Shown here: piece by piece, positions 1-64,000 of the stretch | Layout of the letters: each line of letters begins with the position of its first letter | Position numbering within the stretch: the stretch's first letter is position 1 | Program-made: the position numbers and the translations under genes | Notes under the pieces: model-generated | What the model was told of the DNA's origin: nothing | The model's database searches: none | What the model saw: only the letters and a program-made list of their open reading frames with translations | NCBI GenBank assembly: GCA_017412605.1 | Contig: JAFPWY010000009.1 | Coordinates: 248,001 to 312,000, forward strand | Length of the DNA stretch: 64,000 bases | DNA from: Fibrobacter sp. | GTDB taxonomy: Bacteria > Fibrobacterota > Fibrobacteria > Fibrobacterales > Fibrobacteraceae | Direction of reading: 5' to 3'

Positions 1-290
1 TGATTACCGCCGGCACAAGCGTCAACGAGACCATGCAGGCCCTTTCGCAGATGGAGAACGCCAACGTGGTCGGCCTCCTCATCTCCGTAGACCGCCGCGA
101 ACGCCTTGAAAACGGAAAGTCCGCTTTGCAGGACGTGCAGGACCATTATGGTCTGGAAGCCCGCTCCATCGTGAGCATCGACGACATCATCAAGTTCCTT
201 GAGGTAGAAGAGAACCGCAAGGCAATCAATGCCCCGGAAGGAATCCTTGAAAAGGTCTACGCCTACCGTGAGCAGTGGGGCGTAAAGTAA
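1..290 (+). CDS. pyrE: Orotate phosphoribosyltransferase, C-terminal part
   Basis: This is the last ~95 residues of PyrE, which joins orotate to PRPP to make OMP in pyrimidine synthesis in the cytoplasm. The frame is open at the left edge and begins with the ITAGT stretch of the PRPP-binding loop. It then reads through a conserved LISVDRRER strand and an SIVSIDDIIKFLE helix, and ends in the typical AYREQWGVK tail. The order and spacing match the end of the E. coli enzyme. The N-terminal two thirds lie outside the window. The next gene starts 33 bases downstream on the same strand, so the two may be co-transcribed, though their functions look unrelated. Confidence 0.9.
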   Translation, partial: ITAGTSVNETMQALSQMENANVVGLLISVDRRERLENGKSALQDVQDHYGLEARSIVSIDDIIKFLEVEENRKAINAPEGILEKVYAYREQWGVK

Positions 291-323
291 GCGGAGCCTG
301 CTTCGCGTTGGGGTACCCGGAAG

Positions 324-1016
324 ATGAAGACCGTACTGCATTTTGCAATTTGCATCCTTACGATGTGCATTCTTTGCGGATGCGGTCAGTCTTACTGTTG
401 GCATCAATCCCATCCCAGCTACAAAAAGGCACCGACCGACTCCATCGCAGTCACGGGACTCGACGAAGCTTTCGTGGTGACGCGGTCCAGCTGGTTCGCC
501 AAGCGACTTGAAATCAGCAAGGATAGCATCCAGACCTTCACAAGCCACTTCTGTTCCAAGGCTTTCCTCGAACAGTTGCAAAAGTCCTACAAGTCCGTAA
601 CGGTCATCCCCGATGTTGCTTTCAGTCATTTTCCCGAAGAAAGCCAAAAACTGGACACCCGCATTTTCATGAAGGGGCGCCTTCCTGAACAGGGAATCGT
701 CGTGAAGGATTCCGCAGGCAATGTTCCTGCTTACATCCTGATTATTCACGAATTTACCCTGGGAACAGATCTACAGCGGGAAAACTTCTACGATTATGCG
801 CTCATCCACAACGAGGCGCCCGAAAAAAAGACATCCCAAAACCTTTCGGCAATCGTCTCGTACACGCTCTGGGACAACATGAAGCAGCGCCCGCTTTACA
901 GTGCGGTCAATCAGGTCGACCAGCCTAACGTGAAACTCACGCTGAACGACATCAGCAAAATTGTCGCGTCATCGGTGCAGCAAATCAAGCAGGAACTAAC
1001 GGCAGGGGTGAAATAA
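324..1016 (+). CDS. Putative lipoprotein of unknown function
   Basis: A 230-residue protein with a lipoprotein signal: a short basic start, a hydrophobic stretch (residues 4-18) and a lipobox LCGC followed by a Gly/Gln/Ser-rich stretch. It should be lipidated and sit in the periplasm or outer membrane. The mature part has no motif I recognise; it is mixed alpha/beta, with a strand-rich middle (ILIIHEFTLG) and a C-terminal helix (SKIVASSVQQIKQEL). Its stop overlaps the next start (TAATG at 1014-1018), implying translational coupling to the exported protein that follows. The two probably act together at the envelope. Function is unknown. Confidence 0.7.
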   Translation: MKTVLHFAICILTMCILCGCGQSYCWHQSHPSYKKAPTDSIAVTGLDEAFVVTRSSWFAKRLEISKDSIQTFTSHFCSKAFLEQLQKSYKSVTVIPDVAFSHFPEESQKLDTRIFMKGRLPEQGIVVKDSAGNVPAYILIIHEFTLGTDLQRENFYDYALIHNEAPEKKTSQNLSAIVSYTLWDNMKQRPLYSAVNQVDQPNVKLTLNDISKIVASSVQQIKQELTAGVK

Positions 1017-2272
1017 TGAAACGATTCATCCTCGCCATACTGATTTTCGTTTGCTCGGCATTTGCCGACAACATCTTTTTTCACAATCACTGGACCCTAT
1101 GGAAGGACGCCGACGTGCTCATCTGGAGTACGGACAAGGTCCCTGCTCTTGATTCCAAGGAATTCTGCCTTTCCCTCAAGCGCAACAACACGGGCATTGG
1201 GGAACCCAAATGCCGCGTATTCGGCGAATGGGAGCGCGATTCCATAGCAGTACGCTACTCCGGATGGCTCATTGCCAACATGGAAGGAAACGTCAAGGCC
1301 GAGCATCTCCGGGCAAGGCACCCGGCCATGGTCGCAAAAATTGAATCCATTGAGGACAAGCTCATCCTTTTCATCGGGGAACGCGACGGGAAAATTTACG
1401 CAGCAACATTCGATGAAAATGCGGCCGAGCCCGTTGCAGCGGGAGTTTTCGAAAAAACCGGAGACAAGATTGCCCTGGGCGACAAAATTGCCGCAGCCTT
1501 TTTTGACGGGGCAGCAAAGCGTAGGCTAACCAAGGAAGAACGGGCCAAGAGGATGACCGAACCGGACGAATCTTACAAGGAGGTTCCCGGCTTCCAGGGA
1601 TGGGCGGGCGTGGCCGTAGGATATTCCCAGGCAAAAATTCCCCTAACGCCGGACAACTGGTACAGTAGCCACACCGAAAGCAGGGTAAGGAACTACCGCA
1701 TAACAAAAGATTCTGCAAGCCTCTGGAACTTCATCGACGATTCAGACCCGCAACTTGCCCTATATGCCGGAGGCACATGGTATGGCTTTATCGGGGCTGA
1801 ACTGATGTACCGATACGCTTACCACAAGGTAAAAACAGACAACAAGGACACTGTCTATCAGGAACTCAGCTACTGGGGATTCCACCAGCACGAAATTGGC
1901 ATCAATGTGGTCCTGTCCAGGACGTACACCCACACAAAATGGTTCAAGACAACCCCGTTTGCGTTCGTCGGATTCCAGTACAGTTTCTTTGTAGAAGACA
2001 TCGGACTCAAGGACGACAGCAAAGAGCACTCCAAGGCCTATGACGTCCGCATAAAATTCGAAGACTCCTACAAGGGAGCCCTGGTGGGCATCGGAAGCCA
2101 TTTCGTATTCTTCAACCATTATGGACTTGGCCTAAGAGCGGGCATTTCTTCCCGCGGAAGGAATATCGAAGAAGACCCGAGCCCCGAAGCAGCCGCAGAG
2201 CCTACGACCATCGGGAGCTCGACTATCGACTGTTTCATCAACCTGGGCCTGGAATACCACTTCAGCATGTAG
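1016..2272 (+). CDS. Secreted, probably outer-membrane beta-barrel protein
   Basis: A 418-residue protein with a classical signal peptide (MKRFILAILIFVCSAFA, cleavage before DN). The first ~170 residues look like a soluble domain. From about residue 190 onward, alternating Tyr/Trp/Gly-rich segments (GWAGVAVGYS, LYAGGTWYGFIGAEL, FAFVGFQYSFF) suggest an 8-12 strand outer-membrane barrel, and the chain ends in FSM after an LGLEYHF strand. No family was recognised. It is coupled to the upstream lipoprotein by a one-base stop/start overlap, so a lipoprotein-barrel pair is likely. The barrel assignment is inferred from strand pattern only. Confidence 0.65.
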   Translation: MKRFILAILIFVCSAFADNIFFHNHWTLWKDADVLIWSTDKVPALDSKEFCLSLKRNNTGIGEPKCRVFGEWERDSIAVRYSGWLIANMEGNVKAEHLRARHPAMVAKIESIEDKLILFIGERDGKIYAATFDENAAEPVAAGVFEKTGDKIALGDKIAAAFFDGAAKRRLTKEERAKRMTEPDESYKEVPGFQGWAGVAVGYSQAKIPLTPDNWYSSHTESRVRNYRITKDSASLWNFIDDSDPQLALYAGGTWYGFIGAELMYRYAYHKVKTDNKDTVYQELSYWGFHQHEIGINVVLSRTYTHTKWFKTTPFAFVGFQYSFFVEDIGLKDDSKEHSKAYDVRIKFEDSYKGALVGIGSHFVFFNHYGLGLRAGISSRGRNIEEDPSPEAAAEPTTIGSSTIDCFINLGLEYHFSM

Positions 2273-2325
2273 CTTTTTTGTTAAGTGCGTCACACGGGGG
2301 GCTATGGGAGCCGCCTAAAAATTGC

Positions 2326-2333
2326 TACATTTG
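2326..2333 (+). promoter_or_regulatory. TAnnTTTG promoter element before DEAD-box helicase gene
   Basis: TACATTTG matches the -7 element TAnnTTTG of Bacteroidota primary promoters. It ends 8 bases before the ATG at 2342 and no Shine-Dalgarno sequence lies between, so the transcript may be leaderless or nearly so. No -33 TTTG is seen at the usual distance. Confidence 0.4.
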
Positions 2334-2341
2334 GGCGCACT

Positions 2342-3739
2342 ATGAGTGAAGAAATTATCGAAGAAAAGAAAGAAGAAAAAGTCAATCCGTTCCTAACCCC
2401 AGTCAAGATTATCGAACCCGAGCACAAGCTCCCCGACTACACCTTTGACATGCTCCCCGAAGAGCAAAAGGCAATCCTTGCACAGCATGGCTGGACCGAC
2501 CTGATGCCCGTCCAGAGAAAGACCATCCCCTACATGCTCGCCGCCCGCGACATGCTGGTTCAATCCAAGACCGGTTCGGGAAAGACCGGTGCCTACGTTT
2601 TGCCGCTTTTGCAGGTCATCGTCCGCGACCACCTATATCCGCAGGCTCTTATCCTCGTGCCGACGCGCGAACTCTGCTTGCAGGTGGAAGACGAAATTGA
2701 AAAGCTCTCCGCAGGCACGGGCATACGCTCGGTCGCCATTTTCGGCGGTGTAAGTTACGAACCGCAGCTCAAGGCGCTCAAGAACGGTGTCCACATCATC
2801 GTTGCGACCCCGGGCCGTCTGATGGACCACGTGCAGCGCGGCAACGTCGACTTTCTCGACATCCGCGACCTGATTCTTGACGAGGCCGATGAAATGCTTT
2901 CGATGGGTTTCTACCCCGATATGCAGAAAATCCGCCGTTACCTACCCAAGATGATTTCGTGCACGATGTTCAGCGCGACCATCCCGCAGACCGTCAAGAG
3001 CCTCGCCCGCGAATTCCAGCGCCCGAGCGCCGAATTCCTCTCGCTCAGCTACGACAAGGTCATCGCAAACAACCTGGAGCACCGCTGGTACCCCTGCGAC
3101 GTGATGGACAAGGATTCCATGACCATCAAGGTGCTGGAATACTACAATCCCGACAGCTGCATGATTTTCTGCAACAAGAAATCCGACGTGAGTTACCTGG
3201 AACAGGTGCTTTCCGGCTACGGATTCCAAGTGGGAGCCCTGAGTGGCGACGTGGCCCAGGCCATGCGTGAAAAGACTCTGACCGCCTTCCGCGAAAAGAA
3301 AATCCGCATTCTCATCTGCACCGACGTAGCAGCCCGCGGCATCGACGTGGACCATGTAACCCATGTTCTCGTCTACGACCATCCGGCTGACCACGAAGTC
3401 TACGTGCACCGCAGCGGACGTACCGCCCGTGCCGGCAAGAGTGGTCTCTGCATTTCGCTCATCACCCCGGTCGAAGAAATCGAAATCAGGCAGACCGCAG
3501 CAGACTTCGGCATCAACTTCATCAAGATGGAACCGCTCACGGGCGAAGAAATCGCAAAGAAGGTTAGCGAACGCACCCGTCTCCGCCTGGAAGAAGTCCG
3601 CAAGCACTTCGGTGGCCAGAAGGCGACCGAACGCATCAGCCGCATGCTCCCGCTCGTGAAGGAACTCGCGAACGGCACCGAAGACGAACAGATGCTGCTT
3701 GCATACCTGGTAGACAAATTTGCATGGAAGAAGGCGTAA
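2342..3739 (+). CDS. DEAD-box ATP-dependent RNA helicase
   Basis: A 465-residue helicase that unwinds RNA duplexes using ATP, acting in ribosome assembly, mRNA turnover or cold adaptation. Motifs appear in order: GWTDLMPVQ region, motif I SKTGSGKT, LVPTREL (Ia), TPGR (Ib), DEAD (II), SAT (III), CTDVAARGID (V) and HRSGRTARAG (VI). The C-terminus is short and lacks the long basic tail of DeaD, so RhlE/CshA-like is a fair description. The frame extends upstream to 2285, but ATG 2342 is preferred: it opens on an acidic leader (SEEIIEEKKEEK) and has a promoter-like element just upstream. map follows at once and the two probably form an operon. Confidence 0.93.
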   Translation: MSEEIIEEKKEEKVNPFLTPVKIIEPEHKLPDYTFDMLPEEQKAILAQHGWTDLMPVQRKTIPYMLAARDMLVQSKTGSGKTGAYVLPLLQVIVRDHLYPQALILVPTRELCLQVEDEIEKLSAGTGIRSVAIFGGVSYEPQLKALKNGVHIIVATPGRLMDHVQRGNVDFLDIRDLILDEADEMLSMGFYPDMQKIRRYLPKMISCTMFSATIPQTVKSLAREFQRPSAEFLSLSYDKVIANNLEHRWYPCDVMDKDSMTIKVLEYYNPDSCMIFCNKKSDVSYLEQVLSGYGFQVGALSGDVAQAMREKTLTAFREKKIRILICTDVAARGIDVDHVTHVLVYDHPADHEVYVHRSGRTARAGKSGLCISLITPVEEIEIRQTAADFGINFIKMEPLTGEEIAKKVSERTRLRLEEVRKHFGGQKATERISRMLPLVKELANGTEDEQMLLAYLVDKFAWKKA

Positions 3740-3741
3740 TC

Positions 3742-4503
3742 ATGGCCAAGATCAAAGTTAAATCTGCAAAAGAAATCGAACTCATCCGCGATGCGGGTGC
3801 CCTCGCCGCCGAAACACTCATCCGCGCAGGCGAAATGTGCAAACCGGGCGTATCCACGCTCGAAATCGACGAGTTCATCGGCGACTACACACGCCAGCAC
3901 AAAGGCATTTCGGCCTGCATGGGCTACCACGGCTATCCGCGTTACGCCTGCATCAGCATCAACGAAGTCGTGTGCCACGGCATTCCCGACGCAAAGACCA
4001 TCCTCAAGGACGGTGACATCGTGAACATCGACATCACGACCATCCTTTCGGGCTACCATGGCGACACATCCGCCATGTTCTGCGTGGGCAAGGTCTCTGA
4101 CATCGCCCGTGAACTGGTCGACACGGCCAAGTTCTGCATGGAAGAAGGCATCCGCGCCGCAGGCGAGCAGGGAGCTCACTGGTACGACATCGGCTGCGCC
4201 ATCCAGGATATTGCCGACGAGCACGGTTTCAGCGTGGTCGAAGACTACTGCGGACACGGCATCGGCCGTGGATTCCACGAAGAACCGACCGTACTGCACT
4301 TCCGCAACTACGAACGCGGCCCCTTCATCGAAGTCGGAAACGTCTTTACCGTTGAACCCATGATTAACGTTGGCCGTCCGGGCACCAAGACGCTCTCCGA
4401 CGGTTGGACGGCCGTGACCCGCGATGGCAGCCTCAGCGCCCAGTGGGAACATACCGTCGTGAAGACGAAGGACGGCATCGACATCCTCACGTTGCCGAGG
4501 TAA
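3742..4503 (+). CDS. map: Methionine aminopeptidase, type I
   Basis: Removes the initiator methionine from nascent proteins. The pita-bread fold residues are present: metal ligands Asp in NIDIT and GDTSAMF, His in GHGIGRGFHEEP, Glu in FTVEPMI and Glu in QWEHTVV. The ~253-residue length is typical of the short bacterial type I enzyme. An in-frame ATG at 3724 would overlap the helicase gene. ATG 3742 is chosen because it lies two bases after the helicase stop, has an AAGG-type ribosome site in the preceding codons and opens on MAKIKVKSAKEIELIRDAG, the usual family N-terminus. The helicase-map spacing indicates co-transcription. Confidence 0.96.
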   Translation: MAKIKVKSAKEIELIRDAGALAAETLIRAGEMCKPGVSTLEIDEFIGDYTRQHKGISACMGYHGYPRYACISINEVVCHGIPDAKTILKDGDIVNIDITTILSGYHGDTSAMFCVGKVSDIARELVDTAKFCMEEGIRAAGEQGAHWYDIGCAIQDIADEHGFSVVEDYCGHGIGRGFHEEPTVLHFRNYERGPFIEVGNVFTVEPMINVGRPGTKTLSDGWTAVTRDGSLSAQWEHTVVKTKDGIDILTLPR

Positions 4504-4504
4504 C

Positions 4505-4864
4505 ATGTCTCTCCTAGCCAATCTCCGAGACCGGGCCATCGAGTCCTTCATCCGCAAGAACGAGACTGTTCTGCGTTTCGGCGATATTGAGGAGGTTTCC
4601 ATAGATTCCAATGCCCGTATAGCCGATGTCAGAATTATCCTCCGCGGGGAATCCGAGACAACGTTGTTCAGGGGATACTATGGTTTTGACGAAGGCGAAA
4701 AGGGCACGGAGCTCGTTGTCGAGAAAATTACCTGCGAGCGCACCTGGATCAACGAGGCACTAAAACTGGCCCTGAATGGTAGAAGCCTGCGCTTCCCCAT
4801 CGCCGACTACAGCGGGGAAAAACTCTCCGGCATCGCCGGCGGAATTGCAAAGATTATTTTTTAG
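4505..4864 (+). CDS. Conserved-looking small cytoplasmic protein, unknown
   Basis: A 119-residue protein starting one base after the map stop codon, so almost certainly translated from the same mRNA. It has no signal or membrane segment. It begins with a helix (LANLRDRAIESFIRKN), has a beta-rich middle (ADVRIILRGESETTLFRGYYGF) and a Gly/Ile-rich end (LSGIAGGIAKIIF). The motif-free middle repeats an Asp/Glu pattern but shows no catalytic signature. I do not recognise the family. Position suggests a link with protein maturation or simply hitch-hiking in the helicase-map operon. Confidence 0.65.
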   Translation: MSLLANLRDRAIESFIRKNETVLRFGDIEEVSIDSNARIADVRIILRGESETTLFRGYYGFDEGEKGTELVVEKITCERTWINEALKLALNGRSLRFPIADYSGEKLSGIAGGIAKIIF

Positions 4865-5045
4865 GCGCGAGGCTCGAGCGATGAGCCATGAGCCATGAGC
4901 AATGAGCAATGAGGTATTTTTTCCGTAATTTTACCTCTCATCGCTGACGGCTCAGAGAGAGCCGAAGGCGAACGGTCTCATAGCTCAAAGGCACGGAGTG
5001 CCGACCTCATTGCTCAAAGCGAAGCGACCTCATAGCCCATCGCCC
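4865..5045. repeat. Palindrome-rich intergenic repeat block
   Basis: Non-coding stretch built from short repeated words. At 4881-4913 the words ATGAGCC and ATGAGCA repeat in tandem. A perfect 12-base inverted repeat links 4904-4915 (GAGCAATGAGGT) with 5004-5015 (ACCTCATTGCTC). Inside lie two small perfect hairpins: GGCTC/GAGCC near 4948-4962 and GGCAC/GTGCC at 4991-5003. The words ACCTCAT and GCTCA recur several times. The word GGCGAACGG also occurs in the block at 30.8-31.1 kb. No ORF fits. It may be a degenerate mobile repeat or a structured RNA/terminator cluster. Confidence 0.65.
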
Positions 5046-5080
5046 TTAAATATGTATATTATCTCCATAAGGAGCTTCCT

Positions 5081-5743
5081 ATGGACGACTGCAATGACGA
5101 AAAAAAGTTTGACAAAATAAAGGAACGGGTGGAGTCCATCCTGGTGGACCTGATTACCGACATCCCGGATTCTCTGTACACCGCAACCGCCGATCCCGAA
5201 GAAAAAATCAAGAGGCTCACCCAGAAGGCCGCCATCAAGGCATCTGCGGTCAGCACGACGCTTTCCGTGCCGGCGGGCTTTACCGGCATCCTGACATCCA
5301 TCCCCGACATTGCTGCCATCTGGCGCATCCAGGCGCAGCTTGTCTCCGACATCGCGATGACCTACGGCAAATTCGCCCTGCTCACCCGCGAAGCCATGGT
5401 CTGGTGCCTTTTCCGCCACAGTGCGGCCCAACTCGTACGGGATGTCGCCGTACGTACCGGGAGCCGGATCGTGATCCAGAAACTCTCTTTCGCGGCTCTC
5501 GAGGCCCTGCTGAGAAAAATCGGGCTCAAGATTTCGACCCGGTTTGCCGGACGAGCCGCCCTTCGCGCCATCCCCATCATCGGGGCAATCGGCAACGGGG
5601 CATACTCCTACTACGACACCTACGAAGTCGGGAAGACCGCGGCAGCCTACTTCAAGGCCCTCGCCGACCAGGAAAGCAAGGATGCCGAAGAAAAAACCGA
5701 CACCGAAGCGGAAAAACAGGACGAGACCGAAACCGCAAATTAG
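5081..5743 (+). CDS. EcsC-family-like protein
   Basis: A 220-residue protein resembling the EcsC family (membrane-associated proteins of unclear role, named from the Bacillus Ecs transporter locus). The family-like core is the helical hairpin around VPAGFTGILTSIPDIAAIWRI followed by QAQLVSDIAMTYGK. A second Gly/Ala-rich amphipathic segment, AIPIIGAIGNGAYSYYDTYEVG, follows near residues 165-190. The last ~25 residues are strongly acidic (EEKTDTEAEKQDETE). The start has a good TAAGGAG site at 5068-5074 and a TATATTAT element at 5055-5062. It is a single gene with its own terminator at 5789. Family membership is inferred from the hydrophobic pattern. Confidence 0.65.
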   Translation: MDDCNDEKKFDKIKERVESILVDLITDIPDSLYTATADPEEKIKRLTQKAAIKASAVSTTLSVPAGFTGILTSIPDIAAIWRIQAQLVSDIAMTYGKFALLTREAMVWCLFRHSAAQLVRDVAVRTGSRIVIQKLSFAALEALLRKIGLKISTRFAGRAALRAIPIIGAIGNGAYSYYDTYEVGKTAAAYFKALADQESKDAEEKTDTEAEKQDETETAN

Positions 5744-5788
5744 CGAAATCCGCTCAAAACACGCAAATCGGCCAACTTCTACGGAAAC

Positions 5789-5816
5789 GCCCCCTTGAGA
5801 GGGGGCTTATTTTTTT
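5789..5816 (+). terminator. Rho-independent terminator after EcsC-like gene
   Basis: Stem GCCCCCT / AGGGGGC (5789-5795 with 5800-5806), loop TGAG, followed by a T-rich run to 5816. It separates the EcsC-like gene from fusA. Confidence 0.9.
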
Positions 5817-5817
5817 C

Positions 5818-5825
5818 TACATTTG
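5818..5825 (+). promoter_or_regulatory. TAnnTTTG promoter element of fusA
   Basis: TACATTTG followed by CGCCC sits directly after the upstream terminator and 43 bases before the fusA ATG. It fits the Bacteroidota -7 consensus. The terminator T-run occupies the place where a -33 element would be expected. Confidence 0.5.
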
Positions 5826-5868
5826 CGCCCAAACTTCAATAACATCAACTCCATTAGTGGAATAAAAT

Positions 5869-7998
5869 ATGAAAAACATTGAAAAGCACAGAAATATTGG
5901 TATTTCTGCCCACATCGACTCCGGTAAGACCACCCTTACCGAACGTATCCTCTACTTCACAAAGCGTATCCACGCTATTCACGAAGTCCGTGGCAAGGAC
6001 GGCGTCGGTGCCACGATGGACTCCATGGAACTTGAACGCGAACGCGGCATCACGATTCAGTCCGCCGCCACCTTCGCAAACTGGACCCACACCAAGTCCG
6101 GCGAACAGGACTCCATCAACATCATCGATACCCCGGGGCACGTGGACTTCACGATCGAAGTGGAACGTTCCCTCCGCGTGCTCGATGGCGCCATCCTGGT
6201 GCTCACGGGCGTCGAAGGTGTCCAGTCCCAGTCTATTACTGTTGACCGCCAGATGAAGCGCTACCATGTGCCGCGCGTCGTGTTCGTGAACAAGTGCGAC
6301 CGCTCCGGTGCAAACCCGCTCCGCGTGGCTGTCATGCTCAAGGAAAAGCTCAACCACAAGCCCTGCGTCATGCAGATTCCTATCGGTCTCGAGGACCAAC
6401 TGAAGGGCGTGGTCGACCTTATCGAAATGAAGGCCTACTACTTCGAAGGCGCCAACGGCGACGACATGATCGAAAAGGATATCCCTGCCGAACTCGTCGA
6501 CCAGGCCAACGAATACCGCGAAAAGCTCGTTGACTGCTGCGCTGACTACAGCGACGAAGTGATGGAACTCGCCATGGAAGGCAAGTACGGTGTCGACGAC
6601 ATCGACAAGAACCTCCTCAAGACCACCATCCGCAAGGCCACGATCAGCCTCGACATCACTCCGGTGTTCATGGGTTCCGCCCACAAGAACATTGGCGTGC
6701 AGAAGCTCCTTGACGGTGTTATTGACTACCTCCCGTGCCCGACCGACGTCGAAAACAAGGCCCTCGACCTCGACAACAACGAAGCTGAAGTCGTCCTCAA
6801 GAGCGACGACAACGAACCGCTCGTCTGCTACGCGTTCAAGCTCGTGAACGACCGCTATGGCCAGCTCACCTACGTCCGCGTGTACCAGGGCACCCTCAGG
6901 AAGGGCGACATGATCACCAACATGGCCACCGGCAAGAAGGTGTCCGTGGGCCGTCTCGTGCGTATGCACGCCGACGAAATGGTGGACATCACCGAAGCCG
7001 GCGCCGGCGACATCGTTGCCCTGTTCGGCATCGACTGCGCCTCCGGTACGACCTTCACCGACGGCAAGAACCACTACAACATGACTTCCATGCACGTTCC
7101 TAACCCGGTTATCGAACTTGTTATCGAAGCCAAGAACCGCGACGACCTCGACAACATGTCCAAGGCCCTCAACCGCTTCACCAAGGAAGACCCGACGTTC
7201 CAGGTCGAAGTCAACAAGGAATCCGGCGAAACCATCATCAAGGGTATGGGCGAACTTCACCTCGACGTGTACATCGAACGTATGCGCCGCGAATACAAGG
7301 TCGACGTCCAGACGGGTGCTCCGCAGGTGGCCTACCGCGAAACCATTACTCGCGAAGCCAAGTTCGAATACACTCACAAGAAGCAGACCGGTGGTTCGGG
7401 TCAGTTCGCTAAGATGTCCGGCGTGATGCGCCCGATGCCTGTCGAAGGCGACTCCGAAAAGGTCTACAACTTCGTGAACTCCGTCGTCGGCGGCCGCATT
7501 CCTAAGGAATACATCCCGTCTTGCGACAAGGGCTTCCAGAGCTGCATGCAGGCCGGTTCCCTCATCGGCTTCCCGGTCGTGGGTATCGAAATGGAAGTTC
7601 AGGACGGTGCTTTCCACCCGGTCGACTCCTCTGACATGGCGTTCCAGATTTGTGCCCGCATGGCTTTCCGCGAAGCTTTCGAAAAGGCCGGCGCCCAGAT
7701 CCTCGAACCGATCATGAAGGTCGAAATTGCCACCCCGACCGAGTTCCAGGGCAACGTTGTTGGTAACGTCTCCCAGCGTCGCGGTACCATCACCGGTACG
7801 AGCGAAGAAATGGGCACGACGACCATCACCGCCGAAGTCCCGCTTTCCGAAATGTTCGGTTACGCCACGGACCTCCGCTCCATGACTCAGGGTAAGGCCG
7901 AGTTCACCATGGAATTTGCAAAGTACGCTCCGGTGCCGCGCAACATCCAGGAAGAACTCATCAAGAAGTACGGCGACAAGGCCAAGGCCCGCGCCTAA
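5869..7998 (+). CDS. fusA: Elongation factor G, spirochaete/mitochondrial-type
   Basis: A 709-residue translocation GTPase. Domain I has P-loop AHIDSGKTT, switch [12 protein letters not shown]3 DTPGHVDF and G4 NKCD. Domains II-V follow, with the domain IV segment [11 protein letters not shown] and a C-terminal half of normal length. Ser after AHID and the run [20 protein letters not shown] are typical of the spd-EFG1/mitochondrial EF-G1 branch, not the common AHIDAGKTT EF-G. In spirochaetes that type does translocation while a partner EF-G2 works in recycling; whether a second EF-G exists here cannot be seen. Codon choice is highly biased, as expected for strong expression. It is monocistronic, with a promoter element at 5818 and a terminator at 8023. 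Confidence 0.95.
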
Positions 7999-8022
7999 TT
8001 CCTGGCAAAGCATTAAAGAAGA

Positions 8023-8052
8023 CCTGCGGAATTTTCCGCAGGCCTTTTTTTT
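8023..8052 (+). terminator. Terminator of fusA
   Basis: Perfect stem CCTGCGGAA / TTCCGCAGG (8023-8031 with 8034-8042) followed by eight T at 8045-8052. It lies 25 bases after the fusA stop. Confidence 0.92.
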
Positions 8053-8077
8053 GCTCCCCCCCCCCACACACAAAAGG

Positions 8078-8106
8078 AAAATCCCGCAGGGTTCCTGCGG
8101 GATTTT
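8078..8106. terminator. Second, symmetric terminator-like hairpin
   Basis: Perfect 13-base inverted repeat AAAATCCCGCAGG / CCTGCGGGATTTT with loop GTT. The A and T flanks make it able to act on either strand. Its core word CCTGCGG is shared with the fusA terminator just upstream, so the pair looks like a duplication. A run of ten C (8056-8065) lies between them. Confidence 0.75.
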
Positions 8107-8300
8107 ATATATGGAATAGAAAGTAGAAAAGTGCTACTCTTCGATCTTACCCCGCGGTCCGATCCGGCATCCCTTCTCCAAGACCAAGATGGAAGAGTAT
8201 CACTCCTATAAGATAACGCCTTGTCAACCACATAGGAACGACTTTTTTCAAAATCCATGTTCCTATAGAGAACACTCCAACATGGAATACGACACAAAAA
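8107..8300. other. Non-coding stretch upstream of lipoprotein gene
   Basis: Together with the two terminators this makes a gap of ~375 bases between fusA and the next gene. No convincing ORF is present on either strand. The one structure seen is the inverted repeat ATAGGAAC / GTTCCTAT (8232-8239 and 8259-8266, 19-base loop), ending 35 bases before a promoter-like -35 hexamer at 8301. Confidence 0.5.
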
Positions 8301-8329
8301 TTGAAAAAAAAGTGCATTTTCCCTATTCT
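8301..8329 (+). promoter_or_regulatory. Sigma70-like promoter of lipoprotein gene
   Basis: TTGAAA (8301-8306), a 17-base spacer and TATTCT (8324-8329). The leader to the ATG at 8376 carries AAGGAG at 8361-8366. Confidence 0.45.
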
Positions 8330-8375
8330 TTTCCGCTGTAGGATATATATCCTTGTCAGTAAGGAGATTCACTAT

Positions 8376-9029
8376 ATGACAAAGAGACTAAGCACATCCA
8401 TTCTGACGGCCCTTACCATCGCAGTCACGGCTGTCTTGAACGCATGCTACTGCGAAGATTGCACAGACACCTGCAGCGATGTAACACATGATAAATGGGA
8501 CCTGTTTGATTTTCAGAAAGAAAAGAACTTCTTCGGGCAAGCCAAAAGCGCCCATTACAGCCATTCCGATGGTTTCGAAGTCGACATGAAGCGCAGCAAG
8601 GACTCCACTTACAAAGAAAAGCATTCTGACTTCTGCTACGAATCCACCGAAGAAATGCGCCTGCTAAGGTACACCTCCACCGATCCCGTCATGGATATCG
8701 AAATCCTTCTCTACGAGACCCATAACGAAGGGTACGTCAATATAAGTTTCGCCGATAACGATTTCAGCTTTATAGCCGACTCAAACGGAAATATCTCAGA
8801 CGACATCGAAATGCTTGATACGGCCCGTTTCAACGGAACCCTTTACGACAGCGTCTACGTTATTCCCGGATTCAAATTTATAACCCGGGAACAGCATCGG
8901 TTTGAAATGGATATCCAGGACAGCGGAGCTCTAGCATTCATTTCCAAGACAAAGGGTATCTTGAGTATCCAGACAACCGATGGCGACACGCTCACGCTCA
9001 TGGAAAAAAGCGGGAAGCACAAAGAATAA
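8376..9029 (+). CDS. Putative lipoprotein of unknown function
   Basis: A 217-residue protein with a lipoprotein signal ending in the lipobox LNAC, followed by a Cys/Asp-rich stretch (YCEDCTDTCSD) that could form disulfides. The mature part is acidic and beta-rich with no recognised domain. The frame is open to 8301, but ATG 8376 is chosen because AAGGAG precedes it by 9 bases and it opens directly on the signal peptide. It appears to be a single gene with its own promoter. A role in the envelope is inferred only from the lipid anchor. Confidence 0.75.
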   Translation: MTKRLSTSILTALTIAVTAVLNACYCEDCTDTCSDVTHDKWDLFDFQKEKNFFGQAKSAHYSHSDGFEVDMKRSKDSTYKEKHSDFCYESTEEMRLLRYTSTDPVMDIEILLYETHNEGYVNISFADNDFSFIADSNGNISDDIEMLDTARFNGTLYDSVYVIPGFKFITREQHRFEMDIQDSGALAFISKTKGILSIQTTDGDTLTLMEKSGKHKE

Positions 9030-9083
9030 GGGTTTTCCGATCGTAAGGACGAAAAAAAGGCTTACTGAACGGAACTCCAGAGG

Positions 9084-9884
9084 CTAGGACTTTTTAGCCT
9101 TCGCCTGCCTCCAGAATTCCTGGAGGCGTTCCGCAGATTCTTCGCTCATTTCCTTGCCTTCTGCACGGGCAAGGTTTTCTACAATACGGAAGCGCTTCTC
9201 GAATTTCGAGTTCGCTCTCTGCAAGGCGTTCGCGGCATTGAACCCGCTATGCCTGGCCACGTTCACCAACGAGAACAGCATATCCCCGAATTCGTCTTCC
9301 ATACGCTCGACATTGGGGTTTTCCGGACTGGCCGCTTGCATTTCGGCACGAAATTCATTAAATTCTTCTTGCGCCTTGTCAAATACGGGCTCGGGATCCA
9401 CCCAGTCGAAGCCGACTCTCGCGGCTCTGCGCTGGAGTTCCTGAGCACGGGCCAACGTCGGCAAGCTCTTACTTACTTTATCCATGATAGAGCTGCCAGG
9501 CATTGATTTATTGTTCTTCTCGGAGGACTTGATTTGGTCCCACTGCCGGACCACCCCGGAGGCGCCATTCACCTTGGCATCGCCGAACACATGAGGATGG
9601 CGGCGGACCATCTTTTCACAAATTCCCTGCACGACATCGTCGATGGTAAAGCTGCCCTCGTCCTTGGCCACCTGCGAATGGAATATGACCTGGAACAGGA
9701 CATCGCCTAGTTCCTCGCACATGTGGGCCTTGTCGCCATCCTGTGCAGCGTCGATGAACTCGCAGGATTCTTCAATCAAGTAAGGCAACAGCGAACGTGT
9801 CGTCTGCTGTCTGTCCCAAGGGCAGCCGTTCTCCGAACGGAGCTTCGCCATAATGGAAACCAAATCGTCAAAGGAATATTTCAT
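9084..9884 (-). CDS. mazG: MazG nucleoside triphosphate pyrophosphohydrolase
   Basis: A 266-residue cytoplasmic enzyme that hydrolyses NTPs/dNTPs to monophosphate and PPi (nucleotide-pool cleaning, ppGpp modulation). It opens on LRSENGCPWDRQQT and carries the metal-binding EESCEF...EELGDVLFQ set in the N-terminal repeat. A second, C-terminal repeat has ERMEDEFGDMLFSLVNVAR. Length and both repeats match E. coli MazG. The frame runs on past 9884, but alignment of the N-terminus fixes the start at 9884. That ATG touches the dprA ATG on the other strand (CATATG). A TATCTTTG element lies 5 bases upstream, inside the dprA reading frame, with no ribosome site between. Confidence 0.93.
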   Translation of the reverse strand: MKYSFDDLVSIMAKLRSENGCPWDRQQTTRSLLPYLIEESCEFIDAAQDGDKAHMCEELGDVLFQVIFHSQVAKDEGSFTIDDVVQGICEKMVRRHPHVFGDAKVNGASGVVRQWDQIKSSEKNNKSMPGSSIMDKVSKSLPTLARAQELQRRAARVGFDWVDPEPVFDKAQEEFNEFRAEMQAASPENPNVERMEDEFGDMLFSLVNVARHSGFNAANALQRANSKFEKRFRIVENLARAEGKEMSEESAERLQEFWRQAKAKKS

Positions 9885-10790
9885 ATGAACAAAGATAGAA
9901 AGTACATCAGAATTGAACAGAACGGATTCCCACTTTCGCTTGCGCAATCCAAGTTCTGCCCCAGGCAGCTCTACGTCGCAGGAAACATTCCCAGCACAAC
10001 GGAAAGCGGGATTCCCCTGGTCGGCATCGCTTTGGTCGGCACAAGGCGCCCGTCCAACTCGGCGGCGGAACTTTGCCGCAGGCTCGTATTCTCGCTGAAG
10101 GGAACAAACGCAGTTATCGTCTCGGGGCTCGCGCAGGGAATCGACAGCCTGTGCCACGAAGCCGCGCTCGATGCAGGAATTCCCACCATTGCCGTGCTGG
10201 CCCAGGGGCTCGCCACGCACGTGGAAGGGAGCCGCGGGGAGCTCCTTGAACGCATTCTTGATGCCGGTGGCGCTCTCATTTCGCAATTTGAGCCGGACGT
10301 ACCTGCATACAAGGGCAACTTTATCGCCCGGAACAAGATTATCAGCGGCCTTTGCCAAACGACGGTTGTCGTACAGAGCAAGGCAAAGGGAGGAGCGCTC
10401 CTCACCGCCGACTTCTGCATCGAAGAACAAAAGACGCTCCTCGCCGTCCCGGGAAACTTCGACAGCGAAGTCGCCGCCGGTCCAAACGCGCTTCTCGATT
10501 CAGGCAAGGCGAAACCGGTATTTATCCCCGAGAGTCTGCGCAAACTGGCCGGAATCCAGGAACCGCAGGTGCTGAGCCTACAGGACCTTCCCGCAACGGG
10601 CTGCACCTTGAGCGAACCGGCAAGGGAACTTTTCAAGCAAATGCGAGGCTTCCGCAAGACTATCGACGACATCGAACGCGATAGCAACCTCAAAACCACC
10701 GAACTTTTAGCTATATTGACAGAACTGGAAATAGCAGGTCTCGTTTCGACCCAGGACAACTTCCAATTTTATTTTGACGGAGCGTTTTGA
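9885..10790 (+). CDS. dprA: DNA-processing protein DprA (Smf)
   Basis: A 301-residue DprA, which loads RecA on incoming single-stranded DNA during natural transformation. The Rossmann-like core shows GIALVGTRRPS, VIVSGLAQGIDSLCHEAAL, GGALISQFEP, FIARNKIISGL and KGGALLTADF in order. A C-terminal winged-helix-like segment (residues ~240-300) follows. There is no N-terminal SAM/HhH extension; the protein begins just before the FPLSLAQSKFCPRQLYVAGN region. The start is supported by AAAGGA nine bases upstream, which lies inside the mazG coding region because the two start codons abut. The downstream FtsB-like gene is tightly linked. Confidence 0.92.
   Translation: MNKDRKYIRIEQNGFPLSLAQSKFCPRQLYVAGNIPSTTESGIPLVGIALVGTRRPSNSAAELCRRLVFSLKGTNAVIVSGLAQGIDSLCHEAALDAGIPTIAVLAQGLATHVEGSRGELLERILDAGGALISQFEPDVPAYKGNFIARNKIISGLCQTTVVVQSKAKGGALLTADFCIEEQKTLLAVPGNFDSEVAAGPNALLDSGKAKPVFIPESLRKLAGIQEPQVLSLQDLPATGCTLSEPARELFKQMRGFRKTIDDIERDSNLKTTELLAILTELEIAGLVSTQDNFQFYFDGAF
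9890..9897 (-). promoter_or_regulatory. TAnnTTTG promoter element of mazG, inside dprA
   Basis: On the minus strand the sequence is TATCTTTG, then TTCAT, then the mazG ATG. The five-base gap would put the transcription start at or very near the A of the ATG, giving a leaderless mRNA. The element occupies dprA codons 2-5. Confidence 0.5.
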
Positions 10791-10791
10791 A

Positions 10792-11088
10792 TTGAACAAG
10801 AAAATCTACATCTTTGTAGCCGTTCTACTGGTCCTGATCCTTTTGACCCTGTTCGAACTGTTCATCGGCAAGAACAGCCTGCTCCAACAGAAGCAACTTT
10901 CGGCAGAAATCGCCACCTACCAGGCCGAAATAGATTCCCTGAAAGAGGTTATCGAAGTCCGAAATGCGGAAATCAAGCGCCTCCAGAACGATTCCATGTA
11001 CAAGGAATCCATCTTGCGGACCCGTTACGGGATGAGCCGCGAATCCGAGAAGGTTTTCCAGTTGGTCGAACCGAAATCCGAAAAATAA
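10792..11088 (+). CDS. Septum formation initiator, FtsB/DivIC family
   Basis: A 98-residue bitopic membrane protein: short cytoplasmic N-terminus, one membrane segment (IYIFVAVLLVLILLTLFELF, residues ~4-23) and a periplasmic coiled coil (LQQKQLSAEIATYQAEIDSLKE region). The end has the RTRYGMSRESEKVFQLVEP motif typical of FtsB/DivIC, which links FtsL and FtsQ in the divisome. No ATG is present. TTG 10792 is chosen because it directly follows the dprA stop and has GGAG nine bases upstream; an earlier TTG at 10774 overlaps dprA and has no better site. It is probably co-transcribed with dprA. Confidence 0.88.
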   Translation: MNKKIYIFVAVLLVLILLTLFELFIGKNSLLQQKQLSAEIATYQAEIDSLKEVIEVRNAEIKRLQNDSMYKESILRTRYGMSRESEKVFQLVEPKSEK

Positions 11089-11128
11089 TGTATCTTGATT
11101 AAGAGTTTGTCACAAACAGGACCGGATT

Positions 11129-12874
11129 ATGGAAGCCTCAAGAAAGATAATCAACAAGTTCCTTACGACGAAGTATAGCGGGAACGAGCTTAAGAGCGAA
11201 CTTTTCCGCGCAGGCGAAGCCGCATGCGAAGAAGGCTGGACCTACATGGACGCCGCCTTCCAGCTAGGCCAAAAAGCCCAGGACGACGGGCTTTCCGTAA
11301 CCGAAGCAGAACAAATCCTGCGCAGAGCATTCTCCGACGAGAAACGCTCATCCAAGCGCGTTCCCGAAAAGGTCGTCGAGGAGGTCCCGGACGAACCCGC
11401 CGCCCAGCCCCAGGCAGTCCCGGCAGCACCGAAAGTCGCCCCGAATATCATCTCGCCGCTTTCCGCCAGCATGATTTCCATGGAGCAGATGCTCGCCATG
11501 GGGCTTGACACGCAGTCCCTGGAACTCCTGCAGAACCACAAAATCGACCCGGAAGCGCTATCCATTCCCTGGCCGACAGCCGACTGGCGCAAGGACCTGG
11601 CCAAGCTCCTTAGCGTAGCCTTCGAGCCCGACGAAACCATCGAATTCAAGGTTTCCGAGACCCCAACCGCCACAACGGAGCTCGTCTCGAACATCGTCGA
11701 CCAGGACGAAGCCCTTAAGAAAATCATGAAGAGCTTGGACAGCGCCGAAGGCGCCCTGCTCTGCATCAACTCCGTCAAAGGCGGCAAGGACGCCCGCGAC
11801 GAAAGCTGGCACTACCGCTATGTGGTGGTGGACAACCCCAAGATTTCCCTGGCCAAGCAGCTCGCCTATTACAAGGCGCTGAACCTGCCCTGCGTGGCGC
11901 TAGTCAACACGGGTGCAAACTCCGTGCAGGCATGGGTCCGCATCGGAGCCGCCGACCAGGAAGAATACAACGAGCGCGTCAACTTCCTGTTCGATACACT
12001 CGATTCCCAAGGTTTCAAGGTCGACCGTTCCTACAACAACCCGAACCAGATGGTCCGCATGCCTGGCGTCCTGCGCGGAGGCAAGCAGCAGTACCTCATC
12101 GGCGTCGAGCAGGGGGCCAAGAACTTCAAGGAATGGCAGGAATGGGTAGAATACTCCCTGGACGGCAAGCCGCTCATCGAGCTCGCGAGCGACAGCGAGG
12201 AACCCCCGAAGAAGGACCCGAGCATCATCGAGAACGTGCTCCGCGCCGGAGAATTTTTCCTGTTCACAGCGCCCCCGAAGAGTGGTAAATCTTTGGCCCT
12301 CATGGATTTAGGCCTTTCCATATGCTACGGGGAAGAATGGTTCGGCAACTCGACCACCTCCAGCGATGTCCTGTTCATCAACTTCGAGCTGACAAAGTCC
12401 GTGTTCCTGAACCGTCTCTACCTGCTGGGTAGCAAGCGAGACCTGAACGCCAGCACATCCAAGTTCGGCTTCCTGAACCTGCGCGGCACGGCCCTCTCCC
12501 CCATCGAGACCGCCCAGCTGATCGCAAAGCGTATCGAAGGTGCTCGCAAGCTCGAGAACCACGACTACAAGGTTGTCATCATCGACCCCATCTCGGCAGT
12601 CCTCCACAACCCCAAGTCCACGCGACTGAGTGGCGCCCCGCACCAGATTCTGATGCAGATGGTGGACACCATCATTGCACTGACCGGCTGCGCCGTCGTT
12701 ACCACGTGCAATATCGACGAATACCCCTACCTGCAATCCCGCGCCGACAGTCTCATGTCGCTGACGCCCGTGGAAGGCAGCTTTAACTTGTACCAAATCA
12801 ACGGAAACTTCCGCGAGTTTCCGAAGATGCTCGCCCGCGAATGTTCCTGGATTTACCCCAGGTTCCTGGTGTAG
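11129..12874 (+). CDS. Primase-like / RepA-type AAA ATPase fusion protein
   Basis: A 581-residue protein. Residues ~1-75 are a helical domain, ~75-110 a Pro/Ala/Val linker, and ~145-350 resemble the archaeo-eukaryotic primase-like domain seen in mobile-element replication proteins (VVVDNP, ALVNTGANSVQAWVRI, NQMVRMPGVLRGG). Residues ~365-581 are a RecA-like AAA_25/RepA ATPase with Walker A APPKSGKS and Walker B VVIIDPIS. In relatives I recall, the second primase motif has His where Gln stands here (SVQAW). Such proteins unwind and prime plasmid or phage DNA, but no integrase, tail or replication-origin genes surround it. Gene order (division protein before, methyltransferase relative after) suggests a resident chromosomal role. 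Function is uncertain. Confidence 0.75.
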   Translation: MEASRKIINKFLTTKYSGNELKSELFRAGEAACEEGWTYMDAAFQLGQKAQDDGLSVTEAEQILRRAFSDEKRSSKRVPEKVVEEVPDEPAAQPQAVPAAPKVAPNIISPLSASMISMEQMLAMGLDTQSLELLQNHKIDPEALSIPWPTADWRKDLAKLLSVAFEPDETIEFKVSETPTATTELVSNIVDQDEALKKIMKSLDSAEGALLCINSVKGGKDARDESWHYRYVVVDNPKISLAKQLAYYKALNLPCVALVNTGANSVQAWVRIGAADQEEYNERVNFLFDTLDSQGFKVDRSYNNPNQMVRMPGVLRGGKQQYLIGVEQGAKNFKEWQEWVEYSLDGKPLIELASDSEEPPKKDPSIIENVLRAGEFFLFTAPPKSGKSLALMDLGLSICYGEEWFGNSTTSSDVLFINFELTKSVFLNRLYLLGSKRDLNASTSKFGFLNLRGTALSPIETAQLIAKRIEGARKLENHDYKVVIIDPISAVLHNPKSTRLSGAPHQILMQMVDTIIALTGCAVVTTCNIDEYPYLQSRADSLMSLTPVEGSFNLYQINGNFREFPKMLARECSWIYPRFLV

Positions 12875-12904
12875 CAAGAGAATTTTCAGGATTTTCCAAA
12901 AGCC

Positions 12905-14161
12905 ATGTTCAAAAAGAAAGAAGCAGAAACGAAACCTGTCAAGATACAGGCCAGCGCCTTTACGCTCGAAGACCACAAAAAACAGCTCGCCGCCTGGATA
13001 GAGGCCGAGCACATCCCCGGAAAATTCCAGGCCTGGTTCACAGCGCCGGCAGACCCGATGCATTCCGATTGGCGCATCAAGTCCGTGTTCAAGGGGACCC
13101 AGGAATTGCTTGAAGTTGAAGTGCCCGTCCGAAAGATGGACGTACCGGAGATCGTGACACAAATTCTTTCGCAACTCCGCAAAGAACACCTCCGCGCCTT
13201 CCGCAAGTCCATCCGCCAGATTTTGCTGCGCGCCACAGGCGATGGAAGATTCGCCATGCTGGTTCAAGCGAACCTTCGCGGCAGAAATTCCGCCCACGGA
13301 AGCAAGACCTTCATTGATTTTGTACAACGTTCCCTTCCGGAAGTCCAGAGCCTGCACTTTATCCAGTGCAAGCCCGACCACCTGTTCGACCCAGCCATAG
13401 CGCAAACCATGAGCACCGAAGCCAAGTGCGTACTGGGTAAAGACTTCATGCCCATTGCCGACACCGGTTTCTCGATGCACGTGCTGGACTGGGCTCCTCG
13501 CGTCAAGGACGCCTGGATCGGCCTTCCCAAGCGCATCGCCGACGCCATCCACCCGACAAAGGGTGACCGCCTGTTCGAGTTCTACTCTGCATCGGCTTAC
13601 GTGGGGGCTTCGCTGGCCAGCATGTTCGATAGCGTCGACTGCCTGGACTGCCGCGAAACAGCAATGCTCTCGACCAAGCACAACGCACGTGCACTCATTG
13701 AGAACAACCTGCGCTTCCACAGACAAAAACTCGACGCCAACTTTTTTGCAAAGTTTTTCCGCAAGCCCGAGAACGAAGGCCGCTGGACATTCTACTTCAA
13801 CCTGCCCGGCGACGAACAGCTCGCGACAGGAGTCGTCCAGTCAGCTGCCGCCGCACGCCCGGAACGCATTCTCCTCCAGACATCCAACCTCGAGGTGGCC
13901 GCCAAGGAGATCCGCAAGTTCCGCAACGAGGGCTACATGCTCCGCAAGAGCGTTCCCCTGTACCTGGAACCCGGCTCAGCCAAAATCGAAGTGCTGTTCA
14001 TCTTCGTTCCGGACAGAAACGGGCTTTTAGGACGAAATCCGGCCATTTTAGGCAAGTCTAGAAGCGTTCAACGCCCCAAAGAACGCATCGAAAGGGCAAA
14101 AACAGGCAATATTCCGCATTTTGTGCAAAAAAGCCCTACCTTTAAGTCGAGAAAAGATTAA
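12905..14161 (+). CDS. Degenerate RlmD/TrmA-like methyltransferase relative
   Basis: A 418-residue protein that follows the layout of RNA uracil-C5 methyltransferases without their active site. The SAM-binding motif, normally DLYCGxGxF, reads EFYSASAYVG. The catalytic DPPRxG motif reads NLPGDEQ. The nucleophile motif VSCNP reads LQTSNL, so the Cys is Ser327. The flanking family pattern remains (NARALIENN, ARPERILLQ, FRNEGYMLRKSVPLYLEPGS, VEVLFIF-like end). The N-terminal half (IPGKFQAWFTA, MHSDWRIKSVF) fits a substrate-binding region. Methylation activity is unlikely; an RNA-binding or assembly role is possible. It starts 30 bases after the primase-like gene in the same direction. Confidence 0.7.
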   Translation: MFKKKEAETKPVKIQASAFTLEDHKKQLAAWIEAEHIPGKFQAWFTAPADPMHSDWRIKSVFKGTQELLEVEVPVRKMDVPEIVTQILSQLRKEHLRAFRKSIRQILLRATGDGRFAMLVQANLRGRNSAHGSKTFIDFVQRSLPEVQSLHFIQCKPDHLFDPAIAQTMSTEAKCVLGKDFMPIADTGFSMHVLDWAPRVKDAWIGLPKRIADAIHPTKGDRLFEFYSASAYVGASLASMFDSVDCLDCRETAMLSTKHNARALIENNLRFHRQKLDANFFAKFFRKPENEGRWTFYFNLPGDEQLATGVVQSAAAARPERILLQTSNLEVAAKEIRKFRNEGYMLRKSVPLYLEPGSAKIEVLFIFVPDRNGLLGRNPAILGKSRSVQRPKERIERAKTGNIPHFVQKSPTFKSRKD

Positions 14162-14206
14162 ATTATTACATAACCTGTTTACTTTCAAAGAGTTACAAGG
14201 ATTATT

Positions 14207-15376
14207 ATGCATTTTGTAAAGTGTGCCACCATATGCCTCGGCGTCGCTTTTCTCGCAGCGTCCGCCTACGTCGTCAAGAAGGGCGACACCCTCTGGGATC
14301 TCAGTGACGAATTCCTGCACGATCCGTTCGCATGGCCCGATTTGTGGGAAAACAACAGGCACATCCACGACCCCCACTGGATTTATCCAGGTGACTCCAT
14401 CTATCTCGGCGACAGCATCAATGCAGAACACCGCCAGAGCAGCGCCGGAAAGCCTCACACCTATCCCTGCGCAGCGGCAACTCCCGACTCCAGCCTGCCG
14501 AAGGGCGTAAGCGCAGTCGGATGCGACGAAAACGACGAGCGCAACGGCGACTTTGAGTCCATGCTCGGCGACCTCCGCAGCCGCGACAAGAAGAAGAAGA
14601 AGGTTGTTTCGAAGGACGAATACTACTACCTGAAGCGTCCTGCTCCGAAAATTTTCAACGGCTACTACCAAGTACTGGCACCGGAAGTCCTGTCTCTTGA
14701 TTCCCTCAAGAAGATGAAAAACTATTTCTCCATCCGTTCCGGAGAGCGTAAGGAACCCATCATCCACATTCCTGAGAACGAGGTGGTCGTAGGCATTGGC
14801 AAGAAAACGAACCAGAACCTGAAAAAGGGCGACATCGTCGAAATCATCGATGCCCGTTCCATTGACGTGCCGACAGTCCGCGGCGTGAACTTTGAAAAGT
14901 ACGCGCTGCTCCGCCTCGCCGGCTATGCAAAGATTACCGCCATCGGCGACACGCTCTCGCGTGCCCAGATCGTGCAAAGTTTCAGGGAAATCAAGATTAA
15001 CCAGTCCAAGGCAAGGCTCAAGGAACCGCTGAAAACGCTGAACGTGACTTCCTATGAAGACGTAAAGGAATCCAACGTGGACAGCATGGCCGTCATCCGC
15101 TATTCCATGGACCCGATGCTCATCATTGGAGCATACTCCTACATCCTGGTGGATAGGGGCACCAAGCAGCAGTACAACACTGGCGATGCTGTTGCCATCT
15201 GGGAACTGGACAAGTCCGACGCTACCATACCTCCCCGTCTGCTGGGCCGCGGTGTCATCGCGCGTTCCGGAGAAAACGAATCCGCCGTTCTCATTCACGA
15301 AATTTATTCGAACAACCGTCGTATAGAAGTCGGACACAGAGTGTCCATCACGCATAAAGCACAACTAGCACAGTGA
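14207..15376 (+). CDS. Exported LysM-domain protein
   Basis: A 389-residue protein with a signal peptide (cleavage near residue 20, after AASA) followed directly by a LysM domain: AYVVKKGDTLWDLSDEFL, then FAWPDLWENN and a PGDSIYL end. LysM binds the glycan of peptidoglycan, so the protein should sit in the periplasm. The remaining ~310 residues are beta-rich with a KKKKK-type basic patch (RSRDKKKKKVVS) and no known enzyme motif. ACAAGGA precedes the ATG. A tiny membrane protein overlaps its stop and a histidine kinase follows, so it may be the cell-wall-facing member of a sensing operon. Confidence 0.8.
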   Translation: MHFVKCATICLGVAFLAASAYVVKKGDTLWDLSDEFLHDPFAWPDLWENNRHIHDPHWIYPGDSIYLGDSINAEHRQSSAGKPHTYPCAAATPDSSLPKGVSAVGCDENDERNGDFESMLGDLRSRDKKKKKVVSKDEYYYLKRPAPKIFNGYYQVLAPEVLSLDSLKKMKNYFSIRSGERKEPIIHIPENEVVVGIGKKTNQNLKKGDIVEIIDARSIDVPTVRGVNFEKYALLRLAGYAKITAIGDTLSRAQIVQSFREIKINQSKARLKEPLKTLNVTSYEDVKESNVDSMAVIRYSMDPMLIIGAYSYILVDRGTKQQYNTGDAVAIWELDKSDATIPPRLLGRGVIARSGENESAVLIHEIYSNNRRIEVGHRVSITHKAQLAQ

Positions 15377-15489
15377 CAAGGGCATTATTCATCACGGCAG
15401 CCATTCTGCTGATTGTTCTTACCCTCCTTATGGGAGGGAGCGTCCTTATTTTGCAATGCCCCGCACTTTCGGTCCTAATCCCCATTTAA
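15373..15489 (+). CDS. Small membrane protein, 38 residues
   Basis: A GTG-initiated frame whose start overlaps the LysM gene stop by four bases (GTGA), the classic coupling arrangement. It encodes a single hydrophobic segment (ALFITAAILLIVLTLLMGG) with a short polar start (VTR) and ends in LSVLIPI. The stop lies 15 bases before the histidine kinase ATG, leaving room only for that gene's GGAG site. It thus fills the gap exactly. It could be a small regulator of the kinase, as known for other short membrane proteins. It is too short for homology to be judged by eye. Confidence 0.55.
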   Translation: MTRALFITAAILLIVLTLLMGGSVLILQCPALSVLIPI

Positions 15490-15504
15490 CGGAGACGGAC
15501 TCAA

Positions 15505-17550
15505 ATGCGGGTTTCACATAATAATTTACTGTTATTCGCATTATTCGCCGGGGCCATCGTACTCCCGACAGCAATTCTGTCTATCCTGAGTTTTAGGAAC
15601 ATCCAGAACGAGATTTTCCTCGCTCAAAAGACGTTCGACGAAAACCGTTCTTCATTCCAAGCGGAAATCGAGAACGCGATCGAGAAAGAGCAGAACAAGA
15701 TTCTTCAAGAGACAAAAGCGGCATCCCTGTTCTTGTACGGACAACCGCACAGTCTACTCGATTTTGGTAACGCAACCACCTACAGAACCGTCGACGGTGT
15801 CGAGGCGATGTTCCTTTTCAACAAGGGACGCCTTGTCTATCCCGACATCTCGTCCAGGCATTTCATCAAGGCGTCCAACTACTCGACGAGCATCCCGAAT
15901 CCTATCGAGAAGCAGCTGTTCAAGGACGAGATTAACGGCAAGGATTACAATGCGGCCGTATTATCTCGTTCCATCCGCCTGATGCAATCCCCCTTCGAGA
16001 CCATGGACGACCAAGTGCAAAACATTCTCGGCCTCATCAGGCTGAGCTATAGGCACAAGGACTACGACGAAGCATTACGACTCCTGGACCTCCTCGAAAG
16101 GCAGCCGCGAACCCAGGGATACCTGCACGCAGACCTGACCCGTTCCATAAACCTCCTGCATTTTGACATCCTGGTTGAACAAAAGAAGCACCAAGAGGCC
16201 GAAGACTACTGCCTCAACATTTTAGGCCAGTTCCTGCACAGCGAAAGCATCGAAGACATTCCCTCGGCGAAATTCTTCTTTGAATCTGCGTTTACCCAGA
16301 TTCTTTCGTTCGAAGACCTGCCCAACGACAAGCGCGAAGCCTTCTGGAACCTACGCGAGAACTTCAACCGCCAAATTAGCGACATGGACATCCTGTACCG
16401 TCACAAGGAACTCTTCGACGAGACCATCTCCGACGAAGCCCAATCAAAGGACGGAGTTCTCTACAAGAGCAACGGAGACATTACCTTATTCAAAATGGGA
16501 TATCCGCTCCTTTCGGGCGACCAGATCGTGATAGCGAAAATCGACCCCGAAGCTTATTCTTCACGCATCCTTTCCAAACTGAACGCAACCGTCAAGAGCT
16601 GGAAAAACATCCCCTTCTCCATTACCAACGCATCGGATGCCGTCATCCTGGGAGCCATACCCGACACTGCAATCGTTCTTTCCCAGACAAATATCGGTCT
16701 AAGTCTGCAATGGGACTTAACCCTGTACGAAAAGGACATGCGCGAAATCCGCAAGGAATCCAGACAGAAGATGTTCCTGATGTACGGACTCCTCACGTTC
16801 TCCCTCATCACGGTGCTGCTAGGATCCTTCTTCATGTTCCGTTTCATCATCCAGGAACACAAGCTACTGGCCATGAAGGCGAACTTCCTCTCCAGCGTTT
16901 CGCACGAGCTCAAGACCCCGCTCACCTCCATCAAGATGTTCGCAGAAACCATGGCCCGAGGGCGCGTACAGAAGGTCGAAAAGATACAGGAGTACTCATC
17001 CCTTATCGGCAAGGAAGCAACTAGGCTCGAAAACCTCATCGGGGCAATCCTGAACTACACCCGCATGGAACACGGCAGGGGTGCATTCAAGTGGGAGAAA
17101 ATCGATTTCTCCGCCTGCGCCAAGAAGGTCTACGAATCCATGTACGACATCGGCATCGAGAAGGGACTTACGTTCCATACGCGCTTCGAGCCCGAGGCCT
17201 ATGTCATCGGTGACTACACGGCACTTTACAGTTTGGCTCAAAACCTTATTGAAAACGCCATCAAGTATACGAACGCTCCCGGCGACATCACCATCGAGGT
17301 GTACAACAGCGACGAACGCGCTACATTTTCCGTGGCGGACACCGGTGTCGGAATCGCCAGTTCCGAGCAAAAAAATATATTTAATAACTTCTATAGGGTA
17401 GGAGACGAAATGACTCGTAGCACAAAGGGATCCGGGCTCGGCCTGGCCATTGTCAAGAGAGTCGTCGAGACCCACAAGGCAACCATTTCTCTTTCCAGCA
17501 AACTCGGCAAGGGGTCCACATTTACCGTAAGGTTCAAAAAGGTAGAATAA
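15505..17550 (+). CDS. Membrane sensor histidine kinase
   Basis: A 681-residue two-component sensor. The first membrane segment (residues ~8-30) is followed by a long (~390-residue) extracytoplasmic region with helical-repeat character (ALRLLDLLERQP and similar), then a second membrane segment (LMYGLLTFSLITVLLGSFFMF, ~420-445). The transmitter has an H box VSHELKTPLTS with His467, N box NLIENAIKY, G1 DTGVGI and G2 GSGLGL. It should autophosphorylate and pass phosphate to the regulator encoded two bases downstream. The large periplasmic domain is not a standard PAS or Cache fold that I can recognise. The signal may come from the LysM and propeller partners in the same operon. Confidence 0.93.
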   Translation: MRVSHNNLLLFALFAGAIVLPTAILSILSFRNIQNEIFLAQKTFDENRSSFQAEIENAIEKEQNKILQETKAASLFLYGQPHSLLDFGNATTYRTVDGVEAMFLFNKGRLVYPDISSRHFIKASNYSTSIPNPIEKQLFKDEINGKDYNAAVLSRSIRLMQSPFETMDDQVQNILGLIRLSYRHKDYDEALRLLDLLERQPRTQGYLHADLTRSINLLHFDILVEQKKHQEAEDYCLNILGQFLHSESIEDIPSAKFFFESAFTQILSFEDLPNDKREAFWNLRENFNRQISDMDILYRHKELFDETISDEAQSKDGVLYKSNGDITLFKMGYPLLSGDQIVIAKIDPEAYSSRILSKLNATVKSWKNIPFSITNASDAVILGAIPDTAIVLSQTNIGLSLQWDLTLYEKDMREIRKESRQKMFLMYGLLTFSLITVLLGSFFMFRFIIQEHKLLAMKANFLSSVSHELKTPLTSIKMFAETMARGRVQKVEKIQEYSSLIGKEATRLENLIGAILNYTRMEHGRGAFKWEKIDFSACAKKVYESMYDIGIEKGLTFHTRFEPEAYVIGDYTALYSLAQNLIENAIKYTNAPGDITIEVYNSDERATFSVADTGVGIASSEQKNIFNNFYRVGDEMTRSTKGSGLGLAIVKRVVETHKATISLSSKLGKGSTFTVRFKKVE

Positions 17551-17551
17551 G

Positions 17552-18259
17552 ATGCAGCACAAAATCCTAATCGTTGAAGACGAAGAAATCATCCGGCTCG
17601 GTCTCCAAGACAACTTCGAGCTCGAAAACTACATCGTGGAAACGGCTGCTGACGGCGAAGAGGCCATCGCCAAGGCTGACTCATTCCTGCCGCACCTGGT
17701 CATCCTCGACTTGATGATTCCGAAAAAAAGCGGCTTCGAAGTTTGCCGAGTCATCCGCAAGAAGCACCCGGAATGCTTCATCATCATGCTCACGGCAAAG
17801 ACCGAAGAAACGAGCAAAGTCGCCGGCCTCGAAATGGGAGCTGACGACTACGTGACCAAGCCGTTCTCCATTCTGGAACTCCTCGCCCGCGTCAAGGCTT
17901 TTCTCCGTCGTGCCGACACGGCATCCCAGGCAAGCGTTCCCGCAGCCAACCAGGATTCCATTGACTTTTCCGGCATCCACCTCGACTTCAAGAAATACGA
18001 AGCGACCAAAAACGGTGCCGCGCTCGAAATGTCTGCCCGCGAATTCCAGATACTCAAGTACTTCTGGCAGCACCGCGGTGAAGTTGTCCTGCGCGAAGAC
18101 TTGCTGCAGGACATCTGGGGCTACACCCCCGACAACATGCCGTCCACCCGCACGATTGACAACCATATCGTGAACCTTCGCAAGAAGCTGGAAGACGACC
18201 AGGCCAACCCGAAAATCATCCTTTCCATCCGCGGAGCAGGTTACAAGTTCGATGCTTAA
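17552..18259 (+). CDS. OmpR/PhoB-family response regulator
   Basis: A 235-residue DNA-binding regulator. The receiver domain has the acidic pair ED at residues 9-10, phospho-acceptor Asp53 (LVILDLMIP), Thr in MLTAKTEE and Lys in VTKPFS. The C-terminal winged helix shows LEMSAREFQILKYF, REDLLQDIWGY, TRTIDNHIVNLRKKLE and the final SIRGAGYKF. It lies two bases after the kinase gene, so it is the cognate partner. Its own last eight bases overlap the next gene, which places a secreted protein under tight co-expression. Confidence 0.95.
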   Translation: MQHKILIVEDEEIIRLGLQDNFELENYIVETAADGEEAIAKADSFLPHLVILDLMIPKKSGFEVCRVIRKKHPECFIIMLTAKTEETSKVAGLEMGADDYVTKPFSILELLARVKAFLRRADTASQASVPAANQDSIDFSGIHLDFKKYEATKNGAALEMSAREFQILKYFWQHRGEVVLREDLLQDIWGYTPDNMPSTRTIDNHIVNLRKKLEDDQANPKIILSIRGAGYKFDA

Positions 18260-20777
18260 GATTCGCCATCACCTTTCGGCAATTTTGCACACCGCGTTCA
18301 CCGCCGGTGCGCTCTTCGCGCTTTGCGCCGGAGATGTTTTTGCCGACAGGATGGCATCTGACATCCAGGAAGCTATCTACAATTTCGAAATGAAGGGCAA
18401 CGTCAACGAGGCGGTCCGCATTCTCGAAAAAGTATCCAAGCAAGGCGACAAGGAAGATCAGCGCGAAGCCAACTTCTTCCTTGGAAAAATTTACGAACTG
18501 TCGGGTAGCAAAAACAGCGCCAACTATTATTACAAACAGAGTCTGCGAAAGACCAAGGAAACCGGCAAGGCTTACTGGCTTGCAGCACGTGCTGCATCGA
18601 CAAACGAATCTTCCGAGGCGCTCCTAAAAGAATCGCTGCGCGTCCGCTTCCCCATAAAAAAGATTTACTACGGGCCGACCACATATATCCTGCTACAGAA
18701 CAACAGCATCTATAAAATTGAAAACGACTCGTTAATCGAAATAAAGATACCCCTACCCATCAACGCCAGAATACTGACAATCAATTCCCAAGGAATCTGG
18801 TACCAGCGCCAAGAAAGAGACAGCCTTTTTTTCAAGCCGATACACCCCAAGACACCACAAACCTCGTTCAAGACCGAAGCAATAAAGAGTTTATACACGC
18901 ACAATAGCGAAACAGTCGCCATAGGCGCACACACCCTGACCATACTGAACAAGAAAGGGATACGCGCCGAAGTCACGGACAGATACAACAACTGTAAAAT
19001 CGAGGGTTTCTACGGGGCTACAGGGCACTACGTACTGAACTGTCCGGACAACGCACTCCATTTCATCTCGCCTACGGACGGCAGCGAGACATACAGCATC
19101 TCGCTTTTCGACGCCATCCCCTACGTGCTCATCGTCAAGAAAAAAATCTTCCTTGTGTCAGGCAATACGTTGTTCTGCTACCAGCCCAAGATCCAGTTTT
19201 CCCCTCTTTGGAAACTCCAGTTCAACAACATCGACGAAATCAGCGCATTTGAGGACAACATAACCGTACTCGAAGCATCCGGCAAGGTGACCCTGGTCAA
19301 CGAGGAACTCGGCATCCAAAAGGCAACACTACGCAGCGACGCCTCGTCCATCGCCCCCCTTTCGCAGGGAACCCTGGGCCTGTTCTCTAACGAAGGCGCG
19401 CTCAGCGTCGTGGACACCCTGCTACGTCCCCTCTGGCATTTCAACTTCTCAAAGCCCATTCTCTACGACCCCATCCACACGGACGGCAACATTTTCCTGG
19501 TATTCGACGACTACAATCTACAGGGTATCGCTCCGAACTATTACGGGTTCCGCCCGCTGCTTTCTGACCAGTATGTCTACAAGGCAGCGAGTCTCACGGA
19601 AGACAAGCAATGGAACGAACTGGCCCCGACGCTCGACACGCTGTTCAAGCTGGAACCGGGCAACGCAGAAGGCTGGTTTTTCAAGGCGCTTCTGCTAGAA
19701 AGCAACAAAAGCGACGAGAAAGACCGCCAAAACGCCTGGGCCGAAGCCGTCCGCCTGTCTGCCAGCAACCCGCAAGTCACCCAGCTCATCCTCAACCATT
19801 ACAGCAAGGCCATTAACGCCAAGTTCGTCAGCCTGTTAAACATTTCCCCGAAAACCCGCTATCCCAGATTCTTCGGCAACAAGAAGAACCTCTACACCAT
19901 CGATCCCGCAGCGGAACGACTTCTCTGTATCAATCCCGAAAGTGGCGAGATCCGTTGGACAAAGGCTCTTAACAAGATGGACAACAGCCCGGTCATGAGC
20001 AGCGACGAAAACACACTCGCGCTCGCCAGCGGATTCAACCTTTCTATCTACGATCTCAACAAGGATGCCGCCAACACAAAGCTCCAGCTTCCCGGAAAAG
20101 CCTTTGACATCAAGATCGAAAGCGACGCCATCTACGTTTCTACCTGGAACGGGTTCCTCCTGAAGTACCTGCGCAACGACAACAGGCTGGCCTGGTCCCG
20201 CAAGATTTACTCCGTCCCGTTCCTCTTCGCTCGAAGCGGAAACAAGATTCACCTTTCCAGTCTCGAAGGAGAAATCATCCGGTTGGGCGACGGTTCCGGA
20301 CAGGCAAAGGAAAACGGCCCGAGACTCCAGGGTTCCGTCACGCACCTAACGGCAAGCGATTCGTCGCTGATCATTGCCACTGGCAACAACCGCCTCCACA
20401 TCTACAGTCTAAAGAATCCCCGCAAGGACCCGATCCAGATATTGCTGGAATCCCCGATATCCTCGCTCCAAAGCATAAAGTACCAAGGCGAGAACATGCT
20501 CGTCCTCGGGCTTTCGAATCAGAACATTCTCCTCTATAACGAATCCGGCACCCCCCTTTGGAAATACCAGGGACACAGTTCCATCTTTACCCAGCCCATC
20601 GTCAGTGACGACATCGCATGGATTGACCAAGGAAACGAAGTTGTCGGCATTTCCCTCAAGGACGGAAAGGAAAAGAAGGCCTTCAGCACACCCGGAGGCG
20701 CTGGCGCCCCCTACATAACCAACCATACGTTATTCAGTGCATCGCCCAAGCGAATTCTCTACGGATTTACCCTCTAG
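18252..20777 (+). CDS. Secreted TPR / beta-propeller (PQQ-like) protein
   Basis: An 841-residue protein with a signal peptide (cleavage near DVFADR, residue ~32). A TPR-like helical part follows (residues ~35-115: NFEMKGNVNEAVRILEKV, ANFFLGKIYELSG). Two sets of beta-propeller blades come next, ~150-450 and ~540-841, with motifs such as ILNKKGI, ENDSLIEI, LLCINPESGEIRWTKAL and GTPLWKYQGH that resemble PQQ/WD-like repeats. A second helical-repeat insert (ALLLESNKSDEKDRQNAWAEA) lies around 455-520. It likely works in the periplasm as a binding platform. The start overlaps the response-regulator gene, so it belongs to the same operon and may feed the sensor kinase. No catalytic signature is seen. 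Confidence 0.75.
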   Translation: MLKIRHHLSAILHTAFTAGALFALCAGDVFADRMASDIQEAIYNFEMKGNVNEAVRILEKVSKQGDKEDQREANFFLGKIYELSGSKNSANYYYKQSLRKTKETGKAYWLAARAASTNESSEALLKESLRVRFPIKKIYYGPTTYILLQNNSIYKIENDSLIEIKIPLPINARILTINSQGIWYQRQERDSLFFKPIHPKTPQTSFKTEAIKSLYTHNSETVAIGAHTLTILNKKGIRAEVTDRYNNCKIEGFYGATGHYVLNCPDNALHFISPTDGSETYSISLFDAIPYVLIVKKKIFLVSGNTLFCYQPKIQFSPLWKLQFNNIDEISAFEDNITVLEASGKVTLVNEELGIQKATLRSDASSIAPLSQGTLGLFSNEGALSVVDTLLRPLWHFNFSKPILYDPIHTDGNIFLVFDDYNLQGIAPNYYGFRPLLSDQYVYKAASLTEDKQWNELAPTLDTLFKLEPGNAEGWFFKALLLESNKSDEKDRQNAWAEAVRLSASNPQVTQLILNHYSKAINAKFVSLLNISPKTRYPRFFGNKKNLYTIDPAAERLLCINPESGEIRWTKALNKMDNSPVMSSDENTLALASGFNLSIYDLNKDAANTKLQLPGKAFDIKIESDAIYVSTWNGFLLKYLRNDNRLAWSRKIYSVPFLFARSGNKIHLSSLEGEIIRLGDGSGQAKENGPRLQGSVTHLTASDSSLIIATGNNRLHIYSLKNPRKDPIQILLESPISSLQSIKYQGENMLVLGLSNQNILLYNESGTPLWKYQGHSSIFTQPIVSDDIAWIDQGNEVVGISLKDGKEKKAFSTPGGAGAPYITNHTLFSASPKRILYGFTL

Positions 20778-20894
20778 TATCGCATTTCCCTCTACAATAG
20801 GGTGCATCCAAAGTAAAACATTCCAAACAAAAATATACTTTTACGTAAAATCGGGCCAAAGTAGCACTTTATATGGCCTGTTAATAAAAATTTA

Positions 20895-20924
20895 TTGTAT
20901 TTTTCTTAAAAATATCACTATCTT
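20895..20924 (+). promoter_or_regulatory. Candidate promoter of oligopeptide-binding lipoprotein gene
   Basis: TTGTAT (20895-20900), 18-base spacer, TATCTT (20919-20924), which also reads as TATCTTTA, 7 of 8 to TAnnTTTG. It lies in an AT-rich 173-base gap; the ATG at 20951 has a GGGGA ribosome-site remnant. Confidence 0.35.
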
Positions 20925-20950
20925 TATGGAAATAAATATTCGGGGATTTT

Positions 20951-22717
20951 ATGAGCAAATTTATTATAGTCCGCAACTTTTTTTTCAAAACGGCCGCTGT
21001 AGCATCTGTTTTAGTCTTTGCTGCATGCCAGGACGAAAAAACTGAACCCGTTGCCACGAATGATTCCGAATACCCCCGCAACGAGACCCTATACATCGGA
21101 GGCTTTGACTGGGCTCCGCCGACAACGTTCAACCCGTTGGACTACGACCCTAACTTCCCTGTCGACGGGAACGTTAGAATCATGTACGAGACCCTGGTCA
21201 CCTACAACCAGCTCACGGGCAAGCTGGAACCGATGCTTGCAGAAAGTTTCAAGCAAAACGAGAACTCCATTAGCGTAACCCTTGACCAAAGGGCCAAATG
21301 GAGTGACGGCAAACCGGTGACCGTGGACGACGTCATCTACAGTTTCCGTATCGACTCCCTGCTGCCGACCCCGCGCCACGACAACTGGAAATACATTTCC
21401 AGCATCACATCGGAAGGCAAGGTCATCACGTTCAACTTCTCCGAAAACAAGAACCCGCTCATTCTTCTGAACGCCATTGCCGAGACATCGATTCTGCCCA
21501 AGGCCGTATTCGAGCCCATCGTCAACGCCGCCAAGAGCGGAGATGGTTTCGACATGGCCAAGATTACGGAATTCAAGAACGACAAGAATCCCGTTGTCTC
21601 CGGACCGTACAACCTCAAGACTTATTCCCCCGACAAGATTGTTCTCGAAAGGAACGACAGCTACTGGGGCAACGTAAAGCATAATGGCAAGAAGCCGGCC
21701 CCCAAGTACATCATCCATTCGCTGTACAACGGAAACAACCACTTCAACAGCGCCATGACCAAGGGCAACCTCGACATATCGTCCATCTTCCTGCCGCGTA
21801 TTTGGGAGAAGGCGAAGGACAGCATCCGGGCCTGGAGCCGCGAAGAACCGTTCCACCAGCCGGGTTCCATCACGACGCTCATCGTCGCGATCAACAATCC
21901 TCCGCTTGACGATGTCGCGCTGCGCCGCGCCATGATGCATTCCATCAACTTCGAAAAGATCAAGGCTCGCGCCATCTCGAACTACACTCCGGCAATGCAG
22001 CCTGGCTTCATCCTCCCGTTCGGTTCCGAGGCTAAATACTTCAACAAGGAAGACGCCGCCGAATTCGGTTACAGCTACAACACGGACAAGGCAAAGGCGA
22101 TTCTCGCCGAGGCCGGATATGGCTGGAACGACGAAGGGAAACTGGTAGGCCCGGATAAGCAGCCCGTCCGCCCCTTCTCCATCGAATGCCCGCAAGGATG
22201 GACCGACTGGGAAGACGCCATCAAGGTTATCGCCGAATCCTTCGGGGAAATCGGCATCACCGCCGAACAGAAGTTCGTGGACTACGGCGTATGGGACAAG
22301 GATCTTCGCCTTGGAACATTTGATTTCGCCATGAAGACGCAGACAGCCGAACTTTCTGCCGCAACTCCATGGACCCGCTTCAGCCAGGTCATGGGAGCCG
22401 TATCCTTCAAGCCGGCCGGAGAAGATGCTTTTGCCAACCAGGGCCGTTACCAGAACCCGGAAGCAGACGAAATCCTAGCCCGCATTCCCGCCGAAACGAA
22501 CGAGGCTGCGCTCATCGAGGATTACCGCAAGCTCAACAAGATCTTCATGGAAACTGTCCCCGTGATGCCGGTTCTCTACCGTCCCACGCAGTACTACCAG
22601 TTCTCCACCAAGCACTGGACGAACTTCCCCACTGAAGAGAATCCATACGCACCTCCGCAGCACCTCATCGTGGCTGCAGGCGTAAATGCCCTGTGGCAAA
22701 TAAAGCAGGTCAAGTAA
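20951..22717 (+). CDS. ABC transporter substrate-binding lipoprotein, OppA/DppA family
   Basis: A 588-residue solute-binding protein of family 5 (peptide/nickel/opine class). It has a lipoprotein signal ending in FAAC at residue ~25. The mature part follows the family: LAESFKQNENSISVTLDQRAKWSDGKPVTVDDVIYSF, then YWG near the first hinge, ALRRAMMHSINFEKI, and Trp-rich C-terminal segments (GWTDWEDAIKVIAESFGEIGI). It captures ligand outside the inner membrane for an ABC permease. No permease or ATPase genes adjoin it, so it is an orphan that must use a transporter elsewhere or serve as a receptor. It is a single gene with its own terminator. The ligand cannot be predicted. Confidence 0.9.
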   Translation: MSKFIIVRNFFFKTAAVASVLVFAACQDEKTEPVATNDSEYPRNETLYIGGFDWAPPTTFNPLDYDPNFPVDGNVRIMYETLVTYNQLTGKLEPMLAESFKQNENSISVTLDQRAKWSDGKPVTVDDVIYSFRIDSLLPTPRHDNWKYISSITSEGKVITFNFSENKNPLILLNAIAETSILPKAVFEPIVNAAKSGDGFDMAKITEFKNDKNPVVSGPYNLKTYSPDKIVLERNDSYWGNVKHNGKKPAPKYIIHSLYNGNNHFNSAMTKGNLDISSIFLPRIWEKAKDSIRAWSREEPFHQPGSITTLIVAINNPPLDDVALRRAMMHSINFEKIKARAISNYTPAMQPGFILPFGSEAKYFNKEDAAEFGYSYNTDKAKAILAEAGYGWNDEGKLVGPDKQPVRPFSIECPQGWTDWEDAIKVIAESFGEIGITAEQKFVDYGVWDKDLRLGTFDFAMKTQTAELSAATPWTRFSQVMGAVSFKPAGEDAFANQGRYQNPEADEILARIPAETNEAALIEDYRKLNKIFMETVPVMPVLYRPTQYYQFSTKHWTNFPTEENPYAPPQHLIVAAGVNALWQIKQVK

Positions 22718-22755
22718 GCGAAATCGGGCATTCTTACGAAATCATTTTTTTCGCG

Positions 22756-22783
22756 AAAAAGACTCCCATACGGGAGTCTTTTT
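22756..22783 (+). terminator. Terminator of OppA-like gene
   Basis: Perfect 12-base stem AAAAAGACTCCC / GGGAGTCTTTTT with loop ATAC. The arms end in A5/T5, so it could work on both strands. Confidence 0.9.
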
Positions 22784-22785
22784 CG

Positions 22786-22813
22786 TTGTCAAGGCATTTT
22801 TTTTATATTTTTG
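22786..22813 (+). promoter_or_regulatory. Bacteroidota-like promoter of pssA
   Basis: TTG (22786-22788) followed 17 bases later by TATTTTTG (22806-22813), an exact TAnnTTTG. The leader to the GTG start at 22838 carries AAAGGAG. This is the only exact element in the window that also has a plausible -33 TTG at proper spacing. Confidence 0.5.
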
Positions 22814-22837
22814 AACCAGTCCTACAAAGGAGCTCCC

Positions 22838-23650
22838 GTGAACAAGTTACGCTACATTTTCCCGAATGCTTTTACAAGTCTCAACTTCATGCTCGGCGTG
22901 TTCGCCATCTGCTGGGCAACAGGCTCCTTTGACAGCATCTCGTCGCCCGGGACCGACACCATCCGCATGAGCGCCTACTTCATTCTGCTCTGCGTCCTCT
23001 TCGACAAGCTCGACGGGTTCGCCGCACGACTGGTCAACGCCAGTTCCGAGTTCGGAGCCCAGTTCGACAGCCTTGCCGACCTGATCGCTTTCGGTGTCGC
23101 CCCCGCATTCTGCATCTTGTACGCCTACAAGGGATTCGCCCCCGAATGGTTCCAGTCCCATTTTGCACTTTTGATTGTCGTGTTCAGCATCTACGTGCTC
23201 TGCGCCGCCATGCGTCTTGCCAAGTATAACGCGCTGGACTCCGACACATACCACCACCACTTTTCCGGTGTCCCCTCGACATTCGCCGGCGCTATCAACG
23301 CCATCACCATCGTGTTCTTCAAGTCCCGCGGGCTGTTCGACGGAGCCGATTCCGCAGCACTGTTCCTCCCCGTCGCCATCCTGTTCGTTACAGGCATCCT
23401 GATGGTGAGCCCCGTGTTCCTGCCGAAGCTCCAGCCGCGCAAGAACAAGATTTTCAATACCTTCCAGGCGGTTCTTATCGTCATTACCTACGTCTGCGCA
23501 TTCTTCTTTGTCTCAGACGTCATCCCGTTCCTGTACGAATACCTGTTGCTCCTTGTTGGTGGCTACCTGACCATCGGTCTTGCCATCGGGTTCATTAACC
23601 GCAAGAAGATTATCGCCGAAGCCAAGGCGGAAAAAGAAAAGGCCGCCTAG
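22838..23650 (+). CDS. pssA: CDP-diacylglycerol-serine O-phosphatidyltransferase
   Basis: A 270-residue integral membrane enzyme making phosphatidylserine, the precursor of phosphatidylethanolamine. The CDP-alcohol phosphotransferase signature DGx2ARx8Gx3Dx3D is intact (DGFAARLVNASSEFGAQFDSLAD). It is preceded by the first helix and the NAFTSLNFMLGVFAI region typical of bacterial type II PssA. About eight membrane helices follow, with a basic C-terminus. A TTG at 22811 is possible, but GTG 22838 is chosen because AAAGGAG lies just upstream. The converging mpaA gene overlaps its end by four bases. Confidence 0.92.
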   Translation: MNKLRYIFPNAFTSLNFMLGVFAICWATGSFDSISSPGTDTIRMSAYFILLCVLFDKLDGFAARLVNASSEFGAQFDSLADLIAFGVAPAFCILYAYKGFAPEWFQSHFALLIVVFSIYVLCAAMRLAKYNALDSDTYHHHFSGVPSTFAGAINAITIVFFKSRGLFDGADSAALFLPVAILFVTGILMVSPVFLPKLQPRKNKIFNTFQAVLIVITYVCAFFFVSDVIPFLYEYLLLLVGGYLTIGLAIGFINRKKIIAEAKAEKEKAA

Positions 23651-24354
23651 CGCGGAACGGGGCCAGCCAGGAATCGGGCAAAGGCCTCGCCATAGCGGTT
23701 GTACAGCATTTCCAGCGACATCCTGGGCAATTCAAGCGTAACGCATTCGGTGCTGTTTTCGTTGCACCACGTTCCAAGGCTCCCCGGAGTCTCGTACCCG
23801 ACATCGGGAACCCAGGGCAAGCCAAACACGTCCTGCAGGGCAGCGACCAGCGGGGTCCTTTGCGGAGCATCCAGGCATCCCAGCGGCGCATGTATCGACA
23901 GGATAGACCTGGGGCACAAGTTTCGGACCAAATCCACCAGCGCGCCGGTCTCCGGTTCACTGGCAGGGGCATTCCCGGCGGATAACAACGTATCGCGGGC
24001 ACATTCCAGGACAGAACGCGAGCCGACACACCCCTGCTTCCAGTTCGACGTCGCAAAGTTGCGGTTGAGGTCGACTCCCGATGCATTACCGCGCGTTCCC
24101 ATGACCATTCCGTCAGGATTGGCGCACAGCACAACAGCCGTATGCTCCAAAGCTTGCGGCTGAAGGCGCATCGCTCGGCTCAACAGGAAAGTCGTCTCGG
24201 GCTCTTCCCCATGGATTCCCGCAACGACAAGGAGTTCCGTACTGCCGACAGACGGGAAATACTGTAGAGGCGCCCCGAGTACGGAACGACCATACGTTTC
24301 GAGCTTCAAGCGGAACAAGCCACGGTTCTCAGGCGAAAAGTCTAGCGCAATCAT
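23647..24354 (-). CDS. mpaA: Murein peptide amidase, M14 carboxypeptidase family
   Basis: A 235-residue zinc peptidase resembling MpaA, which cleaves the gamma-D-Glu-meso-DAP bond of recycled murein peptides in the cytoplasm. Zinc ligands are in GIHGEEPET (HxxE) and the later His in SIHAP. The substrate/oxyanion segment is NPDGM...TRGNASGVDLNRNF, and the catalytic Glu lies in ECVTLELP. Length is close to E. coli MpaA (~240) and there is no signal peptide. The gene overlaps the upstream carboxypeptidase gene by four bases (ATGA), so the two are coupled and likely serve the same muropeptide pathway. Confidence 0.88.
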   Translation of the reverse strand: MIALDFSPENRGLFRLKLETYGRSVLGAPLQYFPSVGSTELLVVAGIHGEEPETTFLLSRAMRLQPQALEHTAVVLCANPDGMVMGTRGNASGVDLNRNFATSNWKQGCVGSRSVLECARDTLLSAGNAPASEPETGALVDLVRNLCPRSILSIHAPLGCLDAPQRTPLVAALQDVFGLPWVPDVGYETPGSLGTWCNENSTECVTLELPRMSLEMLYNRYGEAFARFLAGPVPR

Positions 24355-25040
24355 ATAAAGTACGGATAAATGTATTCCTCGGCTAGCGTGTCAAGCCGGG
24401 CCAAGATGACCTTCTTGCAGGCGATGTCTGTAGTCTCGTAAATGTGGCGTAGCGTATCGAGCGAGAAGGATTCCAGCAACCTGCGCGACGTAGGCAGGTG
24501 TGCGATGTGCCAGCGTTCCGGACGGATCTTCCCGCGCCCCGGGACAAACACACGATTGAAGCCGAACGAGGATTTCTCGCCCGAACCGAAAACTTCATCC
24601 AAGAAAGAGTGGAACGGAGCGAACATCCCGTCGCATTCGGCTGGCGTGAGCTGCACCTCGTAATTTTCAGGGCAGGCGTTCGCATCAACAACGTCTAAAT
24701 CGGAGCCTAGGTGATGGCGGCTTGCGCCGGGCAGAGCAGACCACGTGAGGATGGCATACATCAGTTCCTCCTCGTCGCTTGGGACAGGCATCGGCACACC
24801 GTCGGCAGAAAGCAGCGGCAATTCTCCACTCGCCTTGCGGTTCCAAATGGAAAGCTGGCGTTCGAACGAGCGGTACGCCGATTCAATCCTGAGTTTGAAG
24901 CCTCGCACCGCAGCCAAGGAGGAAAGTTTTTCCAGACTCGGAAGAATATCGCGGTGGACATTGTACTCGCCGACAGCAACGAGGTCCGGCGATCCAAGGC
25001 CATAAGGCAACAAATCAGCAGACAAAGGACTCACGGGCAT
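24351..25040 (-). CDS. LAS-family D-Ala-D-Ala carboxypeptidase (VanY-like)
   Basis: A ~229-residue zinc DD- or LD-carboxypeptidase. The LAS motifs are intact: SAYRSFERQ, SRHHLGSDLDV (zinc His and Asp) and ERWHIAH (catalytic Glu and zinc His). No signal peptide is seen, so it may act on cytoplasmic recycled peptides with MpaA. Start: ATG 25040 has GGGAGG just upstream and overlaps ruvC by 10 bases. An ATG at 25073 in the same frame would add 11 residues but has a poorer site and a 43-base overlap. Either is possible. It sits in a three-gene leftward operon with ruvC first and mpaA last. Confidence 0.85.
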   Translation of the reverse strand: MPVSPLSADLLPYGLGSPDLVAVGEYNVHRDILPSLEKLSSLAAVRGFKLRIESAYRSFERQLSIWNRKASGELPLLSADGVPMPVPSDEEELMYAILTWSALPGASRHHLGSDLDVVDANACPENYEVQLTPAECDGMFAPFHSFLDEVFGSGEKSSFGFNRVFVPGRGKIRPERWHIAHLPTSRRLLESFSLDTLRHIYETTDIACKKVILARLDTLAEEYIYPYFI

Positions 25041-25615
25041 ACCCCTCCCATCTTCTGTATCAAACTTTTCCATTCATTCACCGTCGCGCGGCGCTTCCTG
25101 GACACGCTCTTTCTAGAACCACCCTTCGAAAGCAGCGCCTCGGAAATCGGGTTCGGGTTTGCCGTCGTCCAGGCAATGGCGAGAGCATCGGTCGCATCGA
25201 GGAGGACCTTTTCGGGCGCGATGCCGAGTCTTGCGTAAATCATGTTGGCCACGTGTTCCTTAGAGGCATTTCCCTTGCCTGTTACGGCCTGCTTGATCGT
25301 GGATGGCGGAAATTCCGAAAAGGACATACCCCTCTTCTTGCAGGCGACAAGGATAGCCCCGCGGACATGCCCCAGGACAAGCGCGCTGCGGGCATTGACA
25401 GCCACAAATGCGCTTTCCATGCCGAGCATTTCGGGCTGGTACTTGTCCATGAGCAGTTCCAGCGAATCGACAATATGCAGGAGACGGTCTTCGAAAGATC
25501 GGTTTTTGGGAGCATGCAGGGCGCCATATTCCAGCACGTGGAAATTCGTGCCGCGAACGTCAACAAAGGCGTACCCCGTATTCACGGAACCCGGATCTAT
25601 CCCAAGAACAATCAT
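25031..25615 (-). CDS. ruvC: Holliday junction resolvase RuvC
   Basis: A 194-residue dimeric endonuclease that resolves Holliday junctions with RuvAB. Active-site acids are present: Asp in MIVLGIDPG, Glu in LGMESAF and the Asp pair in DATDALAIA. The DNA-contact segment KQAVTGKGNASKEHV is typical. The C-terminus is longer than in E. coli (173 residues), with a basic tail (GGSRKSVSRKRRATVNEW). The frame is open to 25684, but the start at 25615 gives the canonical N-terminus. ruvA and ruvB are not adjacent. It heads an operon with two muropeptidase genes, an unusual pairing. Confidence 0.93.
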   Translation of the reverse strand: MIVLGIDPGSVNTGYAFVDVRGTNFHVLEYGALHAPKNRSFEDRLLHIVDSLELLMDKYQPEMLGMESAFVAVNARSALVLGHVRGAILVACKKRGMSFSEFPPSTIKQAVTGKGNASKEHVANMIYARLGIAPEKVLLDATDALAIAWTTANPNPISEALLSKGGSRKSVSRKRRATVNEWKSLIQKMGGVCP

Positions 25616-25725
25616 GCGATTACCATCCAAAAGCAAGTTCAAAAAGTATAGTCTTAAAACTAAAAATTTTATTAAATTGTTCACTAGGGCATTCCTGTTT
25701 TTCTGTTGACGGAACGAGGTTCACT

Positions 25726-27612
25726 ATGCTTTTAGACCAAGAACGCGCTGGACTCATAAAAACCAAGACGCACCCGCGCCAGTTGGGCATTCCCCTGAGT
25801 CGCTGGGGACGCAACCTGATTGCCTGCTGCCCGTTCCACGCCCCCGAAGAAACCTCGCTGTTCTTCTACGATGCGCTCGGATACTGGCGCTACCGTTGTC
25901 TGCAATGCGGAGCCGACGGTGACCTTGTCGAATTCGTGATGCGCAGCCGCTTCAACGGACTCGAAGAACCTGCCGCCCGAGCCGAAGCGATTGAGTTCCT
26001 CGGAGAGCAGGAGCAGGAACAGGTTCCAGACACTTTCCAGGACGAACATCCCTGGATCCGCGAAGTCGGTGGCGAAAAATCCAAGGTGCTGGAATGCTTT
26101 GTCCGCTATTGCCACTGGGCTGCCTGCAAGAGCCCCTCGTCCGCGGAATATCTTGCCAAGCGCGGCTGGAACATCGGCCAAGCGCAACTCTACGGCATCG
26201 GCTATTACAGCGGCGACCCGGAACCGTTTGCAAGCTACTGCCTGCTTTCGGGAGTCGAGCGCCATCAGATTCGCTTCTACCTCGACAACCTCGAAGCCTA
26301 CCACGAGCCGCGCATTACCATTCCCGCGCGCAACTCCAAGGGACTCATCCATTCCGTCTTCGGCAGGCTCATCGACGACAACATGCATAGCCACGCCTAT
26401 GTGTCTTACGCATCCGGACCATGCGACATTCCGTTCAATATCCAGCCGGAGAACGAGAAGCCCATCATCGTGGAAGGCTTTTTCGACGCACTCACGGCCG
26501 ACCTCGCCGGCATTCCCGGTGTCGTCTCGACCATGTACCAGGAAGTCACCCAGAGCCACTTGCTCAAGCTGAAAGCCTGCGGAGCCGAAACGGTCACGCT
26601 CATCCTCCGTCGCGAGCCGAACCGTCGCACTCAGGAATACCGCGTCCAGCACTACCTGAAGATGGCCGAAGAAATCGGTCTCCGGTTCAAGTCCATCATC
26701 CTCCCCAAGGACGAAACCGTAGACCAGGTCGTGCGCAAGAACGGCGCAGACGAACTCCTATCCCTGATTGCCCACACCGAGGAAGACACAGTCCACACGC
26801 ACCGCCGTTCGATGCTCCTGCAAGACATCAAGGAAAACTTCGACACGGCCATGGGCTGCCCACCCAACGTGAACGTCGGCTACACACTATCGTCATTCCC
26901 TAGACTCGCCAAGGAAATCGACGGCATCCAGTCCGGCTGCTTCTACGTATCCGCAGAACCGTTCGGACTAAAGACAATGTTCCTCTCGAGCCTCGCACTC
27001 GACCTCATCAAGAGCAACCCGAAACTCAAGCTCATCTATATCGCGCTCGAAACGCCTCGCCGCCAGATTTTCGACAGACTCGTCGCAATGATGATTGGCG
27101 AATCCGTGCTCACCGTGAGGAAGCAAAGTTCCGACGAACAGGTGAACCAGAAGATTCTCGAAGCGACGAAGGAACTGATTTCCTATGTTCGCAACAACCG
27201 AATCGAAATCTGGGAAGACCAGCCATCGTTCGACAACACCGAAATGCTTTCGGTTCTCAAGGACGAACAGAAGGAACACCCCGACCTTGTCGTCATCATC
27301 GACGGCATCGACCATATGAAAATTTCCGACCGACCGGACCTCGTCGACATCCACGAAAGGCGTTCCTCTGTCATGCTGGACCTGTACAAGGCTCTGGACA
27401 TCCCGCTGTTCCTCGGAGGAGAGCTCGTCGACACCGGCGAAGGACTTGCCGGTCCGAGGCCGTACCTGCGCGACTCCGACGCCATCTACTGGCTCGAAAG
27501 CAAGGGCGGCAACCTGTTCCTTTCCGTCAATTCGAAACGGCTCGGTGCAAACCACCTGTACGAAGGCAACCTGGACATGGATCCGCTTTCCAACAAAATG
27601 CAAGAAGCCTAA
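25726..27612 (+). CDS. DnaG/DnaB-like fusion with degraded catalytic motifs
   Basis: A 628-residue protein with the order of a primase-helicase. Residues 35-61 form a CHC2 zinc finger (C35, H38, C58, C61; ACCPFH...YRCLQCGADGDLVEF) like DnaG. A TOPRIM-like region has Glu250 (IIVEGFFDAL), but the acidic DxD is replaced by LRREPNR (residues 294-300). The C-terminal RecA-like domain (from ~395) resembles DnaB, yet the P-loop reads AEPFGLKT (410-417), with Leu where the Gly before Lys should be. Walker B VVIIDGIDHM remains. Priming and ATP hydrolysis are therefore doubtful. GAGG precedes the ATG. Its stop overlaps the next start (TAATG), coupling it to a glycosyltransferase. Confidence 0.75.
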   Translation: MLLDQERAGLIKTKTHPRQLGIPLSRWGRNLIACCPFHAPEETSLFFYDALGYWRYRCLQCGADGDLVEFVMRSRFNGLEEPAARAEAIEFLGEQEQEQVPDTFQDEHPWIREVGGEKSKVLECFVRYCHWAACKSPSSAEYLAKRGWNIGQAQLYGIGYYSGDPEPFASYCLLSGVERHQIRFYLDNLEAYHEPRITIPARNSKGLIHSVFGRLIDDNMHSHAYVSYASGPCDIPFNIQPENEKPIIVEGFFDALTADLAGIPGVVSTMYQEVTQSHLLKLKACGAETVTLILRREPNRRTQEYRVQHYLKMAEEIGLRFKSIILPKDETVDQVVRKNGADELLSLIAHTEEDTVHTHRRSMLLQDIKENFDTAMGCPPNVNVGYTLSSFPRLAKEIDGIQSGCFYVSAEPFGLKTMFLSSLALDLIKSNPKLKLIYIALETPRRQIFDRLVAMMIGESVLTVRKQSSDEQVNQKILEATKELISYVRNNRIEIWEDQPSFDNTEMLSVLKDEQKEHPDLVVIIDGIDHMKISDRPDLVDIHERRSSVMLDLYKALDIPLFLGGELVDTGEGLAGPRPYLRDSDAIYWLESKGGNLFLSVNSKRLGANHLYEGNLDMDPLSNKMQEA

Positions 27613-28796
27613 TGCTAACCGTCGTCGACATCAACAATTTCTGGAGTCCATCGGGAGGCGGCGTAAGGCGCTACCACCTGCAAAAGATGGCCTTTTACGA
27701 AAAGCAGCACGAAGCCCTCTCCGTATTCATAATGCCCGACTCGAAGACTTTCACGGAAGTACGCAGCGACGGGCTAATCATTGAGCACGTGCAAGCGTTC
27801 AAGTTCCCGGGCAACTGGGAATACCGCTTTATATGGAAACTTTCACAGGTCGTCCCCGTGCTTGCCAAGTACAAGCCCGACATCATCGAGGTGGGATCCC
27901 CCTACATATTGCCGACAGTCGTCCGCCGGGCGGCAAGACGGGCCAGCCCCGAATCCAAGCTGGTCGGCTTCTGGCACGCGGACTTTCCCGTTACCTATGT
28001 GGGGCGCCCCGTTGCAAAAAAACTCGGTGTCGGCGCAGGCACGTTTGCCCGTAAAGAAGCTTTCTGGTACGCACGCAAGGAATTCAAGGGCTTTGACTGT
28101 ATCCAGGCATCGTCCAAGGAAGCCATGGCACGCCTCCGCAAGAACGGACTCCCCGACCCACGCTGGATTCCGCTGGGATGCGACATCAACATGTTCTCGC
28201 CCTCAAAGCGCGATGAATCGCTAGTTGCAGAACTCAAGGCTGGCAATCCCGAACGGCTCACCATGTTCTTCCCGCACAGGCACTGCAAGGAAAAGGGTAT
28301 TGACCTTTTGCTGGGAGCCTACGATATCCTCGTCCAAAAACTGGGGCACGAACCCGCCATTGTATTCGCAGGCACAGGTCCAAGCCTCCCGCTAGTGGAA
28401 GATGCCGCCAAAAAGTACGAGCACGTGCGCTACATCGGATTCGTAAACTCGGTCGACGAGATGGCCCGCTATTACGCCAGCGTAGACCTGGGGCTAGCAC
28501 TCTCGGGCTGGGAAACCTTCGGGCTTTCAATCCTCGAGAGCATGGCCAGCGGAAACGCCCAGATCGGGGCCGCTGCAGGCGCTGCATTCGAGCACGTGAC
28601 GGAATCGGGAGCCGGAACAATCCTCAAGGAACGCACCCCCGAATCGCTCGCCGACGCCATCGTGGAACTCTACCGCTCCGACATGCAAAGCATGAAACAA
28701 AAGGCCCGTGCCTACGCCGAGAAGTTCAGCTGGGACGACTGCTTCAAGCGCCAGCTGGAACTGTACAGACAAATTTGCAACAAGAACCGAGAATGA
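27612..28796 (+). CDS. Glycosyltransferase family 4
   Basis: A 394-residue GT-B enzyme that transfers a sugar from a nucleotide donor. The N-terminal domain starts with DINNFWSPSGGGVRRY (acceptor-side glycine loop). The C-terminal donor domain has FPHRHCKEKGIDLLLGAY, FAGTGPSLPLVE, YIGFVNSVDEMARYYASVDL and the motif SGWETFGLSILESMASGN (the EX7E-type region). No membrane segment is seen, so it acts at the inner face of the inner membrane. It overlaps the fusion-protein stop by one base and the next gene by four, a strictly coupled three-gene unit. The product sugar chain is unknown. Confidence 0.9.
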   Translation: MLTVVDINNFWSPSGGGVRRYHLQKMAFYEKQHEALSVFIMPDSKTFTEVRSDGLIIEHVQAFKFPGNWEYRFIWKLSQVVPVLAKYKPDIIEVGSPYILPTVVRRAARRASPESKLVGFWHADFPVTYVGRPVAKKLGVGAGTFARKEAFWYARKEFKGFDCIQASSKEAMARLRKNGLPDPRWIPLGCDINMFSPSKRDESLVAELKAGNPERLTMFFPHRHCKEKGIDLLLGAYDILVQKLGHEPAIVFAGTGPSLPLVEDAAKKYEHVRYIGFVNSVDEMARYYASVDLGLALSGWETFGLSILESMASGNAQIGAAAGAAFEHVTESGAGTILKERTPESLADAIVELYRSDMQSMKQKARAYAEKFSWDDCFKRQLELYRQICNKNRE

Positions 28797-30820
28797 AACC
28801 GAATATTTTAAACCTGCTGAAAAATGCAGCGACCAGTTTCGCTCCTTTCCAGAAACTCGTCCTGATTTCGCTTGCCGCCTGGGTAATGCACATTGTCCTG
28901 CGCGTAATGCTCCTGTTCCGCAGCAACCCCTACGGTTTCCCGTTCGTCAGCAAACCAGACTGGTTCATCTTCCACGCCATCTGCCTTGATTTCCTGTGGA
29001 TCGTGAACGCGCTCGCCATCTTTGCCGTCGTGGGCTTCGCCATCGCAAAAATCGCCGGAAAAGCTTCGAGGGCAGCCACCGTCGCCAAAGTTACGACCAT
29101 CCTTTACGCCGTATTCCACGCCGTCATTCTCCCCTTCACGCTGCTCGATAACGAAGTGCAGCGATTCCTAGGCGGGCACCTTTCCTTCGGGCTCATGGAC
29201 ACCTACAAGGACACCTCCTCTATCGCCATGTTCTACGACTACGTGGCGAACGACCTTTCCGTGCCCTATTTGCAATTCGTTGTGCTAGTGCTGATGCTAC
29301 CGGCGACCTACGGGATTTACAGGCTTCTTTGCAAGTGGTACCGTCCGAGCGACGGATTCTACGTGAAAAAGTCCGTCATTGCGATGCTCATATTCTACAT
29401 TGCCTCGTACTTATTCGTATACGTCATCTGGACGGGGAACGCCCGCATGACAAAGCTCCGCCCGGTCGTTTCGCTAATCTACAAGGACTTATTCGAAGCG
29501 GAAAAAATAGAAGGGCTCTCGGAAGACAATCTCGGGGCATACCGCACGACCTACCAAAACTTGTGGCAAAAAGTAGAAGGTGATTCTCTTTGGGAATTCT
29601 CCGATGCCAAGGAAGGCAACGGGCTTCCGCTTTACCGCGTGCCCAGCGCAGAACTTCTGAACAGCGAAAAGCTCAAGGCCCAACGCGAGATGAAACCGAA
29701 CTTCATCCTGGTGCTCATGGAATCGCAACGCGGACTGAACGTGGGCTATATGAACCCGCAAATACAGCCCACTCCAACGCCATTCATGGACTCGCTTGCC
29801 GCGCATTCCCACGTGTGGATGCGCATGCACACGAGCGGCGTTCCCACCACGGGCGGAGTTCTCTCGACACACCTCGGCATCCCGCACCATTCTAGCCTTG
29901 CACAAGCGACCGATTTAGCCCACGTAACGCTCCCGAGCTTTGTATCCACGCTCACCGATTCCGGCTACAGCACGCACTACATGTCAGCAGCCGACCCCGC
30001 CTGGGACAACTTGGGCGTATGGACATCCAAATGGTATACCGCGCTGCACTACAACCGCGAACGCGAAGACGATTCCACCTTCATGGACCACGCCATCGAA
30101 TATGTACGCGACACCCTCTCCAAGGAAGGCAAGCCCTTCCTCGCGACACTCATGACGCGCTCCAACCATTACCCCTTCAACTTTGCCGCAGGCATGACCG
30201 ACGAAGAGAAAAACCGTCCGCTGCAGGAACGCATCAACGTGACCATGGGTTATGCCGACCGGCAACTCGCCCGCTTTATCCGAGCCATCGAAAATGAGGA
30301 ATGGTACAAGAACACCTACGTCATCGTAATGGCCGACCACGGATTCCCCCTGGGCGAAAACGGCGTTTCCACCATGAATGGCGGCGGATTCTCGAACGTG
30401 AGCTGGATTCCCTTCTTCATTCACGGAAAGGGAATGGACGCGACCTGCGACACCACGACGGCAGCCCAGATAGACATTGCGCCCACCGTACTTGAACTGG
30501 CCGGATTCGCCGTCCCGAACATCTTCATGGGGCATAATTTGCTGCGCGAGCATATGGCAGATTCCGTGCCGGAACCGATTGCAGGCCTTTCCCTCGGAGC
30601 CTATTCGGGATATGCCGCCATCGGACTGGACGGTTACCGATTTATCGCAAAGTACCCCTCGCAAGAAGAAACGCACATCTTTGCCGACGGCGACCTTCGC
30701 CAGGAAAACGAGCTCAGCGACAAGTTGCAAAACGAAGAAGGCCGCCCAATAGAGAACTTAGGGACAACCCTCGATACATTGCTCAAAATTTCGGACTACA
30801 GCCTAGAACGAGGACTGTGA
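28793..30820 (+). CDS. LtaS/sulfatase-family phosphoglycerol transferase-like protein
   Basis: A 675-residue membrane enzyme of the lipoteichoic-acid-synthase/alkaline-phosphatase superfamily. About five N-terminal membrane helices (to residue ~215) are followed by a large periplasmic catalytic domain. That domain begins FILVLMESQRG; the nucleophile region is SGVPTTGGVLST (Thr352/353), with metal-binding motifs VIVMADHGFPLGENG and TRSNHYPF. In Gram-negatives such enzymes (OpgB, EptA relatives) add phosphoglycerol or phosphoethanolamine to glycans or lipids. ATG 28793 is chosen because it overlaps the glycosyltransferase stop as ATGA. The neighbouring glycosyltransferase suggests it decorates that glycan. 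Confidence 0.87.
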   Translation: MKPNILNLLKNAATSFAPFQKLVLISLAAWVMHIVLRVMLLFRSNPYGFPFVSKPDWFIFHAICLDFLWIVNALAIFAVVGFAIAKIAGKASRAATVAKVTTILYAVFHAVILPFTLLDNEVQRFLGGHLSFGLMDTYKDTSSIAMFYDYVANDLSVPYLQFVVLVLMLPATYGIYRLLCKWYRPSDGFYVKKSVIAMLIFYIASYLFVYVIWTGNARMTKLRPVVSLIYKDLFEAEKIEGLSEDNLGAYRTTYQNLWQKVEGDSLWEFSDAKEGNGLPLYRVPSAELLNSEKLKAQREMKPNFILVLMESQRGLNVGYMNPQIQPTPTPFMDSLAAHSHVWMRMHTSGVPTTGGVLSTHLGIPHHSSLAQATDLAHVTLPSFVSTLTDSGYSTHYMSAADPAWDNLGVWTSKWYTALHYNREREDDSTFMDHAIEYVRDTLSKEGKPFLATLMTRSNHYPFNFAAGMTDEEKNRPLQERINVTMGYADRQLARFIRAIENEEWYKNTYVIVMADHGFPLGENGVSTMNGGGFSNVSWIPFFIHGKGMDATCDTTTAAQIDIAPTVLELAGFAVPNIFMGHNLLREHMADSVPEPIAGLSLGAYSGYAAIGLDGYRFIAKYPSQEETHIFADGDLRQENELSDKLQNEEGRPIENLGTTLDTLLKISDYSLERGL

Positions 30821-31118
30821 TTTACACTTCAAAGCTGAAGCTAGAAGCGAGCAGAACGAAGTCCTCACCTATGTTTTGTTACGGAAACAAGTTTCCGACA
30901 AAACATGGTAACGACATCCTTCGGCGAACGGTTGACAAAGTCAACCTCCTGCGCTAAAGCGCAGAGCCTCAGTAGCCGCAGGACCGAAGTTGTACAAATA
31001 GTACTGCGAGGTCCGAGAAAATCTATGAGGCGAATGCAGCGCAAGCATATTTATATGCTTGCATTGCTGAGCCGATTGGATTTCTGCAAGGAAGTTATGC
31101 GAAGCTTAATAGCGAGGC
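30821..31118. repeat. Array of perfect palindromes between convergent genes
   Basis: A 298-base gap with no credible gene but at least four perfect hairpins in series. At 30871-30906 the arms ATGTTTTGT/ACAAAACAT enclose CGGAAAC/GTTTCCG. At 30930-30946: GGTTGAC/GTCAACC, loop AAA. At 30949-30964: CTGCGCT/AGCGCAG, loop AA. At 31041-31062: GCAAGCATAT/ATATGCTTGC, loop TT. A looser fold (CGCAG/CTGCG and GGACC/GGTCC, 30977-31014) lies between. The words GGCGAACGG (30923-30931) and GAAG recur in the 4.9 kb block. Both flanking genes converge on it, so termination may be one role. Confidence 0.75.
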
Positions 31119-33761
31119 TTATTTTTTCTTGAGCCATGTGCCGCACAGATACATCGTAAACACGACGCTTGTAATCAGGAACATCGCAATGCTGATGCAC
31201 GCCAAGTCGCCAATGCCCTTGAGGCCGCGGTGCGTCGTGAAGAGGAACCCGACAAAGCCCGCGATGGTCGTGGTGGAACTGGCCATCACGTTGCGGCCGG
31301 TGGAATCCATCAACTGGCGCAGAGTCAGGTTCTTGTCACTTATCCAGGAGGTAATCATGTGGATGGTGGCGTCGATGCCGATACCGAGAGCCATCGGAAT
31401 CACGATCACGTTGTAGATGCTGATTTTTCCGAACTCGAACATGTCGGTAAGGAAGCCGAGGAGCCCGAGCGTCAGAAGCGTCCCCATGCCAAACGAGATG
31501 CAGCCGGCAAGGAAGAGTTTGGGCTTGCGGAACGAAATCACGAGCGTACCGAAAATCACGAGGATGATGACGAGGGCGAGCCTGAAGCTGTCCTTCTTGA
31601 CGGAATCAATCACGTCAGAGAGGATGAACTGCGACGAGAACGTACGCAATTCCTCGCCGTCAAAGTTCCAGTGGCCATAGCGTTCCTGGAAGCGGTGCAA
31701 CGCATGAGCATCCCAGCTCGGGAAGTCGCCGTAGATAAAGCCGATCTTGCCGTAGCTGCCGTCCTTTTCGCGCAAAAGGTCCAGCGTCCAGCTGGGAACG
31801 TCTTCGGCGGTGAAGGTTTCCTCGACGGCGGAAAGCTTGCGGAGATTCGCCACGTTCACGGAATCTTCGCCTTCGGCACGGTCAAAGACGCGGGCTTCAG
31901 CCAAGTCACGGATTTCCTCAATGACTTCAAGGCGCTGCTTCTGGGAATCCTGCGGCGGCACGAAACTCTTGAGCGTAAGGAAACTTCCGAGAGTGGAATC
32001 ATGTTCCACAAGCAGGCGTACCATCAGGGTATCATAGAGCTTGTCGAGCTGTTCAGGCTTGGAGCCCATCACGGCAGCCGGCGTCGATGTCACGGCCTTG
32101 CCCGTCGCGCGGGTCACCTTGGTCGAAATCTTGTTGGAGGCCACCTTCGTGTTGGTCGAAACGCGGCGCAGGTTGCGCAGATTATGCTCGAAGTCCACGT
32201 CCTGTGCGAACCACAGCGAGACGGCGCCCAGCGCAAAACATGCGAAGGCCACGTACTTGAAGAACCGGAGAATCTTCGCCTCGTCCCAGGACTTGGGCAA
32301 TAGCGTATTGTCAGGGGCCTTCGGGATACCGCCCATGCACTTCACGAGTACCGGGAGGAACAGCACCGAGGTGAGCATACTGAACAGCACACCGCTCGAC
32401 GCCACCACGCCGAACTCGTAGAAACCGCGGAAATGTGCGGCAAGGAGAGTGAGGAAAGCGGCAATCGTCGTAAAGCTTGCAAGGATGAACGGCTTGAGCA
32501 TCTTCCGCTGGGCCGCCTCGAGGACTTCTTCCAGCGTTGCGTACTTGTGCATGAGCTTCTGCGACGTGCCCAGGATATGGATGGAGTAGTCGATACCGAT
32601 ACCCAGGATGATGGAGGCGACAAACACCGTGAACGGGTTCAGCTTGCCGTAGAAAAGCGCCGTAAACGCAAGCGTCGGGAGGCAAGCGTAGAGCACCGAG
32701 GAAACCACGAGAATCGGGCCCTTCACGCTCCTGAAGAAGAATATCGTGAGAAAGATGATCAGCACGAGGCTTATGGCGAACGAGAAGATGGAATCGTTGG
32801 CCACTTCGTCCACTTCCTTGAGGCCTTCATAGGTGCCTTCGACCGTGAAGCGGGTCGGCACCGGGTATGTCTTGCTGCTGAAATAGGCCAGCAGGGAATC
32901 GGTGCGGGCCAAGATGTGCGTCACGAACTCGTAATCCGTCGAGGGCTTGATCAGTTTAGCGTTCACCACGCCATTGTAGAGAATCTTCCCGGTACTGTCG
33001 GGGCGCGGCGAGCCAATCAGGCGGTTCTTGAGCGCCGACGGGATTGTCGACTTCGGATTCCATTCGTCATCATCACTGAGAGTCTTCGCTTCGTCCTGAG
33101 TCATGAGGGTAGAATCGGAATTGCCCTTCTTGAAGAACGCATCAAAGGCGCTCACCGCCTCGTCGGGAAGCCCCAGTTCCTGCGGCAAGTTTGAATCGAA
33201 CCATACGCGTTCCTTCTTCCCCGCAGTTGATGAGCCCGTCGAATCAGCCGAAGAAGCAGAATCCGCAGCATCTCCCAGCAGGTCGACAACCAGCGGACCG
33301 TTCTTGCGGCCTATTTCCAACTGCAAGTCTTCAAGATTGTCGCGGATATTCTCGAGATGCTTGACCGGCAAATAAAGAAGCGCATTGTCCTTGAAGAACT
33401 GGTTCTCGTTATCCACCTGGGTCGAGACGAAATCGCCCTGCCAGTTCTTTTGAATGTAATCAGCAATGGAATCCTGCAGAGCCACCACCAGATTCATATC
33501 TTCGCTCTGGATGGCAATCATGAACTTGTCCGTGGAACCGAAGCGCTGGTAGGACTCTTCCAAGGCCTTCACGCTGGGCGTATTTTCCGGGAGCAGGTGC
33601 GAAAGGTCGGCATCGAGCTTGAGCCCCGGCTTGAACAAGATAGGGACGGCAAAAAGCAATGCCAAAACCAAATAAAAGGCAAGCGCCTTGTACTGGTGTT
33701 TACAAATTAAGGGGATATACCAATTCGAAAAGCGTTCAATCGGGGATTTCTTATTTGCCAT
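31119..33761 (-). CDS. MMPL/RND-family membrane transporter
   Basis: An 880-residue inner-membrane protein of the RND superfamily, MMPL-type (lipid or hydrophobic cargo exporter driven by proton motive force). One helix near the N-terminus (ALAFYLVLALLFAVPIL) precedes a large periplasmic loop with LDADLSHLLPENTP. A five-helix block follows, including GIGIDYSIHILG; then a second loop and a second five-helix block with MALGIGIDATIHMI. These two GxxxD motifs are the usual proton-relay segments. The first loop contains a Ser/Ala/Asp linker. It lies alone between LtaS-like genes and may move lipid-linked intermediates, but this is inference from position. Confidence 0.88.
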   Translation of the reverse strand: MANKKSPIERFSNWYIPLICKHQYKALAFYLVLALLFAVPILFKPGLKLDADLSHLLPENTPSVKALEESYQRFGSTDKFMIAIQSEDMNLVVALQDSIADYIQKNWQGDFVSTQVDNENQFFKDNALLYLPVKHLENIRDNLEDLQLEIGRKNGPLVVDLLGDAADSASSADSTGSSTAGKKERVWFDSNLPQELGLPDEAVSAFDAFFKKGNSDSTLMTQDEAKTLSDDDEWNPKSTIPSALKNRLIGSPRPDSTGKILYNGVVNAKLIKPSTDYEFVTHILARTDSLLAYFSSKTYPVPTRFTVEGTYEGLKEVDEVANDSIFSFAISLVLIIFLTIFFFRSVKGPILVVSSVLYACLPTLAFTALFYGKLNPFTVFVASIILGIGIDYSIHILGTSQKLMHKYATLEEVLEAAQRKMLKPFILASFTTIAAFLTLLAAHFRGFYEFGVVASSGVLFSMLTSVLFLPVLVKCMGGIPKAPDNTLLPKSWDEAKILRFFKYVAFACFALGAVSLWFAQDVDFEHNLRNLRRVSTNTKVASNKISTKVTRATGKAVTSTPAAVMGSKPEQLDKLYDTLMVRLLVEHDSTLGSFLTLKSFVPPQDSQKQRLEVIEEIRDLAEARVFDRAEGEDSVNVANLRKLSAVEETFTAEDVPSWTLDLLREKDGSYGKIGFIYGDFPSWDAHALHRFQERYGHWNFDGEELRTFSSQFILSDVIDSVKKDSFRLALVIILVIFGTLVISFRKPKLFLAGCISFGMGTLLTLGLLGFLTDMFEFGKISIYNVIVIPMALGIGIDATIHMITSWISDKNLTLRQLMDSTGRNVMASSTTTIAGFVGFLFTTHRGLKGIGDLACISIAMFLITSVVFTMYLCGTWLKKK

Positions 33762-33765
33762 GACT

Positions 33766-33773
33766 GCAATATA
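33766..33773 (-). promoter_or_regulatory. Promoter-like element of MMPL gene
   Basis: Minus-strand TATATTGC, 6 of 8 to TAnnTTTG, four bases before the ATG at 33761 and without a ribosome site between. It is listed because its spacing matches other such elements in the window. Confidence 0.25.
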
Positions 33774-33848
33774 AAAAAAAGCAGAACCACATGCACAGCG
33801 ATATAGACAAGTTCTCGATATTCTGTCAAATATGAACGACGAGAGGAT

Positions 33849-35900
33849 TTACGGCATCATGATGTCGTTGCGGAGAACAGAACGCAGGGCCTTCGCAGTC
33901 CCCACAGCCTTCTTTTTCCAGCCAAGCGACACGCTGTCCTGCACCTGCGTGAAGACGCCATCAACCCCGCTATACACTTCCTCGTTCTCGAGGCCGCCCA
34001 CCAGCACATGGTCACGGAATCCAAGGTAATAGGAGTTCTGCGAGAAGAACACCGACGGCTGGGAGGCCGGGCGTTCCTGGGCAAGCAGGTCGTAACCCCA
34101 GAAATGGTTGGGTTCACGGACTCCGGCCAAATCAAATACGGTGGGACCGAGATCCAACTGCGAGGCGACATCTTCACGGACAGCAAGGCCGTTGAACAAG
34201 GCGGTATCCGGCGAGAACAGGCCGATAAAGATTTGCGTCGTAGAAACACCGAGCGGCTGCGGCACCTTGTAGTCAATGGAATCCACGGGAGTATCGTGGT
34301 CGCCCAGGATAAACACGACCGTATTCTCGAAGTCGGGGCGCTTGGACAGCTCATCAAAAAAGCGTCCCAGCTGAGCATCGGTATAGCGGACAGCATTGCG
34401 GTAACGGACCACAGCATCGTCGGGCTGTTCGGCAAATTGCAGAGGATAGTTATAGAAAGGAATGTGCGACGCAATCGTATTGAACGAAAGCAGCCAGGGG
34501 CTGTCCACCGGTTTTTCGGCAAGAGCCTTGATTGCAGCATTCACGCCGAGGCTGTCTGCGGATCCCTCGATCTGTTCCTCTTCGGGCAAATACCAGTTCT
34601 TGCCAAAGAACTTTTCCACAAAAGGCAGCGTGTGATCGAAAATCGGATTCGAGACCGTCATGTAGGACCTGTGATAGTCCGTCAGGAATTCAGGGAAGCC
34701 CTTGAACTTGTTGGCCGCATAGAAACTGGGAACGTCACGGTTCGGATGCGAGGGGAAACCCATGTAGGTCGCCATGGTTCCGCGCACCGTCGGGTATCCG
34801 CCACTAAAGGCATTCTTGAACCAAAGTCCGCCGCCAATCGAGTTGCCTGTAGAATCCTTGGCAAAGTAGCCACCGCTCGCCAACTTCCAGATATTCGGGG
34901 CAAGCGCGGTATCGCCTTCGAGCATTTTATTGAAGAAACGCCCCTTGAACGATTCCCCCATGATGAACACGATGTTGTAGCGCTTTTTCGCCCTGTACTC
35001 GTGCGTAGGCGCCCCGCGGTAAGTCGGGAATGCGGCCAAGTCGGGACGACTCGCCACAAAGTCAGGAGGCAAGAACGAATTCAGGTCATCAACAAGGTCG
35101 TCCGTAATCTTTGTATTGTCGTGGAAGAACTCGAACGTTTCCACCGCAGCGATATGGAGAATCGGGGCCGTGAGTGTATGCTTTCCCAGCGTAAAGCGTT
35201 TTTCGATCTTGAAATGGACCAGCGGAACTTCGATCCAGCCCCTCGCCCCCGTCAAGAAAAGCACCAAAGGAGTCACGGAAAGAGCGAGCCCGACAACAAG
35301 CATTGTCACCGGAATTTTTTTCGAAGACTTGGCGGGCACATCCGAGCGGACATCCGCCGCAGCACGATTCCTGCGAAGGCGAAGCGTATAGACGATTACG
35401 AAAGCGGCAGCCCCCGCAAAGCCTGCAAGCACGATAACAATCCACAGCACTGTACCCAGCAAGTCCCCGCCCAACGTGGTGACAGTCGTCGCATCGGTGA
35501 TGTTCGAAATGTGGAAATAGGTACGGAGGAACGAATACGAAAGACGCTGGTGAGAAAAACGGAACAGGTCGTAATCCACGACGGCGACAAAAAAGTAGAA
35601 CGCATAAAAAACGGCCAGGGCGCGCGGAGCGCGGGCAAAGGCGAATAGCGCCCCCATCACAAGAATGGCGCCGAAGGCCATGAACACCTGCCAGATAATT
35701 TTCCCTTCGAACATTTCCGTGAGAGAAAGACCCAACGGATCGGGCAGGCTATAAAAGAGCACCAGCATCAAGCTCTGGAGCACAAGGGCAACAGCGACAA
35801 TCCACACAAAGGGATTCTTCACGAAAAAGGCAGACCCGCTAATTTTACTATATAGAATGCGTAGAGATTCAAGCAACCGATTCATTGCATTGTTTTTCAT
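33849..35900 (-). CDS. LtaS/sulfatase-family membrane phosphotransferase-like protein
   Basis: A 683-residue second member of the LtaS-like family. About five membrane helices lie within residues 30-230 and the catalytic domain follows from ~300. Motifs: NIVFIMGESFKGRFF (first metal site), nucleophile region GGYPTVRGTMATYMGFPSHP with Thr, and VVFILGDHDTPVD (metal site). It has the LtaS-type long amphipathic linker (FEIEKRF-like segments). It should transfer a phospho-alcohol from a phospholipid head group to an envelope acceptor. A second in-frame ATG at 35885 is possible. It diverges from the third LtaS-like gene with 101 bases between. Confidence 0.85.
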   Translation of the reverse strand: MKNNAMNRLLESLRILYSKISGSAFFVKNPFVWIVAVALVLQSLMLVLFYSLPDPLGLSLTEMFEGKIIWQVFMAFGAILVMGALFAFARAPRALAVFYAFYFFVAVVDYDLFRFSHQRLSYSFLRTYFHISNITDATTVTTLGGDLLGTVLWIVIVLAGFAGAAAFVIVYTLRLRRNRAAADVRSDVPAKSSKKIPVTMLVVGLALSVTPLVLFLTGARGWIEVPLVHFKIEKRFTLGKHTLTAPILHIAAVETFEFFHDNTKITDDLVDDLNSFLPPDFVASRPDLAAFPTYRGAPTHEYRAKKRYNIVFIMGESFKGRFFNKMLEGDTALAPNIWKLASGGYFAKDSTGNSIGGGLWFKNAFSGGYPTVRGTMATYMGFPSHPNRDVPSFYAANKFKGFPEFLTDYHRSYMTVSNPIFDHTLPFVEKFFGKNWYLPEEEQIEGSADSLGVNAAIKALAEKPVDSPWLLSFNTIASHIPFYNYPLQFAEQPDDAVVRYRNAVRYTDAQLGRFFDELSKRPDFENTVVFILGDHDTPVDSIDYKVPQPLGVSTTQIFIGLFSPDTALFNGLAVREDVASQLDLGPTVFDLAGVREPNHFWGYDLLAQERPASQPSVFFSQNSYYLGFRDHVLVGGLENEEVYSGVDGVFTQVQDSVSLGWKKKAVGTAKALRSVLRNDIMMP

Positions 35901-35964
35901 AGGTTTAATATAGTTTTTTTAGAAAAAAGCAACCTGCATTCAATTCCCAGAAAACAAAAAATTC

Positions 35965-35972
35965 TATTTTTG
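35965..35972 (+). promoter_or_regulatory. TAnnTTTG promoter element of LtaS-like gene
   Basis: TATTTTTG followed by CGCAATC, matching the TTTGCGC context of the fusA element. The start would lie about 25 bases before the ATG at 36002, leaving room for the AAAGG site at 35986-35990. Confidence 0.45.
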
Positions 35973-36001
35973 CGCAATCAAATAGAAAGGATTCTTGTTC
36001 T

Positions 36002-37939
36002 ATGTATCGCTACTACTGGCTTTTTTTCGCCCTCCTATTAACCTTGGGTAGATTCAGCCTACTTTGCTCCTTATATTTTTTGCAAACCCCTTTTGGCGGA
36101 CCGTTCGTTGACCGAATCGACAAATTCATCATGCACACACTCTATGTAGAAGCGGGTGTCTGCATGTCCATCGCATTCCTTTTTTACGTCATATCGCGAT
36201 TCGTTCACGGCAAGGGAATAAAAATCTTAAAAGTCGTCTCGGTTGTATTTGCAGCAATTTACTTAATCCTCAGCGGCACCGACGACGAAATCATGCGCTG
36301 GATGAGCCAGAAACTTTCGTTCTCGTTCATCAACACTTACATCCTTGCATTTACCGACACCGAGCTTGCATCAAACATTTTCTGGGGAGATGCATTCCAT
36401 TTTACGCTCACCGTTGGAATTGTCGTCGCCTTTACCGTGGGCCTCGCGATTTTCACATACAAGATGGACCTGTCCCAATGCTGGAAGAGGCCTTTCAAGA
36501 AGAACTTCATCCTTTTGGGGACCATGTTCATCCTCGCCGTTGCCGGTTGCACGTCCTTCTGGTGGTACAACCCTGTATCGCGGAGACAAGTGCGCATCAA
36601 GCCAGTCTTCTATAGTTTTACAGACAACCTCCTCGAGATTATCAAAACGAGGACCCCTCCTGCAGACTACCGTGAAGGCATCCTCGCCCTTCGCGGCAAC
36701 CCCGATCAGGAATATCCCTTCTGGAAAGAAGCCAAGGACGAAGCGGCCTCGCTAAAAACATTCCAGGAAAAAAACATCGACGAAAAACCGGACATCATCC
36801 TGTTTACTATCGAAAGCTTGCGCGGCTGGACAAACGACATGCGTGTCGAAGAAAACTGCAAACGCGCTCCCAATTTCTGCAAATTGGTAAAGAACAGCCT
36901 GTACTTCCCCTATGCCTACAGCGTCGGCTCTCCTTCTATCGAAGGACTGCTCGGAATCATGGAAGGCGTCCTAAGCCTACCCCATCACGTTCTCCTAAAC
37001 AGCTATCCCAACACGCGGATGCGCTCGATTTCCGAGGTTCTTAGGGATGCGGGCTACCACACCGAAGTCCTTATCGGTTCGGACCCCTATTTCGACAATG
37101 GGATGGTATGGTTCCAGCAGTGGTTTGACTATGTGGAATACAAGCCCGAGAACCACAGCGATGTCGCCATGGCACATCGTTTTATCGAGCACTACAACAC
37201 TCGCCCCAAAGACAAGCCACTGTTCTACCATTGGATGAGCTGCAGCATGCACATTCCCTTTGATTTGCCCGAAGACACCGGTCCAAAGCCCGATGACATA
37301 GACGAGGCCTACCTGCGTGCAGTTGCCTACATGGACAGTTCTCTCGGCATCATCATGGATGAGGTCGCCAAAGGCCCCAGAGCAAACAACACCTTGTTCA
37401 TCTTGACCGGAGATCACTCCCTGCCTAACAGCGAACAGATGCCTACCGTCGAAAGGGTCGGCCAGGCATCGGATGCATTCACCTGGGTTTCGCTCCTATT
37501 TGCTGGCCCCGGCATAGAACCCCGCATCGACACGCGTCCCGTTTCGCAGGGAGACATCGCGCCATCCATCATCGGTTATCTTGACCTAGACGTGTCGAAT
37601 CACTTTATGGGAACGAACCTGCTTCAATGCAAGGATTCAACCTGCACCATGGATCTGCCCCCTGTCTATTCCTTCCGTTCAGGAGACATGGGTCTCCGTA
37701 ACGATTCCCTCACGTTCCTGCTCCCGAATGTCGAAGGCAAAGATCCGGCAATCGTACTCACAAAAGACCATGAGCCAACATGGAACACCACAAGGCCCGT
37801 CGAAGGCTATGTTCACGAAAAACAGACCGAAATAAACCGAGACGATCTTCTTAAGACGACGGCCACCATGCGTGCCGTATCGAATGCTTGGAAATATATC
37901 GTTTATAGAAACAAACTCAAGCCCATCCAGGAACACTAA
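36002..37939 (+). CDS. LtaS/sulfatase-family protein with Ser at nucleophile site
   Basis: A 645-residue third member of the family: about five membrane helices up to residue ~185, then the periplasmic domain starting IILFTIESLRGW. The position of the nucleophilic Thr reads GSPSIEGLLG, so Ser312 stands there; sulfatases use Ser or Cys, LtaS uses Thr. The other metal motifs are kept (LFILTGDHSLPNS, SMHIPFD). This suggests altered chemistry, possibly hydrolysis or a different head group, or reduced activity. It is followed 30 bases later by a flippase, the two reading in the same direction. No signal peptide apart from the first helix. Confidence 0.85.
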   Translation: MYRYYWLFFALLLTLGRFSLLCSLYFLQTPFGGPFVDRIDKFIMHTLYVEAGVCMSIAFLFYVISRFVHGKGIKILKVVSVVFAAIYLILSGTDDEIMRWMSQKLSFSFINTYILAFTDTELASNIFWGDAFHFTLTVGIVVAFTVGLAIFTYKMDLSQCWKRPFKKNFILLGTMFILAVAGCTSFWWYNPVSRRQVRIKPVFYSFTDNLLEIIKTRTPPADYREGILALRGNPDQEYPFWKEAKDEAASLKTFQEKNIDEKPDIILFTIESLRGWTNDMRVEENCKRAPNFCKLVKNSLYFPYAYSVGSPSIEGLLGIMEGVLSLPHHVLLNSYPNTRMRSISEVLRDAGYHTEVLIGSDPYFDNGMVWFQQWFDYVEYKPENHSDVAMAHRFIEHYNTRPKDKPLFYHWMSCSMHIPFDLPEDTGPKPDDIDEAYLRAVAYMDSSLGIIMDEVAKGPRANNTLFILTGDHSLPNSEQMPTVERVGQASDAFTWVSLLFAGPGIEPRIDTRPVSQGDIAPSIIGYLDLDVSNHFMGTNLLQCKDSTCTMDLPPVYSFRSGDMGLRNDSLTFLLPNVEGKDPAIVLTKDHEPTWNTTRPVEGYVHEKQTEINRDDLLKTTATMRAVSNAWKYIVYRNKLKPIQEH

Positions 37940-37969
37940 CCACAAATACAATCTCCAAGCCCGCCGAAC

Positions 37970-39379
37970 ATGAACAATCTTGAAACAGACAGCAAGTTTT
38001 TAAAGAAGGGAGCCCTGTTCAACATCCTGGGGACAGCGCTGAAGATATGCGGTCCGCTCCTGACTGTTTTACTGGCGCGTATTTTCGGAGCGACGGAATT
38101 CGGCATATTCGTTTCGACGCAGGCCTTGTTACTGACCATTTCACGTGCATCGACAATCGGCCTGGACAGGGGCCTGCATTGGTACCTCCCCCAGAACAAG
38201 CTCCATAACCGGCCACATTACCAAGGCATCATGGAATCGTTCTGGGTAACCATCACCATATCCCTGGTTATAACATTCGCCATATTTGGAGCCTCGTTCA
38301 CGGATTTCGTTTCGGACGAACTCCCCTATTACGCCCTTTCGCTCGTTTTCTATTCCGGGACCTTCGTCCTGAGCAATTCCTCCGAAGGCAATCGAAAGCC
38401 CTGGTACGCCATTCTCATCAACGATTTTCTCGTTGCGGTCCTTTCTCCCGGAGCCTCGATTATCCTGCACCTCTGCGGAATCCCGCATGCACTCCCCTTC
38501 GGCCTTCTACTCGGGCAAATTGGCGGGTTCATCATGCATTCGCTGGTCATTCGTTCGCAGTTCAAGGATATGCCGCTCATCCCCGCGAAACGGATTGAAA
38601 AAGAACTGGTTCTTTATTCAGTGCCCATCGGGTTCAACGTTCTGACCGGGAACCTGCTGATGCGTTCCACCTTGTGGATGGTGCTGTTCTTCCTGGGAGC
38701 CGAAGCCGCCGGTGTTTACGCCCTGATGACCACCCTGGCAAACGGACTACAGACCATCCGAAACGGGTTCAACCCCATCCTGATTCCTGTCGTCTCCGAA
38801 ATGACCGAAGAACGCCTCAAGACAGACGTCAAGCCCGTCTATTCCTACTGCGTTTCGATGGCCACCATGATCCAGATAGTCATCGGATTCTTCATCGTGC
38901 TGTTCCCCGCCGAAATCATGTCGATTGCCGGCAAGAGCTATGTCATGCAGCCCAAGGCTCTGGGAATTTTGCTTTTCTTCCAGCTCATCGCGACATTCTT
39001 TGGCATGGTCAATACGATTATCGACGGCATCGGGAAGAGCATAGTTAATCTCAAGGTAAGCCTGCTCGCCCTTGCGCTTTCGCTGCTATTCGGGTTCCTG
39101 CTGATTCCGCCATTTGAACTTGTCGGAGCGGCGCTTTCCATGTTTATCTACGGGCTTGCTTCTGCAATCTGCTACAACGTCTATCTGTTGCGCCGGAAAA
39201 TGCAACCATACTCGCGCAAGCTATGGGTAGAATTCGTCTGGATTCTGGCTCTTATCGGGCTCTACATTTTCGTCAACATTGACGGAGTCCAGCTGGAAAT
39301 ATGGCACAAGATTGCCATCTACGTAGCGACGCTGCTGATACTGGGAGCCCAGTACCTCTTTTACAAACGGAAATTCTAG
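37970..39379 (+). CDS. Wzx-like polysaccharide flippase (MOP superfamily)
   Basis: A 469-residue membrane protein with about 12-14 helices, similar to Wzx/MATE-type lipid-oligosaccharide flippases. The N-terminal hallmark is KGALFNILGTALKICGPLLTVLLARIFGATEFGIFV, the region that begins most such proteins; later segments (GVYALMTTLANGLQTIRNGFNPILIPVVSE) also fit. It should move undecaprenyl-linked glycans across the inner membrane. Adjacent LtaS-like and glycosyltransferase genes support a surface-glycopolymer pathway. Its stop is 5 bases from the converging glycosyltransferase stop, so the two transcripts must overlap. Confidence 0.88.
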   Translation: MNNLETDSKFLKKGALFNILGTALKICGPLLTVLLARIFGATEFGIFVSTQALLLTISRASTIGLDRGLHWYLPQNKLHNRPHYQGIMESFWVTITISLVITFAIFGASFTDFVSDELPYYALSLVFYSGTFVLSNSSEGNRKPWYAILINDFLVAVLSPGASIILHLCGIPHALPFGLLLGQIGGFIMHSLVIRSQFKDMPLIPAKRIEKELVLYSVPIGFNVLTGNLLMRSTLWMVLFFLGAEAAGVYALMTTLANGLQTIRNGFNPILIPVVSEMTEERLKTDVKPVYSYCVSMATMIQIVIGFFIVLFPAEIMSIAGKSYVMQPKALGILLFFQLIATFFGMVNTIIDGIGKSIVNLKVSLLALALSLLFGFLLIPPFELVGAALSMFIYGLASAICYNVYLLRRKMQPYSRKLWVEFVWILALIGLYIFVNIDGVQLEIWHKIAIYVATLLILGAQYLFYKRKF

Positions 39380-39384
39380 GAGCC

Positions 39385-40548
39385 CTAGATTTTCATGATA
39401 AAATCAACAGCGTGTTCCAGGTCCTCGACCTGGCGCGCATGAACCAGCGCATAACGCTTGGGGGCACGCGCCGCATACTCGTCATAAATCTTAGAATCGA
39501 GCAGTTGCACCAGGCGGTTCTTGATTTCGCTTACGGAATACGGGTCAAAATACAGCACCGCATCGCCGCAGACTTCGGGAACAGAAGTCGTGCCGCTCGC
39601 CGCTACAGGTACGCCATAGCGCATGGACTGCACCGGCGGGTAACCGAAGCCCTCGTTCAGGCTCGGGAACACAAACGCATACGCATTCTGGTGCAGGAAT
39701 TCCAGTTCCTTGTTTTCCACATAGCCGAGAAGCACAAAGCGGTCTTTATGCTTGAGGTGGCGCAGGTAGGCGCGCGCATTCGTCGCCCCGGTAATCACCA
39801 TCTTCATGTCAAGCGACTGGCCCTGCGATTCATACATGCCCACCAGTTCATCGAACGCGCGGGCGGCGCGCAAGTTGTTCTTTTCCCAGCGGGCACCGCT
39901 CGTGAGCAAGAAGTACTTTTTCGCAGCCACTCCCGGCGGCAAGAATCCCTGCGGTTCGTATTCCGTCATCGGGCTATAGAATACGGGAATTTCCAAATTC
40001 AGGAGTTCCGGGAAGAACGCCTTGATGGAGGCTCGGCTGTGCTCGCTCACCGTAATCGTACGAGCCTTGCCTTCGGCCATGCGTTTGGCCAGATCCTGAT
40101 ACTTGGGCTTGTAGAAATACTTCTTCCAGCTTTCGCGGTAACGCACCAGCGCTTCGAGCTTCTGCCCGAGCTTCTTGGCAAAGCCGACACCTGCCCAGCT
40201 GTACTGCATTTCTAGCGCACGCACGCCGTGCCAGGTGAACACGAAATCCTTCACGTCAATCGCCCACTTCTTTTCGAGCGAATAAAGCGGAGTGTAGAAG
40301 GAATCAATCTGGTTTGCATCGATGATTTCCTGCGGAGTCTGCACGCTGATATCGAACAGCGGAATATCCTTCTGCTTGCAGGCATCAAGAATCGCCGGAT
40401 CCAAGTACTTGCGGCTATCGTAGGCACAAGAGAACTTCGCACCACGCTTGACGAGCGCCCAGAAAATCACTTCGCCGTAACTGCCACCACCGTGGAACTT
40501 GGCGCTATGAATCGGCTGTACCGCAACCAGATTGAAAAGCAGGTTCAT
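39385..40548 (-). CDS. Glycosyltransferase family 4
   Basis: A 387-residue GT-B glycosyltransferase. The N-terminus (QPIHSAKFHGGGSYGEVIFWAL) has the glycine loop. A TVSEHSRASI segment marks the end of the first domain. The donor domain has LLTSGARWEKNNLRAARAF, FVLLGYVENKELEFLHQNAYAFVFPSLNEGFGYPPVQSMRYGVPV with the EGFGYP motif, and a final EDLEHAVDFIMKI. Mannosyl- or similar transfer is likely from the EGFG type. It is the last gene of a leftward operon and starts two bases after the preceding gene. Confidence 0.9.
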   Translation of the reverse strand: MNLLFNLVAVQPIHSAKFHGGGSYGEVIFWALVKRGAKFSCAYDSRKYLDPAILDACKQKDIPLFDISVQTPQEIIDANQIDSFYTPLYSLEKKWAIDVKDFVFTWHGVRALEMQYSWAGVGFAKKLGQKLEALVRYRESWKKYFYKPKYQDLAKRMAEGKARTITVSEHSRASIKAFFPELLNLEIPVFYSPMTEYEPQGFLPPGVAAKKYFLLTSGARWEKNNLRAARAFDELVGMYESQGQSLDMKMVITGATNARAYLRHLKHKDRFVLLGYVENKELEFLHQNAYAFVFPSLNEGFGYPPVQSMRYGVPVAASGTTSVPEVCGDAVLYFDPYSVSEIKNRLVQLLDSKIYDEYAARAPKRYALVHARQVEDLEHAVDFIMKI

Positions 40549-40550
40549 CC

Positions 40551-41573
40551 TTACCTCCCCAGGATTCTTCCGTAAATTCTCAAGGGGAATAAGAGAATCG
40601 GCAAATGCTTATAAATCCAGGCGAGCGACTTCGCGAAAGCGTAGCTGCGGATAATGTAGGCTCCACCGGCACCCACCTTGCGGGTCTGGAATTCAAATTC
40701 TTCCTTGGCGTGCGCAATCACGTCGTCGTAGTATTCGTCAATATGGATAGACTTGTCGGCATTCACCGTCACCGACATGTTTTTCAGGTTCGTGTAGAAA
40801 TCCTTGCGCAGGATCTTCGGCAAGAACAGGTCCATGCTTGCAGGCACCTTGTGACCTCGCGTGTCAATGATGCGCGAGCCGAAGAAGTGCAGGACCTTCG
40901 CCGTCGGGAGGAATCGGTTACCGTAGGCCAGCTGGCAGTTCCACCCGCCGGGCATCTTCTTGGTGATGTAGCCAAACTTGAAGTTCGTCTCGGCAAGGCT
41001 CGCCATGTCGTACGGGAAATTCTTCGACACGCAATAGAGCCAAAGTTCATGCCAGGTCTCGAAGAACTTGCGGGCTTCGGGAGTGTCCGCCGCAAACATC
41101 ACGCCCCCGTTAAAGATCTCATCGTTCAGGATTGGCGAAAAGCCCATCATCTTCGCGTTGTTCAAGACCTTCTTGCGGTTGATTGCCTTCGAGAGGTTCG
41201 TGTGGAAATCGAGCACCGCATAGATTCCTCCGCGCCATTCTTCGGGAATCGAGAGGTCGCCCACAATCGCGATATCGGAATCCATGTAGAGGAAATCGCC
41301 ATCGATTACATTGCGCATGACCGTCTTTAAATAGCGGGAGCGCAACATGGGAGTAAACTTTTCGTCGAGGGTCAGCACCTTGAGTTCATCGACGGCATCC
41401 TTGAGAACCGCACGCGGGCCGGTCAGCGTTGCCGCCGTCTTGTCGTCGGTCAGAAGCGTCACGAAGGCACCCGGATTGTGTACACGCAGGGACGCAATCG
41501 CCACAAGCGTCTGCTCACAGAAGAAATCCTTCGGAGAACTGGTCAGAACAAAAAGGTACTTGACAGAGGGCAT
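40551..41573 (-). CDS. Glycosyltransferase, family 8-like (GT-A)
   Basis: A 340-residue GT-A enzyme. It has an N-terminal nucleotide-binding fold (YLFVLTSSPKDFFCEQTLVAIASL), the DxD motif in FLYMDSDIAIVGDL (metal-nucleotide binding) and the FNGGVMFA segment typical of GT8/related families. WNCQLAYGNRFL and VLHFFGSR follow, as in GT8 where His coordinates the metal. A basic C-terminal helix (ILLFPLRIYGRIL) may bind the membrane. It is the third gene of a leftward operon with tight spacing on both sides. The sugar is unknown. Confidence 0.82.
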   Translation of the reverse strand: MPSVKYLFVLTSSPKDFFCEQTLVAIASLRVHNPGAFVTLLTDDKTAATLTGPRAVLKDAVDELKVLTLDEKFTPMLRSRYLKTVMRNVIDGDFLYMDSDIAIVGDLSIPEEWRGGIYAVLDFHTNLSKAINRKKVLNNAKMMGFSPILNDEIFNGGVMFAADTPEARKFFETWHELWLYCVSKNFPYDMASLAETNFKFGYITKKMPGGWNCQLAYGNRFLPTAKVLHFFGSRIIDTRGHKVPASMDLFLPKILRKDFYTNLKNMSVTVNADKSIHIDEYYDDVIAHAKEEFEFQTRKVGAGGAYIIRSYAFAKSLAWIYKHLPILLFPLRIYGRILGR

Positions 41574-41582
41574 ATAAGATTC

Positions 41583-42386
41583 CTATAAAGTAACGGCAGG
41601 TTTCTTTTCGTAATCTAGTAGCTGGTCTTCGACAGAACGCCGGGGCAGGCGCTTTAAAAAGCGAGTCAACTTTTGAAGAAACGGACGCCAACTCCCCTTT
41701 GTCACATGAATAGCAAACGGTTTCGTCTTGGACGGATTACAGCTGGGCAAGAAGATATCGCTCGGATAAACCTTGATACCGTGAGAAAGGTCCTGCATCC
41801 TGTCCTTATAGAGAAATCCGTATTCCTGTGCCAGATGGGCATAAACACAGGGAGAAATATTCTGGATATTCAGGCTCCCGTCAGGCAAGACGAATTTTTG
41901 CCCTTCATAATATTCCATGCACTTTTTCAAGAACGGATGCCCAGCCACGCCGCCGAAAATGGCGGCCTGCAAGGCTAGCCCCGGAATGACAATCCGGTTC
42001 GGATCCTTTTTGGTTCCATCGTCGTTGAGCAATTCCCAAGACTTGTTCTTCTTGAAATGGGTCGTAAATTCGATATTGGTGAAATATTCGTTGTCCAGGA
42101 ACGGATCGAAACACTGGTACAGATACACGTCACTGTCCAGGTAAATGCCGCCCTCGCTATAAACCGCATACAAGCGGATGTAATCGCTGGCGAACGCCCA
42201 CTTGGATAGTTCAACCGCTTCGCGGACAAAGGGGACTTCGTCAATAACCTTCTGGCATTTTTTCATGTCCCAGTGGACAATTTCGTAATCAGGGCAATGG
42301 CGCTTCCAGCTATCGATACACATCCGCGGAAGGGTCGGAAGTGGATCATCGGAAAGCCAGATATAATGAATTTTTTTCGGAATCAT
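41583..42386 (-). CDS. Glycosyltransferase with DxD motif (GT32/Gly_transf_sug type)
   Basis: A 267-residue enzyme opening MIPKKIHYIWLSDDPLP, the usual start of GT32-type capsular/OCH1-like transferases. The catalytic DxD lies in YSEGGIYLDSDVYL, preceded by SDYIRLYAVY; both are characteristic. The basic C-terminus (KLTRFLKRLPRRS) may contact membrane. The frame is open to 42449, but the start at 42386 fits the family N-terminus. It follows the TPR-like gene by 16 bases and precedes the GT8-like gene by 9, so all belong to one operon. Confidence 0.85.
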   Translation of the reverse strand: MIPKKIHYIWLSDDPLPTLPRMCIDSWKRHCPDYEIVHWDMKKCQKVIDEVPFVREAVELSKWAFASDYIRLYAVYSEGGIYLDSDVYLYQCFDPFLDNEYFTNIEFTTHFKKNKSWELLNDDGTKKDPNRIVIPGLALQAAIFGGVAGHPFLKKCMEYYEGQKFVLPDGSLNIQNISPCVYAHLAQEYGFLYKDRMQDLSHGIKVYPSDIFLPSCNPSKTKPFAIHVTKGSWRPFLQKLTRFLKRLPRRSVEDQLLDYEKKPAVTL

Positions 42387-42402
42387 TTTTCGCCCTATTC
42401 TT

Positions 42403-43521
42403 TTAGTCCGCATCGTCAAAGGCCTGGGCCTCTTCGGGTTCGTCGACAATCCACTTGCGGATATGTTCAGCCAAGTCCACCTGACCGTCCTTTTCCAGTT
42501 CGTCTGCCATGCCCCTCAAGGTCTCGGCATCCATGCCGGGCAATTCCTTTTCGAACGTCGTCACGTAACCTTCCAGCAAGTCGTAAGCCTTCATGCTCTG
42601 CAAAAGCTGCATGAACTCGATGTTCGCAGTGCCACCATTGCGGTAGCGGACATGGTCTTCCAGCAACTTCCTTGCACGAGTTTCATCCACGACCTGGCAA
42701 AGCCTGGCCAGATTGATGACCTTCGGGTATTTTTCGTACAGGCTCTCGGCAATCTTCGCACAGTCGGACTTCCGGCCTTCGCGGTCGGCAATACCGGCCT
42801 GCAGGTCCATACAGGCTTCCTCGTCCTCGGCGCCAGGGTTTTCCACGTCGCGCAGCCACTGCTTTGCCATCTCGATGTCGCCCGCAACGAAATAGGAGTT
42901 GGCAATATCGATTATCGTGGCATTGCTCTTTTCCGGATCACGCATCAGGGCAGCCTTCGCAAACTCCGCTGCGTCGCCAATATCGTCGGCCATGTCGGAA
43001 ATCGCATCCAAGACATCATCGCGGTTGGGCAGATCGTTGGTTTCGACGGTATTCATCAGTTCGTCCAGCAAAGCCTTGATGGATTCGGGCGGGAGAATTT
43101 CGGATACCGAGAGGAATACGTAGGAGCGGCCTTCCTCGCCCACATGGCGGACTGCCAGGTCGTGCACCAGATCGGAGATATAGCTCTTGTCCTCGTACTG
43201 CTTGGCAAGCTCAACAAAGAACGTGCCCGCATCGTAGAACAAGCCATCCCAAAGTTCAGGCTCGCCATCGTCAATGCGCGAGCAAATGAAATCGCAGCGG
43301 AGCGTCCACGCCAGGAGTTCCAGCTGGAGTTTCGGGTTCTCGCCGAAGCGCTCGATGTCGTCAATCGCAGCGGCAATCGAATCAAACAGGTCTGCCGGGC
43401 GCCCCAACAGGCGGCTGCGCCCGTTCACAATATCGCAGAGCATCTGGCGGATTTTGTCTTCCTTCGCACGGAAGGCGCCATCATTGGCAGGGGATTTCCA
43501 AACTTTTTTCTTTTTAGCCAT
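42403..43521 (-). CDS. Acidic helical-repeat (TPR-like) protein, unknown
   Basis: A 372-residue cytoplasmic protein without signal or membrane segment. After a basic N-terminus (MAKKKKVWKSP) it is all-helical, with TPR/SEL1-like pairs such as ANSYFVAGDIEMAKQWLRDV and QAGIADREGRKSDCAKIAESLYEKYPKV. It ends in a very acidic tail (DEPEEAQAFDDAD). It may be a scaffold for the glycosyltransferases whose operon it heads. No specific family was recognised. A TAGATTGG element (7 of 8 to TAnnTTTG) sits four bases before the ATG. Confidence 0.7.
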   Translation of the reverse strand: MAKKKKVWKSPANDGAFRAKEDKIRQMLCDIVNGRSRLLGRPADLFDSIAAAIDDIERFGENPKLQLELLAWTLRCDFICSRIDDGEPELWDGLFYDAGTFFVELAKQYEDKSYISDLVHDLAVRHVGEEGRSYVFLSVSEILPPESIKALLDELMNTVETNDLPNRDDVLDAISDMADDIGDAAEFAKAALMRDPEKSNATIIDIANSYFVAGDIEMAKQWLRDVENPGAEDEEACMDLQAGIADREGRKSDCAKIAESLYEKYPKVINLARLCQVVDETRARKLLEDHVRYRNGGTANIEFMQLLQSMKAYDLLEGYVTTFEKELPGMDAETLRGMADELEKDGQVDLAEHIRKWIVDEPEEAQAFDDAD

Positions 43522-43525
43522 AGTC

Positions 43526-43533
43526 CCAATCTA
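43526..43533 (-). promoter_or_regulatory. Promoter-like element of glycosyltransferase operon
   Basis: Minus-strand TAGATTGG then GACT then ATG. The four-base gap and the missing ribosome site parallel the mazG arrangement. Confidence 0.35.
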
Positions 43534-43538
43534 GAAAA

Positions 43539-43565
43539 TTCGCGCCCCCAAGACAGGAGCGCGAA
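43539..43565 (-). terminator. Possible terminator of GLUG lipoprotein gene
   Basis: Arms TTCGCGC and GCGCGAA, 13-base loop, with AATTTT following on the minus strand. The loop is long and the T-run short, so efficiency is uncertain. Confidence 0.45.
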
Positions 43566-43595
43566 CATTCAATTTCTAGAATCTATCGGTAAAGA

Positions 43596-45023
43596 CTAGT
43601 TCATCCAGGTGAAGAACGGGAAACCGGCGTACTTGCCGGCATCCATAGCCCACACAGCCTCGACACCATTGAGTAGCGCGAGGAAGTCAGCAGTCTTCAT
43701 GGCCTCGGAAGCCTCGCCTAATTCCGCAACCGGAGCAACCTTGGTTGCGGCGTCGTAGTAGACAGACGTTGTTTCCGAAGTAGACAGGTGAGCACCGGCA
43801 ACGGAACCCGCATTAGCAATCGGCGAAACGACACCGGCATTGTAGGCTGCGGTAATCTTGCAGGTTTCAGCCTTGCCGATAAGGCCGCCGACATTGGTGC
43901 TACCTTCAGCCGTAATCTGTCCCTGGTTAAACGCATTCTTCATGGAAGCATCGGTCACAAACTTTCCGGCAATACCGCCGACACCGATAGCCGTCTTGGC
44001 GGTCACAGCGCCCACATTATAGACCTGTTCCAGCACAGCGGAATTCGAGCCCACGGCCACAACGCCACCGACAGAGCTCATGTTGTTGTCTTCGCCAGTA
44101 ATGGCGCCTTCGTTACCGGACTGTTTCACAGTCGCTTCCGAAGCCTTGGCCACAACACCGGCCACATCCTGCGTTCCGGCGATGTTACCCTTGTTTACGC
44201 AAAGTTCAACAGTGCTCTTCATCGAAAGCGTCGCCACACATCCTGCTACAGTCGTCTTTCCCGTCACTGCGGCTCCGTTATTCGCGCTCTTGATTGTCGA
44301 GGAAATCGCCGTCGCGATGACACCACCGACAGTACCGGTTCCGCTAACCGTTCCGGACACGGACGCCGTTTCAACATTGCCTTTACTGATGCTTCCGCCC
44401 AGGCCGCCAACGAAGTCGGCACCCTGCAATGTTCCCGACACAGAGACATTTGCAATTTCTGCATTTTCGGCCTTGCCGAACAGGATTCCCACGTAGGACC
44501 CGGCCTTGATCGAAGCGCCGTCCACCTTGACATTCTTGATTTTGGCTCCGCTGATATAGCCAAACAGACCGGAGAACGAAGCCGTATCGTCAATGGAAAG
44601 ACCCTTGATGGTATGGTCGCCACCATCGAAGATACCGCCAAACGTGCGGTTGCTCTGTCCCTTCACACAACCGATCGGGGTCCAATTCTTGCTCAGCGAA
44701 ACATCGGCTGTCAGCTTGAAAGCGACACCGTTGAAATTCACCGCTTGGTTGTTGACCTCGTTCGCCAAGGTCAAAATATCTTCCTCGTTCTTCAGTTCGT
44801 AAGGATTCGCTTCCGTACCCTCGCCCGTCCACAACTTGGAGGGATCGTTAGGTAAAATCCATTCTATCGAAGAGGACAAATTGCTCGGATCCTGGCTTCC
44901 ACTGGATTCCGGATTTTCGGGATTGTCTCCGTTACCGGATCCACCGCCCGTAGAACTATCGTCGCCGCATGCGGCCAAGGCAAACGCCATAGTCGCCAAC
45001 ACAAACCATTTTTTAAGATTCAT
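43596..45023 (-). CDS. GLUG-repeat surface lipoprotein
   Basis: A 475-residue lipoprotein. The signal ends in the lipobox LAAC, followed by a Gly/Ser/Asn/Pro/Glu linker (GDDSSTGGGSGNGDNPENPE) to keep the body clear of the membrane. After an IWTGEGTEANPYELKNEEDIL-like lead-in, the chain consists of repeated GLUG-type strands (SGLFGYISG, VGILFGKAENAEIANVSVSG, VGGLGGSISKGNVETASVSG) that should form a right-handed beta-helix. Such proteins are adhesive or carbohydrate-associated; ligand unknown. ATG 45023 is preferred over 45116 because it opens directly on the signal peptide. It is monocistronic, with an AT-rich promoter region at 45060-45100. Confidence 0.85.
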   Translation of the reverse strand: MNLKKWFVLATMAFALAACGDDSSTGGGSGNGDNPENPESSGSQDPSNLSSSIEWILPNDPSKLWTGEGTEANPYELKNEEDILTLANEVNNQAVNFNGVAFKLTADVSLSKNWTPIGCVKGQSNRTFGGIFDGGDHTIKGLSIDDTASFSGLFGYISGAKIKNVKVDGASIKAGSYVGILFGKAENAEIANVSVSGTLQGADFVGGLGGSISKGNVETASVSGTVSGTGTVGGVIATAISSTIKSANNGAAVTGKTTVAGCVATLSMKSTVELCVNKGNIAGTQDVAGVVAKASEATVKQSGNEGAITGEDNNMSSVGGVVAVGSNSAVLEQVYNVGAVTAKTAIGVGGIAGKFVTDASMKNAFNQGQITAEGSTNVGGLIGKAETCKITAAYNAGVVSPIANAGSVAGAHLSTSETTSVYYDAATKVAPVAELGEASEAMKTADFLALLNGVEAVWAMDAGKYAGFPFFTWMN

Positions 45024-45181
45024 ACTTACCACCCAAGAATAACACCGATGTTGTATTTGTGATTCGTTTTTATCAATATATATTAAGTTTGCCCCATAAT
45101 CCACAGCAAACGCCATAAAATGGCCACGTTAAGAAAATTTTGCGGGGTATACGTCGCATTCCCGCCCAATAGGACGTCCGT

Positions 45182-46174
45182 CTAACGCTTTTCGCGGATT
45201 CGCTTGTAAATGGCGTCCGCCTTTTCGTCATCCCCGGCGTTGGAATACACGTGGCCGACGTTTTCAGCACCGATGCGGCCCTGGGAGTTCCCGGCAAGCC
45301 AGGCCTTCATGTAGCAGTCCAGGGCCTCGTCATAGCGCTTCTGCGAGAAGTAAATTTGTCCAAGGTCCACGTTCAGGTCTCCCAGCCCCTTCTTGTGGCG
45401 TAGGCCCTCCTCCAGGGTAAAGATGGCCATCCAGGGGGAGCCTTCCTTCAAGTACATCTGGGCCAGGTACCTGCGGGCAGATACGTTCTCCGGGTCCATC
45501 AAAATACCGTTTTCCATCTCGTTGAGGGACTGCCGCGTCGAATCCATGCTGCGATAGTAATATGCCATGGTATAGTGCACGTCGGCGCCGGCGGTAGCGG
45601 TCATCTGCAGGGCGTTGCGCAAGGTCTTTATCGCATACTCGTAGTCGCCCAGTTTTTCGTAAACATCGGCAAGCCCGTACCAGGCATCCATGCGGTCCGG
45701 ATTCAAGCGCAGGGCGCTCTCGAAATGCTTCTGTGCAAGAGTCCAGTCGCGGCCCTTCATGTAGCACTCGCCCAGCGCAAAATGCACGTGGTCGTTTTCC
45801 TCGCCCAGTTCCAATGCACGTTTGTAGGCGGCAATCGCCTCGCCCGGATCGCCGGCCAGGTAGTAGATATCGCCCATCAAAAGCCAAGCCTTCACGAACT
45901 TCGGCAACAATTCGACCGTACGCTTGTACGCGACCAGCGCGACCTCCTTGCGGCCCAGCTGCACCAGGGCGTTGCCCAGGTTGAACCAGGCGAAGGGCTC
46001 GTAGCGGCCCTCGTCGATAGCCGCCCTGTAAAGGGGAACGCTCTCCTTGTACTTGCCCTGGTCGTACAGTTCGTTCGCACGGAAGAAATAGTCCTCCGCA
46101 GCGAAAAGCGGAGCAACGCAGAACAGCAACAGCAACGAAAACGCGAGCCTCGAACCTCTAACCTTACTTAACAA
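45182..46174 (-). CDS. TPR-repeat protein of TonB2-type operon
   Basis: A 330-residue exported protein with a signal peptide (LAFSLLLLFCVAPLFAAED) and about eight TPR units (AWFNLGNALVQLGRKEVALVAYKRT, HFALGECYMKGRDWTLAQKHFESALRLNPD and others). TPR proteins are regular last members of TonB2/TtpC-type operons and likely scaffold the complex in the periplasm. TTG 46174 is chosen: AAAGGAG lies 7 bases upstream and the signal peptide then begins at once. The ATG further upstream (46219) would place the start deep in tonB with a long non-signal leader. It overlaps tonB by 11 bases. Confidence 0.82.
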   Translation of the reverse strand: MLSKVRGSRLAFSLLLLFCVAPLFAAEDYFFRANELYDQGKYKESVPLYRAAIDEGRYEPFAWFNLGNALVQLGRKEVALVAYKRTVELLPKFVKAWLLMGDIYYLAGDPGEAIAAYKRALELGEENDHVHFALGECYMKGRDWTLAQKHFESALRLNPDRMDAWYGLADVYEKLGDYEYAIKTLRNALQMTATAGADVHYTMAYYYRSMDSTRQSLNEMENGILMDPENVSARRYLAQMYLKEGSPWMAIFTLEEGLRHKKGLGDLNVDLGQIYFSQKRYDEALDCYMKAWLAGNSQGRIGAENVGHVYSNAGDDEKADAIYKRIREKR

Positions 46175-46817
46175 AGCGGAACTCCTTTGTGGCCTTCTGC
46201 GCCACGGGATATCCGCCAAGCTGAGCGGGACTAAACTTCCACTGGCGAACCGCCTTCAACGCCTCGATTTCGAAACCGTAACCCGGCGGATCCAGCGTCA
46301 TCACCTGGGTCTGCACGACATCGCCATACACGTCGATAACCAAGAGCACCTTCACGTAGCCGGACACGCCCATCTTCTTTGCCTTCTCGGGGAACTTGGG
46401 CTGGATTTCGCGGAGCACCTGGGCCTGTTCGTCCACCTCGCCCGCCTCGTACACCACGTTTTCCATGGAACCTGCGTCCACGACGGCACCATCGCCAGCA
46501 TTGCCACGCGCCAAGGAAAGGTCCATCTGGAAATTCTGGCTGCGGCTCAGTCCCGGATGGCTCGAGATGCGGAACGGGTTCGGGTTCACGACAGTGCGTA
46601 TAATCTTCTGCTTGACTTCCGGCTTCTTCTCGTTCACCAACACCTCGACTTCAGTCAACACCTCGAGCGGTTTTTCCGTCTTGACACCCTTGTCAAAGAA
46701 CAGCGCGTTGATAACGGGAATGGCCAAGAAGAACACCCCGCTGACCACGAAGGAAAGGACCACCGCTATCGGGTAGCGGAAGTACCTAGCCAAGAAATCC
46801 GTGGGGGAAAAGCGCAT
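46164..46817 (-). CDS. tonB: Energy transducer TonB
   Basis: A 217-residue periplasm-spanning protein with one N-terminal membrane helix (AVVLSFVVSGVFFLAIPVI) and a Lys/Glu/Val-rich stalk that is short and without the usual long Pro-Lys run. A TonB C-terminal domain follows (PEKAKKMGVSGYVKVLLVIDVYGDV, ALKAVRQWKFSPAQLGGYPV). It transmits proton motive force from ExbB/ExbD to outer-membrane receptors. Its small size is typical of TonB2-type proteins. It directly follows exbD (adjacent stop and start) and precedes the TPR gene. Confidence 0.9.
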   Translation of the reverse strand: MRFSPTDFLARYFRYPIAVVLSFVVSGVFFLAIPVINALFFDKGVKTEKPLEVLTEVEVLVNEKKPEVKQKIIRTVVNPNPFRISSHPGLSRSQNFQMDLSLARGNAGDGAVVDAGSMENVVYEAGEVDEQAQVLREIQPKFPEKAKKMGVSGYVKVLLVIDVYGDVVQTQVMTLDPPGYGFEIEALKAVRQWKFSPAQLGGYPVAQKATKEFRFVK

Positions 46818-47222
46818 TTATTCTTCCTTGTTCGCCGAAATAGAAACCTTGCGGACCTTCGCCAGGTTGCATTCGTCCAGAACATCTACCACACGGCCCG
46901 AAGGGGCGTCACGGTCGGACACGATAATCACGGGGCGGTCAGGCGCCTCCGCCGTCATCTGGCGAAGGACCGTCTGCAGCGTGGAAAGGTTCACCTGCGT
47001 CTCGTTGATATGGATAGTCCCCTGACGGGTAATCCCGATCAAGATGCTCTCCTTGGCGAGATCCTTCGCGGAACTCGCCTTCGGCTTGGTCACGTCCACG
47101 CCGGTCTCGCGGGTAAACGTCGAGGTGACGACAAAGAAGATAAGCAGGATGAACACCATGTCCAACATCGGGGACACGTCAATTCCGCCAGCCTCCCTGT
47201 TCCTTTTGCGAATAAAACTCAT
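46818..47222 (-). CDS. exbD: Biopolymer transport protein ExbD/TolR
   Basis: A 134-residue protein with one membrane helix near the N-terminus containing the essential proton-path Asp (DVSPMLDMVFILLIFFVVTSTF). The periplasmic domain begins ETGVDVTKPKASSA and continues with IGITRQGTIHINETQV and VIIVSDRDAPSGRVVDVLD, as in ExbD. Together with ExbB it forms the stator that energises TonB. Its start overlaps the exbB stop by four bases. Confidence 0.93.
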   Translation of the reverse strand: MSFIRKRNREAGGIDVSPMLDMVFILLIFFVVTSTFTRETGVDVTKPKASSAKDLAKESILIGITRQGTIHINETQVNLSTLQTVLRQMTAEAPDRPVIIVSDRDAPSGRVVDVLDECNLAKVRKVSISANKEE

Positions 47223-47878
47223 TGTACCTCCCTGGTGCCGTCAGCAAGCACCGCATCGGGTCCGAAATACCTGGATTCAAACCGGAGCGCCTCGCTCCAC
47301 GCATGGTCCTCGACCTTTTCCACCTTGTTCATCAAAAAATTGTACGCGAGCATCAGCGGGAAGGCGACAAGCAATCCCGCCTGAGTCGTAAGCAGAGCCT
47401 CGGAAATGCCATCGGCCAAAAGCACCGGGTTTCCAAATCCGAAAAGCTGGATAGTCTCGAAAGTATGCACCATACCCGAAACCGTACCCAGAAGTCCAAG
47501 CATCGGGGCAATGGCAGCACATGTAGAAATCGTCTTGAGCGAACGGGACAGCCGTAGCGAAATATCGTGGCGCGTCGCATCCATGGCGTTACGCACGGCG
47601 ACAGGCCCTTCGCTGCGGTGCTTGCGGATATCCTCGACAAGGGCAAGGAAGTAACCGAAACGGCGCTTGCTCAGACGCTTGACAGCCTCGTCCTCGCCCA
47701 CCTTCTCGAGGTCCTTCCAGAAAGCCGATGAAGACTTTCCCTTCAGCATGAAGTAGAAGCCATAACGTTCAATCATCATAAACCAGCCGAACCACCCCAA
47801 CAAGAATATCGGGGCGAGGACCCAGCCACCACGCGTGACTGTTCCCAGGGCAGTCTCGATGACAGAATATTCGGTCAT
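47219..47878 (-). CDS. exbB: ExbB/TolQ-family proton channel, short form
   Basis: A 219-residue inner-membrane protein with three helices: the first near residues 16-36 (GWVLAPIFLLGWFGWFMMIERYGF), then the conserved pair LKTISTCAAIAPMLGLLGTVSGMVHTFE and GISEALLTTQAGLLVAFPLMLAYNFL. These are the MotA/TolQ/ExbB channel helices. It lacks the extra N-terminal domain of the following gene product, so the operon codes for two different ExbB-type subunits, as in Vibrio TonB2 loci. The start overlaps the upstream gene by one base. Confidence 0.92.
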   Translation of the reverse strand: MTEYSVIETALGTVTRGGWVLAPIFLLGWFGWFMMIERYGFYFMLKGKSSSAFWKDLEKVGEDEAVKRLSKRRFGYFLALVEDIRKHRSEGPVAVRNAMDATRHDISLRLSRSLKTISTCAAIAPMLGLLGTVSGMVHTFETIQLFGFGNPVLLADGISEALLTTQAGLLVAFPLMLAYNFLMNKVEKVEDHAWSEALRFESRYFGPDAVLADGTREVQ

Positions 47879-49380
47879 CAGCGTTCCTTGATCCAGATGG
47901 CGTTCAACACGGCAAGGCCGGCCTTTTCCATACGGCCGCGCAGCGCATCGGCACGGTTCACCAAGAACGTATGCAGCAGCTGCAGCGGAATAGCCACGAT
48001 GAGGCCCGCTTCCGTCGTCACCAAGGCGATGGAAATACCGCCAGCCAAAAGTTTCGGGTCGCTCGTTCCGTGCATCGTAATCACGTCGAAGAGTTCGATC
48101 ATACCCATCACGGTACCCAAGAGACCGAGCAACGGAGCGGTCGCCGCAAACACGGAAATCCAGGAGAGAGCCTTCTCGATTTTCGGGACTTCGCCCGCAA
48201 AGAGTTCCTCGAGGCCCTTTTCGGCACTGGCTCGGCTCGGATAATTCTTAAGCAGGGCTGTACGGAGCACCTTGCCCACGGCTCCCCTCGCCGTCTTCGC
48301 CTGCTTGCGAGCTTCGTCCACATCACCAGCGGCAAGCGCCTTAAGCGCACGCCTGGCCGACATTCCACCAAAACTCATAATCATGAGCATCACGAAGCGC
48401 CACAGCACGATCAGGACGCCCAGCACAAAAATGGCGACAATCGGGTACATCAAGATGCCGCCATCCTTGAAGAACTGGACCAAATCCTCCTTCCAGCTCT
48501 TTTCCTGGTGGCTTGCAATCTCGGAAGAAAGTTCAGTGCTCAACAGCACGTCCACGGGAGCCATCACGTAGGCGGAGTCCGCAGCGGCGGCAAACGCCTT
48601 CGCCACCTGCCCCTTGACATCCGTACCCAGGTTTTCCTGCCAGCTGTAAGTACGGCTCTTTTCACCGGCAACCGGGAGCATCAATGCCGACGGGTGGAAT
48701 CCGTTGATATCCGTGACAGTCGCCATCTGCATCGCATAAAGGCCGCCGAGTCGCATGCGGTCACCCTCGGCCACCGCCGTACCGAACAGGAGTTCGGCCT
48801 TCTCGTAGCGGACTTCACGCGTGAAGTCGAGTTCGGACTGGGCCACGGCGAACACGGAACGGGCAATGCGGAGCGGATCATCGCGGTACAGGCCCATTTC
48901 CTTCTTGACCTTGTTCATCGCCTCGGTACGTTCCGGCTGCTTGAAGGGCACGCCCTGTTCCTGGAACTTGGCAAGCGTTTCCAAACGTTCAGGCCCGACA
49001 GCCAAAGAAAGGTATTCGGAGCGGGCCGTCTCAGCCTGCTGCTTGATTTGCGCAAGGTCCTCACGGGCAACACGCACGTCTTCGAACAGGCGGGCGCGTT
49101 CCGACATCAGGGCGTCTACCTTTTCCTTGCTTTCCTGGTACCTTTCGTTAAACAGTTCGCGTTCCTGGTTGGCAGCTTCCCTGTCCTTCCAGCGGGCAGC
49201 GACTGCCATGTCGCGCTTCTTGCGGGCTTCTTCGAGGTCAGCCTTCGCACTGTTCAGTTCGGCACGCTTCTTGACTGCGTCAATATCGTTTTTCTGCTGC
49301 GCAAAAGAAATGGAGGGAGCGACAAACAATCCCAGTACAATCGCAGCGACTGCAGCAAATTTCATTTCGGAGAGTTTCAT
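47878..49380 (-). CDS. Long ExbB-like protein with periplasmic coiled coil (TtpC-like)
   Basis: A 500-residue protein: signal peptide (cleavage near SFAQQ), a ~110-residue coiled coil (KADLEEARKKRDMAVAARWK, ERARLFEDVRVAREDLAQIKQ) and a periplasmic domain up to ~285. The C-terminal MotA/TolQ/ExbB channel has ILMYPIVAIFVLGVLIVLWRFVMLMI, ISVFAATAPLLGLLGTVMGMIELFDV and GGISIALVTTEAGLIVAIPLQLL. This is the architecture of TtpC, the fourth component of TonB2 systems in Vibrio and relatives. It likely extends the energy-transfer machinery into the periplasm. It follows the DUF3450 gene with no gap. Confidence 0.88.
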   Translation of the reverse strand: MKLSEMKFAAVAAIVLGLFVAPSISFAQQKNDIDAVKKRAELNSAKADLEEARKKRDMAVAARWKDREAANQERELFNERYQESKEKVDALMSERARLFEDVRVAREDLAQIKQQAETARSEYLSLAVGPERLETLAKFQEQGVPFKQPERTEAMNKVKKEMGLYRDDPLRIARSVFAVAQSELDFTREVRYEKAELLFGTAVAEGDRMRLGGLYAMQMATVTDINGFHPSALMLPVAGEKSRTYSWQENLGTDVKGQVAKAFAAAADSAYVMAPVDVLLSTELSSEIASHQEKSWKEDLVQFFKDGGILMYPIVAIFVLGVLIVLWRFVMLMIMSFGGMSARRALKALAAGDVDEARKQAKTARGAVGKVLRTALLKNYPSRASAEKGLEELFAGEVPKIEKALSWISVFAATAPLLGLLGTVMGMIELFDVITMHGTSDPKLLAGGISIALVTTEAGLIVAIPLQLLHTFLVNRADALRGRMEKAGLAVLNAIWIKER

Positions 49381-50175
49381 TTACTTGCCCTCCTTAGGAA
49401 TGGAGACTGGAATGGAGACAAGCCTCGGAGCTGTCTTCCCTTCGGCCACCTTCATCACGTCCTTGAGAGCCGTTCTCATGGCAAAATCATCCGAGACATT
49501 GTTCCAGACAAAACCGCCGTCCGCAGTCCTCGACAGCCACAGCACGTCGTTGCCGTCGTTGCTCATGAACACCGAGGAAACCGCGCCATAGCGGAGGAAT
49601 GTTCCCGGCACGTTGCGGGCGTTCACCTGAAGGAAGCCCTTGTACACTTCCGTCGTGTAACCTAGCCGGATACGGTCGTAAAAGATTTCAAGAGTGCGGT
49701 TGATTGCGTCGTCGGCATTCACGAACCCCTTGGAGAGCTGTTCGGCAATCTCGTGAATGCTCTTGACCACCTCTTCGTTCTTGTAGGGGAAGTCGGACTC
49801 AAACGCCGGAGCGAGGGAATCGATAACCTTGGCGAGCGATTCCTGATACTTCTGCTTGCGGCTTTCGTACCAGTGGATAGTCCCGGAGGTCTTCTGGCGG
49901 GCGTCATCCAGGTTCTTGATTTCAGCCTTGAGCGAATCGATTTCGGCAAGCAGGGCCTTGTTCTGGGCAGAGAGCGCCTGCACCTTCTTGCGGCCCACCT
50001 CGATGAATTCCGCGTGACGTTTCTTTTCGGCATCGTGGAGGCTCTTCTCGCGGGACGTTTCCAGCTCGACAGCCTTTATCTGCCGACGAATAATTTCTAC
50101 GGTTTCCTGCGCAAAAGCAAAAACGCTGCTTAGGCACAAGCAGAGAAACAGTTTTTGGACAATGTGAAATTTCAT
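49381..50175 (-). CDS. DUF3450-family periplasmic coiled-coil protein
   Basis: A 264-residue exported protein (signal peptide to about FAFAQE, residue 23). The first half is a continuous coiled coil (KALLAEIDSLKAEIKNLDDARQK). The second half is a mixed domain with FDRIRLGYTTEVYKGFLQVNARNVPGTFLRYGAVSSVF, a region typical of DUF3450. These proteins regularly head TtpC-type TonB operons. Its role is not known; it probably pairs with the coiled coil of the long ExbB. The ankyrin gene ends 84 bases upstream and has its own terminator, so this gene likely opens the operon. Confidence 0.88.
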   Translation of the reverse strand: MKFHIVQKLFLCLCLSSVFAFAQETVEIIRRQIKAVELETSREKSLHDAEKKRHAEFIEVGRKKVQALSAQNKALLAEIDSLKAEIKNLDDARQKTSGTIHWYESRKQKYQESLAKVIDSLAPAFESDFPYKNEEVVKSIHEIAEQLSKGFVNADDAINRTLEIFYDRIRLGYTTEVYKGFLQVNARNVPGTFLRYGAVSSVFMSNDGNDVLWLSRTADGGFVWNNVSDDFAMRTALKDVMKVAEGKTAPRLVSIPVSIPKEGK

Positions 50176-50195
50176 AGTGCGAAAAATACAAAAAG

Positions 50196-50220
50196 AACCT
50201 CGGCCAAAAAAGCCGAGGTT
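50196..50220 (-). terminator. Terminator of ankyrin lipoprotein gene
   Basis: Arms AACCTCGGC and GCCGAGGTT (9 bases), 7-base A/T loop, then CTTTTTGTATTTTT on the minus strand. Confidence 0.85.
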
Positions 50221-50259
50221 TCAAAAAAGCAACGTTATCTTTGTAAATAAAGAAAATTA

Positions 50260-50994
50260 TTACTTAGAATCCTTGAAATACTTCGGAGTATTCTTGCCGC
50301 CGCGCTTCTTGAGTTCCTTAATCAGGCGCGGATAGCCTTCGTTGGTCGCCCAGTCAAGCACAGAATAGCCCTGACCGCACTTGGCGTTCACATCGGCACC
50401 CTTGTCCAGCAGGAACACCATCGCGTCGTAGTTACCACTCTTGACAGTCCAATGGAGAGGCAGGTAGCCATCCGGGCCACGGACATCGAGCGGAGCACCC
50501 GCGTTGGCAAGCATTTCGAGCATATCAACATTGCCACGCTTAGCAGCAATCAGAACGGCGCTGCTCAAGCCGGCCGGGTCGGCACCTTCCTTCTTCAGCT
50601 GATCGAGAAGGATAGAAACCACTTCCTTGTTACCCATCATGACGGCGTTGTCGATAACCGCTTCGCCGTTGCTGTTGCGGACATCGGCCTTGGCGCCATG
50701 AGCGAACAGGTAGTTGAGCGACATGATGTTGCCCTTGTTCGCGGCGATAGCCACGGCATTGTTGCCATTGTCGGCAGCAGCGTCAATTTCGAACGAAGCC
50801 TGAAGGAACAACGTCATCTTTGCTGTATCGCCATTTGCAGCATAGGATACAAACTGGTTAGGCGTGAAGGGAATTTTCCTCTTGGTCAGTTCCTTGCGCA
50901 CGGATTGCGGGTTATTCGGGTCCATCTTGTCATCGCATGCGGTCATACCGAGCAACAGGCTCAAAGCAAAAATGCCAACTAATTGTTTCTTCAT
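50260..50994 (-). CDS. Ankyrin-repeat lipoprotein
   Basis: A 244-residue protein with a lipoprotein signal ending MTAC. The body (residues ~50-230) is five to six ankyrin repeats: FVSYAANGDTAKMTLFLQAS, NAVAIAANKGNIMSLNYLFAHGAKADV, AVIDNAVMMGNKEVVSILLDQL, AVLIAAKRGNVDMLEMLANAGAPLDV, PLHWTVKSGNYDAMVFLLDKGADVNA. Periplasmic ankyrin lipoproteins are protein-binding scaffolds, often tied to oxidative stress or inhibitor functions. It is a single gene. A TAGATTTA element and TGGAGC site precede the ATG. Confidence 0.88.
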   Translation of the reverse strand: MKKQLVGIFALSLLLGMTACDDKMDPNNPQSVRKELTKRKIPFTPNQFVSYAANGDTAKMTLFLQASFEIDAAADNGNNAVAIAANKGNIMSLNYLFAHGAKADVRNSNGEAVIDNAVMMGNKEVVSILLDQLKKEGADPAGLSSAVLIAAKRGNVDMLEMLANAGAPLDVRGPDGYLPLHWTVKSGNYDAMVFLLDKGADVNAKCGQGYSVLDWATNEGYPRLIKELKKRGGKNTPKYFKDSK

Positions 50995-51142
50995 ATCAGC
51001 TCCAGAAGAATGGTTGTTATAAATCTAATGCTAAAACTACACTTTTTTTTCGGGAAATCGTACAGAAAAAAACAATTTACACCAAATTCTTTTTTCCGGT
51101 CCTTGCAAAAGTTGCCCACCCGTCGCCTTTGTTTACGAAAGT

Positions 51143-53419
51143 TTACGGATTTTTCACAATTTTAAGACGGTCTCCCGCCTTGACCTTGGTGTCCTTAAGT
51201 CCGTTCCAACGAACGATTTCCTCTATCGTTACCTTGTACTGGCGTGCGATATCCCAGAGACCCTCGCCCTTCTTGACCGTGTGGACGACTTCCCCGGGAT
51301 TCGTCGGCGCAGAAGAATCATCATCGACTTCGCCCTGGACCCGGATGACCTGCCCCGGATGGATTGCGTTGGATGTACCCATGTTGTTCAGGCGGCGAAT
51401 CATGTCGGTCGTCGTGGAGAACCGCCTGGAAATGCTGTACAGGTTATCGCCAGCCTGCACCGTGTACATTCCGTCCGCACTGGAGGCCTGAGCCTCGGAG
51501 GTCTGTGCAGTCCCTTTCTGCTTCTTGTCGGCCTTGGTGGCCTTCTTCTTGAGTTGCGAGAGGCTCGGAACAGCCAGCGTGTCGCCAACATGGAGACGCT
51601 TTGAGAAGCCATCGTTCGCATAGAGAAGCGAAACAACGGGTATGCCGAACAGCTTGGCGATAGATGCATAGGTGTCACCGGATTCAACCACGTACTTGTT
51701 CTTGAGCGGAACCTTGGTCGGAGTGACAGAAGCCGGTTTCAGTTCAGGCTTCGAGACAAACAACGTATCGCCCGACTTGATCATTGCACTTGCGCTCATC
51801 GAGTTCCAGGTGCGAAGCGATTCCTGCGAGACACCATACATGCGGGCCACGGAAGCGACATTATCCCCGAGCTTGGCCACGTAGATTTTCACCTTGGCGG
51901 GTTTCTTGCCCGAAGACTTTCTCGGCTTGACTTTCACAGGAATCAGCAAGTTGCGCCCCACACGAATTTTCGAATTCTTCATGTTGTTCGCCTGCTTGAT
52001 TTCGGAAACCGAGATGCCGTATTTCCTTGCAATCATCCCCAGGTTCTCCCCTCGCCGCACCTTGTGGTGGGCCCAGCTGGAGAAGTTGTTCTTTTCCATC
52101 TTGTCGTAGTTGTCGACAAAGGCGGGACGCTTGCCCACAGGCAGGCGCAGCACGTAGGAACTCTTGTCCGGCGGGGTACACCACATCACGAGTTCCATGT
52201 TCAAGTCACGCAGGGTATCCTCGGGAACCTTGATGGCCTTGGCCACCTGCTCCAGCGAGAAGGAATCGAAAACGGTCACCGTGTCGTACTCCGGCAAATG
52301 CTGCTGAGTAACGGTCATCTCGTACTGTTGCGGGAAATGTCCAATCACCATGGCGGCCAAAATGCGAGGCACATAGCGCATGGTTTCCTTGGGAAGCGCC
52401 AAGTCCCAATAAGTTATCGCCTGGCTGGTATCGCGGGTCGTATCCGCCTTCATTTCGGCAATCAGGCGCCGCACGCGGCCTTCGCCACAGTTGTAGGCAG
52501 CCATCGCCAAGAGCCAGTCCCCGAACTCGTCGTACAGCCTAGAAAGGTACTTCGCCGCGGCATCGGTTGCAAGCACCGGGTTTCGGCGCATGTCCACCCA
52601 GAAGTTGACCTCAAGCCCGTAGCGCTTGCCCGTTTCGGGAATGAACTGCCACATGCCCGAAGCTTTCGCACGGCTGTAGGCCTTCACCTTGAATCCCGAT
52701 TCCACGAGGGCCAGGTAAACCAGGTCCTTGGGCAGGCCGTTCTCGGCCAAGGCTGCGCTAATCAAGGAATCGTAGGCGGTCTTGCGGTTGAGCGAGCCCT
52801 CCGTAAACGAGCGGGCCGTCGTCGTCATGTAGAATATTTCCTGTTGCACGCGCTCATTGAATTCAACGGGAAGCGTGAACTGTCTTACATCCACAGTATC
52901 CAGGAAATTCTCGATAACCTGTAGCGAAGCGCTGTCAGCCTCGTTTTCGTCCAGGTCGTCAATGCCTTCGATGGCCACCTCGTTCTTGAGGTACGTCTCT
53001 TCCGTCTTGCCCGCATCGCCGAGGTTGGGGTACACCTCGTCCATGGCGCTCAAGATACGCTCGGGCATTTTAACGCGGTAAAGGGAATCCTCCACCTCGG
53101 AAACGTTCATGTAAAGGGTATCAAATTTTTCGGCAACCAGCTGATTCAGCGACTGCTCGAAATAATGCCGGGCCAGGCTCCATTCCTGGTTTTCCATGGC
53201 CTGCAAGCCATACTGGTAATACTGCCACGACGGACGAATCGCAAGCGAATCCGAGACCTTCTCCCTCAAGGCAAGCTCGGCAAAAGACTTGGGATCCGTC
53301 TCCACGGGAGCGTTCCCCTCCAACACGGAAGTGGAAGTCTGACGCGGAGAACAGGCGACAACTAGCGTAGCCAGAACGGCCACGACTACGAAATCAAGAA
53401 AGCGAGACCAGGAAATCAC
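51143..53419 (-). CDS. Membrane-bound lytic transglycosylase with five LysM domains (MltD-like)
   Basis: A 758-residue lipoprotein (lipobox VVAC). A helical-repeat region lies at ~50-190. The SLT domain (~210-370) has catalytic Glu in YLALVESGF, then SGMWQFIPETGKRYGL, DATDAAAKYLSRLYDEFGDWLLAMAAYNCGEGRV and YVPRILA. Five C-terminal LysM units follow (HKVRRGENLGMIARKY, YVAKLGDNVASVARMY, YVVESGDTYASIAKLF, YTVQAGDNLYSISRRF, HTVKKGEGLWDIARQY). It cleaves the MurNAc-GlcNAc bond to make 1,6-anhydro ends. E. coli MltD has two LysM, so five is many. The start is GTG 53419, overlapping the preceding acidic gene stop as GTGA. Confidence 0.93.
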   Translation of the reverse strand: MISWSRFLDFVVVAVLATLVVACSPRQTSTSVLEGNAPVETDPKSFAELALREKVSDSLAIRPSWQYYQYGLQAMENQEWSLARHYFEQSLNQLVAEKFDTLYMNVSEVEDSLYRVKMPERILSAMDEVYPNLGDAGKTEETYLKNEVAIEGIDDLDENEADSASLQVIENFLDTVDVRQFTLPVEFNERVQQEIFYMTTTARSFTEGSLNRKTAYDSLISAALAENGLPKDLVYLALVESGFKVKAYSRAKASGMWQFIPETGKRYGLEVNFWVDMRRNPVLATDAAAKYLSRLYDEFGDWLLAMAAYNCGEGRVRRLIAEMKADTTRDTSQAITYWDLALPKETMRYVPRILAAMVIGHFPQQYEMTVTQQHLPEYDTVTVFDSFSLEQVAKAIKVPEDTLRDLNMELVMWCTPPDKSSYVLRLPVGKRPAFVDNYDKMEKNNFSSWAHHKVRRGENLGMIARKYGISVSEIKQANNMKNSKIRVGRNLLIPVKVKPRKSSGKKPAKVKIYVAKLGDNVASVARMYGVSQESLRTWNSMSASAMIKSGDTLFVSKPELKPASVTPTKVPLKNKYVVESGDTYASIAKLFGIPVVSLLYANDGFSKRLHVGDTLAVPSLSQLKKKATKADKKQKGTAQTSEAQASSADGMYTVQAGDNLYSISRRFSTTTDMIRRLNNMGTSNAIHPGQVIRVQGEVDDDSSAPTNPGEVVHTVKKGEGLWDIARQYKVTIEEIVRWNGLKDTKVKAGDRLKIVKNP

Positions 53420-53616
53420 TGGTCGTAGTCCAGATCCTCGGCATAGTCAGACCAGATCTGGTCCCTCTTGAAAGAAGGCTGGTCAAAGTCGACTTCTTCG
53501 TCGAGTTCTTCTTCTTCTTCCTCTTCTTCCTCAGTTTCTTCTTCATTCGGGAACGGGACGGTGGCATCAAAGCCATCTCCCTTCGGACGTCTACCGCAAT
53601 AGTAAGCAAAACTCAT
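53416..53616 (-). CDS. Small highly acidic protein coupled to the transglycosylase gene
   Basis: A 66-residue cytoplasmic protein. After a short start (MSFAYYCGRRPKGDG) it carries a run rich in Glu (about 14 of 18 residues, at ~25-42) and a tail with Asp/Tyr/Trp. A GGAAGGG site precedes the ATG. Its stop overlaps the GTG start of the transglycosylase gene (GTGA), strongly suggesting it is translated and coupled. No family was recognised. The overlapping frame of 71 codons (53394-53609) encodes a Lys/Arg-rich product and lacks this start signal. Confidence 0.65.
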   Translation of the reverse strand: MSFAYYCGRRPKGDGFDATVPFPNEEETEEEEEEEEELDEEVDFDQPSFKRDQIWSDYAEDLDYDQ

Positions 53617-53637
53617 GTAGTTTTCCCTTCCTTTGTG

Positions 53638-53796
53638 TTAATGCAAGACTCGTTCAATACCAAACCAAATAACCCCGCACAGCGCAAACGCAGCCACAAT
53701 CTGCAGCAAAATCAACCAGTTGTTGATTTTGTAAGCCTTTTGTGACTTCCTGTGCCAAGCCGGACGACCGGTATTGGAATATCGTTCTCTTACCAC
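53638..53796 (-). CDS. Small single-pass membrane protein, 52 residues
   Basis: A GTG-initiated frame with a basic N-terminal half (RERYSNTGRPAWHRKSQKAY) and one membrane helix (NWLILLQIVAAFALCGVIWF). The end is ERVLH. It ends 21 bases before the acidic gene. A minus-strand TATATTTC lies six bases before the GTG (53803-53810), without a ribosome site, as for a leaderless mRNA. The charge pattern predicts the N-terminus inside. The three genes 53796 to 51143 look like one transcription unit in which a tiny membrane protein and an acidic protein precede the lytic enzyme. Real expression is unproven. Confidence 0.55.
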   Translation of the reverse strand: MVRERYSNTGRPAWHRKSQKAYKINNWLILLQIVAAFALCGVIWFGIERVLH

Positions 53797-53802
53797 GAAA
53801 TG

Positions 53803-53810
53803 GAAATATA
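53803..53810 (-). promoter_or_regulatory. Promoter-like element of small membrane gene
   Basis: Minus-strand TATATTTC, 7 of 8 to TAnnTTTG, six bases upstream of the GTG at 53796. Confidence 0.35.
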
Positions 53811-53836
53811 CACATAATCTGAAAAAAACAAGTGGT

Positions 53837-53865
53837 TTGGCAAAAATATTTTTAATTTCTATGGT
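53837..53865 (+). promoter_or_regulatory. Candidate promoter of TSP3-repeat protein gene
   Basis: TTGGCA (53837-53842), 17-base spacer, TATGGT (53860-53865). The -10 ends five bases before the ATG at 53871, which again implies a very short or absent leader; GGTGA within it could alternatively act as a ribosome site. Confidence 0.4.
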
Positions 53866-53870
53866 GATTT

Positions 53871-55919
53871 ATGAAAAAAACGCTCCTGGTCCTATTTTCG
53901 TCCGCAATTTCCCTGTTTGCACAGACAGGAATATCCAAGAGTGCGGATGGGATTAGGGTCCCCTCGGCGTTCACATTGGGGCAGGGCATACTATACACCT
54001 CCTTCGGATTCGAGACCGTCAGCGATGGCGAACCCCTGACCCTTGGCGGATACTATACCGACGAATCCGGAAAACAAGTAAACATCGACAAAAACGCGGC
54101 ATCCTCGACATTTTCGGGATTTGTCTCTTACGGAGCGCTCGACTACCTGGAAATCGGACTGTACTTCCCGGTCCACTACGATGGCGACGTAGGCACAACC
54201 GAACTGGACGGTACGGCAGCGGGCGACCTCCAGTTCTACATCAAGGGGAGCATACCGACGGGCATTCCCGTACAGCTCGGAGGATCCCTTGAGCTCTACG
54301 CCCCCAGCGGCAGCGAATCCAGCGGTTTCAGACCGAGACATGTCTGGTACATCAAAAGCGAAGAGGAAACCTTTGCCTACACGGCCGGATCCTGGTCGAT
54401 GGCTGCAACGCTATATGCGACAGTCCACAATTTCAGGCTCATCCACTGGAACAACTACATCGGCTTCCACAAGAGCATGAGCAACAAGGACATCACGATG
54501 CTCTGGGGCTCAGGCCTTTACGCCTTCCCCCAAAAGATGCTCAGCCTCTCCTTCGAGCTTTCCGGCGAGACTCGGCTTTCCAGCAAGGAACTCGACACAG
54601 CCCCGCTTTACGACCCGCTGCGGTTCACTCCCGGCCTGCGACTGCACCTCCCCGGCCAGGCGGACCTCGCCCTGGGAGTCGACATCGGGCTCGGCTTCGT
54701 GAAGAAAGTCAAGGAAAAACACGGCCTGCCGGTCACGAGGGAGACCGACAACGGGACGATCGAATACCGCGTAGCTGGACAGCCCAAGATTGGCATATCG
54801 TTCAGCGTAAACAAGGCATTTGACTTCAGCTGGAAGGATTCCGACCACGACGGCATCATCGACCGCATGGACCTTTGCCCGGGATCCGCACTGGGCGTCG
54901 CGGTAAACCAGCGTGGCTGCCCTGTCGACGAAGACAGGGACGGCATCCTGAACATCGTCGACGATTGCCCCGGCACACCGAGCGGGGTCTACGTGGACTA
55001 CAGGGGCTGCCCCATCGACAGCGACCAGGACGGCATCCCCGACTACCTGGACATGTGTGACAACACGCCCCTTGGCACCGCAGTGAACAAGAAAGGGTGC
55101 ACACTCGACTCCGACGGCGACGGCGTCCACGACAACGCCGACAAGTGCCCGAAGTCGATTCCCGGCGAACGCGTCGACAAGGACGGTTGCCCGCTGGACG
55201 AAGACCACGACGGCGTGCTCAACGAGAACGACCAGTGCCCAGGCACGCGCAAGGGTCTGGCCGTCGACCTTTCCGGTTGCCCCCTGGACTTCGACCACGA
55301 CGGAATCCCCGACAGCGAGGACAATTGCCCGAACAGCGTAGAAGGCGAACTGATTGACGAGCACGGATGCCCGCTCGACTCGGACCAGGACGGCGTCCCG
55401 GACTCCAAGGACCAGTGTCCGGAGACCCCCAGCGGAATGAGAGTCGGCATCAACGGCTGCCCGGCCGACCGCGACCGCGACGGCGTCCCCGACTATCAGG
55501 ACAAGTGCCCCAACACGCAACCGGGCATTCCCGTCGATTCGACCGGCTGCAACCGCGACACCGACCAGGACCATGTTCCCGATTACCTGGACAAGTGCCC
55601 TGGCACGTTCCCCGGAATCAATGTCGACGGCTCCGGCTGCCCGACCAACAACAAGTACAGCCTGGACGCCATAGCCAAAAGAGTGCAGTTCATCTCGGAC
55701 GGCGGCACAAGGCTCACCAATTCAAGTTTCACAGCGCTGAACGACATCATTTACTTGATGAGGCGGTTCGATTTCAAGCTTACCGTAGTCTGTAGCAACC
55801 AGACACAAGCAAACAACATCGTCGAATACATGGAATCCAAGGGATTCCACGAAGAAGACGTGACGGTACAAATAAAGCCGGGAAGCGCAATTCGATTCTT
55901 GCGCACCCCGGCAAACTAA
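53871..55919 (+). CDS. Outer-membrane protein with nine thrombospondin type 3 repeats
   Basis: A 682-residue protein with a signal peptide (MKKTLLVLFSSAISLFAQ). Residues ~25-320 look like a beta-barrel (FVSYGALDYLEIGLYFPVHY, LQFYIKGSIPTGIPVQLGGSLELY). Residues 323-592 are nine TSP3 repeats of 30 residues, each DxDxDGxxDxxDxCP...GCP, so each has Ca-binding Asp and two Cys. The last ~90 residues resemble an OmpA C-terminal fold (VQFISDGGTRLTNSSFTALNDIIYLM) but lack the HTD and LSxxRA residues that bind peptidoglycan. It is probably a calcium-stabilised surface protein. Codon use is GC-rich compared with the barrel part, as usual for such repeats. Confidence 0.88.
   Translation: MKKTLLVLFSSAISLFAQTGISKSADGIRVPSAFTLGQGILYTSFGFETVSDGEPLTLGGYYTDESGKQVNIDKNAASSTFSGFVSYGALDYLEIGLYFPVHYDGDVGTTELDGTAAGDLQFYIKGSIPTGIPVQLGGSLELYAPSGSESSGFRPRHVWYIKSEEETFAYTAGSWSMAATLYATVHNFRLIHWNNYIGFHKSMSNKDITMLWGSGLYAFPQKMLSLSFELSGETRLSSKELDTAPLYDPLRFTPGLRLHLPGQADLALGVDIGLGFVKKVKEKHGLPVTRETDNGTIEYRVAGQPKIGISFSVNKAFDFSWKDSDHDGIIDRMDLCPGSALGVAVNQRGCPVDEDRDGILNIVDDCPGTPSGVYVDYRGCPIDSDQDGIPDYLDMCDNTPLGTAVNKKGCTLDSDGDGVHDNADKCPKSIPGERVDKDGCPLDEDHDGVLNENDQCPGTRKGLAVDLSGCPLDFDHDGIPDSEDNCPNSVEGELIDEHGCPLDSDQDGVPDSKDQCPETPSGMRVGINGCPADRDRDGVPDYQDKCPNTQPGIPVDSTGCNRDTDQDHVPDYLDKCPGTFPGINVDGSGCPTNNKYSLDAIAKRVQFISDGGTRLTNSSFTALNDIIYLMRRFDFKLTVVCSNQTQANNIVEYMESKGFHEEDVTVQIKPGSAIRFLRTPAN
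54837..55646 (+). repeat. Nine tandem 90-base units (TSP3 repeats)
   Basis: In-frame tandem repeats coding for the 30-residue calcium-binding unit. Units differ at many bases, so this is protein-level repetition, not a recent DNA expansion. Confidence 0.85.
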
Positions 55920-55920
55920 T

Positions 55921-55935
55921 CCCGAATCTATCGGG
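55921..55935. terminator. Short hairpin between convergent genes
   Basis: CCCGA / TCGGG with a 5-base loop in the 30-base gap between convergent stops. No T-run follows on either strand, so it is at most a weak terminator. Confidence 0.3.
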
Positions 55936-55949
55936 AAATCACCGAAAGG

Positions 55950-58900
55950 CTATTCCTTGTTCGTAATCGGGCGCTTGTAGCCGAACGGCTTGAGCAGTTC
56001 CTCGGTCACGCGACGCTTGGCCCCAATCTTTCCGGAAGATTCGGAGTCGTCCACCGGAGGCAGAGTGCAGCGGAGCGTGCTGTGCATGTTGACTTCCGTC
56101 TTGTACACGTAGGCACCCGTAGCGAGGAGCTTGCCATCCTTGGTCTTCAAGTTACCATTTGCGTCAGGCTTGAGTTCCATGGCCATGGCAAGCATGCCGG
56201 ATTCATCCACATAGTCCGGGTCATCCAGATCCAACGAGAACGTGAACTTGTCCACATACTGTCCGAGGTTCGTAAAGACCCAGACATCGATAACCATAGT
56301 CGTTATGTAGAGGTTCGCCTTGCTGTAGTCACCCGTCAAAGACTGGACAAACTCCGCCGTGCAATACTCGTGGACATATTCATCCACCGTCATCTTCCGG
56401 CTCTTCTTGGCATCGACACCATCCAGAGCGATGATCCCGTCGCTGTTGATAATATCATCGAGAGTTGCAAGCCCTTGGACCGCGTTGACGACAGGAAGCT
56501 TGGCATCGATAAGGAGCGTCGGGCCAAGATGTCCCTTGAGTCCCGGATAAGGTTCCTTGCCGGAGCCCTTCTTCGTCTTCATGTCACCGCCGATAAGCAC
56601 TTCCTGCTCCACGCCCTCGCGTGCATTGAAGATGCTCACGGCAAAGTTTTCACCCTTCTTCGGAGGCCTGGTGCCATAGTACTTGGCCACCTTGTCCTCG
56701 TCGATGACAGTCACAGGCTTTTCGACGGAGATTTCAACATCCTTTATGCCCTTGACGACAACGATGACAACAGCGGAATCCGTATTGCCGGCCTTGTCGC
56801 GATAGTAGCGCACAATGGCGTTCGTCCCCTTCTGGAGACCCTGGGTCACCAACGTATCCTGGATAACGCCGTCTACAGTCCACTTCACGTCGACAAAGTT
56901 GGCATGGAGCACCTCGCCATCGGTGGGATAAAGGATTTCGACCTTCGGGGGCGCCTTATCCAGCACCATGTACAGGGACCGGTTCGAAGTATTCCCATAC
57001 TTGTTCGTATAGGAGTAGCTGACATGGAAGCCGGCATTGCCTTCGCTATCCCTTGCGAATCCGCCCTTTTCATCGACATTGTAAGTGATATTGATGGAGT
57101 TGTCGTTAGAATCCACATAGTCATACGAGACGGTGTAAGTCGACCCGTTTGGACCTTCAATCAGCTTGCCCGTAGAAGCGTCCGCGCGATAAGAAATCGT
57201 CACGTCCTTGCCGCCCACAGCAAGCGTATAAGAGACCTTGATTTCCTTCTTGCCGCTTTCGCCCTTGACCAGTTCTCCCTTGAAGTCGGTGTAGTACGTA
57301 ACGGTAACCGGAGTACCATTTACGATTTCCGTGTAGGATACTTCCATCACTTCTCCGTTCACCTGGAGCACCTTCTTGTTTTCGGTAGCGTTGCGGTCCA
57401 GGGTCAGGTTGGCCTCGACAATCTTGTTCATCGTCTTCGTAAACGTTGCCGGAGAAATATTCACAGAATCCAGTTCCAGCTTCACGGTAAAGGTATCCAG
57501 CTTGGAGGAACCCGGATCCTTGACAGAAACAAAGACTTCGTTCTTCTTGTTGTTCACGTAGTATGCGGTATCGCCCTCATCCTTTTCCTCAACAACAGTG
57601 AATATATTGGAAGCCTTGACATCCTTATCCTTTGTAGAGACCGTAACCTCGGGCGAATCCGAGTTCACATAAATAATGACCGTATCGGCACCGCCATGGT
57701 TCTTCTTCGGATCCTTGAACTTCTTGATGATGATGTTCTTCCCGTCCGTCAGTTCCTCGGTACCGTAGCGGGTCGTGCCGTCTTCGGTCCATTCGAGGTC
57801 GATGGAGTAGCGGTTCGTATAGATGGTATCCGGCATCAGCCACACGGAATCCGGGGTTTCGCCGCGGGTAATGACGACCTTCGACCATTCCTCGACATCC
57901 TTGACCTTGATCGTGATGTCGTTCGTGTCGGAGAATTCACCATCCGTGACGGCAACCTTGAGCACGTAGATGGAATCCAGCTCGTAGTCGAGCGAATCGA
58001 TAAGCTTGATGGTACCATCCGTCAGCACCTCGAACCCGACGGTCTTGGTGAGCAGCTTGAACGTGTGACGAGTGAACTGTTCTGCCGTATCCAGGTCGTT
58101 GGCAATGATGGTGCCGATAGTTGTACCAATCTTTTCGTCTTCGCGAACAGTGAACGTCTGCGGCGGAAGCTCTACAGGCTCGTTCACGTCGGTAATCTTC
58201 ACGGTAATCAGCGTATCGCTCGAACCGCCATGTTCATCGAACACGGTCACCACGAACGAGAGCGAATGCGTCTTTTCGTAGTCGAACGCCGTGCTATCCT
58301 TCACCTTTATCACGCCATCCTTAGAAACGGTAACGTACTTCACGTTGGACTTGAGTTCGTAGGTGAACGTCGAATCGTTCTGGTCCTCATCCTCTGCCGT
58401 CAGCTGTCCGATGACATAACCCTTCTTCGGGTTCTCCGGGAACTCGTAAGTGTCATCCGAAGTGAAGTAGGGATTGTCGTTCACGTCTCTCACGTAGATC
58501 GTCATCGTCGCCGTGTCGGTCAACGACGTATCGGCCTTGTCGATAACCTTCACCTTGACGGTGTAAACGGAATCCTCGTTATACTTGAGCACAACGCGAT
58601 TCTGGACAGTACCATCGCTCTTGATGATAAACTGGGCCGTATCGCCATCGATAGCGACATACTTGTGCTGTATGAACCTTGTGGCAGTATCAAGATCGGT
58701 TGTGAGCGAGTCCAGTTTACCGAACGACGTTTTTACCGGAACCTTTTCGTCCACATAGAACGACCCCTGCGCAAGCGAAGGCGTCTCGTCCACGTCAATG
58801 ACATTGATGATCACCGTCGCCGTGTCATACAGGTAATACTGGGCACCGGCGGGGTTGTTGTCGCAAACCACGACCGTCACGGCGTACTCGTTCACCTTTT

Positions 58901-61430
58901 CAAAGTCGAGCACCATGGCGTCTTTCACGGTAATCTCGCCCGTCGTCGGCGAAATCTCGAAGAGCTTGCTCGTATCCTCGGGCATCGAGAACGTGAGCCT
59001 ATTCAAGCAATCCGTGGCAGAGCATGTCGCAGAAACCTTGCCGGCCAAAGCGTCCTTCGGATTATTCTCCTTTACACCGCGCTGTTTGCCGTTTTTAAGA
59101 ACAAGGATTCGTTTAGTCGTGTCATTGCCCGGGTCAGGAGGAATGACAATCTTCGGGCCGTCATCTTCATCGATAACATTGATGGTCACCTCGGCCTCGT
59201 CGTAAAGCACTGTCTTGGAGGAATCGACAATTCTTACCTTGAGCGTATGCACCTTATTGACTTCGTAGTCTATCAATGCATTTTCCTTGACGGTAATCAT
59301 GCCATCGGTATCGATTTCAAAAAGCGCCGTATCACCGTCGATAGCGATGCTGATGTCGTGCTTATAGAAATCCTTTTTCGTATCCGGATCGGTCCATTTC
59401 AAGAGACCGACGAACGTGCCTCCATCAGCATTTTCCTTGACAGAGAATACAGCATTCTTGGCCACGGGAGCTTCATTCACGTCAATAACGTTAACCGTGT
59501 ACGTCTTTTTCACCGGTGAAGGGACCTTGCCATCTGTGACCGAAACCTGGACCGTGAAGGAAGAATTCGTCTCGTAGTCAACAGACGTATTCGGCTTGAG
59601 ATAAAGGTTGCCTTCATCGTCAATTTCAAAAATATTCTTGCCTGTACCGCCCACAATTCGTAGAGTAAGAGGATCGTCGTCCTCGTCCGTAGCGACAATC
59701 TTACCGGCAGTATCTCCGGGCACATTTTCTGTAACCTTTAGTTCATCGTTATTTTTCAAAACTGGAGAATGGTTATCAGCATCCTGAATCATCAACGGCA
59801 AACACACACCATCATTGATGTCTGTCGGGTAATTGCCCTTAATTATGGCGCCGCTCAAGTTCGAAATGCAAATGTAGAACCATTCATCCCCCTCGACGAC
59901 ACCGTCCTTGGCAACTCGTACCCAGGCCTTGTAAACACTGTCCGTCGGATAAAGGCTGTCCGCATGGATCAAGACGCTATCTATTCGCGAGCCACTCGTC
60001 GCACCGCAACGCGGCATATCAGCGGGAGAAGCATCCTTGATGTCTTCGGGTTCTGCGAAATTGAACCCAGCCGAATCTTTAGCAGGAGTCTTAAAGCAAT
60101 AGTTAAAGCGAACGTCCGTCTGCGGAGCCTTGTCCAACTTGATATCGATGGGGACAAGCTTGTCGTTTTCTTTATAGGAGCCACGAGCCAGTGCACCTGG
60201 GTCTATCTTTGGTGGATTGAACGGAACGAAGATAAAACCGGAACCATCAAACTGGGAATCAATCAATATTCTTTTTGCAAGCAACTGTCCCGCCAACGTC
60301 ATGTGCTGCTTCACATGAATAGTGCCTTGCGATATGAATGTTCCTTGAATAGAGTCTGTGGGATTAAGAGCATCCCATACCATATCATTTTTTGAGAAGA
60401 ACAGCAAATTTCCCGTATACTTGTCGTTCTGTATAGCCCTGTATGAACTATCATAATTGCCATTTGCAACCGGTTTAATTATCCACTTAAGACTATCTGT
60501 ATCGTATTTTGCATAAGTTGTATCGTCCGACATATACACAATCTGAATGTGCGAAAATGAATTAACTTTAAAATTCCCATCAATGAATATACGAGTCAAT
60601 CTTCCCGTAGAAGGCATGCGTATTATCAAGTGATTTTGATTCAATAGACTAAAATCCATAATATGCAGGTCGTACACATCAGCATCGCGTTCTTCTGCGT
60701 TTTCTTTGTCACTGGGCGGCACATCAATATATCCGGTAGTATTATTTATGCAAACACTTCCTTTGCGAATGCCAGCGGGATTAGGGCAGTTATAAATAAT
60801 GCTATTTCCAATGGGCGGCAGAAGTGAATCGATTACTACAGGAATTGTAAGGTTCGTCTTAACCTTAGGGACAGAATCTCCGCAATTGCTATATGACAAA
60901 TAACCAGAAAAATGCCTTTTATCAGGAGCAACCGCGTTCACAAATCTGGAAGCATTGCCCGTTATCGATTTAGCAATACAAATATCTCCATTCACAGCAT
61001 TTGTCGGATTGAAATTGCCGACAGAAACATCTCCTAAAACACGCATCGGGCCTGTGATTATAGTATCCTGACCATCCGTGAATGTAACATCTCCACCAAT
61101 CAATATCGGGCCACCAACACGATGCCATTCATTAGCCAAAGACCAGCCCCCCGCAGCAGTACCAAACCAACCCGTCTTATCGGGAATATTAATATCTCTT
61201 CCCAAAAACGCAATTGTATCCTGGCCAAATATCTTGAACTTCATCAAGTAATCCCATTCGGCCTTGTGTTTCGCTAAAACATCAGTCGAATCAAGAGACC
61301 CACTAATATACGGGAAATACAACGGATAAAAATTATACTCGGGAGGCACGTTGGCAGCGAACGCATTGCCAAACAAGCACGACACCAGGATGCCGAACAG
61401 AAGCGCTATGTTTAGTTTCCTCTTACCCAT
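55950..61430 (-). CDS. Giant secreted cadherin-repeat protein with FlgD-like C-terminus
   Basis: A 1826-residue protein with a signal peptide (LNIALLFGILVSCLFGNAFA). Residues ~25-430 are a strand-rich domain with GGPILIGGDVTFTDG and MRVLGDVSVGNF, like beta-helical adhesin parts. From ~555 to ~1180 there are about six cadherin repeats (DEDDDPLTLRIVGG, IDVNEAPVAKNAVFSVKEN, RDVNDNPYFTSDDTYEFPEN). Then come beta-sandwich repeats, and at ~1712-1780 a FlgD-like domain (VWVFTNLGQYVD ... GKLLATGAYVYKTEV), the fold used by type IX secretion signals. It goes on to a tail ending LLKPFGYKRPITNKE. ATG 61430 has GGAAGG upstream; 61469 is less likely. It is probably cell-surface or secreted and calcium-binding. 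Confidence 0.87.
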   Translation of the reverse strand: MGKRKLNIALLFGILVSCLFGNAFAANVPPEYNFYPLYFPYISGSLDSTDVLAKHKAEWDYLMKFKIFGQDTIAFLGRDINIPDKTGWFGTAAGGWSLANEWHRVGGPILIGGDVTFTDGQDTIITGPMRVLGDVSVGNFNPTNAVNGDICIAKSITGNASRFVNAVAPDKRHFSGYLSYSNCGDSVPKVKTNLTIPVVIDSLLPPIGNSIIYNCPNPAGIRKGSVCINNTTGYIDVPPSDKENAEERDADVYDLHIMDFSLLNQNHLIIRMPSTGRLTRIFIDGNFKVNSFSHIQIVYMSDDTTYAKYDTDSLKWIIKPVANGNYDSSYRAIQNDKYTGNLLFFSKNDMVWDALNPTDSIQGTFISQGTIHVKQHMTLAGQLLAKRILIDSQFDGSGFIFVPFNPPKIDPGALARGSYKENDKLVPIDIKLDKAPQTDVRFNYCFKTPAKDSAGFNFAEPEDIKDASPADMPRCGATSGSRIDSVLIHADSLYPTDSVYKAWVRVAKDGVVEGDEWFYICISNLSGAIIKGNYPTDINDGVCLPLMIQDADNHSPVLKNNDELKVTENVPGDTAGKIVATDEDDDPLTLRIVGGTGKNIFEIDDEGNLYLKPNTSVDYETNSSFTVQVSVTDGKVPSPVKKTYTVNVIDVNEAPVAKNAVFSVKENADGGTFVGLLKWTDPDTKKDFYKHDISIAIDGDTALFEIDTDGMITVKENALIDYEVNKVHTLKVRIVDSSKTVLYDEAEVTINVIDEDDGPKIVIPPDPGNDTTKRILVLKNGKQRGVKENNPKDALAGKVSATCSATDCLNRLTFSMPEDTSKLFEISPTTGEITVKDAMVLDFEKVNEYAVTVVVCDNNPAGAQYYLYDTATVIINVIDVDETPSLAQGSFYVDEKVPVKTSFGKLDSLTTDLDTATRFIQHKYVAIDGDTAQFIIKSDGTVQNRVVLKYNEDSVYTVKVKVIDKADTSLTDTATMTIYVRDVNDNPYFTSDDTYEFPENPKKGYVIGQLTAEDEDQNDSTFTYELKSNVKYVTVSKDGVIKVKDSTAFDYEKTHSLSFVVTVFDEHGGSSDTLITVKITDVNEPVELPPQTFTVREDEKIGTTIGTIIANDLDTAEQFTRHTFKLLTKTVGFEVLTDGTIKLIDSLDYELDSIYVLKVAVTDGEFSDTNDITIKVKDVEEWSKVVITRGETPDSVWLMPDTIYTNRYSIDLEWTEDGTTRYGTEELTDGKNIIIKKFKDPKKNHGGADTVIIYVNSDSPEVTVSTKDKDVKASNIFTVVEEKDEGDTAYYVNNKKNEVFVSVKDPGSSKLDTFTVKLELDSVNISPATFTKTMNKIVEANLTLDRNATENKKVLQVNGEVMEVSYTEIVNGTPVTVTYYTDFKGELVKGESGKKEIKVSYTLAVGGKDVTISYRADASTGKLIEGPNGSTYTVSYDYVDSNDNSINITYNVDEKGGFARDSEGNAGFHVSYSYTNKYGNTSNRSLYMVLDKAPPKVEILYPTDGEVLHANFVDVKWTVDGVIQDTLVTQGLQKGTNAIVRYYRDKAGNTDSAVVIVVVKGIKDVEISVEKPVTVIDEDKVAKYYGTRPPKKGENFAVSIFNAREGVEQEVLIGGDMKTKKGSGKEPYPGLKGHLGPTLLIDAKLPVVNAVQGLATLDDIINSDGIIALDGVDAKKSRKMTVDEYVHEYCTAEFVQSLTGDYSKANLYITTMVIDVWVFTNLGQYVDKFTFSLDLDDPDYVDESGMLAMAMELKPDANGNLKTKDGKLLATGAYVYKTEVNMHSTLRCTLPPVDDSESSGKIGAKRRVTEELLKPFGYKRPITNKE

Positions 61431-61521
61431 AATAACCTTCCAAAGTTTTTTTGTTCCGGTCGTTTCCATATTCCAATTTGGAATACATAAAATTTACAAA
61501 TCCCATTCATCCCATACCAAA

Positions 61522-61529
61522 AATAAAAA
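61522..61529 (-). promoter_or_regulatory. TAnnTTTG-type element upstream of cadherin giant
   Basis: Minus-strand TATTTTTG, exact to TAnnTTTG, in an A/T-rich stretch where chance matches are likely. It would give an ~85-base leader. Confidence 0.25.
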
Positions 61530-61684
61530 AAATTCCCTTAAAACGAAAAGAGAATCTTCATTTCGTTTAATTTTATAAACAAAAATCACGGGTTTTTAGC
61601 CACCTATTTTTTACAAAAGCCCAAAGTAAAAAATTTTTTCATCATTTTTGGCCAAAAAAGGGTTATATTCGCCCGCCAAAAGAA

Positions 61685-61707
61685 AAGACCCGGAAAATCC
61701 GGGTCTT
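61685..61707 (-). terminator. Terminator of right-edge cadherin-type gene
   Basis: Perfect 10-base stem AAGACCCGGA / TCCGGGTCTT, 3-base loop, followed by TTCTTTT on the minus strand. It lies 32 bases after the stop at 61739. Confidence 0.88.
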
Positions 61708-61738
61708 ATTCCTTTTTGGAGCAAAAATCAGCCAACAA

Positions 61739-64000
61739 TCACTTTTTCTTCATCGGCGGACGCTTGTAACCGAACGAGCGCAGCTTATCTTCGCTCACCT
61801 TGCGCTTAGCACCCTTCATATTCGCCTCGGGCATGTCTTCCGAAATAGGCGGCAACGTACAGCGGAGGCTCGTCTTCATAGTGACCTCGGTCTTGTACAG
61901 GTAAGCTCCCGTTCCAACAATGCGACCCGTCTTCGTATGCAGGTCTCCATGGGCATCGGGTTTCCATTCAAAGGCCATCGAGAGCATGCCGCCCTTGTTG
62001 ACGTAATCCGGATCGTTCAGGTCAACGCTGAAGGAGTAATCGTCAACAAAGGAGCCCAAGTTCGTAAATATCCAGATATGGACAGAAACAGTCGTATTGT
62101 AGAGGTTGAGACGGCTGAGGTCGCCCTTGAACGATTCCTGGAACTCCTCAGTACAGTATTCCGCGACATATTGCGACGGAGCCAACTTCTTGCCACCCTC
62201 GGCATCTACGCCGTACACGGACACCAGTCCATCCGCCGAGACGATGTCATCAAAGGTAGCCAAGCCACCGACATTGCTCGCAACAGGCATCTTCACATCA
62301 ATGGTCACCGTCGGACCAAGATGGTCGTCCTTGCCCGGATAAGGTTCCTTGCCGGAGCCGTCACGAGTCTTCATGTTTCCGCCAATAAGGACTTCTTCCT
62401 CGGCATCCTTCGCATTATTGAAGATGCTCACGGCAAAGGTCTGATTCTTTGAAGGGGCCTTAGCATCGCTGTAGTAGTCCTTGACACGGTCCTTCGACAT
62501 CACCGCGACAGGCTTTTCCACATTGATGTCCAAATCCTTTGCATTCTTCAGCACCACGACCACCGAGGCGGAGGCTTCGTTGCCCGCCTTGTCGCGGTAG
62601 ATACGCACGATGGCATTCGAACCCTTGACCAGGCCCTGCATGTTCAGCGTATCCTGCTTCACGTCGTTCACAGTCCAGATGACCTCCACGAAGTTCGTGT
62701 GGACCTTGGATTCGTCTTCCGGACTTTCGATGACGACAACCGGCACGATGGTATCGAGCACGACAAAGGCCGACCGACGGCTCGTGTTGCCGAACTGCTT
62801 GTTGGTGTACTCGTAAGTGACTTCGAAGCCGACATTGCCTTCCTCGTTCTTCATGACCTTGCCCTTGGGGCTCACGAAGTACGAGATGTCGATAGTCTTC
62901 CCAGCCTTGTCGGTATAGGGATAGGTCACGATGTAGGAGCCACCGTTCCACTGTTCGATCAGTGTACCCGTTATGGCATCGGCCTGGTAGGACACCGTTA
63001 TCTTGTTGCCCTTGTTATCCTTCGATTCGAAAGAAACTGTCATGACTTCCGTGCCAGCAGCATTCTTAACGACATCGCCCTTAGAGTCCGTGTAATAAGA
63101 GACCGTCACCTTTTCCCCGGCCACCGTGGTCTTGTAGGTGACAAGGATGAGGCTATCGTTAGCGTTCACCTTCGTGGCAGGAGTCGAGGGATTCAAGTCA
63201 AGCATGAGATTCGCATTGACGATTTCACCCATCTTCCTATACACGCTCTCGGCAACGCTCAACGTATCCAGTTTTGCGTTGATAGACAGCTTCTGTTCGG
63301 CATAGTTGCATGTGGAATCTGTATACGTGGCATCGAGAATCGGTTCTCGTATCTCGACAAGAAGCGTATTTTCGGTCTTGTTCACGTAGTACGAGGTATC
63401 CGACGCCGGGACCTGTTCCACGATGGTATAGATGTTGTCGGCCACGACCGGAGCCACCTCCACAGAGACCTTCACTTCCGGCGTACGCGTGCAGACAAAG
63501 ATGACGATAGTGGCGACAGTGCCGTGGTCCTTCGTCTTGTCGTAGTAGGTGAGAGTCACCGTGTTGTACCCTTCATGCAGGTCTGTCACAAGCGTGTCGG
63601 GCTGCGGGATGCCGTCAGCAGTCCAGGAGAGGTTGATCTCGGTCCTGTTGATATAGAGAGTATCCTTCGGGAACTCCCAGACCGTATCCTTCGTTTCGGC
63701 CCTAGTAACGATAATCTTTGAAGTTTCCACTTCATTGTCGATTATGATGATGACCCTAGCAGTATCCTTGTTGCCGTCAGAATCCTTGACCTGTACATAC
63801 AAGGTATCGAACTTGTCTGCCTCGTAGTCCAACACCACCTTGGTGGTAATGACACCGGTGCTATCGTCAATGTCATACTTTTTCGAATCGCCGCCGATAA
63901 TCTTGAGCTTGTTGTTGAGGAAGTCCAGGTTCTTGTCCTCGTCAAGTACAGGCAAGCGGTCGACAACGGTGCCTATCGGCTGATTTTCCAGCACATGGAA
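61739..64000 (-). CDS. Paralogous cadherin-type secreted protein, C-terminal part
   Basis: The last ~753 residues of a second giant; the frame is open to the right edge, where it reads FHVLENQPIGTVVDRLP, a cadherin repeat start. Its body aligns along its length with the end of the gene to its left: ...VSYYTDSKGDVVKN, SYQADAITGTLIEQ, EVTYEYTNKQFGNTSRRS, GLVKGSNAIVRIYRDKAGNEASA, EEVLIGGNMKTRDGSGKEPYPG. The FlgD-like domain (IWIFTNLGSFVDDYSF ... TGAYLYKTEV) comes next, then the tail KRKVSEDKLRSFGYKRP. The pair must be a tandem duplication that has diverged. The N-terminus and number of cadherin repeats are outside the window. Confidence 0.85.
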   Translation of the reverse strand, partial: FHVLENQPIGTVVDRLPVLDEDKNLDFLNNKLKIIGGDSKKYDIDDSTGVITTKVVLDYEADKFDTLYVQVKDSDGNKDTARVIIIIDNEVETSKIIVTRAETKDTVWEFPKDTLYINRTEINLSWTADGIPQPDTLVTDLHEGYNTVTLTYYDKTKDHGTVATIVIFVCTRTPEVKVSVEVAPVVADNIYTIVEQVPASDTSYYVNKTENTLLVEIREPILDATYTDSTCNYAEQKLSINAKLDTLSVAESVYRKMGEIVNANLMLDLNPSTPATKVNANDSLILVTYKTTVAGEKVTVSYYTDSKGDVVKNAAGTEVMTVSFESKDNKGNKITVSYQADAITGTLIEQWNGGSYIVTYPYTDKAGKTIDISYFVSPKGKVMKNEEGNVGFEVTYEYTNKQFGNTSRRSAFVVLDTIVPVVVIESPEDESKVHTNFVEVIWTVNDVKQDTLNMQGLVKGSNAIVRIYRDKAGNEASASVVVVLKNAKDLDINVEKPVAVMSKDRVKDYYSDAKAPSKNQTFAVSIFNNAKDAEEEVLIGGNMKTRDGSGKEPYPGKDDHLGPTVTIDVKMPVASNVGGLATFDDIVSADGLVSVYGVDAEGGKKLAPSQYVAEYCTEEFQESFKGDLSRLNLYNTTVSVHIWIFTNLGSFVDDYSFSVDLNDPDYVNKGGMLSMAFEWKPDAHGDLHTKTGRIVGTGAYLYKTEVTMKTSLRCTLPPISEDMPEANMKGAKRKVSEDKLRSFGYKRPPMKKK

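Follow-up and report, generated by a model that had tools for sequence, protein, structure and literature searches.

A stretch of 64,000 nucleotides from a Fibrobacter sp. genome (contig JAFPWY010000009.1, positions 248,001 to 312,000; hereafter the window) raises the question of why several palindromes should be crowded into a single gap between two genes, and what kind of element they might constitute. The gap, 30821-31118, is the entire interval between the stops of two convergent genes (30820 and 31119), the left one being a sulfatase gene on the plus strand. It contains four perfect hairpins, three of 7 bp (30882-30897, 30930-30946 and 30949-30964) and one of 10 bp (31041-31062), whereas shuffled versions of the gap hold 0.07 on average and never more than 2. 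Folded as RNA, it gives z-scores of -7.9 on the plus strand and -7.7 on the minus strand, and not one shuffle was equally good. A sequence-only reading had described a simple chain of four perfect palindromes. Their number indeed lies far above chance, but the supposed 18-base arm is interrupted by a TA bulge on one side, which divides it into stems of 9 and 7 bp, and the gap folds as a single multibranched structure, part of which is a repeated unit. A word, GGCGAACGG, that appeared to connect the gap to a 4.9-kb block occurs twice in the window against 1.2 times expected, and the connection was dropped as chance. The same reading's guess of a composite element or structured RNA was nonetheless a good one, and the words GAAG and CGAG, which it took for linkers of a modular form, do mark a second recurrent module with an internal loop GWA/GA. 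Its palindromes are real, and what it had not seen were the repeated unit, its apparent mobility, its nesting and its fixed orientation to host genes.

An ordinary explanation would be a bidirectional terminator, as might be expected between two stop codons. Yet no hairpin in the gap is followed by a T-run, as had already been remarked, and the gap holds no terminator-like site, that is, no GC hairpin with a T-run. Moreover, elsewhere the repeated unit is found between tandem genes and has a distinct intrinsic terminator downstream of it. We therefore regard this explanation as very improbable.

The repeated unit is a discrete segment of about 118 nt (30859-30976) that carries the first three palindromes. 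The features of the window copy and its surroundings are:

30859 to 30976 (contig 278859 to 278976), minus strand, the best-supported folded strand: 118-nt core unit, apparently mobile; covariance model match of 138 bits, 30-sequence alignment, clean insertion boundaries at loci L111 and L112.
30861 to 30915, minus strand: core domain II, a long hairpin with a one-sided bulge, including ATGTTTTGT/ACAAAACAT and CGGAAAC/GTTTCCG (helices 4 and 5).
30918 to 30972, minus strand: core domain I, a three-way junction with closing stem P1 and its tandem GA/GA internal loop (helices 1-3).
30930 to 30946, minus strand: junction hairpin GGTTGAC-AAA-GTCAACC (helix 3; two-sided changes in 6 of 6 pairs).
30949 to 30964, minus strand: junction hairpin CTGCGCT-AA-AGCGCAG (helix 2).
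30981 to 31014, plus strand carrying the GA-rich loop: second module, M2, with outer stem GGACC/GGTCC, internal loop GAA/GA and apical hairpin; recurs alone and in other copies.
31036 to 31067, no strand: third hairpin, GCAGCGCAAGCATAT-TT-ATATGCTTGCATTGC, with 15-nt arms that are 87% complementary and an inner 10 bp that is perfect; kept in the orthologous locus L154.
30831 to 30850, no strand: distal outer arm of the composite, from the closing stem of the minimum free energy fold; not significant against swapped host ends here.
31101 to 31121, no strand: proximal outer arm, from the same closing stem, reaching the stop codon of the MMPL gene (TTA, 31119-31121); host-end pairing shown at other loci.
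31119 to 33761, minus strand: host gene, an MMPL/RND-like permease (Pfam MMPL, 3.8e-18), with the core in sense in its 3' UTR.

A BLAST search of the same genome with the part around 30854-30974 recovered three further copies, four in total. A covariance model built from 30 distinct copies found matches in 47 of 80 genomes of the genus Fibrobacter, with 0-4 copies per genome. In an even sample of 151 Fibrobacterota genomes the matches fell in 3 of 41 genera, Fibrobacter itself and two sister genera of the same family, and the rest of this phylum sample gave none. Most of the database records bearing the pattern have titles that name Fibrobacter sp., Fibrobacter succinogenes or Fibrobacterales; two records titled Paludibacteraceae/Bacteroidales gave no BLAST match to the core, and six pattern matches in viral contigs lack the fold, and viral carriage was set aside as chance. 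No Rfam family matched at its gathering score (the best match at a relaxed threshold had E = 0.26), and the open-access literature, outside which most subscription papers fall, yielded no earlier description of such an element. The unit is a previously unlisted element, representing an apparently undescribed family of structured mobile elements.

Comparison of the copies reveals a fold of two domains, one a three-way junction of two hairpins with stem P1, the other a long hairpin with a bulge. Among the 30 closest copies, two-sided changes occur in 21 of the 39 pairs, and 99.2% of cells are paired; in domain II (helices 4 and 5) the paired cells amount to 98.8-100%, and 10 pairs have changed on both sides. 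When divergent groups are included, 63 distinct copies show two-sided changes in 32 of 39 pairs, with 97.7% of cells pairing and a covariation score of 0.634 (0.197 in shuffles, at most 0.133 in slid structures), in an alignment that was fitted to the model and so leans towards the structure. The P1 internal loop, 5'-GA/5'-GA, is kept in 60-63 of the 63 copies while the adjoining pairs on both sides covary, and an unpaired word, GAAGGAUGUC, is near-invariant in the window core (minus strand, 30912-30925) and its homologs. Since the core fold is so strongly preserved by paired mutations, we take it to be real, and the existence of both the family and the fold is near certain. The two comparisons that the sequence-only reading had proposed thus came out in its favour, the stems being conserved and covarying between strains and the modules recurring behind other genes.

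Which strand folds, and what process paired the mutations, are separate issues. On the gene-sense strand the changes in the core passed about 26 times via G.U and about 13 times via A.C, in addition to one fixed U.G pair, and G.U cells outnumber A.C cells by 101 to 21 (39 to 21 without the fixed pair); this imbalance gives modest grounds for regarding the gene-sense strand as the one that folds. The tree reconstruction also yielded 134 direct Watson-Crick to Watson-Crick double changes against the 26 via G.U. An excess of direct double changes over single steps is the pattern described for template switching (PMC8794818), and is therefore also what that process would give. According to this explanation, replication template switching at palindromes (quasipalindrome correction) makes the stems and their paired substitutions with little selection on structure. 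It is compatible with mobility, and it would suit the outer arms, which are inverted copies of the host gene end, but it leaves the conserved unpaired bases, the tandem GA loop and the fixed U.G pair unexplained, as it does the clean insertion into genes and the sense-only placement in 3' UTRs. We consider it a possible though doubtful account, and the covariation could stem in part from such switching.

The placement of the copies is as distinctive as their fold. In the main, intergenic group (group A) the gene reading into the unit is always in the same orientation: all 15 different Pfam-identified hosts are in sense (two-sided sign test, p ~6e-5), the core beginning 12 to about 310 nt beyond the end of the ORF. 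These hosts are a Na/Pi cotransporter, T2SS F, a GH94 phosphorylase, GlnRS, adenylosuccinate lyase, a DUF1846 protein, an XPB helicase, a GltD-like protein, a PGM/GlmM-like protein, glutamine synthetase, PGK, KARI, the MMPL permease, GlgE and a class-III aminotransferase. An additional copy follows what appears, as read by eye and without confirmation by Rfam, to be the end of a 5S rRNA gene. Of 33 copies, 23 have an intrinsic terminator at most 150 nt downstream, where shuffles give 5.7; at the window locus none follows the core. In a divergent subgroup (L114-L126, 53-70 bits; e.g. L122:2464-2584) the copies stand behind gpmI, for phosphoglycerate mutase, in many Fibrobacter genomes; these are antisense to gpmI, and after them comes a second, partial copy of its 3' end, as though the end of the gene had been duplicated or supplied anew during insertion.

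Residence in sense in the 3' UTRs of metabolic genes such as glnA, gltD, ilvC, pgk, purB and GH94, together with the strong covariation, the tandem GA and the near-invariant unpaired GAAGGAUGUC, could equally be expected of a functional structured RNA class, either a 3' UTR-derived sRNA or an mRNA regulatory element, that is kept for its activity as RNA and spread by ordinary duplication rather than by selfish mobility. However, the hosts share no function, 33 of the 80 genomes of the genus lack the unit, the core has been freely gained or lost at orthologous sites, and copies are inserted within Rpn-type genes. The unpaired word GAAGGAUGUC resembles the CsrA SELEX consensus, and the invariant AAGGAUGU suggested a CsrA sponge; CsrA (PF02599), which would be a fitting partner for it, was absent from the genome of the window in a search with positive controls, and this candidate was rejected. 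The absence also sets the unit apart from CsrA-sequestering sRNAs of the CsrB/RsmZ type. In its covarying multibranched fold with conserved unpaired bases the unit is like the structured RNA classes of Rfam, unlike them in matching no family there, and a functional RNA class as such we judge rather unlikely.

The copies inside genes (group B) bear most directly on mobility. At L111 a gene of the PD-(D/E)XK family (PDDEXK_2, 7.9e-27) contains an in-frame copy flanked by VEV and QQQGDEF, at a site that is uninterrupted in the homologs L112, L175 and L176; the insert has the ends GGTC...CTCAAGG, and comparison with the uninterrupted homologs reveals no target duplication. L112 has the unit at another place in the same kind of gene, where it causes a frameshift and a stop, and L113 has it near the C-terminus of such a gene. 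In L127, from another genus, two copies occupy one gene, the first carrying a stop and the second shifting the frame; this gene has no Pfam name, and its NCBIfam Rpn-family match (1.3e-7) is below the cut-off of that family. The insertions in Rpn-type genes are found in both orientations. Because a genome has only 8 to 26 PDDEXK_2 matches, it seems unlikely that chance alone restricted the in-gene copies to such genes. Clean insertion into PD-(D/E)XK (Rpn-type) genes without target-site duplication argues that the unit is mobile, and its mobility appears well supported by these comparisons of sequence. Published reports credit Rpn proteins with a contribution to RecA-independent transfer (PMC5350276) and with a role in anti-phage defence (PMC10327210); that they might be linked to the movement of the element is speculation.

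The core is usually nested in M2, a faster-evolving hairpin module of the form X-GWA-hairpin-GA-X', which lies on the strand opposite to the sense of the core. In 16 modules M2 has a conserved G.T pair on the plus strand (in the numbering of the window copy), and A.C in none. As both this pair and the GA-rich loop are on the strand opposite to that of the core, one folded mRNA strand does not explain both modules. Behind glnS, M2 stands alone in L036 (GAGCAAG-AC-CAAGGAACG) and with the core in L021 (GAGCAAG-[core]-CAAGGAACG). At L154, the ortholog of the window locus, most of the core has been lost by deletion, implying that some absences of the core are losses; L155 and L156, further relatives of the window locus, keep an M2-like structure and no core. 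Elsewhere, a reduced core consisting only of P1 and one hairpin (TTACTGAGACTCC...GGGCAGTCTCG) adjoins a full M2 (L044:1501-1700), which suggests stepwise loss of branches.

Around both modules, the composite has an outer stem that often pairs with sequence at or beside the stop codon of the host. An ungapped test with swapped controls, which superseded an insufficiently stringent duplex-energy test of the outer arms, shows a closer fit of the distal arm to the end of its own host gene than to the ends of swapped hosts (permutation p = 0.0009). The pairing is clear at GH94, purB, glmM, glnA and pgk and present at Na/Pi and gltD, and at the MMPL gene of the window it is not significant against swapped ends. 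The simplest guess at the origin of such inverted copies of gene ends is fold-back template switching.

M2 often reads CGTAG followed by a hairpin, a feature reminiscent of the GTAG-tagged repeats of the REP/RAYT type, which an IS200/IS605 tyrosine transposase moves; a hairpin substrate and the lack of target duplication would also be in keeping with such a system. Nevertheless, the GTAG-like word is found in some M2 modules only, and the core is no 20-40 bp palindrome with a terminal GTAG, being 118 nt long and multibranched where REPs measure 20-40 bp (PMC3733652). Furthermore, Y1_Tnp (PF01797) is absent from the genome of the window in a search whose controls were positive, and mobilisation by RAYT/IS200 is accordingly not supported for that genome; we hold this origin to be highly unlikely. 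REP/BIME elements with RAYT (GTAG/CGTC superfamilies, PMC3733652) do share with the present family intergenic hairpins behind genes, likely transcription and modular combinations, and differ from it by a much shorter conserved unit, the Y1 transposase and a copy number other than 0-4. Bacterial MITEs (e.g. the composite repeats ERIC, RUP and BOX) are likewise non-autonomous, modular, intergenic and folded when transcribed, whereas the unit has no sequence-conserved terminal inverted repeats, its outer arms varying with the host gene and pairing with it; and the lack of a target-site duplication at L111 is unlike a MITE of a DDE transposon. By analogy, we conclude that the element appears closest in behaviour to the Rickettsia palindromic elements, which are similar in size (about 120-150 bp) and are also palindromic, dispersed, without a known transposase and inserted in frame in protein genes, as at L111. 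The differences are that it belongs to another phylum and to Fibrobacteraceae only, has a multibranched fold with tandem GA, reaches at most four copies per genome, resides mainly in sense in 3' UTRs, and has its in-gene copies all in Rpn-type genes.

On balance, we think it probable that the gap carries a single copy of a mobile palindromic element, non-autonomous and specific to Fibrobacteraceae, which measures about 118 bp, is nested in M2 and forms a folded structure in the 3' UTR of the MMPL gene. As judged from its position, the element is most likely carried in the mRNA 3' end, where a biological role may be supposed. It would spread as a folded single strand, probably moved by a trans-acting nuclease, which we infer because the element revealed neither coding capacity nor a partner gene. 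Copies landing between stop codon and terminator would be retained, because they would be transcribed there as part of the mRNA 3' end, with the structure being tolerated or protecting that end from exonucleases. A bolder and distinctly improbable version holds that this is a new kind of mobile element that moves as its folded single strand, whether RNA or ssDNA. It would enter 3' UTRs only in sense behind the stop codon, construct its outer stem by copying the end of the host gene in inverted form, and have a connection with Rpn/PD-(D/E)XK nucleases, either serving as their substrate or acting as a parasite that breaks their active-site region. Whichever version holds, the family adds to a clade of rumen cellulose degraders structured mobile elements whose unit, boundaries, fold and host sites are defined. 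Sense-only 3' UTR residence, repeated insertion into Rpn-type genes and outer stems copying host ends make up a system in which two questions can be tested: by what means short, non-autonomous palindromic elements move when no transposase is known for them, and to what extent RNA selection or template switching accounts for the paired substitutions seen in DNA palindromes.

Two further observations concern copies in sister genera and the Rpn-type genes. Two unit copies lie close together in the same orientation both in L130 (2583-2703 and 2799-2919) and in L127 (2478-2596 and 2797-2914). The split PDDEXK_2 matches of genome G095 were considered as core insertions and rejected, one of the loci (L195) reading through and the other (L194) having a different palindrome. 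The latter (L194:850-1041, G095:C29) is an insert of ~80 bp in another PDDEXK_2 gene, placed directly behind the conserved VE codons, a motif that also precedes the core insertion in L111.
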